A stretch of 64,000 bases of DNA from Malus domestica (taxonomy: Eukaryota > Streptophyta > Magnoliopsida > Rosales > Rosaceae). This document shows positions 1-64,000 of the stretch, piece by piece. The first letter of the stretch is position 1. Every line of letters begins with the position of its first letter. The notes below the pieces were generated by a model that worked only from the letters and a program-made list of their open reading frames with translations, ran no database searches and was not told the DNA's origin. A program made the translations under genes and the position numbers. The DNA lies in the NCBI RefSeq assembly GCF_042453785.1, contig NC_091663.1:34460001-34524000 (forward strand), written 5' to 3'.

Positions 1-2365
1 TATCATCTTGAATATATCCTGTTAACTCATCCATTACCAACGCAAAAAGGTAAGGACTTAAGGATGAGCCTTGATGTAATCCTACAGTTATGGGAAAGCT
101 TTCGGTTTGTCCTTCATGAGTTCTTACGGCAGTCTTTGCTCCTTCATACATATCCTGTATAGCTTGGATATATGCTACTCGTACTCCTTTCTTCTCTAAA
201 ATCCTCCAAAGAATGTCTCTTGGGACCCTATCATATGCTTTTTCCAAATCTATAAAGACCATGTGTAAATCCTTTTTCCCATCTCTATATCTTTCCATCA
301 ATCTTCGTAAGAGATAGATTGCCTCCATGGTTGAGCGCCCTGGCATGAACCCGAATTGGTTGTCCGAAACCCGTGTCTCTTGCCTCAATCTATGCTCAAT
401 GACTCTCTCCCAGAGCTTCATTGTATGACTCATTAGCTTAATACCCCTATAGTTCATGCAATTTTGTACATCGCCCTTATTCTTGTAGATAGGCACCAAA
501 GTGCTCGTTCGCCACTCATTTGGCATCTTCTTCGTTTTCAAAATCCTATTGAAAAGGTCAGTGAGCCATGTTATACCCGTCTCTCCCAAAACTTTCCACA
601 CTTCGATTGGTATATCGTCTGGGCCTACTGCTTTTCTATGCTTCATCTTCTTCAAAGCTACAACCACTTCTTCCTTCCGGATTCTACGATAAAAAGAGTA
701 GTTTCTACACTCTTCTGAGTTACTCAACTCCCCTAAAGAAGCACTCCTTTCATGTCCTTCATTGAAAAGATTATGAAAATAACCTTTCCATCTGTCTTTA
801 ACCGCGTTCTCTGTAGCAAGAACCTTTCCATCCTCATCCTTGATGCACCTCACTTGGTTTAGGTCCCTTGTCTTCTTTTCCCTTGCTCTAGCTAGTTTAT
901 AGATATCCAACTCTCCTTCTTTGGTATCTAGTCGTTTATACATATCGTCATAAGCCGCTAACTTAGCTTCTCTCACAGCTTTCTTCGCCTCTTGCTTCGC
1001 TTTTCTATACCTTTCACCATTTTCATCGGTCCTATCCTTGTATAAGGCTTTACAACATTCCTTCTTAGCCTTCACCTTTGTTTGTACCTCCTCATTCCAC
1101 CACCAAGATTCCTTTTGGTGTGGGGCAAAGCCCTTGGACTCTCCTAATACCTCTTTTGCTACTTTTCGGATACAACTAGCCATGGAATCCCACATTTGGT
1201 TAGCTTCCCCCTCTCTATCCCACACACACTGGGTGGTTATTTTCTCTTTGAAAATGGCTTGTTTTTCTTCTTTTAGATTCCACCATCTAGTCCTTGGGCA
1301 CTTCCAAGTCTTGTTCTTTTTTCTCACTCTTTTGATATGTACATCCATCACCAACAAGCGATGTTGATTAGCCACGCTCTCTCCTGGTATAACTTTGCAA
1401 TCCTTACAAGTTATACGATCCCTTTTCCTCATTAGAAGAAAATCTATTTGTGTTTTTGACGACCCACTCTTGTAGGTGATTACATGTTCTTCCCGCTTCT
1501 TAAAGAAGGTGTTGGCTAAGAAGAGATCATATGCCATTGCAAAATCCAAGATAGCTTCCCCATCCTCGTTTCTCTCCCCAAAACCATGGCCACCATGAAA
1601 ACCTCCATAGTTGCCTGTCTCCCTGCCCACGTGTCCATTTAAATCTCCTCCTATAAATAACTTCTCCGTCTGAGCAATTCCTTGCACCAAGTCTCCAAGG
1701 TCTTCCCAAAATTTCTCCTTCGAACTCGTATCCAACCCTACTTGAGGTGCGTACGCACTAATCACATTGATAAGTTCTTGTCCTATTACAATCTTGATTG
1801 CCATGATTCTATCTCCTACCCTCTTGACATCTACAACATCTTGTGTCAAGGTCTTGTCCATGATGATGCCAACACCGTTTCTCGTTCTATTTGTGCCCGA
1901 ATACCATAGTTTAAACCCTGAGTTTTCTAGATCCTTTGCCTTACGCCCAACCCACTTAGTTTCTTGTAGGCACATAATATTTATCCTTCTCCTCACCATA
2001 ACTTCTACTACTTCCATAGATTTTCCCGTCAAGGTTCCTATATTCCACGTTCCTAAACGCATTTTGCTCTCTTGAACTCTACCCTTCTGTCCTAGCTTCT
2101 TCACCCTTCCCCGTCTAATAGGATCAAAGTACTTCTTTTGTGTGTCCCGTGTAAAGTTGATAGGAGCATATGCTCCCAAACAACTTTGAGTGGAGTCGTT
2201 CGAAAAGAAGTTTCTATAGCCCCCTTGCTCATTTAACACTGCATCCGGATGCCGATGGAGATACAGCGACCCTTGCTCACTTATCACTGTGCTCGGGCCA
2301 CACAGCGCGCCACTTACGGGTGACGCCCTAGCTTTAGCGCGATTTCGTTCTGGATTCATTTTCAT
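1..2365 (-). CDS. LINE ORF: endonuclease plus reverse transcriptase (partial)
   Basis: Encodes the retrotransposition protein that nicks target DNA and copies the element RNA. The first in-frame ATG is at 2365 ([11 protein letters not shown]); a second ATG at 2062 begins [15 protein letters not shown], the usual start of the endonuclease domain. Endonuclease landmarks follow: [29 protein letters not shown] and QIDFLLMRK. The RT follows with [58 protein letters not shown] and GLHQGSSL. I read the frame as open to the window edge, so this copy could be coding-competent. The YADD catalytic box would lie just beyond base 1; it is visible in the copy at 17622-18775. Weak RNA-level start evidence, so either ATG is possible. 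Confidence 0.75.
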
Positions 2366-2478
2366 AAGGATTCGACGTGATCATGGAGTGCCGGCTGTCG
2401 ACTACCTGACGCCCTCTCCCTCCTCCTTTATCCGGGCTTGGGACCGGCAATGTAAGATAAACTTACACGGCGGAGTTT
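1..2478 (-). mobile_element. RTE-type LINE, 5' part, continues past left edge
   Basis: Non-LTR retrotransposon read on the minus strand. The 5' untranslated part lies at about 2366-2478, followed by an apurinic-type endonuclease and the first half of a reverse transcriptase; the rest lies outside the window. The reading frame, gene order and sequence agree with the two other LINE pieces here (17622-18775 and 22571-23183), whose 3' ends carry the (TTG)n tail typical of plant RTE elements. The exact 5' end is my estimate, because no target duplication can be seen without the 3' end. It sits just downstream of the ankyrin exon at 3138-3651 and may be inside that gene. Confidence 0.85.
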
Positions 2479-3117
2479 CTGTACTAATACTCACAGTGGT
2501 AAATAATTTTTTGGAATTGGCCGAGGTGGCTACCGCTTTTGAAGGCAGAACGCTTGGTAGCCAGAAGATGAAGAGGGGAAAAGCCTTGCGTATTCATATA
2601 ATAAACAAGATCTTCATACAAGTAAATTATCTGAAATGCCATATCTGTCAACCAACAAGGTACACATTATTATTTATTTTACATATCATAAGATCAAACT
2701 CAACCCTGGGCTATATGCTATTTTTTAGGTTTTATTCCTCCCCCCAAAACCCAACCTATGCTAAATGGGTGGGCTAAAAGCTAAAAGCCAAACAAAAGTT
2801 AAATTCCTCCTAGGATTTAGCTCAGAAAATGGTGTGGGCACCACCAGCGGGACCTCACCCACATAGGCATGTCTTCCAGGATTTATTGAATCCAACAATT
2901 GAGATCGAATATAATAAAATCTAACGGTAAAAAAAAATATCTAACGGTTCAAATTTAAATCCAATGGCTAAAATAATTTTAAAAAAGTATTTAACTTAAA
3001 ATTCACCCAAATTTAGTGATTTTTCAATATTTATAAGAATTTAAATATGTTTAAATAAAAATGTTCATAGAATTTAAATATTTAACTTAAAAGTATAGCT
3101 GATATATATGGAAGTGA
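2479..3117. other. AT-rich spacer, no gene seen
   Basis: Between the LINE 5' end and the ankyrin exon. It is AT-rich, with short A/T runs. It probably includes intron sequence of the ankyrin gene. I see no exon with ankyrin or PGG similarity here. Confidence 0.5.
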
Positions 3118-3137
3118 TCAAGTTAAGGGATAATTAC

Positions 3138-3651
3138 CAAAGTATTCCCTAGCAATTGCAACATGCAACATGGTATCACCATCATTTCTCCTACAATAAT
3201 TGTAGTGTTTCGGGTGACCATTGGGGGTACAGATGTAGTGCATGAGTAAGAAGGCATCTTTTTTACCATAGACAGCAGCCAAGAATAGAGGAGTCTCATT
3301 GTCTACATTCTGAGCACCGACCAATGATGGATAATCGTTGGCAATGCATGAACACATCGTCTCGTTTCCCATCCATGCCGCGACTTGGAGAGGGGTATTC
3401 CCTCGCTCGTTTTTAATTTCAAGCTCCTTTACAGTAATCAGTTTTACTAGCTCTTCAACACTTTTTTCTTGGCCATCGGATACTGCTATGTGTAGTGCTG
3501 TGTCACCTGACTTGGTGATTTTTGCCCCGTGAGCGTTCTGGTTGAGCGTATAGGTTCTAACAACTTCTTCCCACTTGCTCTGCGTGGCAATTCGGGACAA
3601 GTATTTCTTGATCTTCTCTGTGTCCATACTCTTGATCTCGTTGTCATACAT
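3138..3651 (-). CDS. Ankyrin-repeat protein (ITN1/ACD6-type), first coding exon
   Basis: Start taken at the ATG at 3651 (MYDNEIKSMDTEKIKKYLSR); an in-frame stop lies further upstream at about 3718-3720. Ankyrin repeats follow: SGDTALHIAVSDGQEKSVEEL, RGNTPLQVAAWMGNETMCSC, NETPLFLAAVYGKKDAFLLM, and the start of another, DGDTMLHVAIAREYF. The exon ends at a good splice donor (TTTG|GTAATT) at 3138, a place where relatives continue with the next ankyrin unit. Family proteins end in a membrane-bound PGG domain and act in membrane-linked stress, salt or defence signalling. The remaining exons would lie at lower coordinates and are not in the window. No break is seen in this exon. Its relation to the broken gene at 23302-25043 is that of a tandem paralog on the same strand. 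Confidence 0.75.
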
Positions 3652-3717
3652 GATATAAGGCACCGCTTCTGAGTGCACGGTAGAAGCCGTTTCTTCTCTT
3701 CCTGATATGAGTGGCAA

Positions 3718-4468
3718 TTAACAACTGACGGTTGTCTTCATATTTATTATGGCAAGTAAACCATGTTTAACTTGGAAAGTACAATAGCTTCCAAAAGAAG
3801 ATACTTCTTCTGTGACCACAACTCTCTACTCTACCCTTTACACTTGCTAAATAACAAAGAAAATTCTCTTCACCCTTTTTCTTTAATTCGTTACTTATCT
3901 CCCCTTTACACTAGTTACTCTATACCAACATCAAAAAAGTTCGGTTTCCAGCTGTGGACGTACAACATAAGAAAGTCATTCTTATCACCTAGCAAAAGAT
4001 GACCCACTGATCTTGATTTTGGAAATGACTTTTATCACCTAGCACTGCAAGTATTTGATGCTTCCTGAATTTACTTGGTGTACAATTTTCGAACAAGAGA
4101 AGAAACCGTCGGTGCATCCTTTTCATTTCTTCTTCTCTTTTCCTTCAACTATGTCTTAAACTTGACTAAATATCAATGTTGTAAAAGGCGAAAGCGTATA
4201 CAAGGTGTTTCATGGATAGCCTTGTCTAGACGAAAATCTTAAGACGTGAGACCTTAAATTTTGTTGTATATGTAATATTACGCTGATATACTCACACACT
4301 CTTTTAATAATGAAAACAAAATTATGTTATCTTTAAATGTGTTGGTCACGTGCTTTGTTGGATCTGTAAACAATGTTAAGAACTTAAAAAGTATGGATGC
4401 GTTTTATGTTTTTTTTAGGTCTATAAAATACATCAAACAAAAAGTATTAAAAATTCTTTCGGCTTATC
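3718..4468. other. Spacer, probable promoter side of the ankyrin exon
   Basis: AT-rich DNA upstream of the ankyrin exon. I see no exon, RNA gene or clear mobile element in it. Confidence 0.4.
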
Positions 4469-4478
4469 TTTTAGTTTT

Positions 4479-5738
4479 GGGTAAATTACATAGTAGCCCC
4501 TCAGGTTTGAGGGTAAATTACAACCCATACAACATCTTTAAAACATTTCACTTTCATACATCCAGTACCATTTTATTTCAAAATAACACATCCGTTAGAT
4601 TTTCCATCCATTAGTCTGTTAAATGCTGACATGGCTGCCACATTTATGCCACGTGGCAAAAAAAATAATTTTAATTTTTTTTTAAACCTGAATCTTGTCA
4701 AAAAACAAAAAAAAAACTGAAAAACGCAGGATCCACACCCCACCTTCCCCGCAACCCTTCCCCACCCATCTTCTTCCCCGCAACCCTTCCCCACCCATCT
4801 TCTTCCCCGAGCCCTCCCCCTTCCCTGCAACCCAAACACCCCATCCCACCCCAACCCCCACCCCAGCCCACCTCCCTCTCCTCCACTCTCTTCACCTCCC
4901 TTCCCATCCAAAAACCCACCCAATCTCATCCAAACAAACGCCCATATCTCCTTCTCCCCCACTTTTCTCCGATTCAGATTCGACTTTCCCCATTTCAAAT
5001 CTGCCGAGATCATCCCCCACCTCTTCATCACCTGCCATCATGCTCCTCCTCAAAGGTGACACGATCTGACGAGATCGACTCCAAGGTGAAGGTCCACGAT
5101 CTCCTACAACCCCACGATCCGACGACTCACCTTTCTCCTCGCTTGCCTCACCGCGGGGTCCACCTCATGCATCAATTCCAGCTTCAGCAGCAACAGCCAC
5201 ACCAGGGATTTGGTGGTCGTTGTCCATTTGAAGGCGGGAATTTGGGCTAGAAGCCTGATACTTTTCGAGGAGGCCATAGTTGAGGGATCTGGGGAGGTCT
5301 GCTAGGCAGACTTTGAGGGAATTTTGGGGAGAGAGATGGGCGTTTTGGGAAATGAAAGATGAGCAAGAAGGATGAGAGGAAGAAGGAGAAGGATTGGAAA
5401 GGAAGAAGAGAGAAAGAGAGAGAGAGCGCAGAGGAGAGTGAATACAAAGAAGAAAGTGGGAACAGAGCAACGGGGGAAGATGAGTTAGTTTTTTTTTTTT
5501 TTTTTGAGAAGATTCAGGTTTAAAAAAAAAAAATTTGCCATATGGCACACATTTGGCAGCCACATGGCACAAATGTGGCAGCCACGTCAGCATTTAACAG
5601 ACTAATGGATGGAAAATCTAACGGAGGTGTTATTTTGAAATAAAATGGTACTCGATGTATGAAAGTGAAATGTTTTAAAGTTGTTGTATGGGGTTGTAAT
5701 TTACCCTCAAACCTAAGGAGCTACTATGTAATTTACCC
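4479..5738. mobile_element. Mutator-like non-autonomous element with long inverted ends
   Basis: The two ends are inverted repeats of about 175 bp, starting GGGTAAATTACATAGTAGC at 4479 and mirrored at 5738. The element is flanked by a 9-bp direct repeat TTTAGTTTT (4470-4478 and 5739-5747). Long inverted ends plus a 9-bp target duplication fit the Mutator superfamily. The interior is unlike its surroundings: a C-rich, proline-coding stretch (about 4730-5050) and an AG-rich stretch (about 5340-5480). It could be captured host DNA, but I recognise no gene in it. No transposase is encoded. Confidence 0.85.
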
Positions 5739-5779
5739 TTTAGTTTTTCAATATATATATAAATTAGAGTAAAGTACAA

Positions 5780-6216
5780 AAAACTATATCAATTATAAAT
5801 TGAACCACAATCTCATACCTTATATTTTAAACATTGTAATGTAATACTTCAACTCATGAATTTGTTATAATGTCATATCTTTATTAAATTTTCTATCACT
5901 TTGGCTGTTAAATGATGACTTGGCAGGAGCGGGATCCACTCCTTTGCCAACTGGAATAAAAAATTAATAATTTATTTATTTATTAATAAAAATTAATAAT
6001 TTATAATAAAAAATTAATAATTTATGATAAAAATTAATAATAGGGTTGTAAAAAGATGACGTGGCGAATGAGTCCTATCACGTCATCATTAACAGCCAAA
6101 TTGACATAAAACTTAACGGAAGTATGACATTACAACAAATTTATAAGTTGAGGTATGACATTGCAATGTTTAAAACATGATGTATGAGATTGTAGTTCGA
6201 CCCATAATTGAGGTTA
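5780..6216. mobile_element. Foldback MITE with diverged inverted arms
   Basis: The left arm (about 5780-5920) and right arm (about 6080-6216) are inverted copies of roughly 140 bp, differing at many positions. Shared landmarks are TTTTAAACATTG and TTTGGCTGTTAA with GATGAC. The centre is AT-rich with repeated TTAATAATTTA. No coding capacity. It is older than the neighbouring Mutator-like element, judging by arm divergence. Target duplication not resolved. Confidence 0.65.
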
Positions 6217-6795
6217 CCTATACATTAGTATAACAACATAAACTTACAAAAAAGAATACTAAAAGAATATGACGGTAAAAGTTGTCAAGAAAGAAAAAAA
6301 AATCTAATTTTTTTTAGAGAAATAAGCCACAAAATCTTTTGTCTTCTTCAAACTCTCTGCAACTGAGGAAAAAACCCAGGTTTTATCCATTTTTTTTCTT
6401 CAGATTTCTTCAACTTTTAAACAAAGCCGACGCCCAATCGAACACCCTAAGGCGCACCCTAACGAAGCTAGGCCAGTTTTTCGTCGACTCCCACAAAATA
6501 GAGACGAAATTGCTGCTGCCCCGCCTCCAAGGTTGCCTAGTCACGCCATGAGGCGAGTTTTTTAAAGCACTACCAAATATGCATCTAATTAAAAGTTCCA
6601 AACCAATACATCAGTGTCTATTTGTGAGTTGAGTTCAATTTTCTTAGCAACAATTAGGATTAAGTACCTAAAATCCTCTAACCTTTTAGAGTCATTCCAA
6701 ATCGGTCTCAACATTTTTAAACATTCCAAACAAGTACCCAACCTATTAAAAATATCACTTAATTTTTTTTTTCCACAAACGATATTATCTACACT

Positions 6796-6915
6796 AAAAG
6801 AGAGGGGCGTTGGCTTAACCTACAATGAGCTAGCAATAATGTGGTTCAAATTCACCTATGACGAGAATCGAACCTAAGACCTCTACATTACAAATGTCAC
6901 ATGCTTAAGCCCTAG
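6796..6915 (-). mobile_element. tRNA-derived SINE-like fragment
   Basis: On the minus strand there is a Pol III B-box-like sequence GGTTCGATTCTCG, followed by a body ending in GTTAAGCCAACGCCCCTCTC. This arrangement matches tRNA-related SINEs of rosids as I remember them. The A-box is weak and no target duplication was found, so it may be an old partial copy. Confidence 0.45.
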
Positions 6916-7119
6916 TTAATTTTAGTTAAGTGTACATGTGGCAACAATGGGTCCCACTTTTTAGCTTACTTGAAAAATTAAATAATAATACAAAGAACTT
7001 AAAAAAAAACGTGAAAATGATAAAATAAAAATAAATAAACAAATTCACGAATAAAATAAAAAACAAAAATGAAGATTGGGAAATATTACGACCACCAAAA
7101 CCCCATCCCAACCTTTGTA

Positions 7120-9727
7120 TTCAAAATTCACCAACTAGATATGTGAAATCCTGTTTCCAGATTTCACCGTTATAATCTACGTATTTGTATTATTGAGATT
7201 TTATATTATTTTTCGAGAATTTATATTAAATTATTTGGATTTAGATTTTAATTAAATTAGTTATGAAGTTTGAAATTTGGAAAGTAATTATCTAAAACTC
7301 GTTGACCTTTTGAGGTCACAATTTATATTTTTGGATAGATCTTGAAACCACGAACGCATAGGCGAAAGCCGTTTGCGAGTCCGAATTATAACGGTATAGT
7401 TACGGATGTTTGAAGTTGTGACACTATAAAGTGTAGGAATTATTTAACTTGTAAGAGGCCAATTTAGATATTTGGGTTAAGGGACCAATTAGTTAAAAAG
7501 ATGGAGAGGATTTTAATTTTTCTGGGGGTGGAGTTCTGAGGACGCACTCTCTGACCTCTTCCCGACTCTCCCACCCATTTGGCGAACTCTCCAGAACTCT
7601 CTCAACCCATCCTTCTCTTCCCTTCCTCATACAACAGAGAAGGCCGACAGGGAGTCGAAGCCGCATGAGCGGGCAAACCCAAATCACCAAACTATCATCA
7701 CCGTAATTCCCATCTCATCATGAATTTCTTCCCTGTCCCTATTTTTGAAAAATGAAATTGTGATAACGAATCAAGAAGCTCCAACGAGGCCCGACTTTTC
7801 CGACGAGTTTCTACCATTTTCCGGCGAAGCATGTGTGTTTTGGTTGAGGAATGGTGAACAGGATGTCCAGACGTTGCAAATAGAAGCAACATCCTTGTCT
7901 GTTCGATTGACTCTTGTGCAGCGATATACAAATGGGCGAACTGGAACAATGATTGAAGTTGTGCTTGCAAACAAAGGAACAACGAGTTCATTTGCAAGAT
8001 GGTGAGCCCATTCTCCTTTCATTTCCTTATCTTTGTAATATGTCTTATTCTTTCCTTATTAATGTATAGACACAAGAAAAGGTACATACTTTTATTTCAT
8101 TGAATTGTTTGTAGTCTTGGTTAAAAAGGTAAGAATTAGGCATGTTATAGGCACGCTAACACATTGAAATAGAAGTTAAATATGATTCCTTGATAGTTTG
8201 GAAGTGCTCTGAAATTGTAAATTTGATTAAACGAGTATGGGTTCTAAATTACTGGAAACTTATTCATTTTGCAGAGAGAAACTATGTTTCATGTAGTCTA
8301 CTTTGGCTCTTGATTTCCATGTCCTTGTGAGTTCCTTTTGATCTAATGTTATGTGTTTTGGAAATAAACATGTCCATGATCAAAACCCATCTGATTTCAC
8401 TTAATTGCGTTGAGTTTTGATAGATTAAAATCATTTCCAAAGTTGAGTCACAGGGCTGCCAGGCAGCAGCAAGTTCTGTAATTCTAGTTTTGGAACTCCA
8501 TTTCATAGTTGGAATAACTTACCATTTAGAGTTCTGTTCGCTACCAATATTATATGATTTCAAAGTGCACAGAACAAGCCTCCAAAAACCATTTAAGTTT
8601 GTACCATTTGGTTCAGGTTTGAGCTTTCAAAGTGAGCCTAAACTTGGTTGATCGGAGCAGTTTTTATGCAACTTTTGTGGAGAAAATGAGTGTTTATTTC
8701 TACATTATCCAATTCTTCTCCGAGTTTTTCCTTAAAGTGCTTTTGCATTGTATTAGTATCGTTATTTGAAGTATATATTGTACTAAAATAATGTCTATGT
8801 TACATGGTAAACAAATGGATATATGATATTACTTTGGCTGCTAGTTGGTTTATTTCAAATGGAAGAAAGGATCAAGGAATAACTACTTCACTTGTGGTCA
8901 ACCTGTAGCTTGCATATAGGGGTAAACATTTCAAATTTCTTTATTCTTCTAATGATTGAATATAGGTTGTTATATACAGAATTAATATGGTTTATGGTTC
9001 AGAAAAGTAGAAAGCCTGAATTAGAGCGAAACCCGATGGCTCCTCCTATTTTGGTTCATTGCTTTATATATATACAACATGATAGGTGATTAGTATAATA
9101 GGTATTTGCAGTAAGGAGAATATACCTCTTGGTTTTTATGTTTGGAGGTCGATATACAAAAGGATGTATAAGACATCTGGTTATCATTTAATTAATTTCA
9201 AAGGATAGCATACTTTTATCTGACTTTTACATTTCCATGCTACTAAAATTGTACTCGTTCAAATGTATGGGTGACTAGATATTGGTAGTCAAGAGGAATC
9301 GGCAAAATGTATATTTGGATGCGTATTGAACTTGTTGTGAAGTGCTTGTTGAATTGTTTGATGAAATGTGATTTGACGTGCATATTTGAAATGTGGTTTG
9401 ATTCACTTGATTGGTATGTGGTGATGAAATGTGAGGCTAGGAGTGGACCGTTAACCATTGTGATGGGGATTTGTTGCTTCAATATTGTTTCATTTTCCGC
9501 TTCGTTGATTAGTTCTAAATTTAGTAATTGTGCCTAATTTCCCTTTGTTGAGCTTTTGTAAATTAAGTAGCATGTGCTTGTCTCATTTCTTTGAGCCATC
9601 GTACATTATGGTGTTGGCCTTCCGCGATTCCGTTGAGTGATGGTCCGGAATCCTTTCTACTCCACGATTTCGTTGAGTGATGGTCCGGAATCGTATCCTG
9701 GGTTGGATATCGTTGAGTGGTCCAAAA
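7120..9727 (-). mobile_element. Long repeat family copy D (minus orientation)
   Basis: Diverged copy of the family described for copy A, reading leftwards. Its lower end (7120-7440) is the inverse of 12650-12960 in copy A. Blocks at 8100-8640 are the inverse of 15890-16216 and 17333-17580 in copy B. Blocks at 9430-9720 are the inverse of 10330-10550 in copy A. The 5' end of the family and the module array are missing. It keeps the empty site (about 8374-8392) of the insertion found in copy B. The short open frames near 7745-8022 are part of the repeat, not a gene. Confidence 0.7.
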
Positions 9728-12700
9728 TGTCACGCCCCGATCACAACATACGTCCAGAATCGACACGTGACGTCACCAATACCCGTACATCTAACATACC
9801 CCGCCTCCGGGATATGTACAAAGCATAAATCAAGATTCAAATTTCATAGCATTTTTTGTACAATTTATGGCTGCATCTAACCTCTTCGTTAGACTGCCTA
9901 CGTACCCTCAATAGGGATCAAGTCATTCGTAGTTCAACGTTCGTCAAACTTTAATCTTTTCGTAAAATACTTAGGGTACCACACTACACATCAACCATAA
10001 GCCATACACAATTATCATCTTGTCATGCACGCAGGTATGTTATGCCCACACATATATTTTCCACTTCATCTTTCATATAAATCACTACATTTCACATGAT
10101 TCTCCATTTCATAATATGCGACATCTCAAAGAACAATCAACGGATCATCATGCTATTTTCTAGCCAAAATAGTCAACGAGTCTAATTATAATGACAAAAA
10201 TCACAACCAACATTATTCCACAATCACATCAATCAACAACACATCATATACCAAAATGTAGGGCTAGAGCGACACAGTTTGGCTGAAGCCTACATCTCTG
10301 AAGTTGATATCAATCCAAGAAACTAACAAGTCAATGATACGATTCCGGACCATCACTCAACGGAATCCAAACAGAACTTAGTTTCGAACCATTCAACAGA
10401 ACCGAACGGAAGTCCAAGAAGCATAACTATGGCTCGAAGGAACAAGACAGGATTCAAGTTACTCAATTCACGAAGACTCAACAAAACGAACTAATATCGA
10501 GCAACAAATCCCCATCACAATGGGTTATCGGTCCATTACTAGATCTCACATCTCCCAAGCAATTCAATAGTCATTTCAATCACATGACACAACCATTTCC
10601 AATACACAAGTCAAATCACATTTCACTACATCGTACCAATCACTATGCTTCCAACATTATATCTCTATCCATAGCTTGTAACATATCAGGGAATCACGAA
10701 GCACAATATTAATATTTAATTACGTTAATCAATCAGTGAGATAGCACATCATTTCACGAGTTTAATTAAAGAACTCTACATAATTCCCTACTTGAGTTAT
10801 GAATAATAACAAGATAATTCTAATTTGTATGCACAAGATCCATTGTGCATAATTCTCATTCACTCGAATCTAGGATTCTAAGATAACCTTATGGAAATGA
10901 GCAAAAGCAAGGATTCCGAACCACTCAACGGAATCTAACAACATTGGGTTCCGGACCACTCAACGGAACCAAATTACAAGTATGAGATAATCTATAAAAA
11001 GAAAGACCATTGATCATAGTTTATAACCTCAAATATAAGTTCGTAAATATGAAAACATAATCAAGTCTCTAACAACTCCGAAGAAGTCACCCAGACATCC
11101 AACGACTTATCCCATTCAAACCATCAAGATTCTCAAAAACTATCATTCATATGTACATTAAAACTAGGGCTAGAGGGACGCAATTCAACTGAAGCCCACA
11201 TAAGTAACTAAACAGGAAGTGGGCCCCCCCAAAGCAGATTAACCAAGCAGAGCCACCCTTAAGAAAGTAACCAAGTAGGCAGTGACCCCCCAATGCGGAT
11301 TAACCAAGCAGAGTCACCCCTACAACTATTAGGAAGCGATCACCCAATACGGATTAACCAAGCATGATCACTCATAAGCGTACATGGCCATAAGGATTTC
11401 CCAACGCAGGTTAACCAAGCGCAATCCATATATAGTATGGTCCCCCAATGCAGATTAACCAAGCAGGACCACTAATGACCCCCTAATGCGGATTAACCAA
11501 GCAGGGTCAAAATAATCAGGTAGGTAGTGATCACCCAATGCGGATATACCAAGCATGATCACTCCTAGAATGCGTATGGTCCCCCAATGCGAATATATCA
11601 AGCAAGACCATCAATGTACAACTACTACATGGTGTAGTAAACTCAACCCCTCAACTTATCCACATCTCAACCCCTATGAGTTTACAACGTAGTCACCTAC
11701 ACCATCACTTCTCGAGGTCACCACTAATATGTCACCCAAGCATATAAGTGCTACAACATACCTCTAATAGGATTCTAGGATCACATTGTCATAAAAATAA
11801 TCATACTCATCATTCACATTACTAAAAGGTAATTAAACTCACATATATCACAACCATCATCAGTACACAAGCCAAATCATGCTAATAAGCATATGTCTAT
11901 GGCTAAATATATAAAATCACATTTCAATAGAAATCACATTTATAACACCAAGCCATATTCACAAATGATATAAATATACGAATTTAAAGTATCGTCAACT
12001 GTTAGAATATCCAAGTGGTGGACCCATCTAAATATACTCAACCAACAACATTTCATAAATCGAATGCCACACATCGGAAAATTCGACTTTTTCCAAAAAT
12101 TCTCATATTTTACAAGAATAAAGATCTCAACAAGGGAAACATTATTCACAACTAGGCCAACAACAAATTCTAACCGGAAACCATCCAAATTCATTGGGGA
12201 AAACTGGGTTTCTAGGGTTTTAAACACCCAACTCTAAAACGAATACGAAAGCACAAACCAAGCATATCAACTTATAGATTATGAAGAGTAGATGAAGTTT
12301 CATACCTCACTCGAAGGAAATGGTTGCCGGAATCACCGGAAAAATGACACAATCGCCGGAAAACCCACAGGACTTTGCTGCCTCTAACTGGAAAAGTGGA
12401 TCCGAAAATGGGAAATATAACACCACAGGGTCGTAGGGCTCTTCAAGAGCTTTCTATGGACACCAAGATCACCCAAAACGGAGCTCGGATGAAGAAGATA
12501 TGAGTGGGTCAAGTTTATGGGTCAAAATGGTCGAAAATGCCCAAAAAGGGGTCAAAATCAGACCCTCCTTCCTTTTTTTTTTTTTTTTTCTGTCCGTTCC
12601 CTTTTATTTTCTATTTGTCCCTGGTCCCTCTCCCACTATGTGCGAGTTTTAAAATAAATTAAAATATATAGTTTAGTAACACAACTTCAAATATCCGTAA

Positions 12701-12960
12701 TTATACCGTTAAAACTCGAACTCGCAAGCGGCTTTCGCCTATACGTTCGTGATCTCGAAATCTATTTAATGATATAAATTGTGACCTCGAAAGGTCTACG
12801 GATTTTAAATAATTAATCTCCAAACTTCAAACTTCATAACTAATTTAATTAAAATCTTAATTCAAACAAATTAAAATAAATTCCCAAAAAATAATATAAA
12901 ATCTCAATAATTCAAATACGTAGATTATAACAGTGAAATCTAGGAACGAGATTTCACACA
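9728..12960 (+). mobile_element. Long repeat family copy A (TGTCACGCCCC...), LTR-like
   Basis: Begins TGTCACGCCCCGATC at 9728 and ends near GAGATTTCACA at about 12958, so it has TG...CA ends of about 3.2 kb. No polymerase or capsid gene is seen. This could be a long solo LTR or a gene-less LTR-type element; the superfamily cannot be fixed from the window. It contains the hairpin-module array (11217-11612), several copies of a second motif (CCGGACCACTCAACGG), and a conserved 3' section that includes GCAAGCGGCTTTCGCCTAT. Old, judging by its divergence from copies B, C and D. Confidence 0.6.
11217..11612 (+). repeat. Array of about 8 hairpin-like modules, copy A
   Basis: Eight modules, each with the core AATGCGGATTAACCAAGCA or a near variant. 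Short flanking arms are complementary within each module: GTGG/CCAC, GTGAC/GTCAC (11282 and 11313), TGATC-type, GGATT/AATCC (11394 and 11423), TGGTCC/GGACCA (11438 and 11466), TGACCC/GGGTCA (11476 and 11504), GTGATC/GATCAC (11527 and 11557), TGGTC/GACCA. Spacing is irregular, about 33-57 bp. No open frame runs through it. Confidence 0.85.
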
Positions 12961-12968
12961 AAATCCCA

Positions 12969-13722
12969 TTCTTCGAAGAAGTAGGTTTGGCTTAACTGTG
13001 TCAGTCTAGCCTTCGTTTTAGTATATTGTGAATAATGGTTTTGAGAATATTGTGGGATTCCTTCGAGATTTTCTACGATTCAATTATGATTTCATAGTTT
13101 ATGAATTTAGAAGATATGGGAATGATTGTTATTTTTTTTTACCATATTAGTTAATTAATGTGGCTAGAGAATGGTTTTGTGCGTTGTCGGTTCTTAAATA
13201 TGATGTATGTTGTGAATTGAGATGCTGTTGAGTCATAATGATTTATATGAAGGATGGAAGGGAAATCTTGATTTTTTTTCATGTGGGTTTGTTATGTTAC
13301 CTTGAGTCTAGGAATTTTATGCTTGTCAAGTTCTATTGATTGATGTGATAATTGGATGGTGTTGGAACGCTTATGGGTGGATGAATGACTAGATGACTAA
13401 AAATTATTATTGTTCTTTGTTAAATGTTCCTTGAGGTGCTACATGATTGAGTCGTTGTATTATGTTGAGACATAGTGGTCTATGTGTTGAATGTTCGATT
13501 GAAGTGAAATGACGAACTACGAATGGCTTGATCCCTAATGAGGGTACGTAGGCAGTCTAACGAGAAGGTTAGATGCAGCCATGAAGTATACAGAAAATTA
13601 CTATGCGATTCAATTCTCGAGTTGTAATTTGCCATATTCCGGAGGCAAGGTATGTTAGAGATACGGGTATTTGGTGAAGTCACGTGTCGATTCTGGACGT
13701 ATGTCGGGATCGGGGCGTGACA
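12969..13722 (-). mobile_element. Long repeat family copy C (minus, 5' 750 bp only)
   Basis: The sequence ends GGGATCGGGGCGTGACA at 13722, the mirror of the family start. The stretch 13480-13722 is the inverse of about 9728-9950 in copy A. The inner end (about 12969-13010) matches the family segment with GACACAGTTTGGCTGAAGCC in copy A (about 10260-10310). It abuts copy A tail to tail, which forms a large imperfect palindrome. No genes. Confidence 0.65.
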
Positions 13723-14734
13723 AGATATCTCATGGTCAACATTAATATTAATTGCCTCAAAATTTGAATTTAAAATAAATTATGTAATATGAAACCCAAT
13801 GATCAAGCGGGTGTTGAATTGAAACAAAAATGGACCTAAATTGAAATTACATCAATAGGTCACTCTCCTAACAAAAAATAGGGTTAAGATGTCACGCCCC
13901 GATCCCTATATACGTTTAGCATCGCCACGTGACGTCACCACATACCTATTCATATTTCATGCCCCGCCTCCAAGACATAACTAAAACACAAATCAAAGGT
14001 TCTACAACATATCAACTTTTCTTTTATCTTATGGCTGCATCTAACATTTGCGTTACACTACCTACGTACCCGACGATGGAATCAAGCCATTCATAGTTCA
14101 CACTTTCATTAAAGTATGAGATTTCTCGTAGTACTTCCTAGCAGAAAATCATTTAGCTCCATAATTAATCAAAGGAATTCAACGAGCATGATTCACTCGA
14201 TTCCAGACTATGCAACGAACCCGTATGTCAACTAAGGTTTTTCATTCACAGATATCATAACATTTTGTAGCACAATTCCATAAATGATAACATACAACAT
14301 TTCAATGAACCAACGATGCATAATATTAACCATTAACCATATTTATCAACCAATCCGAGAAATATAAATCAATCATAAACCATAATTGATAAACATATGA
14401 ATAATCTAGCCAGAAATCCTGAATGAGTCACCTAGACATTCATTAGCCTTTCTAATTCAAAACATAAAGGTTCTCAAATATTTCATCCATAAACATGTAC
14501 AAAATTAAGGCTAGAGTGACACAAAGAATCATAAAGATTTCTAGGAATCTAGCTCCAAACCAATTCAATGGAATCTCCAATAGAAAACGATTCCGGACCA
14601 CTCAATGGAACCGAGGCATAGCGGGATATCCGGATCACTCAACGGAATCCTGATTAAAATTCATTTCTGGACCACTCAACGGAATCGAGCGGAGCTGTGT
14701 ATCCGGAGCACTTAACAAATCTCACTCTAGAATG

Positions 14735-15305
14735 CATATGGTTCCCAAATGAGGATTAACCAGGCAAAACCATTGGCATATCCATCCAATAGGCAGTGAC
14801 CCCTAATACAGATTTACCAAGTAGAGTCACCCCTATAATGTGTATGGTCTCTAATGCGAATTAACCGAGCAAGACCACCTATGGAATAGAGTAATCAAAT
14901 AGGCAGTGACCCCTTAATTCAGGTTAACCAAGCAGAGTCAACTATAATGTGTTTGGTCCCTGATGCGGATTAACCAAGCATGACCATAAGCATATATCCA
15001 ATATTGTGGTCCCTTAATGCAGATTAACCAAGCAGGACCACCTATAGAACAAGTAATTGAATAAGCAGTGAACCCCTAATATGGATTAACCAAGCAGCTT
15101 ATGGTCCCCTAATGCAGATTAACCAAGCAGAACTACTTATGGAATAGAGTAATCATAGACAGTGACCCCCTAATGCGATTAACCAAGAAAAGTCACCCAT
15201 ATAATGCATATGGTCCCCTAATAATGCGGATTAACCAAGCATGACCATAGACATGTATCCAACAGTGTGGTCCCCTAATGCAAATTAATCAAGCAAGATC
15301 ACATA
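14735..15305 (+). repeat. Array of about 11 hairpin-like modules, copy B
   Basis: Same core as the array at 11217-11612. Most modules again have complementary arms: TGGTT/AACCA, GTGAC/GTCAC, TGGTCT/AGACCA, TGGTC/GACCA, TGGTCC/GGACCA. The last module pairs TGGTC with GATCA through one G-T pair. GTGAC-type and TGGTC-type modules tend to alternate. Two modules near 15066-15135 have damaged arms. Confidence 0.8.
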
Positions 15306-16216
15306 TGTACCACAGTTACATGGTGCAGTCTCATCATCACACATCATACATAATTGTACGCGCACACGCTATCGATTCCACGTATCAACCAATCATCTAG
15401 TCATATGAAGCACAACACAAGGAATTCCCTTAATTACTATTTTTACTAAAAATCTAATAAAGTACCTTACTCATCTTCTGACTTTCATCTCTATCTCATG
15501 CTAGGTAGTAATGCTAAGTTTAGATAGGCATTTAGTTGGCAATCATATATCCAAATAATTATAAAAAAATATTTAGATCCCATAATAATACGAATAATAA
15601 AGAATAATACTAATAATGGGGTTTCCCTAGAACCTCCTACCTCGTGTTCGACTACCTTTATCAACACAAGTCCTCCAAACTTTCTAGCACAACACCCGAA
15701 TCTAAACCAATTTACAAAAGCATGAACAAATGAAAACAAACACAAGTAACGCATATTAACAAGCATGGAAGTGAATAATTACAAATTATTAACTTGTGTA
15801 GCATAGACATTATTTTAGTACAACTTATACTTCAAATAACAACACTAATATAAAGGAAAAGTAATTTAAAGAAAAACAGGAGAATGATTGGGTACTATAG
15901 AAACAATACTCCTCCACAAAAGCTGCATAAAAACTGCTTTGATCAACCAAATTTAAACTCACTTTTAAACGCTCAATCCTGAACTAAATGGTACAAACTT
16001 AAATGTTTTTTGAGACTTGTTTTGTGTAATTCATAAACACATAATATTGGTAGAAAACAGAGCACTATATTGGAAGTAATGCCAACTATAAAATAGATCC
16101 CAAAACTGGAAATGCAGAACTTGCTGTCTGGCAGCTTTGTGACTCAAATTTGAACATAGTTTTGGTCAACCAAAACTCAACGGAATTAAGTGAAATCAGA
16201 TGGGTTTTAATCATGG

Positions 16217-17332
16217 ACCAAAATATATCGTTTTTTTTTAGATGACGATATTTCATGACTTATCTACTTAATTATTGTTAATATATCGCGATATTATCGC
16301 GAGATGAAACCCAAAAATACTTGAAAATTTCTGAAAAGTCTCAATCTTGCGCATAGAGGGATTCGAACCCCTCCCATTTGACTCCTTCAACGCCTTGACC
16401 ACCATATCACTTATGTTTTTGTGAAAATATGCTAAAATATTTATATATATGGCTTTGTTTTGAATTCTTTTTGCAAGAAACAAATTTGCATATATTCCAA
16501 ATTTTTTGTGGTATTATATTTTAAATTGTGTCAATTAATTACGTAGTCAATGGCATGTGGTTTTTAATTTTTCTATTTTTTATTTGGTCACTTACATGTA
16601 GGGCTGGAAAAAAAATCCCGAAAATCCCAAACCAAACCGAAAAAGTCCTAAACTCAAACCAAAAAATCCCAAACCAAAACCATACCGAAGTTCGGGAATC
16701 CCATCCCGAAAAATACCAAATTTTTCGATATGGGATTTGTTTCCAAATCCCATTTGTTTGGTAATCCCGAAATCCCGAAAAATAGCGAAGTATTCGGTTT
16801 CCTATTGACTTCTGGGTTTTGGTTCTTGAAAGCCATTACCATGGTTGCTGACTACTCTTCACAATACACTTACTCTACACATAGAGATGATGAAGATAGT
16901 GAAAATTTTGAACCTCATAGGAACTCTATGTGGTACTAAGTCACTCATGTATCTTACCATGCAATGTATAAAGTGTAAAATATTTTACTAATTCATTATA
17001 TATAAATGATTATGGTGTGTTTAAACTTCTTTCATTAATTATTACATATTTTATACATTCACAATGTTTGTCAGCTCGCTATATAATCAACTTAAATCAG
17101 TTAAATCCATCATGCAATGCATTTCCTTCCAATTTTTTTGTGATAAACTAATAGATAATTGACTAAATAAACATCCTGCAAAGTTTCAATAAATTTTTTT
17201 AAGTTTTTCTTACAATTGCCGTGGTTTTTATTCAATTTTTATCGATATCGATAATATCCCGATATTTCCATCGAAATTTCCGTGTTTTTGGACTACCGAT
17301 ATTTCCGATATCATCGATATTTTAGACCATGG
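16217..17332. mobile_element. Non-autonomous DNA transposon inserted in copy B
   Basis: Flanked by imperfect 12-bp direct repeats TTTTAATCATGG (16205-16216) and TTTTGATCATGG (17333-17344). Ends are inverted (ACCAAAATATATCG against the complement of CGATATTTTAGACC) and the subterminal DNA is rich in ATATCG-type words. Copy D shows the uninterrupted site once, which confirms the insertion. The size of the direct repeat fits Mutator-like elements. It carries a tRNA-like piece (16346-16412) and a second nested repeat with AAATCCC/CCCGAA words around 16600-16800. Confidence 0.7.
16346..16412 (-). repeat. tRNA-like remnant inside the transposon
   Basis: On the minus strand GGTGGTCAAGGCGTTGAAGG is followed by GGGTTCGAATCCCTC, resembling the A- and B-boxes of a tRNA gene. 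I cannot fold a complete acceptor stem, and the anticodon arm is not convincing. Probably a decayed tRNA or SINE head carried by the element, not a working tRNA. Confidence 0.4.
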
Positions 17333-17621
17333 TTTTGATCATGGACATGTCTAGTTTCAATACACAGAATTTTGGATAAAAAAGAACTCATAAGGACCTG
17401 GAAATCGAGAGCCAAAATAGGCTACTTGAAACATAATTTTTCTCTGTAAAACAAATAAGTTTTCTGCAATATAGCACCATACTCTTTTAATTCAAATTAC
17501 AATCTCAGGACACTTCCAAGCTGTCCAGAAATCAAGTTTAACTTCTATTTCAATGTGTTGCTTATATCATGCTTAATTCTTCCTTTCGGCCAAAGACAAT
17601 GGACAATTCAATAAAATTAAG

Positions 17622-18775
17622 GTATTCGGGTTCATGCCAGGGCGCTCAACCAAGGAGGCAATCTATCTCTTACGAAGATTGATGGAAAGATATAGAGATG
17701 GGAAAAAGGATTTACACATGGTCTTTATAGATTTGGAAAAAGCGTATGATAGGGTCCCAAGAGACATTCTTTGGAGGATTTTAGAAAAGAAAGGAGTACG
17801 AGTAGCATATATCCAAGCTATAAAGGATATGTATGAAGGAGCAAAGACTGCCGTAAGAACTCATGAAGGACAAACCAAAAGTTTTCCCATAACTGTAGGA
17901 TTACATCAAGGCTCATCCTTAAGTCCTTACCTTTTTGCGTTGGTAATGGATGAGTTAACAGGACATATTCAAGATGATATTCCTTGGTGTATGCTTTTCG
18001 CAGACGATATAGTGTTGATAGATGAAACTCAGGAAGGGGTAAATGCAAAGCTTAACCTTTGGAGAGAAGTGTTGGAATCTAAAGGTCTTCGCCTAAGCTG
18101 ATCAAAGACAGAATCTATGGAGTGCAAGTTCAGTGCAAATGGAGGCCAAAACGAGTTAGAGGTGAGGATCGGAGATCAAGAAATACCAAAGAGCGACCGT
18201 TTTCGTTACCTAGGATCTATCTTGCAAAAGAACGGAGAATTAGATGGAGATCTCAACCATAGAATACAAGCTGGATGGATGAAGTGGAAGAGTGCATCCG
18301 ACGTGTTGTGTGACCGCCGTATGCCACTGAAGCTCAAGGGAAAATTTTATAGGACGGCAATAAGGCCGGCGATGCTGTATGGCACAGAATGTTGGGCGGT
18401 GAAGCATCAACACGTACTTAAAATGGGTGTAGCGGAGATGAGGATGCTTCGTTGGATGTGTGGGCACACGAGAAAGGATAAGATTAGGAATGAGGATATC
18501 CGGGGTAAAGTAGGAGTAGCCGAAATTGAAGGAAAGATGAGAGAAAATCGGTTACGGTGGTTTGGACATGTGCAAAGAAGGCCTACTAACGCTCCGATTA
18601 GAAGATGCGACTATGGGACAGAGGTTCAGGGCCGAAAGGGTAGAGGAAGACCTAGGAAAACTTTGGAAGAGACCCTAAGAAAAGACTTAGAGTACTTGGA
18701 TCTAACGGAGGACATGACACAGGACAGAACACAATGGCGTTCTAAGATTCATATAGCCGATCCCACTCAGTGACT
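17622..18775 (+). mobile_element. RTE-type LINE, 5'-truncated, 3' end lost
   Basis: Starts inside the reverse transcriptase ([16 protein letters not shown]) and includes [31 protein letters not shown] and the catalytic MLFADDIVL box, then the RT thumb/connection region (FRYLGSILQ, AIRPAMLYGTECWAVK, MLRWMCGHTRKDKI) to the C-terminus IHIADPTQ. One in-frame TGA at 18099-18101 splits the frame (17634-18101 and 18117-18773), probably from a CGA codon. The (TTG)n tail is missing: other DNA begins right after the last codon. Dead copy. Confidence 0.85.
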
Positions 18776-19033
18776 TGGATTTTCCAAGTCTCCAACCGAG
18801 AAGTTTTCCTCACTCGGGAAATTAAGGGAACACTACCTCAACCTACATACTCCACTCACAAAGCTTCAACATACAAGCTTCAAAAAAAGAAAATTCAAAG
18901 AACTTAGCGAAGAAGGCTTTGGTGTATTTAACACAATACGTTGAAATGAAGGAAAGCTGATTTATTGATAACCCCGATCAGTTACAAATATGTACATATA
19001 CTTGAGTCAAAATAAACAAACAAGAGGGAGCCT

Positions 19034-19714
19034 TCACAAAGGTTGCTTAGAAGAAGTCTCAGCAGTCGGTAGAGCCCCAGAAAGAGAAGGCACCGGAGGG
19101 GGATCATTCGGAGCCTCAGTACTGGACAGAACCGTAGAAGGAGGAGGCATTAGAGGTTGATCATTTAGAGCTTCATTACGCGGTTCAGCCCCAGAAGACG
19201 AAGGCAATAAATGCCTTTGGAACAAACCCACAAATCTCTGATGATCAAGTAAAACCTGACCATCAGATTCCTTCATCTGGTCAAGCTTCCTCTTCATGTT
19301 TGTAGCATAGTCATGTGCGAGCCGGTGCAACTGTTTATTCTCATGCTTGAGCCTTCTAATCTCCTGTTTGAGACTCATCACTTCAGCAGCCAATGATTCA
19401 ACTTGGCGGGTTCGAGCAAATAGGCATTGGGCCATATTAGATACAGAACCTGCACACTGAACACTGAGAGCCAGAGAATCCTTAACAGCCAACTCATCAG
19501 ACCGTTTGGAAAGTAGTCTGTTATCTTTGGGAGTGAGAAGGTTCCTGGCCACTACCGCAGCGGTCATATCATTCTTCATCACGGAATCCCCAACGGTAAA
19601 AGGACCAGTAGGGGAGACGAAGGATGGGCGCCATATGTTGTCTGGAGAAGGCGGGGCTACCTCTTCAACAAGGTTCAAGTCAAAACGACGGTCGGAGGGG
19701 CCAGACATTTTCAA
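19034..19714 (-). CDS. Coiled-coil protein of unknown function, element-associated
   Basis: Complete frame of 226 residues; the first two Met codons are at residues 1 and 3. N-terminus SGPSDRRFDLNLVEEVAPPS; a central helical part (about residues 100-170, with QVESLAAEVMSLKQEIRRLK) that reads as a coiled coil; and a Pro/Ser/Thr-rich tail with a repeated PPPS...TEA unit. I recognise it only as a protein that recurs with repeats of this type in rosids, and I give it no function. It is intact despite lying in a repeat-rich block, and runs opposite to the presumed LTR-like right end. Confidence 0.55.
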   Translation of the reverse strand: MKMSGPSDRRFDLNLVEEVAPPSPDNIWRPSFVSPTGPFTVGDSVMKNDMTAAVVARNLLTPKDNRLLSKRSDELAVKDSLALSVQCAGSVSNMAQCLFARTRQVESLAAEVMSLKQEIRRLKHENKQLHRLAHDYATNMKRKLDQMKESDGQVLLDHQRFVGLFQRHLLPSSSGAEPRNEALNDQPLMPPPSTVLSSTEAPNDPPPVPSLSGALPTAETSSKQPL

Positions 19715-20380
19715 AGGTGTTGAAGAGAGAAGAGGTCGGACAAATCAAGATCTTAGAAGTGCAAGAATGGAGCTTCTACTGGTGGATATTCAAATGTGCT
19801 TTGGAACTTAATGTCAGCCCCTATAAAAATCTGCACTCGACGAAGCTTCAGAAATCGAAGAGGCGCCTGCTCAGAAATCGAAGAGGCGTTTGCTTTCTCA
19901 AAAGCTGGGTTGCTCAGAGATCGAAGAGGCGTTGGCTTTCTCAAAAGCTGAGCTGCTCAAAGACCACGAAGGCCGATCTTAGAAATCGAAGAGGCTTGCT
20001 TTCTCAAAAGCTGGGCTGCTCAGAGACCACGAGGGCCGATCTCAGAAATCGAAGAGGCACCTACTTTTCCAGCCTCGTCAGCACCTGTCACACGCACACT
20101 CAGCTTTGCGGAAATTATGGGCCTTATGTCAAAGATTTCTGGCGAAGTAGAAAGCACATGAATCGTACTGTTCAATCACCCACTTCCCACACGCAACAGT
20201 AGCTCATGGGTACCACAGATAACTTTGCCAAAGTTCTCTGACAAAGTTGAGACACGTGAAGCTTGCAGCTCCCACTACATCGCTCTGACCAAGAAGGGTA
20301 AAAGAATAGCAAAGAAACAACACTACCAAAGTTTAGACACTTAAATTTTGAAGGTCTAGCTACCATATTATTACCCACAA

Positions 20381-21034
20381 GGGTAAAGGAACAGTACCAC
20401 TGCTGGATAATTGGAAAGTCCCGGTGTGTCAACCTCTGTGCTTCGTGGCAAGGTAGACTAGCAAACATGCCCAACCTTTACTCACATTCGAGAAAACACT
20501 CCCAACAAGATTGCTTGCTCCAAAATCGAAGAGGCACCGCCCTCCGAATCTCGAGAGCCAGACTCTCAACATGATTACTTTCTCAAAAATCGAAGAGAGG
20601 GTAAAGGAATAGTACCACTGCTGGATAATTGGAAAGTCCCGGTGTGTCAACCTCTGTGCTTCGTGGCAAGGTAGACTAGCAAACATGCCCAACCTTTACT
20701 CACATTCGAGAAAACACTCCCAACAAGATTGCTTGCTCCAAAATCGAAGAGGCACCGCCCTCCGAATCTCGAGAGCCAGACTCCCAACATGATTACTTTC
20801 TCAAAAATTGAAGAGATGGTAAAGGAACAGTACCACTGCTAGATAATTGGAAAGTCCCTGTGTGTCAACCTCTGTGCTTCGTGGCAAGGTAGACTAGCAA
20901 ACATGCCCAACCTTTACTCACATTCGAGAAAACACTCCCAACAAGATTGCTTGCTCCAAAATCGAAGAGGCACCGCCCTCCGAATCTCGAGAGCCAGACT
21001 CCCAACATGATTACTTTCTCAAAAATCGAAGAGA
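20381..21034 (+). repeat. Three tandem 218-bp units
   Basis: Units begin at 20381, 20599 and 20817, each with GGTAAAGGAAYAGTACCACT, and are nearly identical. Each contains GTGTGTCAACCTCTGTGCTT and two 64-bp sub-units with AATCGAAGAG and CCGAATCTCGAGAGCCAGA. The close identity suggests recent expansion. Confidence 0.9.
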
Positions 21035-21202
21035 CATCGCTCTCCGAATCTCGAGAGCCAGACCCCCAGCAGGATTGCTTTCTCAAAAATCGAAGAGGCA
21101 TCGTTCTCCGAATATCGAGAGCTAGATCCCCGACAGGATTGCTTGTTCGAAAACCGAAGAGGCACCACTTTCCCAACTTCAAGAGCTGGATCTCCTTGGA
21201 TA
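20947..21202 (+). repeat. Four 64-bp sub-units following the 218-bp array
   Basis: Starts at 20947, 21011, 21075 and 21139. Shared words are TCAAAAATCGAAGAGGCA and CTCCGAATCTCGAGAGC. Related, more diverged units with GAAATCGAAGAGGC lie at 19850-20060. Confidence 0.8.
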
Positions 21203-22570
21203 AAGCTTGTCTGTAATCTTCACACGCAACATCAGCTTTCCAGATACCACAGACCACTTTTTCAAAGTGCTCTGACAGAGTTAAAACATGTGAAGCTGAC
21301 AGCTCCCACTACCGTGCTATGACCAAGCAGGGTAAAGGAATAGCATTATTACTTGATGTTAGGGAGACTCCTATATATGTCGACCTCCATCCCCAACGGA
21401 CAGGCAGACCTGCAAAAATGCTCAACCATTCCTCTTATCTGAGAGGGCACTCCCAACGAAGCCTTTCGAAATTTTCAGCTTTCTTTCCCCCCGATAATAC
21501 CTCTGTAAACAAGCTATACTAGAGCAAGAATATCTCATATCATCAGGGTTAAAAGCAAGAGTATCCCATATCATGCTTTTTCCCTGTCTTTTCCTTTGGC
21601 CTTGTTCTTACCTGCAAGACAAGGAGAAAGAGAGCAATCAGTCAGCACTTGGAATCAAGCTTCTAGCCAGGAACTGACTGCCTGGAATTACTTACCTGGC
21701 ATTGCTCTCGAGTACTCATCTTCAACATCTTATGCTTCCAGGGAAGATACCACATCTGCCTGAGGAACAGCTAGGGCAAGTGAGAAGGATACAAGGAAGC
21801 ATGTGGAGACAAGCGTAACAGCACACGTGCCGATACATCCACTACTCTGTCAAAAGCAAAAGTATCCCATATCAGCAGGGTCGAACGTACTCTAGATTTG
21901 ATGGACTTGTTTTGACCCTCAAATTCTTCAGTCGGCCTTATACTCTGGAGGAAACCAGAAAACCCTCCAGCCCAGTTCAAGAATAAGCCTGTGGAAAGTT
22001 ACTTCTTCAAAAGCAAAAGTATCCCATATCATCTCTTCTCATTTTTCTTCTCTTTATCCTTCATGCTGCCTGCAAGATAGGGAGAATGTGAACAATCAGC
22101 CGGAGCTCTGATTGCTTACCTTGTCTGTCACCTCTTTCAGCAGATACCCTAGCTCGGCGACTTGGGGGACTCCTACTATATGGTTTGTATCGCGCTTGAC
22201 CAAGCCTGAAACTACAAGTAAGCTTCAAGTGAAATTGATACATTACCTTGTGCATCTCCACCAGTTACAGATACCACCCTTGGATGGAGGAAGAGTACTT
22301 CCAGAGAAGATGCCACATCTACCTATGAGACAGATAAGGCAAGTCAAGACGATACCACACTCCGGTACTCATTTGTACTAAATCATTCACTTGTACTCAC
22401 TAAAGGAGAGCTTGAACCTATGTACTTGTGTAAACCCTTCACAATTAATGAGAACTCCTCTATTCCGTGGACGTAGCCAATCTGGGTGAACCACGTACAT
22501 CTTGTGTTTGCTTTCCTATCTCTATCCATTTATATACTTATCCACACTAATGACCGGAGCAATCTAGCGA

Positions 22571-23183
22571 AGATCACAAAAAGTGACCGTTTTCGCTACC
22601 TAGGATCTATCTTGCAAGAGAACGGAGAATTAGATGGAGATCTCAACAGAAGAATACAAGTTGGATGGATGAAGTGTAAGAGTGCATCCGGCGTGTTGTG
22701 TGACCGTCGTAGGCCACTGAAGCTCAAGGGAAAATTTTATAGGACGGCAATAAGGCCAGCGATGTTGTATGGCACAGAATGTTGGGCGGTGAAACATCAA
22801 CACGTACACAAAATGGGTGTAGCGGAGATGAGGATGCTTCGTGGGATGTATGGGCACACGAGAAAGGATAAGATTGGGAATGAGGATATCCGAGGTAAAG
22901 TAGGAGTAGCCAAAATTGAAGGAAATATGAGAGAAAATCGGTTCCGGTGGTTTGGACAGGTGCAAAGAAGGCCTACTGACGCTCCGGTTCGAAAATGTGA
23001 CTACGGGACAGAGGTTCAGGGTCGAAGGGGTAGAGGAAGACCTAGGAAAACTTTGGAAGAGACCCTAAGAAAAGACTTGAGTACTTGGATCTCACGGAGG
23101 ACATGACACAAAACCGAGTGCAATGGCGTTCTAGGATTCATATAGCCGACCCCACTTAGTGGGAAAAGGCTTTGTTGTTGTTG
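22571..23183 (+). mobile_element. RTE-type LINE, 5'-truncated, complete 3' end
   Basis: Begins at DRFRYLGSILQ and runs to the element end, finishing GGGAAAAGGC plus TTTGTTGTTGTTG. It is a second copy of the region also present at 18160-18775. The frame is open to about 23106; a one-base loss near the RKDL codons shifts it before the C-terminus. No target duplication is visible on either side, perhaps because it joins the neighbouring element end. Confidence 0.85.
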
Positions 23184-23301
23184 TATGTACTTTCTTGTTT
23201 CTATACATTAATATAAAAAGAATAAGACAAATGACAAAGATAAGGAAATGAAAGGGAAAAAGAGGCTCACCATCTTGCAAGTGAACCCGTTGCTCCATCA
23301 C

Positions 23302-25043
23302 CTACTTTTCTCCCAATTCCTTGGCATTGGCTTGCACTTTGCTCCGTTCTCCATTGTGCTTTTCTGTATCATTCTTGTCAACATCTTCATCCTCATCCCC
23401 TTCACCATAAACAGGCACGGCAAAGTGTTTGAGCTTACCCTTTAGCATGAAGAAATGTCCAGCGCAAAATGAAACTAGCATCGAAAGCAAGGACAAGAAG
23501 AGCATTGTTAAGCCCACTAAAAACTTGCTAGGCAGCGCCTTTCCAAAAGCCCTTTCGGGGAACCGGGACATTAGGATGCTCAGGAATATGGCCATGGATG
23601 TGACGGAGGAGCACAGCGCAAAGAGAGATAAGATGGAAAACACCTCAAAAGCTGCCTGGTTTTGAAGGATTGGACTGCCAGTAGCCTCTCTGATGCCCCC
23701 AGGAACTGCAGTAGCAGTGGCAAAGGCGACAGTGGCGATAAGGCCACCCATGACCGATCAGTTTTCAGAGGTCTTTGTGAGCCATGCTCCTCCGGTTTTG
23801 ACTAGCTCAGTGTGTGATTCACTGAATATAGCCCTTGCAGTCTGGTTTTTCTTGTTGTAGGGGGCAAAGAAGTGTGGTGGCATGGAGGTTTTTACGAACT
23901 GCACATTAATTCATAAGAAATTAATGTCCAAGATCAATCTTAAGTGGATGAAATCGTTCAAATTTTTTACACATAGACCAAATTGACTCCATATTCATGT
24001 AAAACAGCGGGACCAAAAATGTATCTGACTTTCAATTACTGGTAACATGAAACTGCAGACAATAAAACTGTTAAAGTTAACACTCTGCTGTATTCTTGTA
24101 TGTCTAGTTTGGTATTTTGGTTTTTGATCTAAACTCTAACCTACTGCCGCATGTATGGCATGGATGAATTGTAAAGAGCTGCCCAATTGTCCTGGCAGTG
24201 GCAGCTGTCCTATGCACTGGGAAGAGTCATCTGAATCAATTAAGAAAATATCTCTCTTCGTAGAAAGTCTATCTGCTCTCTGTTTTTCATTTCTTCTCTG
24301 CCGCTGCTGCCTCTTACTCAAATCTCCATCTTTCTCTCATTTTTATTCTAGTTTTCAAAGATGAAGATGGTCCGAATACCAACAGAAACCACGGTTTAGT
24401 GCTTATTTATCGTCATTTTAGAGTCATTTAGTTCTATTTTTTTATCAAAACTTTGAAAGAGGTTCTATTTGTGCATATATATTATCCTAACAAAAAAAAA
24501 AAAGGTGACGAGGAACTGTGTAGATCCCACTTATGAGTTGTATAATATTTTGTCATATCTCTCATGTGAGACTCTATTCTGCAACCAGAACCATGTCTCA
24601 TGATAAAATTTTATTTCACATGGCTAGGATCAAACCCTAGTACTTGGTGCGATAATTATTGGCTTTAATATGATTAAGACCATGGGTTTAAAATCTTACC
24701 TCAAACCATTTGATTTCCCTTTGCATTTGTAACACTGGCCCAAGATTAATGCAAGGGTTATTGGCTTCTAACATTGCTGTTGCTGCGAGATGTAACACAC
24801 TATTCCCCGCATTATCCACTTCGCTGAACACCTTGTCTCTGATCGGGGTTTTTTTTGTGTAGCAAGAGCTGGTACACATGGAGTTGCCTGTTCTCTGCAA
24901 CTAACAATACCACCTTCTTTTTCTATGAGTTAGTGTCCCGGATGGCCACGGGAAATTTTTCAAGGATCTTCCCCACCATTTCAGTCACACCATTTGTTGC
25001 AGCAATCAGCAAAGGTGTTTCCCTCTTCCCCATTTCAGCTGAT
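23302..25043 (-). pseudogene. Ankyrin-PGG membrane protein, broken, lacks 5' exons
   Basis: Two exons. The first (about 25043-24700) has ankyrin units [20 protein letters not shown] and NAGNSVLHLAATAM, ending at a good donor (GAG|GTAAGA). The last (23898-23302) carries [20 protein letters not shown] and the PGG region [19 protein letters not shown] with three more hydrophobic helices (about 23400-23670), then an acidic tail. At least three breaks are visible: an in-frame TAG after RDTNS, a length change in an A-run (about 24847-24854), and TGA at 23758-23760 where relatives have Cys before SVMGGL. No exons resembling the one at 3138-3651 lie upstream. A dead tandem relative of that gene; a chance short product from the PGG exon cannot be excluded. 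Confidence 0.8.
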
Positions 25044-25163
25044 GACCATATAATATTTATTTTTTGTGGCTTAAGCTCGATTAATACATTCCAACTAAAG
25101 CAGTTTTCCTTAATAAGCTTGATTTTAGAATCTAGGCTTGTATGTATAGTATTACTGGAATAA

Positions 25164-27359
25164 TCACATTGTCGTCGTCATTACCGTGGTAAGGCCTTGT
25201 GTCCAGGGCCGGCCCAGGCCCAGGCCTAGTGCGGGCAGGACGATCGTCCGGGGCTTAAAAAAATTACGGGCACAAAAATTATTGGTGTGGCATATTTATA
25301 TATATTTTCATACGAGTATAAATTTATAAAATTTGGTTTAATGACAAAGAAATTTAACTAGAATCGGCGATTTGTTGTTTGAAATTAATGAGTAGGTCTT
25401 TGGTTCAAAACAACATGTGTGCTTATTTAAATTTCAATTTTTACAAATTTCTTTTCATAACAATATAAATTTATAAAATTTGGCTAAATGATTATAAGTT
25501 TAATTAGAAGCAATGGTTTTTGTATTTAAGATTAACAAGAGGTCCTAAGTTTGAAATGCTATGTGCATGTTTATTTTTTTCAATATTTACAAATTTTTGT
25601 TTGGTTGCTAATTTATTTTTAATTACTAGCTAGTAACTATGTGGGTTGCTATTTTTAAATATTCATTCCAATTCAAGTTTAATCTTCAACAAAGGATAAT
25701 GCGTAGACTAAATTTTTGGACCAAATTTGCAAATCATATAACGTGTCATCAAAAGGTTTAATTTGGTGCCCATTCATTACTTATACATATCTTTAAAGAC
25801 TCGAAAATATCATTATTTTTTTAGTCTTATATTGACAAGGTTATTAAATAAGAAAAAACACCTCACGATTTATACAAAACACTTTAAAATTTCAGATGGA
25901 AGACAAAACTCATAATTTATGTACTTGTAACCCTGAAGTTTTTTTGTTTACTTTTCTCGATACAAAATAAATTAGGTTTTCCGTGTTACTAAATTACTGA
26001 GTTTGAAGTGTTTTTCTAAATATAATTTTATCGATGTCTTACGTGTAAAAACAAATAATTTTGAATTTTTATTTAAAATTGAATATAAATAGTGTGTTCA
26101 ATCAATCGTGTCAGTTCATTGTACATCGTGTGATTAGAAATTATTTGAATTTTTATTTAAAATTGAATATAAATAGTACTTCACAAAAACTGAGCGCACG
26201 ATTTACAATAAACGGACACGATTGATTAAATCCTTGATCCCCACAATGAGGATTCGGAGAGAATCCTCGTCCAGGATATAAACGTTTCAGTTGTAAAGTG
26301 CCAGGTGTTAAATGTATCCATGTGTCTATATATCATTGGTCTTGTAATAATTCTCGAGTTAGTTTATGCTGTGTATTTATAAGATAAGTCAATGCCTTGT
26401 TAAACAAGATTCTCTCTCTTCTCTCTCTCTACACTTCCTGGTTTGTTATTGTTCATTGCTCTCTCTGTTATCAAGTTTCATGTACCCCGGCCCCTTTATA
26501 CAGTTCTTTGTTGTCTTAAAAGTTGAGGTTTTAACATAAATTTAATCGGCAAAATAGAAAGTTGTTCAACTATTTATAAACTCATACAAAGTCGTTTTTC
26601 TCATCAATGTGATATTCATTTTTAACAACCATAATATCTTAATGCATATGCATTTCAGCTTTATCAAACAAACCACTTTTTTAATTTGCACATTTTGATG
26701 AGGATCTAAATATGAGAAATTATTGGGTAGTACGGTATTACCACGTCAGCTTTTTAAATATGCTTTTGTTAATTTTTACTTCTCATTTTTAAATTATAGG
26801 ATAATGTTATCCACACACACATTTTTATTTCCTACATACCTCTTGTTAATTTTTTCAATTGATCTTCTTCAATTCATTCGATCCGACGACTGAAAATTAG
26901 GCAAGCAACAAGTGTGAACAGTTTTTTGTTTACAAGTTCACGTCTTTTTTTTTTTAACAATTAATTGTTATACAGTGATAGTTTAGTTCCTTGTATGTTT
27001 TTGTTGCATCTAAACGTTCTCTTCACAACCAAGTATCCGAAACCAAACAGTCGAGAACTGCCACAGAAAAATGGTTCATCATTTCAAACTTCATCCAAAG
27101 CTTTAATATGAATGATAAACTACGCAGAAATTCATCTATTCAAAGGAATAAATAACATATGTGAAACTATACAAATTTAAGTTAAAAGGCTCAAGCTCAC
27201 AATAGGCATCGACATATACACATACACACATATACACATATACGCGTAGTAACCATCACCTCAAAACCCACCGCTGTCAAGAAAGAGTCCTGACGGTTAT
27301 ACTCAACTTATCAACTGCATACAAAACATATACGAAAAATAATTCTCCTCAGACTTCTG
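25164..27359. other. AT-rich intergenic DNA with repeat scraps
   Basis: No gene supported. A short GC-rich start AGGGCCGGCCCAGGCC near 25206 looks like the end of a hAT-type MITE, but no partner end was found. The segment 26060-26230 contains a repeated phrase (TTTTTATTTAAAATTGAATA, twice) and a small inverted repeat around CAATCGTGTC. There is a CT-rich microsatellite at 26410-26430. Confidence 0.5.
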
Positions 27360-28410
27360 CCTCAACAAAGTCAGCCAGTGCACTCTGGAGAACCACAATA
27401 GCAACTCTTTTTCTTTATCTTGCCATTATAACCACGAACCCGGCCGGTCTATCATATAATTGTAATGATAAGTCAACTCTTGCAAAGGATGAATGTTCTC
27501 AGCGGCAAAGAACATGTGGTGAGGAATTTCAGTGTCATCGTGATCATAGAGGACATTTTGGGCATAAAGATTAGGGGAACAAAATATAGTTGATAAATCT
27601 TCCCACGTTGCCGCACTGTACTGCATAACGGTGAATCCACCATCCCCCACAACTCCACAAGAATTTGACTGTGCATTGGGCATGAGGGTTGAAAGTCCAT
27701 CCCAAACAGAATTGTCATTGTAGTTATTCCCAATATCAAACAGATACTCATCATTCCCAGTTCTTTCTTCCGCTTCCTTCTCTTCCAGGAGCTCTCCTAT
27801 ACACTCACATATAAAACTTCCTGAAGGAATGGAATTTAGGGATCTCACTCCCCAGCCCCTCGATTCAGTTTTGAAAATTTCAAGCTGAAATTTGATACCA
27901 GGTTGGCTAACTCTATTGTAACAAGGAGGACACTTACAAGGACCACATTCATACACAAGGGACTTTGCTTCAACAATAGCACCATTGAAGTTATATGGGA
28001 TCTCACCTCCGTTGTTCTCAACCGCACAAGAACGTTTCTCAGATTCTGAGCATTCGCAATACAGCTACAACCCTCGGGAGGAATCGGGCGGCACCAATAT
28101 GGATATATCATGCTAGTTATGTATATAAATGGTGGAGGTTTCTCATCATCTATGGTATTCACAGCGCAGATAGGAATTGATTCTTTCCCTACTGAAATAT
28201 CATTAGCGCATAGATCTTCCCGAACTTAAATTTTTTAGACTTCTTCACTTCTTTCCAAGCCAGCTCTGGTTGATCTTGGATTCTGTCTAGTTGAAAATTG
28301 AAAACAAGCTTACCTTGAGAGCCCATACCCTGCCAACATTTCTCTACCAAATATAGTCCATCATACACATATGTCTTAACTTTTTCCATCTTCAGAGCCA
28401 CGGATCACTC
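27360..28410 (-). pseudogene. SUVH-type histone H3K9 methyltransferase, C-terminal relic
   Basis: Matches the C-terminal half of plant SUVH4/5/6 proteins: the end of the SRA domain (TYVYDGLYLVEKCW, GQPELAWKEVKKSKKFK-like), pre-SET (CRPIPPEGCSC, YECGPCKCPPCYNRVSQ), SET (RGWGVRSLNSIPSGSFICE, NDEYLFDIGNNYND, ENIHPLQELTYHYNYMID) and a post-SET cysteine run SCYCGSPECTG. Frame changes are seen at about 28210, 28060 and in the last 60 codons. The cofactor-binding NHSCxPN motif is replaced by a short out-of-frame stretch (STIFCSPN). The N-terminus and most of SRA are absent. Family members are usually intronless, so a truncated duplicate is likely. Related N-terminal relics lie at 34270-35214 and 39245-39740. 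Confidence 0.85.
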
Positions 28411-29141
28411 TAACAGGCTTTTAGTTCATTTCTATGTTAGTACTTTGAGTCTTGACACACTTGGAATGAACACGGTGTGATTGACGCACCATCATGTTTA
28501 TATAAAGTACTCATAGAGTTTCGAAAAACACTTGAGTACCCTGTGAAATAAACTTCAATGAGTAATGAGGCACCGGTGTGATGCCAACTAGAGACCCTCT
28601 AAGACCTAATTCAGCGACTTTTCAATGAATGAACTTAGAAAAAGCATCTAGAACTCTAAAAATGGCTTACCTTTGGTGCGTGCAATAGGGTCTTGAAGAA
28701 GTTGTTGTGAGGCTTAATGGTAGGTATAAATTGAGAACCTAGGAATAACTAAAAGATTTGGAAATTCAGATTTGGATCCCACTCAAAATTTGAGTTTAAT
28801 TAGGAGTCAAATTTGGAAGTTTAGGAAGAAGACCAAATCTCGGTTGACTTCGGACTATAATTCTCTTTCTTGCAGCCAAGTTTCATATTGGGCCCTCTTT
28901 ATTCTTCTTAGACTTGTGACAAATTAATCATGTGACTCCGTCTATATTATATCCAAATTGAAGATGTATATGTGTAGAAACCCAAATTTTGAGGAATAAA
29001 ATCTATAAAATCCAAATTGAAGATGTATATGTATATGTAGTTGCAAAACAATTCAAGAGAATTAATTTGTGGTTTATTTTCAACAAAAATGAAGAACACA
29101 ATAGAAAAGAGAGACATGCATCCTCAAAGCTTGAGCTCAAG
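28411..29141. other. Spacer with a dispersed segment
   Basis: Contains, at 28427-28520, a diverged copy of the segment found at 36005-36095 and 45778-45870 (ACTTGGAATGAACACGGTGT, TTTATATAAAGTA). Otherwise no gene seen. Confidence 0.5.
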
Positions 29142-29970
29142 AATTCTTAGCACAATCCTCAGGAGCAAATTTCAGTAGCGCCCTTTAAGATCATGTATGA
29201 ATCTGTAATTTATTTGCTGGAATGACCCGATAAGCGAAGGTACCTTATCTTCCAAGAATCCCAAACATAAAACCACATTCTGATCAACCTGGAACGTTAT
29301 GAATGCATCTCCAGGTTTTACATCAAGGTGAGCATTTTCAAAGTGAAATGTCAAAGTAGGCAAGTCTTTGAACCCTAGAGGCGGTTTCCATTCGTAGCAC
29401 AGATCGAAGTTAGCATTGGTAGGACTCATTAGTCTTAACTACGCAAGGAAAGCGCATAAAATACATCTCCAGAAACTGAATTAGTGCCTTGAAAGCAGGT
29501 GTGAATCGTGTGATAAGATAAGAAAGTGTACTACCATTGTCCAAGAAACACCCTCCTGTTTTGCCTCCATCTCGTATAGCAAATGCGGTTGGATCTATTA
29601 GAATCTTTTGTCCGTGCACGCTTATGCCCAACATATTCACATAGTAATATGATATGCCTGGAAGGAGAGCTAATTTCGTGACGCGTACTCCCTCAGGTGG
29701 TTAGGGTATGTCTGCGTCAAATTTTAGATATGTTTGAATGTCTCTTGGGCGTGTCAGGCAGAACAAGAATGCTCCATCGATAAGATAGGTGCATTTCCCA
29801 AACCCAGTATTCCTGCGACCTTGAAGTATTCCAGCCTACCGAATGTAATGTTCTTTGTGTCATAAGCACAACAGAACACAATGTTTTCTGTAGGCTGTGG
29901 TCGCCCGCTGCTTGACAAGAAATAGAAAGTTTCACCTGCAGGCAACAAAGAAGGGAAAAGCAAAAGATGT
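29142..29970 (-). pseudogene. Nepenthesin-type aspartic protease, broken fragment
   Basis: Matches the middle and C-terminal parts of plant pepsin-like (A1, nepenthesin/CDR1-type) proteases. Visible are GETFYFLSSSGRPQPTENIV, AYDTKNITFGRLEYFKVAGI, VNMLGISVHGQKILIDPTAF, the second catalytic region FLDNGSTLSYL (relatives have DSGTT or DSGST), FDLCYEW, LPTLTFHFENAHLDVKPGDA and SLIGSFQQINYRFIHDLKGR. The first catalytic Asp and the signal peptide are missing. Breaks include frame changes at about 29750, 29410 and 29190 and a TAA at 29701-29703. Normal function would be secreted or vacuolar proteolysis. No function is expected here. Confidence 0.8.
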
Positions 29971-30914
29971 TACCCATGTCACTGCGAATATGTGGATCAA
30001 ATGTATCAATAAAGACCATATTTCCAAAATTAGACTCAAAATGACTCTTTTTAAAGCTTAGATGTCCTAAACATATTTCCAAAAGAGTCCATCACCGAAA
30101 GAGACCATCTTGGTCACCAAAGTGTCCAAATAAGCCCAAAACATGCACGCTGCACTTTTATTTCATCGTCATAAATTATTTGCTCGGTAGAAAAATATGA
30201 AACTTTGACACGAGTAATTTGAGAGACTCATGAACATCCTCCAATTGGAACCACTCAAAAATTCATCTATTTGATCACTTTTTGCTCAAAAGGAAATCGC
30301 ATGTCCTACGTTAGAATATAAATCAAAGTATCAAAACTTCACCAAAATAACCAATAAATATATACATAAAATGGAGTAAAATATATAGTATAATATTAAC
30401 CCATCACGAGTCCAAGAGGAGACGGAAAGCAAGTCTTCTATAGTCCTCTGGCGTGCAAATCTAGTAAATTGAGTTTGTGTCAATGCCTTTTGTATTTGTT
30501 TCCCCAGTGGAGGGGCTTACCTCGTTAAAATACTTTTGCACTTTGATTTCAGTCTTATACAAGTTAAGTTTGTTCAAATCTAACAATTCTTCGTCGCTCT
30601 TGTATATATGGTATAACAAGATCATATTTCATCTGCAATCCCTTTTATCTAAGTTGTTCATACAATAAGTTAAATTTTGTTGGTATTTTTGCCCCTATCT
30701 AGGTTATTCCTATTCAGTGTGTTAAAAATTTCAACGTAACACCGCCTAAGCCTGGCGCTAAGTAGCAGTTGACCACCATCATGATTAATCACCATATGTA
30801 AAAAGATTATATGGGAAAAAATATATATATATATACAGTTGTCAATATACTTGCAGAAAGCAATGAAAGGTCTCGTTTGGTATAAGAGGGTTGGATTAGA
30901 ATGAATAACCCTTT
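29971..30914. other. Intergenic DNA, nothing recognised
   Basis: AT-rich, with a short TA run near 30820. I see no exon or complete mobile element. Confidence 0.4.
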
Positions 30915-31019
30915 AATTTCAAAGCATATTGGAGGCAAAGGAGAATAATGTCTTTTTCTTTTTCTTTTTTGGAAAACATAATGTCTTTATACAGTAGTCA
31001 ATATACTCACAGCCTCTCG

Positions 31020-31115
31020 CACAAGGCGACAGGAGTGGTACTATAATCCTTGGCTTTAGCCCCACTTGGATTTGGACCCTTTCACAGAAGCCGACAGGAG
31101 CGGTACTATAATCCT
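31020..31115 (+). promoter_or_regulatory. Repeated promoter segment upstream of chlorophyllase copy 1
   Basis: The phrase GACAGGAGTGGTACTATAAT occurs twice about 65 bp apart (near 31030 and, with one change, 31090), some 200-290 bp before the coding start. The same pair is kept in unit 2 (near 36408 and 36476). Possibly a cis element or a small internal duplication. Function is not shown by sequence alone. Confidence 0.35.
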
Positions 31116-31317
31116 TCATTTTCCATGTATTACTCAAGTCCTTTTCTTTTCATTTAATCAAACTTATCCTTTCTTCCAAAATTTTCAGCTAAGTCTAAAC
31201 TGATCCTCCCAAGTTGGCTGTCGACCAAACGTTGGATTCACTATTAGAAAGAACCGAGGGTCACATTACATAGTACTCACTTGCATTGTGCCCCATGGCA
31301 CTTGTGGAAAAAAAAAT

Positions 31318-33605
31318 ATGTCTTCTGCTCAGCCTGCACTGACCACATCTGTTTTTAATCTAGCAAATTGCCCCTTCAAATGCATCACGGAGGAGGCATC
31401 ACTGTCTTCCTGCTTTGATTCTTCAGCACCTCCAAAGCCCTTGTTCATTGTTACACCGACGGTAGCCGGCACTTACCCTGTAATCTTGCTTCATCACGGC
31501 TGCTGCCTCCGCAACTACTTCTACAAGGAGTTACTCCAGCACATAGTCTCACATGGATTCATAGCTGTAGCACCTCAGGTAATATTGTCTTACCATTCTA
31601 TATTAACGTCCAATACAATTTCAGAATAATTTATTTTGTGTTAATCCAACAGTTGTCGTCCATGAGATTTTTTGTTCCAATCTACTCCGCCAAAAGGGTT
31701 ATGAGTGTTTGAAAATGCTTTTCTAGAAACCATATATGCCCGTAAGAACTTTTGTTTTCTTAAAAAACACTTGAAAGTGCTTCCTTAGGAAGCACCTAGA
31801 ACTTCCAAGTTCTTTAATTTAAACTCCTTTTCGTTATCAAAAAAAATATTTTCACCATTTTAAATGAACTTTCAAACGAACTTTTAATTCAGAAATTGGC
31901 TAAAATAATCATAATCAAATTTGAATTGCCAAGGGGAGTGTATTCAATTGCGTTTTTGAGGGATTTTAATTCTTTTAATGAATCTAGGGGTATTCAATCA
32001 GGATTTTAAGTGATTATCTAAAATTCAAGGTGTATTCAATTAGAATTTTAAGATAGTTTATTAAAATCCTTAGAAATCCGGATGTATTCAACTAGGATTT
32101 TAAAGAAGTTTATAACATTCCAAGTGTATTCAATTAGAAATTGATTTTAAAGAATTTGAGAAAGTTGAGGAATTAGAGGGAATTAGAGAGATTTTGTAGT
32201 GTATTTTAAGCATCTACAAATCTCACATCTCCTCATGAGATTTCGAGGGAATTGAATCAAAATTTCAGGGGGGTGTATTCAATTGGGATTTTGAGGGATT
32301 TTAATTCTTTTAATGAATCTAGGGGTATTCAATCAGGATTTTAAGTGATTCTATGAAATTCAATCAGGATTTTAAAATAGTTTCTTAAAATCTTTAGAAA
32401 TCTAGGTGTATTGAATAAGAATTTTAAAAAAGTTTATAATATTTCCAGTGTATTAAATTAGAATTTGAATTTAAAGAATTTGGAAAAATTGAGGAATTAA
32501 AAGGAATTGGACAGATTTTGTAGTGTAAGCATCCACAAATCTCACATCTCCCCATGAGATTTCGAGGGAATTGAATTAAAATTTTACATAAAATCTATGG
32601 ATTTATAAATCCTTTAAAATCTCTCAAATTCCCAATTGAATACACCCCCTTATATGGAATCTCTACAAATCAATTAAACTCCATTAAAATCCATGGATTT
32701 TTAAATCCATTAATGTCCCTCAAATTTTCAATTGAATACACCCCCCCTAAATTAATTAAAATCAAATCATTGTCTTACAATGTCGACCATAGCAATCAAA
32801 TATTGACCATACTGAAAAATTGAACATTTCATAAATTGATATTTGAAAAAAAAAAAAAAAAAAAGCCCAATTTAATACATTGTCTGACAACAGAATTAAT
32901 TGTGTGAGTTTGGTTTTTCATTTTGATTAGTTACTGTTATGTGGGGTTTTTCTTCCACCTGGATCTGTAGAAGTAGAGTGGGGAGCAAAAGTCATAAACT
33001 GGTTGCCAAAAGGCCTCCAACCCCTGCTGCCAGAAAATGTTGTAGCAGATTTCACCAAATTTGCTCTTTCAGGCCACAGCAGAGGTAGGAATACAGCATT
33101 TGCAATAGCACTTGGGCGTGCCAAAACTTCCCTGTCCCTCAAAATTTCAGTCCTAATAGGCATTGATCCTGTGGCCGGTGCAACTCGTAATATCCTCACC
33201 TATTCCCCTCAATCTTTCGACCTCTCGATTCCAGTCACAGTGATCGGCACTGGCCTGGGACCGGAAAGTAAAAATCCTTGCATGCCACCTTGCGCCCCAG
33301 ATGGCGCGAACCACAAGGAGTTCTTCTATGAGTGCAAGCCTCCATGTGCACATTTTGTTGTGAAGGACTATGGTCACATGGACATGTTGGACGACGATCC
33401 ACAGGGCATGGTTGGGGCAGTGTCGGGGTGCATGTGTAAAAACGGGACAGGACCGAGGGAGCTAATGAGGAAGACTGTGGGTGGGATTGTTGTGGCGTTT
33501 CTGAATGCTTATTTGAATGGTGATGATAGGTATTTGGTTGCCATTGTTGGTGATCCTGATAGTTCTCCTGCAAAGCTGGAACCTGTGGAGTTCATTAGAG
33601 CATAA
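31318..33605 (+). CDS. CLH: Chlorophyllase, copy 1 (altered, possibly decaying)
   Basis: Chlorophyllase removes the phytol chain from chlorophyll (alpha/beta hydrolase, Ser-Asp-His). Two exons: 31318-31578 and 32931-33605, giving about 311 residues. Exon 1 ends VAPQ at CAG|GTAATA. Features: CPFKCITEE, LLHHGCCLRNYFYKELLQ, nucleophile motif GHSRG, GIDPVAG, and DYGHMDMLDD with the likely catalytic His. Compared with copy 2, the upstream ATG at 31295 is out of frame because an A-run is two bases longer, so I use ATG 31318. The nucleophile loop reads GHSRGRNT rather than GHSRGGKT. A stretch around YCRTRP is missing, and exon 2 gains two codons at its start. The frame is otherwise open. The intron is enlarged by a MITE. 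May be weakly active or on the way to being a pseudogene. Confidence 0.8.
31933..32747. mobile_element. Nested MITE pair in the intron of chlorophyllase copy 1
   Basis: Outer ends GGGGAGTGTATTCAATTG (31933) and the complement near 32747 (CAATTGAATACACCCCCCC). Inner copy at 32268-32649 with the same ends. Subterminal words GAGGGATTTTAATTC and AATCAGGATTTTAA recur. Absent from the intron of copy 2, so it arrived after the duplication or was lost there. Target duplication is unclear (perhaps 3 bp, TAA-like), so the superfamily is undecided. Confidence 0.75.
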
Positions 33606-34269
33606 GTTCAAGCTCAAGGTCGTCTTGATAATAGTCACCGACATTAGCTGCACATATTAGCACATAAAGAGGGGGTTATAAAGCCTATCAGTGGCTAATG
33701 TCGGTGAATATTTTCAGGCTTTCTTCGAGGGTTATTCGGATCCTAGAGTGTTATTTTCGAATAAACAGCTCGGCCATCAAATGTGTGTGCCCAAGTACTG
33801 AAATTTGGGGGTTTATATGTACTAGAACCATCTCAAGTTTATTATGAATTTCGGTTTAGATATGTACTTAAATTTCATAAGATAAAATGTCAGATGATAA
33901 TGCGGTAAATTGACATTTTGTAAATATCTTGCTCCAACCGAGATGCCAAATAAAAATACTGTTTTATTATTGCTAAAAGCAGTAGCTAGCACTTAATACT
34001 GACACAGTGAATACAGTGAAGGAAGAAAACAAAATGATGCCTCCATAAGACAGCATCAAATTTGGTAGTTTAGGCGATGCCAACCCACCAACACTTTGAC
34101 ATCTCGCTTCAACCAAAAAAATATAGCACCTCTTCTTGTTGTCAAAACAGTCCACGGTGTAGCAGATCAGTTGGAGATGCTCAAAAAAGTGAGTTAAATT
34201 TTAATACTTAGGGTCATTCAACTGCTAACAGTTTCTTGTAACATAAGTTCCTCACAAAGTATATATGTA
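33606..34269. other. 3' flank of chlorophyllase copy 1
   Basis: The 3' UTR and spacer, about 80% or more similar to 38727-39240 up to the point where that copy has a LINE piece. No separate gene. Confidence 0.5.
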
Positions 34270-35214
34270 CCGAAATAGTAAAACTTGTTAGATCTAAATG
34301 GTGAATGTGTTTTGGTTGAACCATGATCATCTCAGAATTTACATCATCGTGCCGTTCCATTTCTTGTACAGGATATCCCTTGCATTTTGGTTGAACCTTG
34401 TCCCCAGTTACTAATTTACTATAGAAATATCCCCTCCATTTTCACTCTTGTGAAACTCTTTATCTTGAACATCCTCGCCTGTTTGCTTCACATTAATCTT
34501 TGCTGTGTTCGATGATGATGGTTCGCCATCCACAGGGGACCTCTCTTGACCAAAATTCCTCGCCTCCAGGGCTGGATTTCTTCCACAAAAGAGAAGGGAA
34601 GCCCCGAACGGTTGATACTATTCTTCGAGGGGGATATTTTTTTAACTGCAGTCTTCTCCAGACCATTTCCATTAGAAATGGAGATGGATTGCTGATGTGG
34701 GTTCTTCAACGAATCAGATATTTCATGTAGCAATGCATTTAAATCAACTCTCTCCACAGTACCAAAAGCCTCGCCGTTAATCAATGCAGTTTCATTTACC
34801 GAACCAGTCGATACCATTTGGGTTTCAAATTCGGCAGTACCCACAAACTCTGTCTCTTCAACCGGCCTCGAACTTTTTAACCCATGTAGATTGTTTGGCA
34901 AATCAGATATTTCATGCTCTAAGGTTGCTACTGATTCAATTCTCTCCACAGTACCCACATCCTTACCGTTCATCAAGTCAGCCCATCCACATGACCATTT
35001 GAGAGCCCGAGCTTGTCAACCCCGTGTCCATCGCCATTTTCACACCTACTAACCAAGCTTTTTGTTGCTACACACTCAAAACTTCCCCTAGAAGCAGCCC
35101 CTCATCAACCCTTAGCTGACCAAACCGTCCGCACGCCGGGGGAAAATCACGAACCGCAGAGACTGTGCGCCTCTTTAACTTGGGAACACCGTAAGAGCAC
35201 TCTCCATTTTCCAT
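34270..35214 (-). pseudogene. SUVH5/6-like N-terminal region, relic in unit 1
   Basis: The ATG at 35214 opens MENGECSYGVPKLKRRTVSA followed by VRDFP, the basic motif near the N-terminus of SUVH5/6-type methyltransferases. The frame stops after about 35 codons (TAA after ADGLVS). Further on a second open stretch (34976-34488) has two similar acidic units, NGKDVGTVERIESVATLEHE and NGEAFGTVERVDLNALLHEI, also typical of the low-complexity N-terminal half of these proteins. No SRA, pre-SET or SET follows: chlorophyllase lies there instead. Probably a dead N-terminal fragment. Assignment rests on the KRRTVSAVRDFP motif and is moderately sure. Confidence 0.6.
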
Positions 35215-35508
35215 GGATTGTGCCTATCTTCCCTCAGAGTGACTACCATTAAGTTGAGCAATTCGCCTCGATGATTTCGAATGCTGCATCGCCTCTACGA
35301 CCCCCATCGCAATTCCAAATCGCCTCTACAACCACAATTATTCGCAACGGCCTAATCCAACAACAAAACCAATTAAGCAACAACTTCAGTCTCAAGATTC
35401 AGAGTAATTAAAAATAATCGCGATGATTATATACTAATTCAAATTCCAAAGTACAAACAACCAACGATTCAAAGTAGAAACAGAGAAAATTAACGAAGAA
35501 AAACTTAC

Positions 35509-35738
35509 TAGTTGATGGATAATCCGGCGCGTAACAGTCGGGCGATTGCAGGAGAAACGCCATTTTTTTGAGATACTTGGGAGGAGGTTTCTGGAAGGTG
35601 ATTTAGGGAGTGTTTGGCAAACTCTGCAAGCTTAGCGCGCGCTTCAGCGGCGACCTCGCGAAATGACGCGACGTGGCCAAGGAAGAAGACGACCCAACGG
35701 CTTGTTTTCTCTTCGCGGAACGGAGCATTTTGGCTCAA
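35509..35738 (-). other. Candidate leader exon, unit 1
   Basis: Open from ATG 35738 (MSQNAPFREEKTSRWVVFF) to a strong donor CTA|GTAAGT at 35509. The first 50 residues are conserved in unit 2 (45509-45279), which then shifts frame in a T-run. It lies upstream of the SUVH N-terminal relic on the same strand, so it may be the 5' UTR exon or promoter side of that gene; SUVH genes often have leader introns. I do not recognise the peptide. Confidence 0.4.
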
Positions 35739-35825
35739 AGGTGTTTTAGGAGACTGTTCGTCCCTCTACAAGTGACGTGGCGTTCATTGCATGCATGGTG
35801 TGAGAGCACTACGAATTCAAGAAGA

Positions 35826-35995
35826 GATTTTTCAATGTGACCGGTACATAAGATGGTACATTACGTGTCATTATACAAATAGTGAGATATGTGTGTTAAA
35901 AAGTTAACAACTTAAAAAATTAAATTTCTCACCACTTCTATTAAAACACTTGGTGTACCACTTGTATTCCTATCTCGATTAAAAATTTCTCGAAT
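35826..35995. repeat. Dispersed 165-bp MITE-like repeat, copy 1
   Basis: Starts GAGATTTTTCAATGTGACCG and ends AAAAATTTCTCG, giving short imperfect inverted ends. Shared phrases with 45605-45768 and 49763-49925 are GTGTCATTATACAAAT, GTTAATAACTTAAAAA and TTCTATTAAAACAC. The first two copies are in equivalent places of the tandem units; the third is independent. Confidence 0.6.
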
Positions 35996-36678
35996 TCAAG
36001 GCTCTTGTTGATTTCTATATTAGTGTTTTGACGCATTTGGAATGAATCCGGTGTGATTGACACACAGTTACGTTTATATAAAGTAATCATAGAATTAACG
36101 TTAAACTGTATAGCAACAAAGAATCATATTATTTTTTACATAATATTTTATAACATTGGTTAAAAAATTAATGTTAAACTTAACAGCATTTTTCTTGATA
36201 AAATAAGCGACAGTTGAGGCATTGCCAATGTATATGCTGACCTAGATTTCTCCACATAGATTCATCCCATTAATCCCCAAAACGATGAAATTTCAAAGCA
36301 TATTGGAGGCAAAGGAGAATAATGTCGTTTTATTTTCTTTTTTGGAAAACATAATGTCTTTATACAGTTGTCAATACTCAATATACTCACAGCCTCTCGC
36401 ACAAGGCGACAGGAGTGGTACTATAATCCTTGGCTTAATTAGCCCCACTTGGATTTGGACCCTTTCACTCAAGCCGACAGGAGTGGTCCTATAATCCTGC
36501 ATTTTCCATGTGCTTCACAAGTCCTATTGTTTTCATTTAATCAAACTTATCTTTTCTTCCAATTTTTTCCAGCCAAGTCTAAACTGATCCTCCCAAGTTG
36601 GCAGTCGACCAAACTTTGGATTCACCATTAAAAAGAACCGAAGGTCACATTACATAGTTCTCACTTGCATTGAGCCCC

Positions 36679-38726
36679 ATGGCACTTGTGGAAAAAAATA
36701 TGTCTTCTGCTCAGCCTGCACTGACTACATCTGTTTTTAATCTAGGAAATTGCCCCTTCAAATGCATCACGGAGGAGACACCACTGTCTTCCTGCTTTGA
36801 TTCTTCAGCACCTCCAAAGCCCTTGTTCATTGTTACACCGATGGTAGCAGGCACTTACCCTCTAATCTTGCTTCACCACGGCTTCTACCTCCGCAACTAC
36901 TTCTACAAGGAGTTACTCCAGCACATAGCCTCACATGGATTCATAGCTGTAGCACCTCAGGTAATATTGTCTTACCATTTTATATTAACGTCCAATACAA
37001 TTTCAGAATTAATTTATTTTGTATTAATCCAACAATTGTCGTCCATGAAATTTTTGGTCCAATCTACTCTGTCAAATGGGTTATGAGTGTTTGAAAATGC
37101 TTCTCCAGAAACTATATATGCCCGTAAGAACTTTTGTTTTCTTAAAAAAACACTTGAAATTGCTTCCTTAGAAAGCACCTAGAACTTTCAAGTTCTTTAA
37201 TTTAAACCAATGTTTTAAAAAAACTAGCCTCGGGGTGTGCCAAGGGCGTCCTTGAGGCTAGGCGCGAAGGCTAACGCCTCTGTTTTGCAGAAGTGGGCGG
37301 AAGGTATCGCCGGAGCCGCCTAGGCGAGCCTTAGGGATTTTTTTTTTTACTTCCAAACCCAAATTTTGGGTAGGGTTTTAACGGCTTCATACCTCTTTCT
37401 TGCACTATCGTCTCTCTGTCTTTTTCTGATTTTTATTTTTTTTTATATAATGGATGTGTGTGCTGTCTACATGCATTGTTATATGTGTGCTCATTGTGTT
37501 TTTCATCCTCCATTATTTATATATATATAATATAATATATGTATATATGTGCGTATATATATTTATAATATATGTGTGTGTTCAATGTGATTATTGATTA
37601 ATAATCTTTTTTTTAATATAATATATGTGTACACTCAGTGTATATATTAAAAATTTTAGGTCTCGTGAGGCTTCACCTCACGTCTAGGCTGGGCTATCCT
37701 TCGGACGCCTTACCCACACCTCACGCTTTTAATACATTGATTTAAACTCCTTTTCATTATCCAAAAAATATTTTTACCATTTTAAATGAACTTTCAAACA
37801 AACTTTTAATTTAGAAATTGACTAAAATAATCATCAATCAAATCTGAATTGTTAAATTGATTAAAATCAAATAATTGTCATACAATGTCGACCTCATAGC
37901 AATCAAATATTGACAATACTGAAAAATTGATCATTTCAGAAATTGATATTTGAAAAAAAAAACATATATTTTGGCCAATTTAATAAATTTTCTGACAACA
38001 GAATTAATTGTGAGTTTGTTTTTTCTTTTTGATCAGTTATGTGGGGTTGTGCCTCCATGTGGACCTGAAGAAGTAGAGTCGGGAGCAAAAGTCATAAACT
38101 GGTTGCCAAAAGGCCTCCAACCTCTGCTGCCAGAAAATGTTGTAGCAGACTTCACCAAATTTGCTCTTGCAGGCCACAGCAGAGGTGGGAAAACAGCATT
38201 TGCAATAGCACTTGGGCGTGCCAAAACTTCCCTGTCCCTCAAAATTTCACTCCTAATAGGCATTGATCCTGTGGCCGGTGCAAATCGATACTGCAGAACA
38301 CGTCCTCGTATCCTCACCTATTCCCCTCAATCTTTCGACCTCTCGATTCCAGTCATAGTGATCGGCGCTGGCCTGGGACCGGAAGGTAAAAATGCTTGCA
38401 TGTCAAAACCTTGTGCCCCAGATGGCGTGAACCACAAGGATTTCTTCTATGAGTGCAAGCCTCCATGTGCACATTTTGTTGTGAAGGACTATGGTCACAT
38501 GGACATGTTGGATGACGATCCACAGGGCATGGTTGGTGCAGTGTCGGGGTGCATGTGTAAAAACGGGACTGGACCGAGGGAGCTAATGAGGAAGACTGTG
38601 GGTGGGATTGTTGTGGCGTTTCTGAATGCTTATTTGAATGGTGATGATAGGGATTTGGTTGCCATTGTTGGTGATCCTGATAGTTCTCCTGCAAAGCTTG
38701 AACCTGTGGAGTTCATTAGAGCATAA
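36679..38726 (+). CDS. CLH: Chlorophyllase, copy 2 (intact)
   Basis: Two exons, 36679-36960 and 38037-38726, joined in phase 0, giving 323 residues, the usual length. ATG 36679 begins MALVEKNMSSAQPALTTS. Landmarks: CPFKCITEETPLSSC, LILLHHGFYLRNYFYKELLQ, nucleophile GHSRGGKTAFA, LLIGIDPVAGANRYCRTRPR, VIVIGAGLGPEGKN, and YGHMDMLDDDPQGMVGAVSG. Ser of GHSRG, an Asp (probably in IDPVAG) and the His of GHMD fit the family triad. The enzyme hydrolyses chlorophyll to chlorophyllide and phytol; location (plastid, ER or vacuole) differs among plants, and I see no clear transit peptide. The intron (1076 bp) holds a MITE. Promoter repeats as in copy 1. This is the better candidate for the working gene. 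Confidence 0.92.
37208..37739. mobile_element. hAT-type MITE in the intron of chlorophyllase copy 2
   Basis: An 8-bp direct repeat ATTTAAAC (37200-37207 and 37740-37747) flanks a 532-bp insert with inverted ends CAATGTTTTAAAA / CAATGTATTAAAA. The interior has GCCTAGGCG-type words and a TA-rich centre. The paralogous intron of copy 1 shows the uninterrupted sequence around 31820, proving insertion. No transposase. Confidence 0.85.
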
Positions 38727-39021
38727 GTTCAAGCTCAAGGTCGTCTTGATAATAGTCACCGACATTAGCTGCACATATTAGCACATAAAGAGGGGGTTAT
38801 AAAGCCTATCAGTGGCTACTGTCGGTGATTATTTTCAGGCTTTCTTCGAGGGTTATTTCGGATCCTAGATTGTTACTTTCGAATAAACAGCTCAGTCATC
38901 AAATGCATGTGCTCAAGTACTGAAATTTGGGGGTTGATATGTACTAGCACCATCTCAATTTTTCTAATTCATTAATCATGTACTAGCACCATCTCAATTT
39001 TTCTAATTCATTAATCATGTT

Positions 39022-39146
39022 CACTTAGAGTACTTGAATCTAACGGAGGACATGCCGCAGAATCGAGCGCAATGGCGTTTTAGGATTCATGTAGCCGACC
39101 CTACTCAATGGGAAAAGGCTTTGTTATTGTTGTTGTTGTTGTTGTT
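39022..39146 (+). mobile_element. 125-bp 5'-truncated RTE LINE with target duplication
   Basis: The last 125 bp of the same LINE family (GGCGTTTTAGGATTCATGTA, then GGGAAAAGGCTTTGTTATTG and a TTG run). Flanked by a perfect 12-bp direct repeat ATTAATCATGTT (39010-39021 and 39147-39158). A clean example of LINE insertion with severe 5' truncation. Confidence 0.9.
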
Positions 39147-39244
39147 ATTAATCATGTTTATTTAACATTGGTTACTCATGTCCATGCATTATTGTGATAT
39201 ATAATTGCATGAATTATTTCTTGATTTTCTATGTGATTTATTAT

Positions 39245-39740
39245 AGCAATTAAACTCAATTTTTCTGTCCCTTGCATTTTGGTTGAACCTTGTCCCCAAT
39301 TACTATAGAAATATCCCCTCCACTTTCACCCTTGTGAAACTCTTTATCTTGAACATCTTCACCGAACCAGTAGATACCATTCGGGTTTCAATACCTTGTT
39401 CATCATCATTGGTACCCCCGCTAATCAAAGGCTCGGCAGTACCCACATCCTTACCGTTCATCAAGTCAGCCCATCCACATGACCATTTGAGAGCCCGAGC
39501 TTGTCAACCCCGTGTCCATCGCCATTTCCACCCCTATTAACCAAGCTTTTTGTTGCTACACACTCAAAACTTCCCCTAGAAGCAGCTCCTCATCAACTCT
39601 TAACTGACCAAACCGTCCGCACGCACGGGGAAAATCACGAACCGCAGAGACTGTGCGCCTCTTTAACTTGGGAACACCGTAAGAGCACTCTCCATTTTCC
39701 ATGGATTGTGCCTATCTTCCCTCAGAGTGACTACCATTAA
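39245..39740 (-). pseudogene. SUVH5/6-like N-terminal relic in unit 2, shortened
   Basis: Paralog of 34270-35214. The KLKRRTVSAVRDFP segment and the GTVER-like acidic region remain, but several hundred bases of the middle are lost. No longer able to code for more than short peptides. Confidence 0.55.
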
Positions 39741-39946
39741 GTTGAGCAATTCGCCTCGATGATTTCGAATGCTGCATCGCCTCTACGACCCCCATCGCAA
39801 TTCCAAATCGCCTATTCAACCACAATTATTCGCAACGGCCTAATCCAACAACAAAACCAATTAAGCAACAGCTACAGTCTCAAGATTCAGAGTAATTAAA
39901 AATAATCGCGATGATTATATACTAATTCAAATCCCAATGTACAAAC

Positions 39947-40536
39947 TGTTAGGAATGTCGGTACTACAAGATAGAGAATGCACAAGGTAAAGTAGAAAAT
40001 GGACGCCAAGAATTTATGTGGTTCGGCAATTTATGCCTACGTCCACCAAACAAGGATCAATCTTCACTATATGAAAAAGATGAATACAACAAGAGTAGTC
40101 TTACCAAGCCAAAGACAAGGCTTGATGGATACAAGAAAGTATAACACACACTTTCTATCACTCTAAACTTCACTCACACAATGTGTAGTGGAACACTCTC
40201 ACTCTCACTCTTGGAGTGGAACTCTAGCTTTGGACTTGATCCTTTGCTACTCACTCTTGGTTCTCAATTGGTTACATCACACCCATATTTATAGGTGAGG
40301 GCTTGGCATTCTACTAGTTTCTAGTTCCTTCTTCAAACCTCTAGTATAGAAAAATCTAGACTAGCCATATACTTGTAGCTTCTAGATCTTTCCATTTGCA
40401 ACCAAGGAAGCTAGTACTCTCTAGCTTCTTCCATCAACTTAATAACATTCTAGAATTGTCTAGCAAGCTCCAGCCTCATCTCTTGCTTACTAGAATAATC
40501 TAGAACATTGATCATGGGCTGGACCATATACCAACA
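39947..40536 (-). repeat. Left LTR (3' LTR) of the copia element
   Basis: TGTTAGGAATGTCGG to CCATATACCAACA, 590 bp. Partner at 44634-45223. Confidence 0.95.
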
Positions 40537-40584
40537 ATCTCCCCCTCCAGTCCATGAGGGAGGAATTCCGATCATGACTCCAAG

Positions 40585-43500
40585 TTACCTGGAGTTCATC
40601 CCAGCAGCCTTAATGCAGAATTCCAACTTTGATTTTGTGACTACCTTTGTCAACATGTCTGAAGAATTATTATCGGTATGAATCTTCTTCAGCTGTAGCA
40701 ACTTGTTCTCGATAGCGTCTCTAATCCAGTGATAACGAATATCAATGTGCTTAGTGCGTGAATGATATGTAGTGTTCTTGCTCAAATCCAGAGCACTCTG
40801 ACTATCACAATAAACGCCATAATCACTTTGCTTCAAACCCAACTCTTGGAGAAACCGTTTCAGCCACAACAACTCCTTGCATGCTTCTGTAGCAGCTATG
40901 TATTCAGCCTCGGTTGTGGACAAAGCAATGCACTTTTGTAACTTGGATTGCCAAGACACGGCTCCCCCTGCAAAAGTAAACAAGTACCCAGACGTAGATT
41001 TTCTACCATCCAGGTCACCTCCCATGTCAGCATCTGTAAATCCTTCCAAGATTGGTTTGGAACCGCCAAAGCACAAGCACATCTTAGAAGTCCCCTTCAA
41101 ATATCTGAGAATCCACTTAACAGCTTCCCAATGGTCTTTCCCTGGATTAGAGAGAAACCTGCTCACCACACCTACTGCATGAGCAATATCTGGCCGTGTG
41201 CACACCATTGCATACATGATACTTCCTACTGCTGAAGAGTAGGGAACAACTGCCATTTTCTCCTTTTCTTCATATGTTTTTGGACACGACTCTTTGCTCA
41301 ACTTGATATGATTGGCTAAAGGTGAGCTTACCGATTTGGCTGTTTTCATGTTGAACCTTTCAAGCACCCGTTCAACATACTTTTCTTGTGACAGCCACAA
41401 CTTCTTGGATTTTCTGTCACGAATTATCTCCATGCCCAAAATCTGCTTGGCTGGCCCTAAGTCCTTCATGTCAAAGGACTTAGATAACTCTTCTTTGAGC
41501 TTTTTAATCATAAAAGCATCTTGACCGACAATCAACATGTCATCAACATAAAGCAACAAAATGATGAATTTACCTCCAGAAAATTGTTTGATATAGACAC
41601 AAGAGTCAGCATGAGTTCTCTTGTACCCATTACTCACCATGAATGAGTTGAACTTCTTATTCCACTGTCTCGGAGCCTGCTTAAGACCATATAAACTTTT
41701 CTTGAGCTTGCACACCAAATTTTCTTTACCTTTGACTTCAAAGCCTTTGGGTTGCTCCATGTATATCTCCTCTTCTAAATTGCCGTGGAGAAATGCAGTT
41801 TTAACATCTAACTGCTCGAGCTCAAGATCCATGTTTGCTGCCATACCAAGGATAACTCGAATGGAAGTCATCTTCACCACCGGTGAGAAAATCTCATCAA
41901 AGTCAACTCCTTTCTTTTGACCAAAACCTTTGACAACCAAACGAGCCTTGTACCTTGTCATGTTGTCGTCTCTTTTCAATTTGAACACCCACTTGTTTTT
42001 CAATGCTTTCCTGCCCTTTGGAAGCTCCACCAGCTCATAGGTATCATTCTTTGATAAGGAATCCATCTCCGACTCCATTGCCTTCATCCATTTGTCACTG
42101 TCGTTATGAGCTCTGGCCTCCTCATATGTTTCGGGCTCTCCATAATTAGTCAACATGATATACTCTGATGAAGAATACTTGGTAGACGGTCTTCGACTTC
42201 TGATGGATCTTCTGACCTGATCTTCATTCTCTTGTAGGGCTGGAGGCTCCCCCTGATTGGGTTCTCCTTGAATCTGCTCTTCTTGACTAGGCTCCCCCTG
42301 ATCAGCAATCTCATGGTCTGGCACATCTTGATCAGGCTCCTCTTGATTAGCATTATCTGATTCTGCAGGCACTTCATTGGCAGTTGCTTCAGGGATGTCA
42401 TCGTGACTTTCTTCATCTGAAGCTAATGGATCAACTCCTCTGACTGCGCCATCTGGTTGTGCCTCTTTATCCGAATCCCCAATTGTTTGTTCTTCATAAA
42501 AGACCACGTCTCTACTTCGGATAAACTTCTTCTGGTATGGGTCCCATAATCTGTAACCAAAATCTTCACCGCCATAACCAAGAAAGATGCACGGTGTAGC
42601 TTTGTAGTCTAACTTCGATCTCTGCTCTTTGGGCACATGCACAAAAGCTTTGCAACCAAACACCTTCAGATGAGAGTAAGACACATCATTACCAGTCCAT
42701 ACTCTCTCTGGAACATCAAGACCTAATGGTACTGATGGAGATCGGTTGATCAAATAGCAGGCTGTCCTTACAGCTTCACCCCAAAACTGCTTAGATAACT
42801 TTGCAGTCCTCAACATACACCTGACTTTCTCCATGATGGTTCGGTTCATTCTTTCAGCAACACCGTTATGTTGTGGAGTTCCAGGAACTGTCTTCTCATG
42901 ACGTATGCCATGTTTTACACAATACTCTCTAAACTGGTGAGATGTGTACTCGCCGCCGTTGTCGCTACGAAGGCACTTGAGAGGTTTCCCAGTTTCCCTC
43001 TCCACCATGGCATGGAACTCCTGGAATGTCTGAAACACCTGGTCTTTGGATTTCAACAAATACACCCACACCCTTCGTGAAGCATCATCAATATAAGTAA
43101 CAAAATATTTATTTCTTCCAAGTGACTCGACTTCCATGGGACCACACACATCTGAATAAACAAGATCTAACAAGTTTCCTTTCTTTGTAGATGAAACAGA
43201 AAAACTAACTCTTCTTTGTTTTCCGAATAAACAATGCTCACAAGAGTTTAACGACGTACCTTTGGCAAAGGGAATATGAGACTTCTTTGCCAAAACTTGT
43301 AGGCCTTTCTCGCTCATGTGGCCTAGCCTCTTATGCCACAAGTCTAGAGATGAGTCTTCCACAGCATTCAACTCACCTTTCAAAACCTTGGCATTTGACC
43401 GGTACAACGTACAACAAAGTCGTGCTCTTGCTACCACCATTAAGCCTTTAGTAAGCTTCAATTTTCCTTCGCCAATATGGTGATAATATCCTTGTCGATC

Positions 43501-44670
43501 AAGGGTACCGATGGATATCAGATTGAGACGTATATCAGGAATATGTCTCACATCTTTCAACATCAATTGGCAGCCGAGATTAGTTCTTAAGCAGATATCA
43601 CCAATTCCAAGAATTTTGGAATAGCTTTCATTCCCCATCTTCACTATGCCAAAGTCACCTTCTTTGTATGTACTGAAGAACTCCCGTTTGGACGTAGCAT
43701 GGAATGAAGCTCCATTATCAAAGATCCATTCAATGTCTCTGTCAGAGTTGCCTATATGCAGACATTCACCAACAGACAATATTTCTGGTACATCACCACA
43801 TATGACAGCGGTGGTATTGCCAGTATCATCTTTCTTCTGATTGTTTCCTTCCCTTTGCTCTCTCTTCCAAACTCGACAATTTTTCTTCATATGGCCTTCT
43901 TTGCCACAATGGTGGCATGCACCCCTGAACCTTGACTTGGATCGGCTAGGACTCCTGCCATGACCTCTAGGTCCTCTACTCTTGCTTCTTCCGCGGTTCT
44001 CTGTGACAAATACTTGGCTGCTATCTGTGCCAGAAGTCTTTCTCCTTGTTTCTTCATTGAGCATGCTATTTTTAACATTATCAAGGGTAAGAACACCATT
44101 AGAAGCAGAGTTACTTATACTCACCACAAAGGTCTCCCAACTGTCTGGCAAGGATCCAAGTAACAAGAGCGCTTGTAGCTCGTCCTCGATCGTCATTTTC
44201 ATAGTAGCCAACTGGTTGATGATATTCTGGAAATTGTTCAAGTGTTCTGCTACACTTAAACCATCCTTGTACTTCACATTGATGAGCTCTTTGATCAAGA
44301 AGGCTTTCTTAGCTGGAGTTTTCTTCTCGAACAAGGACTCAAGCTTTGTCCAAAACTCGCGAGCATTGGTTTCATTAGACACATGGTGAAAAACACTATC
44401 GTCCACCCATTGTCTAATTGTGCCAATAGCCTTGCGATTCATCTTCTTCCACTCGGCATCGGACATGCTCTCTGGCTTAGCGGCATCTCCTTCAATTGGC
44501 TCATGCAGATCCTTGCAATAGAGAATGTCCTCCATCCTTGGCTTCCATGTTACCCAATTGGAGTTGGTGAGTTTGATCATAGTGCCACTTCCTTCCATCT
44601 CGCAGTACGAGCCAACCGGGCTCTGATACCACTTGTTAGGAATGTCGGTACTACAAGATAGAGAATGCAC
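40585..44670 (-). CDS. Copia gag-pol polyprotein, single frame
   Basis: Up to 1361 residues; the true start is probably the later Met of MEGSGTM, because the first 25 codons overlap the primer site and LTR end. Domain order is typical of Ty1-copia: gag with zinc knuckle CHHCGKEGHMKKNC (about residue 250), protease (WIFDNGASFHAT), integrase with H-H-C-C type head (LWHKRLGHMSEKGLQ, CEHCLFGKQ) and core (SDNGGEYTS, HNGVAERMNRT), reverse transcriptase (QLDVKTAFLHGNLEEEIYME, LLYVDDMLIVG), RNase H (FTDADMGGDLDGRKSTSGY, STTEAEYIAATEACKE). Described as an element component only. Confidence 0.93.
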   Translation of the reverse strand: MHSLSCSTDIPNKWYQSPVGSYCEMEGSGTMIKLTNSNWVTWKPRMEDILYCKDLHEPIEGDAAKPESMSDAEWKKMNRKAIGTIRQWVDDSVFHHVSNETNAREFWTKLESLFEKKTPAKKAFLIKELINVKYKDGLSVAEHLNNFQNIINQLATMKMTIEDELQALLLLGSLPDSWETFVVSISNSASNGVLTLDNVKNSMLNEETRRKTSGTDSSQVFVTENRGRSKSRGPRGHGRSPSRSKSRFRGACHHCGKEGHMKKNCRVWKREQREGNNQKKDDTGNTTAVICGDVPEILSVGECLHIGNSDRDIEWIFDNGASFHATSKREFFSTYKEGDFGIVKMGNESYSKILGIGDICLRTNLGCQLMLKDVRHIPDIRLNLISIGTLDRQGYYHHIGEGKLKLTKGLMVVARARLCCTLYRSNAKVLKGELNAVEDSSLDLWHKRLGHMSEKGLQVLAKKSHIPFAKGTSLNSCEHCLFGKQRRVSFSVSSTKKGNLLDLVYSDVCGPMEVESLGRNKYFVTYIDDASRRVWVYLLKSKDQVFQTFQEFHAMVERETGKPLKCLRSDNGGEYTSHQFREYCVKHGIRHEKTVPGTPQHNGVAERMNRTIMEKVRCMLRTAKLSKQFWGEAVRTACYLINRSPSVPLGLDVPERVWTGNDVSYSHLKVFGCKAFVHVPKEQRSKLDYKATPCIFLGYGGEDFGYRLWDPYQKKFIRSRDVVFYEEQTIGDSDKEAQPDGAVRGVDPLASDEESHDDIPEATANEVPAESDNANQEEPDQDVPDHEIADQGEPSQEEQIQGEPNQGEPPALQENEDQVRRSIRSRRPSTKYSSSEYIMLTNYGEPETYEEARAHNDSDKWMKAMESEMDSLSKNDTYELVELPKGRKALKNKWVFKLKRDDNMTRYKARLVVKGFGQKKGVDFDEIFSPVVKMTSIRVILGMAANMDLELEQLDVKTAFLHGNLEEEIYMEQPKGFEVKGKENLVCKLKKSLYGLKQAPRQWNKKFNSFMVSNGYKRTHADSCVYIKQFSGGKFIILLLYVDDMLIVGQDAFMIKKLKEELSKSFDMKDLGPAKQILGMEIIRDRKSKKLWLSQEKYVERVLERFNMKTAKSVSSPLANHIKLSKESCPKTYEEKEKMAVVPYSSAVGSIMYAMVCTRPDIAHAVGVVSRFLSNPGKDHWEAVKWILRYLKGTSKMCLCFGGSKPILEGFTDADMGGDLDGRKSTSGYLFTFAGGAVSWQSKLQKCIALSTTEAEYIAATEACKELLWLKRFLQELGLKQSDYGVYCDSQSALDLSKNTTYHSRTKHIDIRYHWIRDAIENKLLQLKKIHTDNNSSDMLTKVVTKSKLEFCIKAAGMNSR

Positions 44671-45223
44671 AAGGTAAAGTAGAAAATGGACGCCAAGAAT
44701 TTATGTGGTTCGGCAATTTATGCCTACGTCCACCAAACAAGGATCAATCTTCACTATATGAAAAAGATGAATACAACAAGAGTAGTCTTACCAAGCCAAA
44801 GACAAGGCTTGATGGATACAAGAAAGTATAACACACACTTTCTATCACTCTAAACTTCACTCACACAATGTGTAGTGGAACACTCTCACTCTCACTCTTG
44901 GAGTGGAACTCTAGCTTTGGACTTGATCCTTTGCTACTCACTCTTGGTTCTCAATTGGTTACATCACACCCATATTTATAGGTGAGGGCTTGGCATTCTA
45001 CTAGTTTCTAGTTCCTTCTTCAAACCTCTAGTATAGAAAAATCTAGACTAGCCATATACTTGTAGCTTATAGATCTTTCCATTTGCAACCAAGGAAGCTA
45101 GTACTCTCTAGCTTCTTCCATCAACTTAATAACATTCTAGAATTGTCTAGCAAGCTCCAGCCTCATCTCTTGCTTACTAGAATAATCTAGAACATTGATC
45201 ATGGGCTGGACCATATACCAACA
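44634..45223 (-). repeat. Right LTR (5' LTR) of the copia element
   Basis: 590 bp, nearly identical to 39947-40536; the primer-binding site follows directly on the minus strand. Confidence 0.95.
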
Positions 45224-45278
45224 CAAACAACCAACGATTCAAAGTAAAAACAGAGAAAATTAACGAAGAAAAACTTAC

Positions 45279-45509
45279 TAGTTGTTGGATAATCCGGCGC
45301 GTAGCAGTCGCGCAATTGCAGGAGAAATGCCATTTTTTTTGAGATACTTGGGAGGAGGTTTCTAGAAAGTGATTTAGGGAGTGCTTGGAAAACTCTGCAA
45401 GCTTAGCGCGCGCTTCAGCGGCGACCTCACGAAATGACGCGACGTGGCCAAGGAAGAAGACGACCCAACGGCTTGTTTTCTCTTCGCGGAACGGAGAGAT
45501 TTGGCTCAA
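45279..45509 (-). other. Candidate leader exon, unit 2
   Basis: Paralog of 35509-35738, starting MSQISPFREEKTSRWVVFF, with the same splice donor. One extra T in a T-run shifts the frame after about 58 residues, which argues that the peptide itself is not under selection and supports an untranslated role or decay. Confidence 0.35.
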
Positions 45510-45604
45510 AGGTGTTTTAGGAGACGGTTGGTCCCTCTACAAGTGACGTGGCGCTCATTGTGTGCATGGTGCGAGAGCACTACGAATTCAAGAAGAGAAG
45601 AGAT

Positions 45605-45768
45605 GTTTCAGTATGACCGATACATGAGATGGTACACCACGTGTGATTATAAAAATGATGGGATATATGTGCTTAAAAGTTAATAACTTAAAAAAATAAA
45701 ATTTCTCACAACTTCTATTAAAACACATAATGTATCAGTTCATGTCACGATGAAAAATTTCTCGAATT
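45605..45768. repeat. Dispersed 165-bp MITE-like repeat, copy 2
   Basis: Unit 2 counterpart of 35826-35995. Confidence 0.55.
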
Positions 45769-46367
45769 CAAGGGTCTTGTTGATTTCTATATTAGTGCTT
45801 TGACGCACTTGGAATGAATCCAGTGTGATTGACACACAATTAAGTTTATATAAAGTAATCATAAAATTAACGTTAAACTGTATAATAATATAAAATTATA
45901 TTACTTTATACATAATATTTTATAATATTGGTTTAAAAATTAACGTTAAACTTGGCAGCATTTTTCTTGATAAAATAAGCGACGGTTAAGGCATTGCCAA
46001 AGTATATGCTGACCTAGATTTCTCCACATAGATTCTCCCATTAATCCCCAAAACGATGAAATTTCCCTCCGAAACCTCCACACTCCACAGCACCGTCACC
46101 ACTTACCGACATTCCTTTACCACAAAGGCCCACCCGGGCCACCCGAGACACATCCAGAACCTCCGGGGCACCACGTGTCAATCCCAAACGCAACCGCCAA
46201 TCCCACATACGTGTACACGCGACCAGTCGCGAAGTCTCTCAACTGCACGCGAAGGTGCGGTTCTGCTCTTCTATTTATTAAACCCCCACAACGCCCCTCA
46301 CTTTCCCGCAAAGAATCCCGGCAACCAAACACTCGATAACGATCTTAATCTGTGCAAACCGGAGAAG

Positions 46368-47981
46368 ATGAATATGATGTGGAATCAGGCGTATCGGAAG
46401 AGTGATCCGGAGGCCCAAGCAAGGCCGCTCTACCCTACGATGCTCGAGAGCCCCGAGCTCCGGTGGTCCTTCATCCGCAAAATCTACGCGATCGTTGCCA
46501 TGCAATTACTCGCCACCATCGCCATCGGCGCCGTCGTCGTTTCTGTCCAGCCGGTGGCTCACTTTTTTGTCAGCACCGGCGCCGGCCTTGCTCTCTACAT
46601 TGTTCTCATCATTACGCCTTTCATCGGTACGCTTTGAATTCCTTTGAAAATTTGATGGTTTTTGGGAGTTTGCTGTGAAATTTATGGTGTTGATTTGTTG
46701 TTGGTTGGTTGCAGTGCTGTGCCCGCTGTACTACTACCACCAGAAGCATCCGGTGAATTATCTTTTACTTGGAATTTTTACCTTCTCACTGGCTTGTGTG
46801 GTCGGTTTGACTTGTGCATTTACTAGTGGTAAGTGTTCATAATCTTTCCTCTATTTTTTCTTGGTAATTTGATTTAGGGGTTCTGTAGTTTGTGATGGAA
46901 TTTTAGTCAAATTAGTCCTGAGAATAGCATAATACCTTATTTTGATTTCCGAAATTTAAAATCGATTGAAGTTATTTTTGAGTTTGTTTATTATCAATTT
47001 TTTTAGAAAAACTAATGAAAATTGTTTGAAAATTTTGAGTTTTAATTAAAATGACAAAAATATGTTGTAAGTGAATAGTAACAGAGTGATTTTTTAGAGT
47101 AAAAATATCATTTTTGTTAAAAGTTACCTAGAGTGTTTCGTTAAATTTTTTTTTTTTTTTTTATCATTTCGTGAAAAACTTCTTAATTAAGGACCGAAAT
47201 GAAAAGAAAAAAAATACTCTTGATTTGATAAACAATGTGTTAAAATAATTTTATAAAAATTTGAGGGTATTTTTGGTTATTGCAGTCTTATTTAACGAAG
47301 ATTTTTTATGAAAATTATACAAGCACAATGATAGTATTAGTGCCTTAAATCCTTAAATTTTAAGGGGTGGGGATGAAATCCTATAATAGGATACATTTTT
47401 CCGGCATGCGATTTTAGGTGCGGAATTTGTTGAGTGGTCTCTAGCCCTCTACTTTGATGGCCAATTAGATAATATTGTGAAATTATGTGACTTGTTGAAT
47501 TTAAAACAGGGAAGGTGATTTTGGAGTCGGTTATTCTAACGGCAGTGGTCGTAATCGGTTTGACCTTGTACACATTCTGGGCTGCAAAGAGAGGCCATGA
47601 CTTCAACTTTCTTGGTCCCTTCTTGGCTGGAGCTATTTTGGTTCTCTTCGTATTTGCTCTGATTCAGGTATGTCTTGTGTTTACTCGATCCAATGGTGTC
47701 GTTACCTACTGTGAATTTGATGTCTTTTTTCGGGTTTTGAACTTTCGGGTTTGTTTGTTCATACTTGGTTGCAGATTTTGTTCCCGTTGGGTAGGATCTC
47801 CGTGATGATATACGGTTGCTTGGCGTCGCTCATATTTTGCGGGTACATTGTGTACGACACGGACAACTTGATCAAGCGATACTCTTACGACGAGTACATT
47901 TGGGCAGCAGTCGCTTTGTATTTGGATATCATCAACCTCTTCCTCGCGCTTCTCACCGTTTTCAGGGTTTCTGATAGATGA
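46368..47981 (+). CDS. LFG: LIFEGUARD / BI-1-family membrane protein
   Basis: Four exons: 46368-46626, 46715-46828, 47510-47667 and 47775-47981, all with GT-AG borders and joining phases, 245 residues. The start MNMMWNQAYRKSDPEAQ leads to RPLYPTMLESPELRWSFIRK, the conserved pre-membrane segment of plant LFG proteins. About seven hydrophobic helices follow (IYAIVAMQLLATIAIGAVVV; GLALYIVLIITPFIVL; YLLLGIFTFSLACVVGLTC; VILTAVVVIGLTLYTFWAAK; FLAGAILVLFVFALIQ; ISVMIYGCLASLIFCGYIVY; the last to VFRV), with YDTDNLIKRYSYDEYI between the last two. The family (TMBIM) sits in ER, Golgi or plasma membrane, affects calcium leak and tempers cell death and fungal responses. The frame stays open upstream to 46056, but that part is poorly LFG-like. 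A TATA-like TCTATTTATTAA lies about 100 bp before the ATG. Confidence 0.92.
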
Positions 47982-48178
47982 GAATAAGTTGTTGATTGCT
48001 TAGTCTCTTTTGTTGCCAAATACGATTACATATTGCTTAGGGTTACTTGTGAACGTCATAAACTACTAAACCCTCTCATTGTACAATGATAAATAGCTGA
48101 TTTTCATGGAAGATTCCGTGTGTTTTGCGTCTTTCCTTTGTTACTTATTTCATTACATTTCCGCCGATCAGATGGCCT

Positions 48179-48414
48179 TCAGATTCAATAATACAATTTT
48201 ATATGTTAGAAAACCTGACTCATTTTATTGTTTAGTTAGTGTGTTCAGATTTAATAATATAATCTTATGTGTTATAAAATCTTACTCATGTTATTGTTTT
48301 ATTGGTGTTCAGATTTAATAATACAATTTTACGTGTTAGAAAACTTGACTCGTGTTATTATTTTTTGGAACATCATGTGTTAAAAAATTTGACTCATGTT
48401 ATTGTTTCATTGGA
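48179..48414 (+). repeat. Tandem 65-bp repeat downstream of LFG
   Basis: Three and a half diverged units with TTCAGATTYAATAATA, GTTAGAAAAC and TTGACTCRTGTTATT, at 48179, 48243 and 48307 and partly 48372. Follows the gene's 3' UTR. Confidence 0.75.
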
Positions 48415-48504
48415 ACGGGGTACCATGACCGCGTTGACTCCATTTCCCACAACTCCATTTCCCACAAGTCATTCTCTTATTTAGGAGGATTCGGAAAGTC
48501 CTAC

Positions 48505-48700
48505 TGTACAACATAGGAGCAGTAGTTTGAGCGCCTAAACCGCAGTTCTTGGCCTCTGTTTTTTATGAGAAGAACTTGTGTTCTTGGCCTCCGTTTTTAT
48601 GAGAAAAACTTGTGTAGGCGCGTTCGACCTAGTTTGAGTGTGTGAATCGCAGTTCTTGACCTCTGTTGTATGAGAAAAACTTGTGTAGGGTAGTTGCACG
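48505..48700 (+). repeat. Short direct repeats (CAGTTCTTGGCCTCTGTT)
   Basis: The phrase TTCTTGGCCTCYGTTTTTAT plus GAGAAAAACTTGTGTAGG recurs three times with changes. No function seen. Confidence 0.6.
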
Positions 48701-49762
48701 CTTAATTTTTCTTAAGGAATTACCTTAAATGACATGGTTTACTGGATGAAATGTTTTTTAACAGCTGAGCTTAGAGTTGAGTACTCTTTGGCTGTTTTTC
48801 AGTGAATTACCTCAAGAGGGGGTGAGAGTTTTAATCATGAAACAGTTCGTTGAAGAGGAAGTTTTTGACCGCCGCAATCCATCACTTTGCTATTAGCCTG
48901 ATGCTAGACCATACGTTTGGTCATTCATGCGACCCTACTCAAATTGTTGGTCCATTATTCGACTCTACAAATCTGTGTACCACTATAAATATATTTGGCA
49001 CTTTACTGGAGGTACTTGAGGTATTTTTTATGCCGACAAACTAGGATCATAATATATTTGTACCACTTTTGTAACGGAGGTAGAGTCCACAACACATATA
49101 GGTCTTATCTCGATTAGAGAGGTAGTACACATGTGATATGAAAAATATGATAAGAGTAATTTTTTTGTTTTTTCTACGATAAACATGGTATCTCATATTC
49201 ATGGTAGGAAAGTCATATACTTGTTTTCTAGTGAGAGATCTTGTTTTACAGTGAGGACTTACACGTTTTTTCAAAAGTTTTACGAAACTTTATTTTCAAG
49301 CTCACTCACCCTTATCTTTTGCCCTTTGGATTTTAGTGCCAGATGTTTGGTGACGACAAGGATTGCTGGCAAAAGTTGACACGTAGGAGGATTCCTTTTT
49401 TCAGTATAAATGTTCTTAGTTTATCTTTTACTGCAATTTACTTATACTCTGACATCACTTGTGTCATAAAGGTTGAATTCTCTTCACATGCGCACTCTAG
49501 TATTAGTTATTTTTGGTTTAAATTAGTTCACACTTTCCACATCACCATCACTTTATGACATGCCACCTTCCAAGTGTCGGCCAGTGTACCTCGATTCGAT
49601 GTCCAAGCACAAATTTCAAATCGGTGTGTCAATTTGGTATCACACAATATAGGGTCTAGGGGAACGGGACTGTATTGTGACTAAGTATACATTTTTCATA
49701 AGGCAGGCCATGTCCTCTGAAATTATGAATTCGAAAGTTAAGTGTTTTTGCTCAGGAGAGAT
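48701..49762. other. Intergenic DNA, nothing recognised
   Basis: Short scattered open frames only; no domain, RNA gene or complete mobile element seen. Confidence 0.4.
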
Positions 49763-49925
49763 TTTTCAATGTGATCGGTATACGGGGTGGTACCTCACAT
49801 GTCATTATACAAATGATGGATCTATGTGTGCTAAAAAGTTAATAACTTAAAAAATAAAATTTTCCATCACTCTTATTAAAACACGTGGTGTACTATTTGT
49901 GTTTCCGTTTCAACTAAAAATTTAT
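49763..49925. repeat. Dispersed 165-bp MITE-like repeat, copy 3
   Basis: Same family as 35826-35995 but outside the tandem duplication, so a separate insertion. Starts GAGATTTTTCAATGTGATCG. Confidence 0.55.
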
Positions 49926-50099
49926 GTTTGCTCATGACCTCTTCCTCTTACTCCCCCTACACTACAGTACACTACATGTGCCTAACACCTCCCTATTTAT
50001 CCGAATGCAACAGAAATCACAGTCCTGCCAGATTTTTCAACATCCAAAAATAACAGCATCCTATGTCAACCGATTTGTTAACATAATGCATAGACCTAA

Positions 50100-53000
50100 T
50101 CAATGCCAGTTCTTTCCCTCGGCGACAATAGACAGCAGCCTCGAAACGCCGCGAGTCCAGACGTCGTATTCTCTCTGGTTCTTGCACTCGAACTCAACAA
50201 TGCCTCTCGCTTCTGTCTTCAGCCCAAAGTAACGACGCTGGTCTCCGTCGTCGAACAAATGTCTCCCGGGCCATGCCGGCATGCTCTTGCACACCTCCAA
50301 CACAACATCTGCGCACCCGAAATCAACGTTTACGTTAAAATTATTTCACATTAAATTTCAAAGTGCAGGAGAGAAGTAGGCTTACTCTTCTTCTTCTTGG
50401 TGAAAGTTCCTGCAACGTGTTTGCTCTTCATTGTCAGCATCACCTATAAAAATTCACCGTAGGATTAATGAAAAGTGACGACTATAGTACGAAGATTTTG
50501 GTTACATTAGGTGCTGTCAAGTTTATCGACAACATATCAACAATCATATTTCTTCTTGCGTTCTCAACCGCGTATTTACATTATGTTTCACTTTAGTCTC
50601 ATTCGTCAAGTAAGTTGATTCTCCATCCATTTACGTGCACAGTTTATCATTGAAAACCTGAACTGGGAAGGAATTTTGCCTCATTTGACGGGGTTGGAGT
50701 GACGGTGCTGACAACATAACATATAAGAGAGAAAAAAGTGCAGTTAACCGCGAAGTCTCACCTGTCCAGTTCGGTGAATGTAAACAGACACTAGTTTCCA
50801 GTGGAGGTCACCTGCAAAATGCAAACCATAAAGTTCAACTTAGATCAAATTTAAGTACTCTACTCTTTTTTTTTCTTTTTTTTTTTTAAATTTAATTTTC
50901 ATTGAAATACCTTTTCGTGTGCGTTTGAGGAGTTCAGTGCCCCTAGCAAGGAGGTCTTGGTTAGAGACCCCAAGAAACGTGGGGTCAACAGTGACAAGAT
51001 CGTCACTAAAGCTGCTGCCGCTGCTGCGATCATCACCGTTGTTGTTGTTAGCTTTACCAGAGCAGACTCCGATTCCCATTCCCTTTTCCACTGGAATCAC
51101 TGCTGACACGTTCCACGCCTCCTTCATTGCCCTTGCATTTAGGGTCGCTGCCCCTCGTAAAGCTGCCATATTAGGCAGATTTTTTAAAAGTTGAACATTA
51201 TTGAACTTTAATTTGTTTTAAAATTTATTAAACTTTAATTTTTTATTTAGAGAATGTTTTAAAACTACATTTCCCGATTAGCAAGGTGAGCAACCCAAAC
51301 AGAGATGTACTACTCAGATACACAAAATCGATCACATTATTTTATTAAAAAATGCATCAATAATGTGATCAAATTAATATGTCCAAATAGCATTATTGTG
51401 AGAGGTTATCAATGGGAAAAAATACGTTATATAAGTCACGGTGATATAGTATTTACATAAAAAAAAACGTGACCAGGTCACATAATTAGTCATGTAAACT
51501 CTAGAGAATTTATTTCTTATCATAAGACAGATTCTATCCAACAATATAATTAGTAAATATGAAATAAACGACAACACTATAGAAAGCACAATATTTTTAA
51601 GACCACCCACATTAGCGTGTGAACGTTATGCGACCACTTACTAATTAACACAACAATTGGTTGGCCAATGTGATAAAATAAAAATGTAACATCTTTAGCA
51701 AATTTGGCAAGATAATTTTGTGTAGTAATTTATGAGCTAGGAATCAATGGTACCTGTGGCAGCAGCTGCAGTGAGAGTGGTAATATCATCATGAGAGCGA
51801 ACATTAACAGCGGACCTGACGACAGAAGTAAGATGGTCATGGTCAGCTCCCATAGCCTCCGCAGCCTCAGCACATTGAGCAGCTACCAACGTGGCGGCAC
51901 AAGCCACCGCCATTTCTGTCTTCCCTGCTTGATCGTTCTTTCTTGACCCTGAAGAAGCCGCCGTGCCTGCAGCAATGGCGGCCACAGCGGCAGCCACCGC
52001 CGCAACTGAAACCGCAGCATGGACCTGCGCATTATGCACTCTTGTCTCCTCCTTTTTCTTCTCTTTTCTCTCCTTAAGCCATCTCCCCACCGTCTTGGCT
52101 CCGCCGCTAGGGGCATTGTTTCCATTTCCAGCGCTGCTACGGCTGCCGTTGAATAGGTTTTGTCTGCTGTTGTGGGTTCGAAAATACTGCGTGCCACAAT
52201 ACAAGTCCATCAAATGAAAGAACCATGAACCAAAAAAAACCAAAGGTTTAATTTCTACGCTAGAACAAGGGTTTTATTCCCGCTTTTTGTATTTTCAATC
52301 ATCGAATTTAGTAAAGTAGAGTTGTGAATTATTCCAATTCAAGGACATAAGTCGTAAATAGCACTTTGACGGATGTCCTCGAATTGGAACAAGTTCGCAA
52401 TCTACGTGTACCAATTCGATGTGTCGAAAATACAGGCACGAAGGTGAAATTTCATGAAAACTACAAGGACTGAACGATTTTTTAGAACAATATTTTGGTG
52501 AAGGGTGACGTGAAATCTGCAAGATTAGAATCAGTGCCAGGTTTGCTTACAAGGAGGGAAGAAACCAAAATAAGCAAAGTTGCAGAGATGCATGACAAGG
52601 CAAGGGACTCTAGCTACCGTTTTAGCACCTGACTTGCTCAATTTTACACTCCATCCATCTAATCTCTCTAGCCTTGAGCTCAAAGCCTGGCCTGGTGCCT
52701 ATTTTTGTCTATTCACTTTTTTTTTTTATATTATTTATACTGGTGATATTTACACATCATTTTTTACTTCTACACACGCCTCTTAATTTTCACCCATCTA
52801 ATCAAATGAATTGAAAAAAATTAAAAAAATTAACAAGGAATAGGTGAGAGATAAAAATGGTTATGTGGATAGCACACCCATTTTTTATAAGGTGTTGTTG
52901 AGGTACCCACACATTCGTTTCTACCTTTTACACATTCCTCTCAATTCCAACTGTTGGACCGAATAAATTGAAAATGATCAAATAATAGAAACTAAAATAA

Positions 53001-54511
53001 ATGTGTAAAAGGTAAAAAGAGTGTGAATAGCACCACCCTATTTATATTGTTTTTGTGCTTATATACTACATATACAATCATATTAGAACAATAAATTTAG
53101 GGTAACTCACACAACAATTCAGTTATATAGCTATAGATCTTGTTAACTTGAGTCGTATTTAAAACCTTACACTTACAAATCATAATTATTTTTCGAACTC
53201 ATCAAGTTAAGTCAAATTTAAACAGGAAAGGATACTAATGAACCCTAATGCTATTATTCGATATATATATATATATATATTTTTTATTTTATTTTATTTT
53301 TTTCTTGTTTTGACTTGAACAAAATAAGGCCTGGTTGATAAGACTCCATGGCCTGAAATTTAAGGAAATAAAAAAAGTTTCTTGTCTTGAAAGGGGAGAA
53401 AAGAGAAAAAGAGAAAAGCATCTCCTGTATTTTTCTGTAGTAATCAAAATATTTTTAATAAAGAATAAAATAAAACTAAAATAACAACAAAAGATTAATT
53501 AATTACTGAGTAGAAAGGACAGAGATATCATGAGATGGTGTGTGTATGACAGGAAAACAGAGAAAGCTGAGGGACATCGACACATTTGGTCTCCTGGTTT
53601 GCCTTCTTGGACAAGAATTCTGGAATTCTGTTTTAACATCTATTTTATAAAATAATAATCTAAATAAATAAAATCAAGAAGAAGTAGAAGAAGACCTTAA
53701 CGACGTCGTCGAACTCATCGGAGGGAGAGACTGGAAGGCTATCTGTCTCTGCTAAAGAACCACCATTGTTCAGAGGTTCACTGCTGTGTGATAGCCTTCC
53801 CGAAGTCAATGGAGACAATTCCTGCAAAACCGCAAGAGAAATTAAGACCAAAAATGTAAATTGAAAACAAGAAAACTTTGAAAGTGGAAAGAACTTATTG
53901 GGATACTATTGTGGTGGTATTCCTCATCAATAACGCAATATCATGTGTCTGGTTTAAAATACCGTCACAATTACATTACGTTGTAGTTGAAGTTTTCTCG
54001 ACTGATGGAACAACTTCCCGGAATGTTACTGTGACATTATTTCAAGCAAATGTTATGTTTCTGGCTTGGAATACTGCCACAATTTCATCCCCACGGTAGG
54101 TAAGTTTCCTTTGAGTGAAGTATGCACCTCTCTCATGGACTGTGACATAATGCGGTCAAGGACGAGCTGGGAAGTGACAGAGGAAGCAAAGTAAAATTGG
54201 TTTCCGGGAAGCGCCGGCAGCTTCTCTGCTTTTTCGGCAATGTCTTCAGGAATGGAAGGAGTAGTGGTGGTTGCGGTGGTGGTGCAAGAGGAAGAGCTAT
54301 TTGAGGACTCGGAATTAGCCATGCATGAAGGAGCCAGAGGAAGAGGAGGGTGAGACTGAGACTGAGCTTTGGAGACTTCAAGAGCAGAGGCACTCCATGA
54401 CCTTGAGAGAAACTCCATTGGAACTCTTGGGCTTTTGGGGAGGTGGTCACAGTGGTTGACCGGACTCTGGTCAGTCCGGCGAGTGGTTAACATTGGTAGT
54501 GATTCTTCCAT
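50100..54511 (-). CDS. FORKED-like / VAN3-binding protein (DUF828 + PH)
   Basis: Seven exons on the minus strand: 54511-54128, 53821-53696, 52186-51754, 51162-50911, 50811-50762, 50443-50386, 50308-50100. Phases join throughout to 503 residues. The N-terminus has [19 protein letters not shown] and a Ser/Thr-rich stretch. The DUF828 core has [20 protein letters not shown], then an alanine-rich helical part ([40 protein letters not shown]) and [22 protein letters not shown]-terminal PH-type domain begins about residue 398 ([60 protein letters not shown]). Family members bind the ARF-GAP VAN3/SFC and phosphoinositides at the trans-Golgi and act in auxin transport and leaf vein continuity. Exon 1 donor (GAG|GTGCAT) is weak but the phase fits. 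Intact. Confidence 0.93.
52790..53695. other. Large part of the FORKED-like gene's second intron
   Basis: The intron (52187-53695) is AT-rich. It has a TA microsatellite (about 53262-53281) and a short inverted repeat of TGTGTAAAAGGTA-type words (52915-53025). No nested gene. Confidence 0.55.
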
Positions 54512-54529
54512 GGAAGTGGAAATGTTGTA

Positions 54530-54552
54530 GAGAGAGAGAGAGAGAGAGAGAG
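54530..54552. repeat. AG microsatellite in the 5' UTR of the FORKED-like gene
   Basis: Eleven AG units; CT on the gene's sense strand, about 20 bp upstream of the ATG. CT-rich leaders are common in plants. Confidence 0.8.
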
Positions 54553-54682
54553 GTGGGTTTAAATTTGGTAAAGGGATTTTGGGATCAGGATATTAGACAA
54601 TACATATATACACATTTATAGGGTTGTTATGTTTTCATCTATCTAAGATTTTCGACACATTTTATAACAAAAGTATAGAAGA

Positions 54683-55190
54683 AAAGGCTAAACTGTGAAT
54701 TTGTCTTCAGAACTATTACTTAACTTTTGATTTTCTTCTTGAAAAATTAAGGACTTAAACTAATTTTTTTGCCAATTTTCCCCCCTATCGTTAGTTTTTC
54801 ATAGATTTCATCCAAATTAACGTTAACTCTTATCACATGCACACTACATTACTCTTCTTTGTGGACAAAATTGTTACTTGTTAGACTTGCAGATACAAAA
54901 GCTATAGAATCACACCTATTTGCATAGGTTTATATTTTAGAAATTTATGGTTTTCAATTATTTTAAAGAATGAAGCGACCAAACTACCATCACATGTTGT
55001 GCACATGCTTCCATTTAACAGAAATTTAGATGGAATGAATGAAAAATTAACAGGGGCAAATCGGCAAAAAAAAAATTAGTTTAAGTCGTTCATTTTTCAA
55101 TTAAAAAGTTCGGGCGGGGCGGGGGGAGGCGAAGGGGAATCGAAAGTTAAGTGATAGTTCAGGGGACAAATCGGCACTTTTCTCTAGAAT
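54683..55190. mobile_element. Foldback MITE (Mutator-like type) with diverged arms
   Basis: Left arm (54683-54840) and right arm (55020-55190) are inverted copies sharing AACTATYACTTAACTTT, GGACTTAAACTAATTTTTT and the complement of GGGGCAAATCGGC. The right arm has a G-rich insert (about 55110-55130). No coding capacity. Confidence 0.6.
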
Positions 55191-55627
55191 AAAATTCATA
55201 CAAAGTAGGTGGGAAATTTTGACAAATGAGCGAACATGGTAACTCTCGTTATAATATGAATACACAACACATATATGTTATAAAATATAATGAGGCAAAT
55301 CCGTGACACTATTTTTATTACGTAATCTTTTGTGAGTTTACTTTGTAATGTATTTCAACTATTCAAACCGTCTTTCTTTTAAGTATTCCATAAAAAATCA
55401 TGTATACCAAAAATCACCCAAATATGAAACCATATAAATATTGGACTAAGGTTTTAAGAATTTTTTTGTAGAACTGAATTTGTCAATTTTCTTCACTATA
55501 AATAAATGTGGTCTTTGGTCAAATTAGATGCGGCTAAAGTACTTTTGTGGTGCCACATGGAAAGATGAATATTTTAGTGTAACTTTTTTTGTAGCTTATG
55601 ATGGTGTGAAAGATTAGTGGAATAAAT
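55191..55627. other. AT-rich spacer
   Basis: Between two transposons upstream of the FORKED-like gene. Nothing recognised. Confidence 0.4.
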
Positions 55628-56602
55628 TAGGGGTAGGCACGGGTCAGGCCAGGCCCAAATTTAGAGAGACCGGATTGGACCGGCTAAAAAAGGCAACGGG
55701 ACAGGCCGAGCGGGGTATTGCAAATCTGATCATTGGAACCGCACCTAACCCGACCCGTTTCAAACGGGCTGGTTTGGGACTAGTCTATGGGTCCTCTTAC
55801 CTTTTTATTTTCTTCCTAGTTTTGATCGCCTTGCGATCTTCAACTCGGTCTCTGACATCAAGATCCTCATCCGCTGTAGCGCCGTTTCTAAGCTATTCAA
55901 CTCGCTCATCCCCCACACAGACTTAAATTGCTCTAGGACATCGTCTCGGCCAAGCCCGACCTGACCCAAACCCATACCCGTTCCACCATCGCCGTCGGAT
56001 TCGCCGTCACCACAACCTTCCTCTTGCACTTGTCGAACACCTCGAAGCTCTCTACCCTCACATCCACCGCATAATACCTAACACGCATTTATGTGGGAGG
56101 CGGAGCTCGATGTCGCTAATTTTGAACCGATTCCTGGGTATATGCCTGGTTATGCTTCGTGAAGGTTGGAGAAGACGAAAGGAAGAAAGGGGTTAAGCTG
56201 GGTTTAGGGTGGGTGAGATGGGAGAGAGAGATCGAGAGGGAGTAAATTGAGAGGGAGGAGATCGAGAGGGAAGAGATCGGGAAGAGATCGAGAGAGATCG
56301 AGAGAGATCGAGAGAGATAAGAGATGAAGGAGAAGACTCGGAATGGAGTCAGGATAGAGAGAGAGAGAAAGGGTGAAGGTAAGGCTTGAGTGAATTAGGT
56401 CTAAGAAAGAGGTTAACAAACAATATAGGGTAGAGAATCATTTAATCAAGTGGGAATGAACGGTTCGGGCTGGGGGCCCATTTTCTCTCATTTTTAGAAC
56501 CAGCCCGCCCCGCCCCGTTTTGTGTTTATAATTTTTTGACCCTTCCCGAACCGCAAGGACCAGCCCCGACCCACGGGTCCAGGACCCGTTTGCCCACCCC
56601 TA
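55628..56602. mobile_element. hAT-type non-autonomous transposon carrying host DNA
   Basis: Flanked by an 8-bp direct repeat GAATAAAT (55620-55627 and 56603-56610). Ends TAGGGGTAGGCACGGGTC and complement of GGACCCGTTTGCCCACCCCTA are inverted. Inside are a GGCC/CCGG-rich subterminal zone, an F-box-like coding fragment (55821-55950) and an AG-rich stretch (56215-56380) that looks like a gene leader. No transposase. Confidence 0.85.
55821..55950 (+). pseudogene. F-box gene fragment captured in the hAT element
   Basis: Translates FDRLAIFNSVSDIKILIRCS then AVSKLFNSLIPHTD, which resembles the F-box of plant proteins of the type FDRLP...IFNKVSDIKTLIRCSAVSKRFNSL. The usual PDxVVL segment after FDRL is missing. 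The frame is lost soon after. Host-gene capture by the transposon is inferred. Confidence 0.6.
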
Positions 56603-56610
56603 GAATAAAT

Positions 56611-57362
56611 AGCAATTTTGTAAGCATTATGTGTACACAAAGAGGTTTTAGGGATGCTTTTAGCCCCCTTCTAGTGTGGTCCTCCCTTGATCATGTGACT
56701 AATCATCTTTCTTCAAAGGAGCTTTTGATAAAGGACAAAAATGAGTAACACCATTTTTCATACTGACCCTCCCAAGCTAAATTCTCTATGAAAGAGCTAT
56801 GAATTGCCTTTTAAAAATTTGATATGCCTTTGAAAGTTGCATTTTAATTGCTTGAAGAATTGCCTCTATGTACAATGAGTAGGTAATTGCTAGCCTCATG
56901 CTTTTATATGCATTAGTACGAGGATTTGTCAATGGGCACTCATCCACATGTTAGCATCTGTTGGCATACTTGCTCCAAAGCTATTAACAGCAGTTGTCAT
57001 GCTCACTTAAAAGTTATTAACACCAGTCGACATGCTCGCTCGAAAACTGTGGCAATGGCTTATGTCGACAGGCATGCACTATGACTTAGCAAATGAACTC
57101 AGGCCTACCAAAGCTCAATAAAATGTTAATTTGCATGTTATTCCATCTAAAAAATTTCTTATTGACCCCCCCCCAAATATATTTTATGGATTCGTCACTG
57201 CCCGCATGCAAACTAACCCTACCAATCATATAACAATACTTAAAAATGTGCGTGGAAGCGATCTTGATCATTTATGCTTATATCACACATAAAAAATAAA
57301 CGACCATATCACCTTACGCGCATCGGGACTAATCATATCACTTCACTCAATTAACAATGTTT
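56611..57362. other. Intergenic DNA, nothing recognised
   Basis: Contains a twice-repeated phrase around GTCATGCTCACTTAAAAG / GACATGCTCGCTCGAAAA (56990-57040). No gene seen. Confidence 0.4.
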
Positions 57363-57608
57363 AGGAGGGATTTGCGGACGAACAAGGATTGTCTGCCCTC
57401 TTTGTTCCCGTGCCCTTTCATGTCCTCCTGTTTTGTGTGGTCACGGTTAAGCCACGTCAACATTTTATATTGTTTTTTTTATAGAGATAATAAGACAAGA
57501 ATGAATAGTAATATAAAATGTTGATGTGGCTTAACTGTGACCACACAAACAGAAGAGCATGAGAGGGCACATGAACAAGGAGAGCAGACAATCCTTGTCC
57601 TTTGCAGA
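57363..57608. mobile_element. Small foldback MITE
   Basis: Two arms of about 110 bp are near-perfect inverted copies (GGACGAACAAGGATTGTCTG ... and its complement near 57600), with a centre of about 40 bp. They share GTGTGGTCACGGTTAAGCCA-type sequence. No coding capacity. Confidence 0.85.
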
Positions 57609-59088
57609 CTTTCTATGGTGACATAGGCACATAACAAGAATCAATTAGATGTCAAAATTGGCTAGAATCCTTGAGTATTGGTGACCTAAGTGATTGTGTT
57701 CCTTAACCCAAAGGTCTTAGCAACGTCCGTGGCCGACATGTTTGGGGGTCAAGACAAATTTCAATGGAACCATTTTTTTCTCTCTACCGTTTTGAGACCC
57801 AAAGCTGCGCACTGGAGAGGACCTATGCTAAAATGCGCGTGCCCGCTCACGTCATCATCTGGATTTTGTATCTGTATAAATAATAAACACCCTTTTCATA
57901 AAAAATAAAAAAAATAAAAAAAAATCTGACTAAAAAGGATCGAAAGGAAGAAGAGAAGCAGCCCTTTTTTTGAATCTGTAAGGCTTTTTTTTGTTTCTTA
58001 GCTCATGACTGTTGACTGGAGGGGACAGCATTTGTTCCTTTCGCCTCATTTTCCCACCACATTTCATATTCAATTAAGTAATACTGGGTGAAAATGTGAA
58101 TTTGGTCGGTTAGTCAAAGCAGTGTGTTTGTTATTTTACACTCGAGTTCGAATCTCTTCTCCACAGTTAAGTTAGTTGAGCGGAATAATGTGCCTGCTCA
58201 ATTACTTATGAGTTCAAATCCTAGAAGTAGAGACTAGAGTAGAGTAATTTATAATGTCACAGTGGTAAAAGAATAAACAAACTCAATTCCGCTGGTGTGT
58301 ATTTCTCTATACACATGGAGAACGGAACACCGTACCAACTTTGCCTGGTTGAAACTATTCCATCAAGTTGTTTCTGCAGCCAGAGTCTGCAGATTCTGTT
58401 TCCTTTACTGCAGAATCAGTAGACACAAGTTGAATAGGCAAAACTGGAACAACCCGAAACTTACTACACGCAGCTAAACATGTTATAACTTCAGTTAATC
58501 TCGAGTAACCGGACTAAAGTAGCTAAAGAGAGAGGTGATTGATTTCTCTCTCTCACTTGTAACAAAATCAGAGAACGACGAGTTTAATAGGTTGCAGGCA
58601 TTCAATCTTTGTATTTTCAACGATGTAAATCACGTCGAAAGTTAGCATATTGTAATGCTATTTTCTTGGTAGATTAACAACTCCATAATTCACTGGTGTT
58701 GCATGAAATTTTGAACTAAGGTACAAGAAATGAGAACCATTACTCACACTGCAAAGTACTCAAGAAGTATATTTCTGAACAAGAAGCGTCTTAATTTAAA
58801 GCTTCGCATTCGTCCAAGAAGAACATGATCAACAAATCAGAATCCAAGTTACAGAGCTTTGCAGAAAGAAGGTATTTGATCGGTCTAAGTAGCAATTAGT
58901 GATTAGCATTGTAGAAATAGAAGGGGCAGATTTTCTACGGGGAGTAATTTCCGCACTCCCCTTTTCACTTCCATCGTTCCTCTATTTTTTCTAGTCATGA
59001 GATTGAATAGCTCAGAGAACAATCAACGGACATAATTTAGGAGAGAAGTGTTGGAGGTGAAAAGGCAGAGTGCTGAAATCACTCCCCT
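57609..59088. other. Intergenic DNA 3' of the oxygenase pseudogene
   Basis: No exon supported. A B-box-like GAGTTCGAATCTCTT at about 58145 may be an old SINE head. Confidence 0.45.
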
Positions 59089-60972
59089 TTATCTATTTGA
59101 CGGCAAACCAGATCCACCATAGTATTGCTTTGTCGTTTCGCGCGAGAAATCTGCAAATGTCATCCCATCTTTCAACCGCAATGCTAGAGGTGGTACAATT
59201 TTCTGTATATCTTCAGTTAGCCTACTTTGCTCCTGGTCATCAACCTGTTTGACCTCTGAGGATATCTCCAAGGATTTGTCCATGGAATAATCTGTTACGG
59301 AGAAAGTTTTGTTCCACGCCGGCTGCAAGAACACAACAAAAGTTTCTCTGCTCAAATTTTCGAACTTGGAAGGCCTGCAAACAGAGTGAAGGGTGGCACG
59401 GAGCTTTCCTCGTGATATGATATTAGCCGACTCGCCAACCTGAACTATAAAACTCTCAAGAGAGGCCTTCACCATGAACACATTATCCTTTCTGGGATCA
59501 AATATTTGTAATTAAGTATTTCCATTAGGGTAAGGACACTCTTGATCCCTTTCTTCTTTCGCTTGTAGATGATTCGACAAGAGAAACATCGGAGCTGTCA
59601 AGACGGTGAAAATCCCATAATCATAATGCCATTGTTGCCACAGATTATCAGAGCAAATCCCCGAAACTTGTTGCATTTGTCACCAATCCAATTCCTGCTA
59701 GAATTGAAGGGTCTTTCCGATGTTCTCTTTGTGCTCATTGCTTCTTCAACAAGAATGGACCTATCAAACGGTGAATGATAGTGAATGAGACGAGCTTTGG
59801 CAGAGCAGGACTCCAACAAGCTCTCCTCAAGCTCATTTCCACCAATGGAACGATCGCATACTCGAGCAAGTTTAAGGCCTAGCTCCATCATGCAAAACCC
59901 CAACTCCCTAAATCCATTTCCGAGATTCTCAAACTCATTCACGGATCCATGTTCTGAATTCAATTGGGGTTCATCAAAATCATGTGAATATTTGATTTGC
60001 ATTGCGAAAGACGACACATTTCTCTCAGAGTTTTTCAAAGGCCCATCACTTCCCAAGCTGTGATCCTAAACAAACACTTAGCTTAGTTACTTGGACAAGA
60101 AATAAAACAAAGGGCAAAATTGCACTAGCAGTCCCTATTGTTCATTCGGATATTCAATTTCGTCTATATAGTTTATTTTGACATGTTCATCCTTTTAGTT
60201 TGGTTATGTTTTCACTTTAGTCTAATCTGTCTTCTAAGTTAATTTTTTTTCCATCCCATTATCTACCACATCTTCTCATTCGAAAAATTCAAACTCTGAA
60301 AGATTTGTGCCCAATTTGATACATTGGACTAACGTTGCTAACGAAACGAAACTATGAGTTCGTTTTGGGAAGTGCTTTTAAATTAAATATTTTTTAAACC
60401 AATAAAATTGCAAGTTAATCCTGAAAAAGCACTTGAAGCGGTTGATGCAAAAAACAACTGTTATTAAAATGCAAGTTAATAACTAGTGTTTCTTGCATGA
60501 AACACTTGAAGTGCTTTGTAACTCAAAAACATTATTTAAAAGCGTTTTAAAAATACTTCTAAACGAAGCCTATGTTCACTGAAAATAAGAAAAAATTACA
60601 AGGACGAAAATGAAAATTCAACTAATTACAACTGCAACGAGTGCAATTTAGCCCAAAACAAAATAAACTTTTTTTTCTTTCTGAAAAAAAAAAAGTTAAT
60701 ACCTTGAGAATGCCTTTGCGATGATTAGGGTTGAGAAGGGCGAGCTTGCGAGCGAGAGGGAGGAGGGCACGGTGGAGAGAGGCGGATTTGGGGACGCCGG
60801 TAATGGCGAGAAGGCCTGGGCCAGTGGGACTTAGGGCTTCCATTATGGCTTTGCTCGTTGACTCCGCCCTTTCGAGCTCTCCTGCCGACGACAATGATTC
60901 ATCGTTTGATGACACGAGTACGAGGTCAGAGTAGCGGAGCTCGTAGAGTTATAGGACTTGGGCGGCTTCCAT
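59089..60972 (-). pseudogene. 2-oxoglutarate/Fe(II) oxygenase-like (IPNS-like) gene, broken
   Basis: Two exons. Exon 1 (60972-60703) has LYELRYSDLVLVSSNDESLS and EALSPTGPGLLAITGVPKSA, ending ILK at AAG|GTATTA. Exon 2 (60065-59089) has DHSLGSDGPLKNSERNVSSF, NGFRELGFCMMELGLKLARV, SAKARLIHYHSPFD, then WQQWHYDYGIFTVLTAPMF with the Fe-binding His-x-Asp, LQIFDPRKDNVFMVKASLES, and RATLHSVCRPSKFENLSRET with the second His, ending RETTKQYYGGSGLPSNR. Three breaks: TAA at codon 8 (60951-60949), a frame change just before the WHYDYG motif (about 59640-59660), and TAA at 59514-59512 (a Tyr in relatives). Relatives are uncharacterised soluble oxygenases. A start at an internal Met would not mend exon 2, so I call it dead. 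Confidence 0.85.
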
Positions 60973-61424
60973 GTCCGTCCGGGACTCTGTCTTATTTTTC
61001 TCGAATTTGGTCGGAGTTAATGGGGAAAATGACACAGAAGGTAAGTTTCACTATACGACAAGTGGTTTTGTTCATGACGTGGAGACTTGTATTTTCGTAT
61101 CATGTAAGTTGTTATATTTTTATGTTACGAACAATGTGATGTTTCGTATTATTAAATATTACGTGGAGACTTGAGAGAAACTTACACATGATAAGAAGAT
61201 AGAGATTAAACTTGCAAAAAGGAGAAACGAACAAAAATTATTAAAACTAAAAAGAACAATATTTGGCTATTCAAATGATGAGTAAAAATTCCTACTAGAA
61301 AAATGTTCGTTGCCGATTTATAGAATTCGGTGTTTATGATTTGAAAGATTCATATTATAAATTACCTTAGAAATTGTTTCATCAGTTAAAACTAAGGTTG
61401 TTTAGTTATTAAATTGTATAAAAA
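60973..61424. other. Spacer upstream of the oxygenase pseudogene
   Basis: AT-rich; likely old promoter sequence. No gene seen. Confidence 0.4.
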
Positions 61425-61680
61425 GTTAAAAAACAGATGGACAATAGATTGACTAAATGATTTAATTTTAATTAATAATATGAACGATTCTGATCATAAA
61501 CATAAAACTCTGTAAATTGAACAGGGGTTTCGAATATTTGGCTATTCAAATGAGAAACGAACAAAAAGTTAAAAAACAGATGGACAATAGATTGACTAAA
61601 TGATTTAATTTTAATTAATAATATGAACGATTCTGATCATAAACATAAAACTCTGTAAATTGAACAGGGGTTTCGAATAG
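61425..61680 (+). repeat. Tandem duplication of 143-bp period
   Basis: About 113 bp (from GTTAAAAAACAGATGGACAA to GAACAGGGGTTTCGAATA) is repeated without visible change with an offset of 143 bp (61425 and 61568). Recent and non-coding. Confidence 0.9.
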
Positions 61681-61886
61681 AATTTTCTACTACTTGAGTA
61701 GCCAAACATTGTTAAACTAAAAACCATTCAAAACTAGTTTCAAATATATTACAATTTCTACTCACTTTGGGATCTTCCTATGCCACCTTCAGCACGAAGG
61801 TATTAAACAGCTACTCTTTTCGAGTTCCAGAAATCCAAGACGTTCGGAATTTACAAGATAAAGCAATCATAATGCGAGAATGCGAA

Positions 61887-62428
61887 CTAGGCCGCGATTT
61901 CTTTGAAGCTCTTGGCCAACCAAATGGCTGTTTCCCTCGGAGAAACCTTCTCGGGTCCGAATGGCTTCAAGAGCACTCCGAGCTCGTCAAACCTTTCTTG
62001 TTGTAGAAGACGCGCACTGAGCTCAAGCAACCCTTCCAAAGCCTCTGCACGTTGCTGGAATGATGAGGTGTCGAATCGCTGCTGTCGTGACTCGGAAGAT
62101 GAATGGCTCGAAACACCAGTGGTAGGGTTCTGCTCAGGAGATTCACTGCCATTTCGAGCAGTTCCGTGGCTGCCATCAATTGTTCTGGACTTGGAAATGG
62201 TTCTGTCTACAACCTGGACTATGCACTTGTCCTTGGTGATGGAGTGGTTGATGCTGTTCGGCGTGGTAGAAGGGCATCTTGCAGATGTTGATGAAATTCC
62301 ACGGGTTGGAACGAGTGGATCTTCAGAAGAGGCTAAGGGGAATTCAGCCATCTTGTCAAGTCGCGGGGCATTGACAGAAACGTCTGGAGACTCCATAATC
62401 CCAAAGGGACCAACATTATACATATACT
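61887..62428 (-). CDS. NEK: NIMA-related kinase C-terminal exon (partial)
   Basis: 178 residues open from ATG 62423, preceded by TTTTAG|TATATG, which can be a splice acceptor; an in-frame TAG there blocks further upstream reading without splicing. The tail FQQRAEALEGLLELSARLLQ plus ERFDELGVLLKPFGPEKVSP and RETAIWLAKSFKE is the conserved C-terminus of plant NEK kinases, which help organise microtubules and cell expansion. The kinase domain is not in the window: upstream DNA (62429-64000) shows no NEK exon. Either the gene continues far beyond a long intron, or this is a 5'-truncated copy. No break is visible inside the exon. Confidence 0.7.
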
Positions 62429-64000
62429 AAAACCCAAACTTGGGTGCACTGTTTTTCACTGTTCGTGAACAGTGCAAGGACAGTTATGCCCTCCGCTTTT
62501 CTTGGCTTTTGCCGTGCTTCCTCATATGTGTGCAGTGAATTTCCGATTCTACCCATCCAGCCCACGCGTCCTGCAGCCTTTCTTTCTCTCCTTCGATTCA
62601 TCTGTTTCACTTGACCTTTTGGCTCTCCATTTTCTGGTTTCCTCATCTGGGTTTTCCTCCGCCTTCATCGTTGTGCGCCTTGTTTTCTATCAATTTCTTC
62701 CTTTTGGTTTCACAAAATTACCTCCGGGCAGACACGTTCTTTGATTTTTGGAATAGTTGTTGGCTGTTCTTCTCTGTTTTTGGGTGCGAACCGTATCGAT
62801 TTCGTCTTTTTCGCCGTTTTGTTAACTGGTACGTATTAAGGTGACTGATTTCTAAATTTTTTAGTTTTGTTTTGCAGTTTGATTTCATTTTTGGTTGTCT
62901 TGCTCATAGATTTGTTTTTTGGTTGTCTAACTGTTAATTATTACAATTGGATTGATTTTGTTCCCAGATTTTCGCTCAATTTTGGGTGATCTTTGTATTC
63001 AAGTGATTGTCAGACAAATCGTATTCAGTTTGGGTATGTTTTGGCTGAGCTTTATATTAGTTTTTATTTTTCATTTCTGTAGATTGTAATGAACTGGCTA
63101 TTCTGTCGATCCAATTGATTTCAATCAATTCCGCCAAAAAGAAAAAGGGGGAGTAGTAATATTGTACCAGAAGAAAACATTTCTAAGATAGAATTAGCCT
63201 CGGAGTTCAAGAAATAGATCGGTGAGATTAAAAGAATCTTAGAACAGGATAGGATGAGCATTAAAAGATGGATCCTAGCTATAAGAAACCATTATGCTTC
63301 AGAATTAGGAGACATAAGATAAGAACTTTATAGGATCATTGAAAGACTTGATGAGTCTAACCCAAATGCCCAAATCAATAAGAAACTAGAGACCCCTTGG
63401 GATCAAATAAAAACAATCCTAGACTCCGTGATCCATATTACTATGAGTCAATGAGTTTGACCATTTTATCTACTTTCGTAGATAATTGTTTAAGCAGTTC
63501 GCCTTGATCTGCTTGATTTGTTGACGAGGACGCTTCATCAGTGTTCTTAGTTGTAACTGGGCTCAGTAAACATATTTAGAATGTGTAAAGAATTAATTTT
63601 TTTCATAATTGAATGTGTTTATCAACTTATGATTAGTTTTTTTGTGGATTGGCTGATGTGTGTGCAAAGAAGTAGATTATTATGGTTACTTTGCTTTTTA
63701 GATTTATCACCTTAATGGTTTTGTATTTTTACAATGAATTGCCCACTTTTGGTGTGGTTGTGATGGATGAATGTTTATATTCTAATGTGAAATGAAAAAA
63801 GAAGGAAAAACTGTATAACTCTAATCAGATATCCATTAAAAAGATAACAAATCGCATTACAGATTAACGCATGTTAAAATTGTGGTCAAGAAAAAATATG
63901 AATGCAATGTTTCTGATAGATGGTCTAGCAGAGTCATTTAATGGTTGTCAAGGTTGACAGTTTGTCTTAGTGTATAAGAGTACATCCTATATGAGGGAAG
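62429..64000. other. Right-edge region, no supported gene
   Basis: Begins with a perfect 8-bp-stem hairpin CACTGTTCGTGAACAGTG (about 62457-62474), then a C/T-rich stretch. At about 63190-63455 lies a degenerate Lys/Ile-rich stretch (GEIKRILEQDRMSIKRWILA and KKLETPWDQIKTILDSVIHI) that is broken. It could be a remnant of an endogenous caulimovirid or another element, but I cannot place it. If the NEK exon belongs to a complete gene, this is its intron. Confidence 0.35.

Follow-up and report, generated by a model that had tools for sequence, protein, structure and literature searches.

The stems of retroviral packaging stem-loops tolerate change, whereas their loops do not, and CTE-like elements are structured RNAs that recruit export factors. 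The hairpin array described here resembles the retroviral packaging and dimerization leader (psi) and its Gag-binding stem-loops (retroviral packaging is reviewed in PMC5035971): several short stem-loops lie toward the PBS side of an LTR, in RNA that is, or in the case of the array would be, the genome of an element that replicates by reverse transcription. Unlike psi, the array repeats a single module whose inner part stays the same, and it lies within a plant LTR of 3.2 kb, ~1.5 kb from the PBS-side end in the LTR copy L024. The RTE and MTE elements of MMTV and MusD, like the array as we propose it, are structured RNAs within LTR elements, and recruit export factors (PMC12786077); the plant host and the tandem multi-copy layout set the array apart from RTE, MTE and CTE.

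Retand and the U3 repeats of Tnt1 exemplify arrays of short repeats in non-coding regions of plant LTR retrotransposons (PMC11963269; PMC3601003). However, the Retand arrays sit between pol and the 3' LTR, whereas our array A lies inside the LTR, and the words "hairpin" and "inverted repeat" do not occur in the main text of PMC11963269. The plant LTR element BARE separates translated from packaged RNA (PMC3735527), so that a signal marking one of the two pools is conceivable; BARE is a Ty1/copia element (PMC12786077), whereas the carrier of our array is Ty3/gypsy, and the abstract of PMC3735527 mentions no hairpin array. No description of such an array was found in the literature searched, outside which lay most subscription papers and Repbase. 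The 14-letter core GGATTAACCAAGCA had no match in the paper text searched, and Rfam 15 returned no covariance-model match at E ≤ 1 over positions 9700-15500 of the window (the whole 64,000-nt stretch of Malus domestica DNA analyzed). Cis-acting RNA structures in LTR elements are already known; the layout of this array appears, as far as the literature found extends, not to have been described before.

Modules of arrays A and B

Positions 11217-11612 contain eight 36-nt modules around the core AATGCGGATTAACCAAGCA (Table 1). The initial annotation had counted eight modules sharing this core, and the count stands, although the core is exact in only two of them and carries one to four mismatches in the other six. 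In the whole window, 15 cores were found at ≤3 mismatches against 0 expected (100 shuffles); six of these lie in copy A, and two further modules at four core mismatches make up the eight. In the common register, which most of the arms share, 7 nt at -10 to -4 before the core pair with +1 to +7 after it, and three letters, mostly CCC, separate the 5' arm from the core. The five arm pairs named in the annotation are all present in this one register, as GTGAC(C)C/G(A)GTCAC, GGATT/AATCC, TGGTCC/GGACCA, TGACCC/GGGTCA, and GTGATCA/TGATCAC. The arms of M1 read, on the plus strand, GTGGGCC/GAGCCAC in the window copy and GTGGCCC/GAGCCAC in many other loci. Array B has ten modules at ≤4 core mismatches and one with a deletion (by eye), some of them shifted by one letter. 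Sense-upstream of array A, at 11628-11708, nested inverted repeats TGGTGTAG...CTACACCA around GTAAACTCA...TGAGTTTAC were seen by eye.

Table 1. Positions of the LTR, the hairpin arrays, their modules, and the second hairpin motif in the window (the minus strand is the element sense; stems are given as RNA)
Feature	Position	Strand	Description
Solo LTR carrying array A	9728..12958	minus	3231 bp; both ends and CAAAA duplication; relatives align over the same span
Second hairpin motif	10336..10406	minus	one long-loop copy (UUGAGUGAUGGUC), one decayed short-loop copy
Second hairpin motif, two copies	10905..10975	minus	loop UUGAGUGGUC or UUGAGUGGUU; stems UGGUUCCG/CGGAACCC, AGAUUCCG/CGGAAUCC
Hairpin array A	11221..11611	minus	eight modules, sense order M5-M3-M6-M5-M4-M3-M2-M1
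M1 module	11221..11256	minus	outer stem imperfect in this copy
M2 module	11282..11317	minus	stem GUGACUC/GGGUCAC, one U.G
M3 module	11336..11371	minus	stem GUGAUCA/UGAUCGC, one U.G in sense
M4 module	11393..11428	minus	stem GGAUU/AAUCC; inner pair C-G replaces U-A
M5 module	11437..11472	minus	stem GUGGUCC/GGACCAU, one G.U
M6 module	11475..11510	minus	stem UGACCC/GGGUCA
Second M3 module	11527..11562	minus	stem GUGAUCA/UGAUCAC
Second M5 module	11576..11611	minus	stem AUGGUCU/GGACCAU, one U.G
Hairpin array B	14738..15302	minus	second, diverged LTR family; its sense 3' end at 13890

The carrier LTR and the place of the array within it

Array A is carried by a solo LTR of a Ty3/gypsy retrotransposon; the initial annotation had seen the hairpin array but missed this carrier. 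The LTR has the plus-strand ends TGTCACGCCCC...GATTTCACA (TGTCAC...TTTCACA) and is flanked by the target duplication CAAAA at 9723-9727 and 12959-12963, and thus shows the TG...CA ends and 5-bp target duplication of Ty3/gypsy LTRs. Among nine further LTR copies in which both ends were checked, an exact 5-bp duplication is present in seven (L024, L012, L021, L014, L022, L018, and L028) and absent in L011 and L015. At 23 places in the genome, TGGTATCAGAGC, which we take to be a tRNA-Met-type primer site (PBS-like), lies within 2-14 letters after the LTR end GGGGCGTGACA as read on the opposite strand. One of the 23 (L029) was examined for internal domains, and its pieces match the Pfam profiles of gag, protease, RT, RNase H, the integrase zinc domain, and the integrase SH3-like domain, so that at this one place the PBS-adjacent LTR is accompanied by gag, PR, RT, RH, and INT in the order of a Ty3/gypsy element; a purine run and then a second LTR start are also found there. 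The chromodomain at the integrase C-terminus that marks the Ty3/gypsy chromovirus lineage was looked for in a single L029 piece (4742-4960), which had no match to the Chromo profile, and a chromodomain-like tail was seen by eye in a broken copy. The array modules adjoining L029 (L002) are on the strand opposite to the PBS-like TGGTATCAGAGC and the coding domains, so the element sense is the minus strand of the window. Genome-wide, the core has 2787 matches at ≤3 mismatches and the reversed pattern has 43. As a possible carrier we also considered HODOR, a repeat of apple with high copy number; the accessible text of PMC6445120 gives no HODOR sequence.

The 3' end of LTR copy A in sense (9728-9935) and the end of an older LTR of opposite orientation (13514-13722) form an inverted pair that is 85% identical. 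Because the LTR reaches only to 12958, where it has its own duplication, and what lies to the right belongs to the end of the older, oppositely oriented LTR, a reading of 9728-13722 as a TIR DNA transposon with 208-bp inverted ends was dropped. Copy A is inserted into this older LTR, which ends at 13722. The segment 9362-9697 is an inverted match to 10336-10625 of copy A, as would be expected of the left-hand part of the older LTR; the search for minus-strand core matches revealed no array there. Around the LTR cluster lie inverted repeat pairs of 80-82% identity (8086-8387/17331-17625 and 8372-8804/15797-16218). Elsewhere in the window, two ORFs at 17634-18773 resemble LINE-type reverse transcriptase by eye, and a 218-bp unit occurs three times in tandem at 20380-21034 (98% matches).

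In the element sense, TATA-like motifs at 289-292 and 1010-1018 and an AATAAA at 351-354 are common to the window copy (winA), L024, and L021, while L012 has the first TATA-like motif and the AATAAA, and the other four of the eight LTRs differ. The array of L024 (~1340-1750) is downstream of both TATA-like motifs, and in L021 and the window copy it likewise comes after the two motifs, ~1.5 kb before the LTR end. It is from these TATA-like motifs that a position of the array in the leader is suggested. Of 12 sequences searched for splice signals, 4 contain GAGTGAGGTA, which resembles a splice donor (winB has GAGTAAGGTA), and 6 contain a stretch that resembles a branch point and acceptor; both are pattern matches only. 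L024 has GAG|GTATG at ~648 and TCTAAC...GATGCAG at ~3180 in sense, as do winA, L012, and L021; if used, these two would place the array in an intron inside the LTR.

The array appears from our alignments to be among the best-conserved parts of the LTR. Six LTRs compared with L024 have identities of 0.87-0.93 at 1401-1700, which is the array (≤23% gaps), versus 0.43-0.81 at 1-1100. Beyond the array the identities are 0.72-0.92, the highest being those of the last 23 letters (0.92) and of a bin that is 62% gaps (0.88). When families A and B are compared, all 11 B sequences can be aligned in the array, no more than 7 of them near the sense end, and hardly any at 201-1100, a contrast that is inflated because the B loci were found via the array and the A loci via the exact core, and because most B loci span ~1.5 kb either side of the match.

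The same LTR contains a second hairpin motif with the loop UUGAGUGGUC or UUGAGUGAUGGUC and stems such as GGAUUCCG/CGGAAUCC, GGUUCCG/CGGAACC, and CGAUUUCG/CGGAAUCG. Pair 6 of its 35 short-loop copies is A-T in 10, G-C in 9, and G.T in 7 (paired in 26 of 35), and pair 8 of its 26 long-loop copies is G-C in 9 and C-G in 8 (paired in 18 of 26); at pairs 1-3, sense wobble occurs 39 times versus 16 for A.C. As this motif also varies its stem in step, stem change that preserves pairing is seen twice in the LTR.

Stem types and matched changes in the arms

Six stem types account for all but 28 of 308 modules from 43 loci or window arrays; their plus-strand 5' arms are GTGGC (M1), GTGAC (M2), GTGATCA (M3), GGATCG (M4), TGGTCC (M5), and TGACCC (M6). 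In the larger set of 455 modules from 67 loci or window arrays, about seven types recur. Family B has GTGGTCC/GGACCAC alongside ATGGTCC/GGACCAT. A sample of 78 modules with another core variant, inspected by eye, contains the stem types already named, some modules that are decayed or mixed, and one further type, GGGTT/AACCC; this type was found at one locus (L061, C7:18576669-18576703) and is two matched changes apart in sense from the GGATC/GATCC of M4. Modules with more than four core mismatches were excluded from the type and strand tally, the fold energies, the column-pair scoring, and the type-group tally described below.

The sense order of the types is M6-M5-M4-M3-M2, often doubled, followed by M1, and it is kept, with losses and gains, in most of the 16 family-A arrays (by eye). 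This conserved order indicates that the copies descend from one ordered array and hence are not independent. Both arms belong to one type group in 313 of 380 scored modules, where random dealing predicts 88 (75 of the 455 modules were left unscored, having an arm more than one change from every type), and mixed-arm modules number at most 67 of the 380, an upper bound since types one change apart get confused. A genome-wide search for a new stem pair at columns 3-34, with no G at column 3, no C at column 34, and a nearly exact core, gave no clear new type: of the five modules it returned, two are A-T, pair poorly around this position, and look shifted by one letter, and three are T-T or A-A. 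The stem is therefore not free, as the initial annotation had it, but is drawn from a few types that recur in a conserved order and were copied with the LTR. The alternative offered there, that a few paired types arose once and were copied, holds for the many copies and leaves the matched differences between types unexplained.

The central claim of the annotation, that the arms change together around a nearly constant loop, is borne out. In an alignment of 50 modules (45 distinct; chosen by the analyst from the two window arrays and four loci, with shifted-register modules omitted), 90.9% of cells pair, and 64 cells have two-sided changes; shuffles give 23.6, none of the 500 reaching the real value, and slid registers give no more than 7. 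Changes on both sides are found in the 45 distinct modules at six of the seven outer pairs and at the inner pairs 8-24 and 14-20. Two of the five alignment measures do not exceed shuffles: the number of pairs with a double change was equalled or surpassed in 133 of 500 shuffles, and that of further pair types in 442. When 528 column pairs were scored for an excess of standard pairs over independence in 322 distinct modules (380 modules from 53 loci, shifted registers being counted as they stand), the excess of complementary arms that the annotation called for was found, with the top three pairs in register (7-30, 5-32, and 4-33). The in-register pair 2-35 ranks fifth, the fourth, 2-30, is no stem pair, and 1-36, 3-34, and 6-31 show little excess (0.01-0.03).

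Since the sequences are related, shuffles of modules overstate the case, and the type is a fairer unit than the module. When the 3' arms were re-dealt among seven types, represented by majority strings set by the analyst, none of the 5040 permutations other than the real one attained the real count of 45 of 49 Watson-Crick pairs; when sense wobble was allowed, the real count of 47 of 49 was attained by 2 of the 5040. Between types, the outer pairs 1-36, 2-35, 4-33, 5-32, and 7-30 and the inner pair 8-24 differ on both sides, and the minimum number of two-sided changes is ~8 by the analyst's count, not hundreds. A plain minisatellite, in which head-to-tail copies carry unrelated differences, does not describe this array, as the arm differences are matched. 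RNAalifold gave an inner pairing that differs from the one proposed here, and the inner structure of the module is uncertain.

Folding and wobble bear on which strand carries the hairpin. The mean fold energy of 250 distinct modules is -10.7 kcal/mol in sense and -6.0 in antisense, and with arms swapped between modules, a comparison the annotation had suggested, it is -8.0 and -4.1, respectively. In 250-nt windows over the array, the sense fold energy was ordinary in the three LTRs tested (z -2.4 to 1.5); the signal sits in the matched arms rather than in stability. The frequent non-Watson-Crick states, at -5:+2 in M1 (28 of 30) and M2 (47 of 59) and at -10:+7 in M5 (28 of 59), read C/A or A/C when taken from the plus strand and therefore correspond to G.U, not A.C, in sense. 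Of the two carriers the annotation had allowed for the hairpin, RNA or single-stranded DNA, these states make RNA more likely. Inner pairs 3:19 (54 versus 5) and 6:14 (41 versus 7) also favor sense wobble over sense A.C, while 5:17 (8 versus 28) and 4:18 (17 versus 22) lean the opposite way, and scattered within-type changes at outer pairs show little strand bias (76 sense wobble versus 53 sense A.C, a sum that omits the three frequent states and the 28 unassigned modules). Such a weak or opposite lean of scattered changes would be expected of dead, methylated copies.

Possible roles and competing explanations

The explanation we favor, with about as much confidence as doubt, is that array A is a cis-acting RNA element of its Ty3/gypsy LTR retrotransposon, at which Gag or a host protein probably docks. 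The transcript of the element, read from the minus strand of the window, would bear a row of hairpins (~6 to 11 in well-kept copies) within a transcribed 5' leader. In each, an outer stem of 6-7 bp would enclose an inner part of ~22 nt that is nearly constant (UGCUUGGUUAAUCCGCAUUGGG) and may form a small inner stem and a 5-nt bulge on one side; variable spacers would separate the hairpins. If these hairpins fold in cells, selection during the active life of the element would have kept the stems paired while their letters changed, and kept the inner part. A protein would read the inner part, and the presence of several copies on one RNA suggests multivalent binding, repetition letting several molecules bind one RNA. 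The likeliest reader may be the element's own Gag, in choosing or dimerizing genomic RNA, or a host RNA-binding protein; Gag would be our first candidate, and export or translation factors the second.

The array might also have arisen without any function, if intrastrand template switching or hairpin-templated copying during reverse transcription wrote one arm onto the other and a few resulting types were then copied with the LTR. The element replicates via reverse transcription, the types are few and keep their order, and they are copied as units, as the type-group tally shows, all of which this origin would accommodate. However, copying of arms should tend to erase the one-sided 5-nt bulge, yet most listed modules keep it, unmatched-arm modules persist (within the upper bound given above), and neither the sense G.U at the three frequent states nor the conservation of the array is explained; we regard a purely mutational origin as unlikely. 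A role in export, splicing, or translation within a long leader, rather than in packaging, does not seem probable to us either. Such a role would fit with the donor-like and branch-point/acceptor-like matches and with the position of the array, which in L024, L021, and the window copy follows two TATA-like motifs, but these splice signals are pattern matches only, and 6-11 repeats of a motif exceed, to our knowledge, what an export element needs. Structured transport elements have been described in LTR elements such as MMTV and MusD (PMC12786077), and plant pararetroviruses have structured leaders (PMC5902531).

It could alternatively be DNA that is read, the modules being palindromic binding sites for a host transcription factor in an LTR enhancer. 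The core varies less than the arms and contains GGTTAA, which we take to be a GT-box, and the U3 tandem repeats of retroviruses and of the plant element Tnt1 have been linked to transcription (PMC3601003). However, matched arms at a distance of 22 nt are not required of a binding site, the G.U states that occur frequently favor one strand as RNA, and in LTRs with shared TATA-like motifs the array follows these motifs; sites of this kind seem very unlikely to us. A more specific version of a packaging role is that the array is a multivalent packaging or RNA-sorting signal, in which all hairpins share one inner part read by a protein while the stems are kept different so that neighbors avoid cross-pairing and each folds alone, perhaps placed behind a splice donor and thereby present on unspliced genomic RNA only; we think this quite unlikely.

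Cis-acting RNA signals of plant LTR retrotransposons seem to be little known, and in the accessible text of a 2025 review of the plant LTR retrotransposon life cycle neither "packaging signal" nor "dimerization" occurs (PMC12786077). An abundant element with a clear hairpin array would offer a concrete RNA for tests of Gag binding. The different stems suggest a rule by which an RNA motif can be repeated without cross-pairing and, if the sorting signal just described were true, they would amount to an anti-misfolding code for repeated RNA sites.
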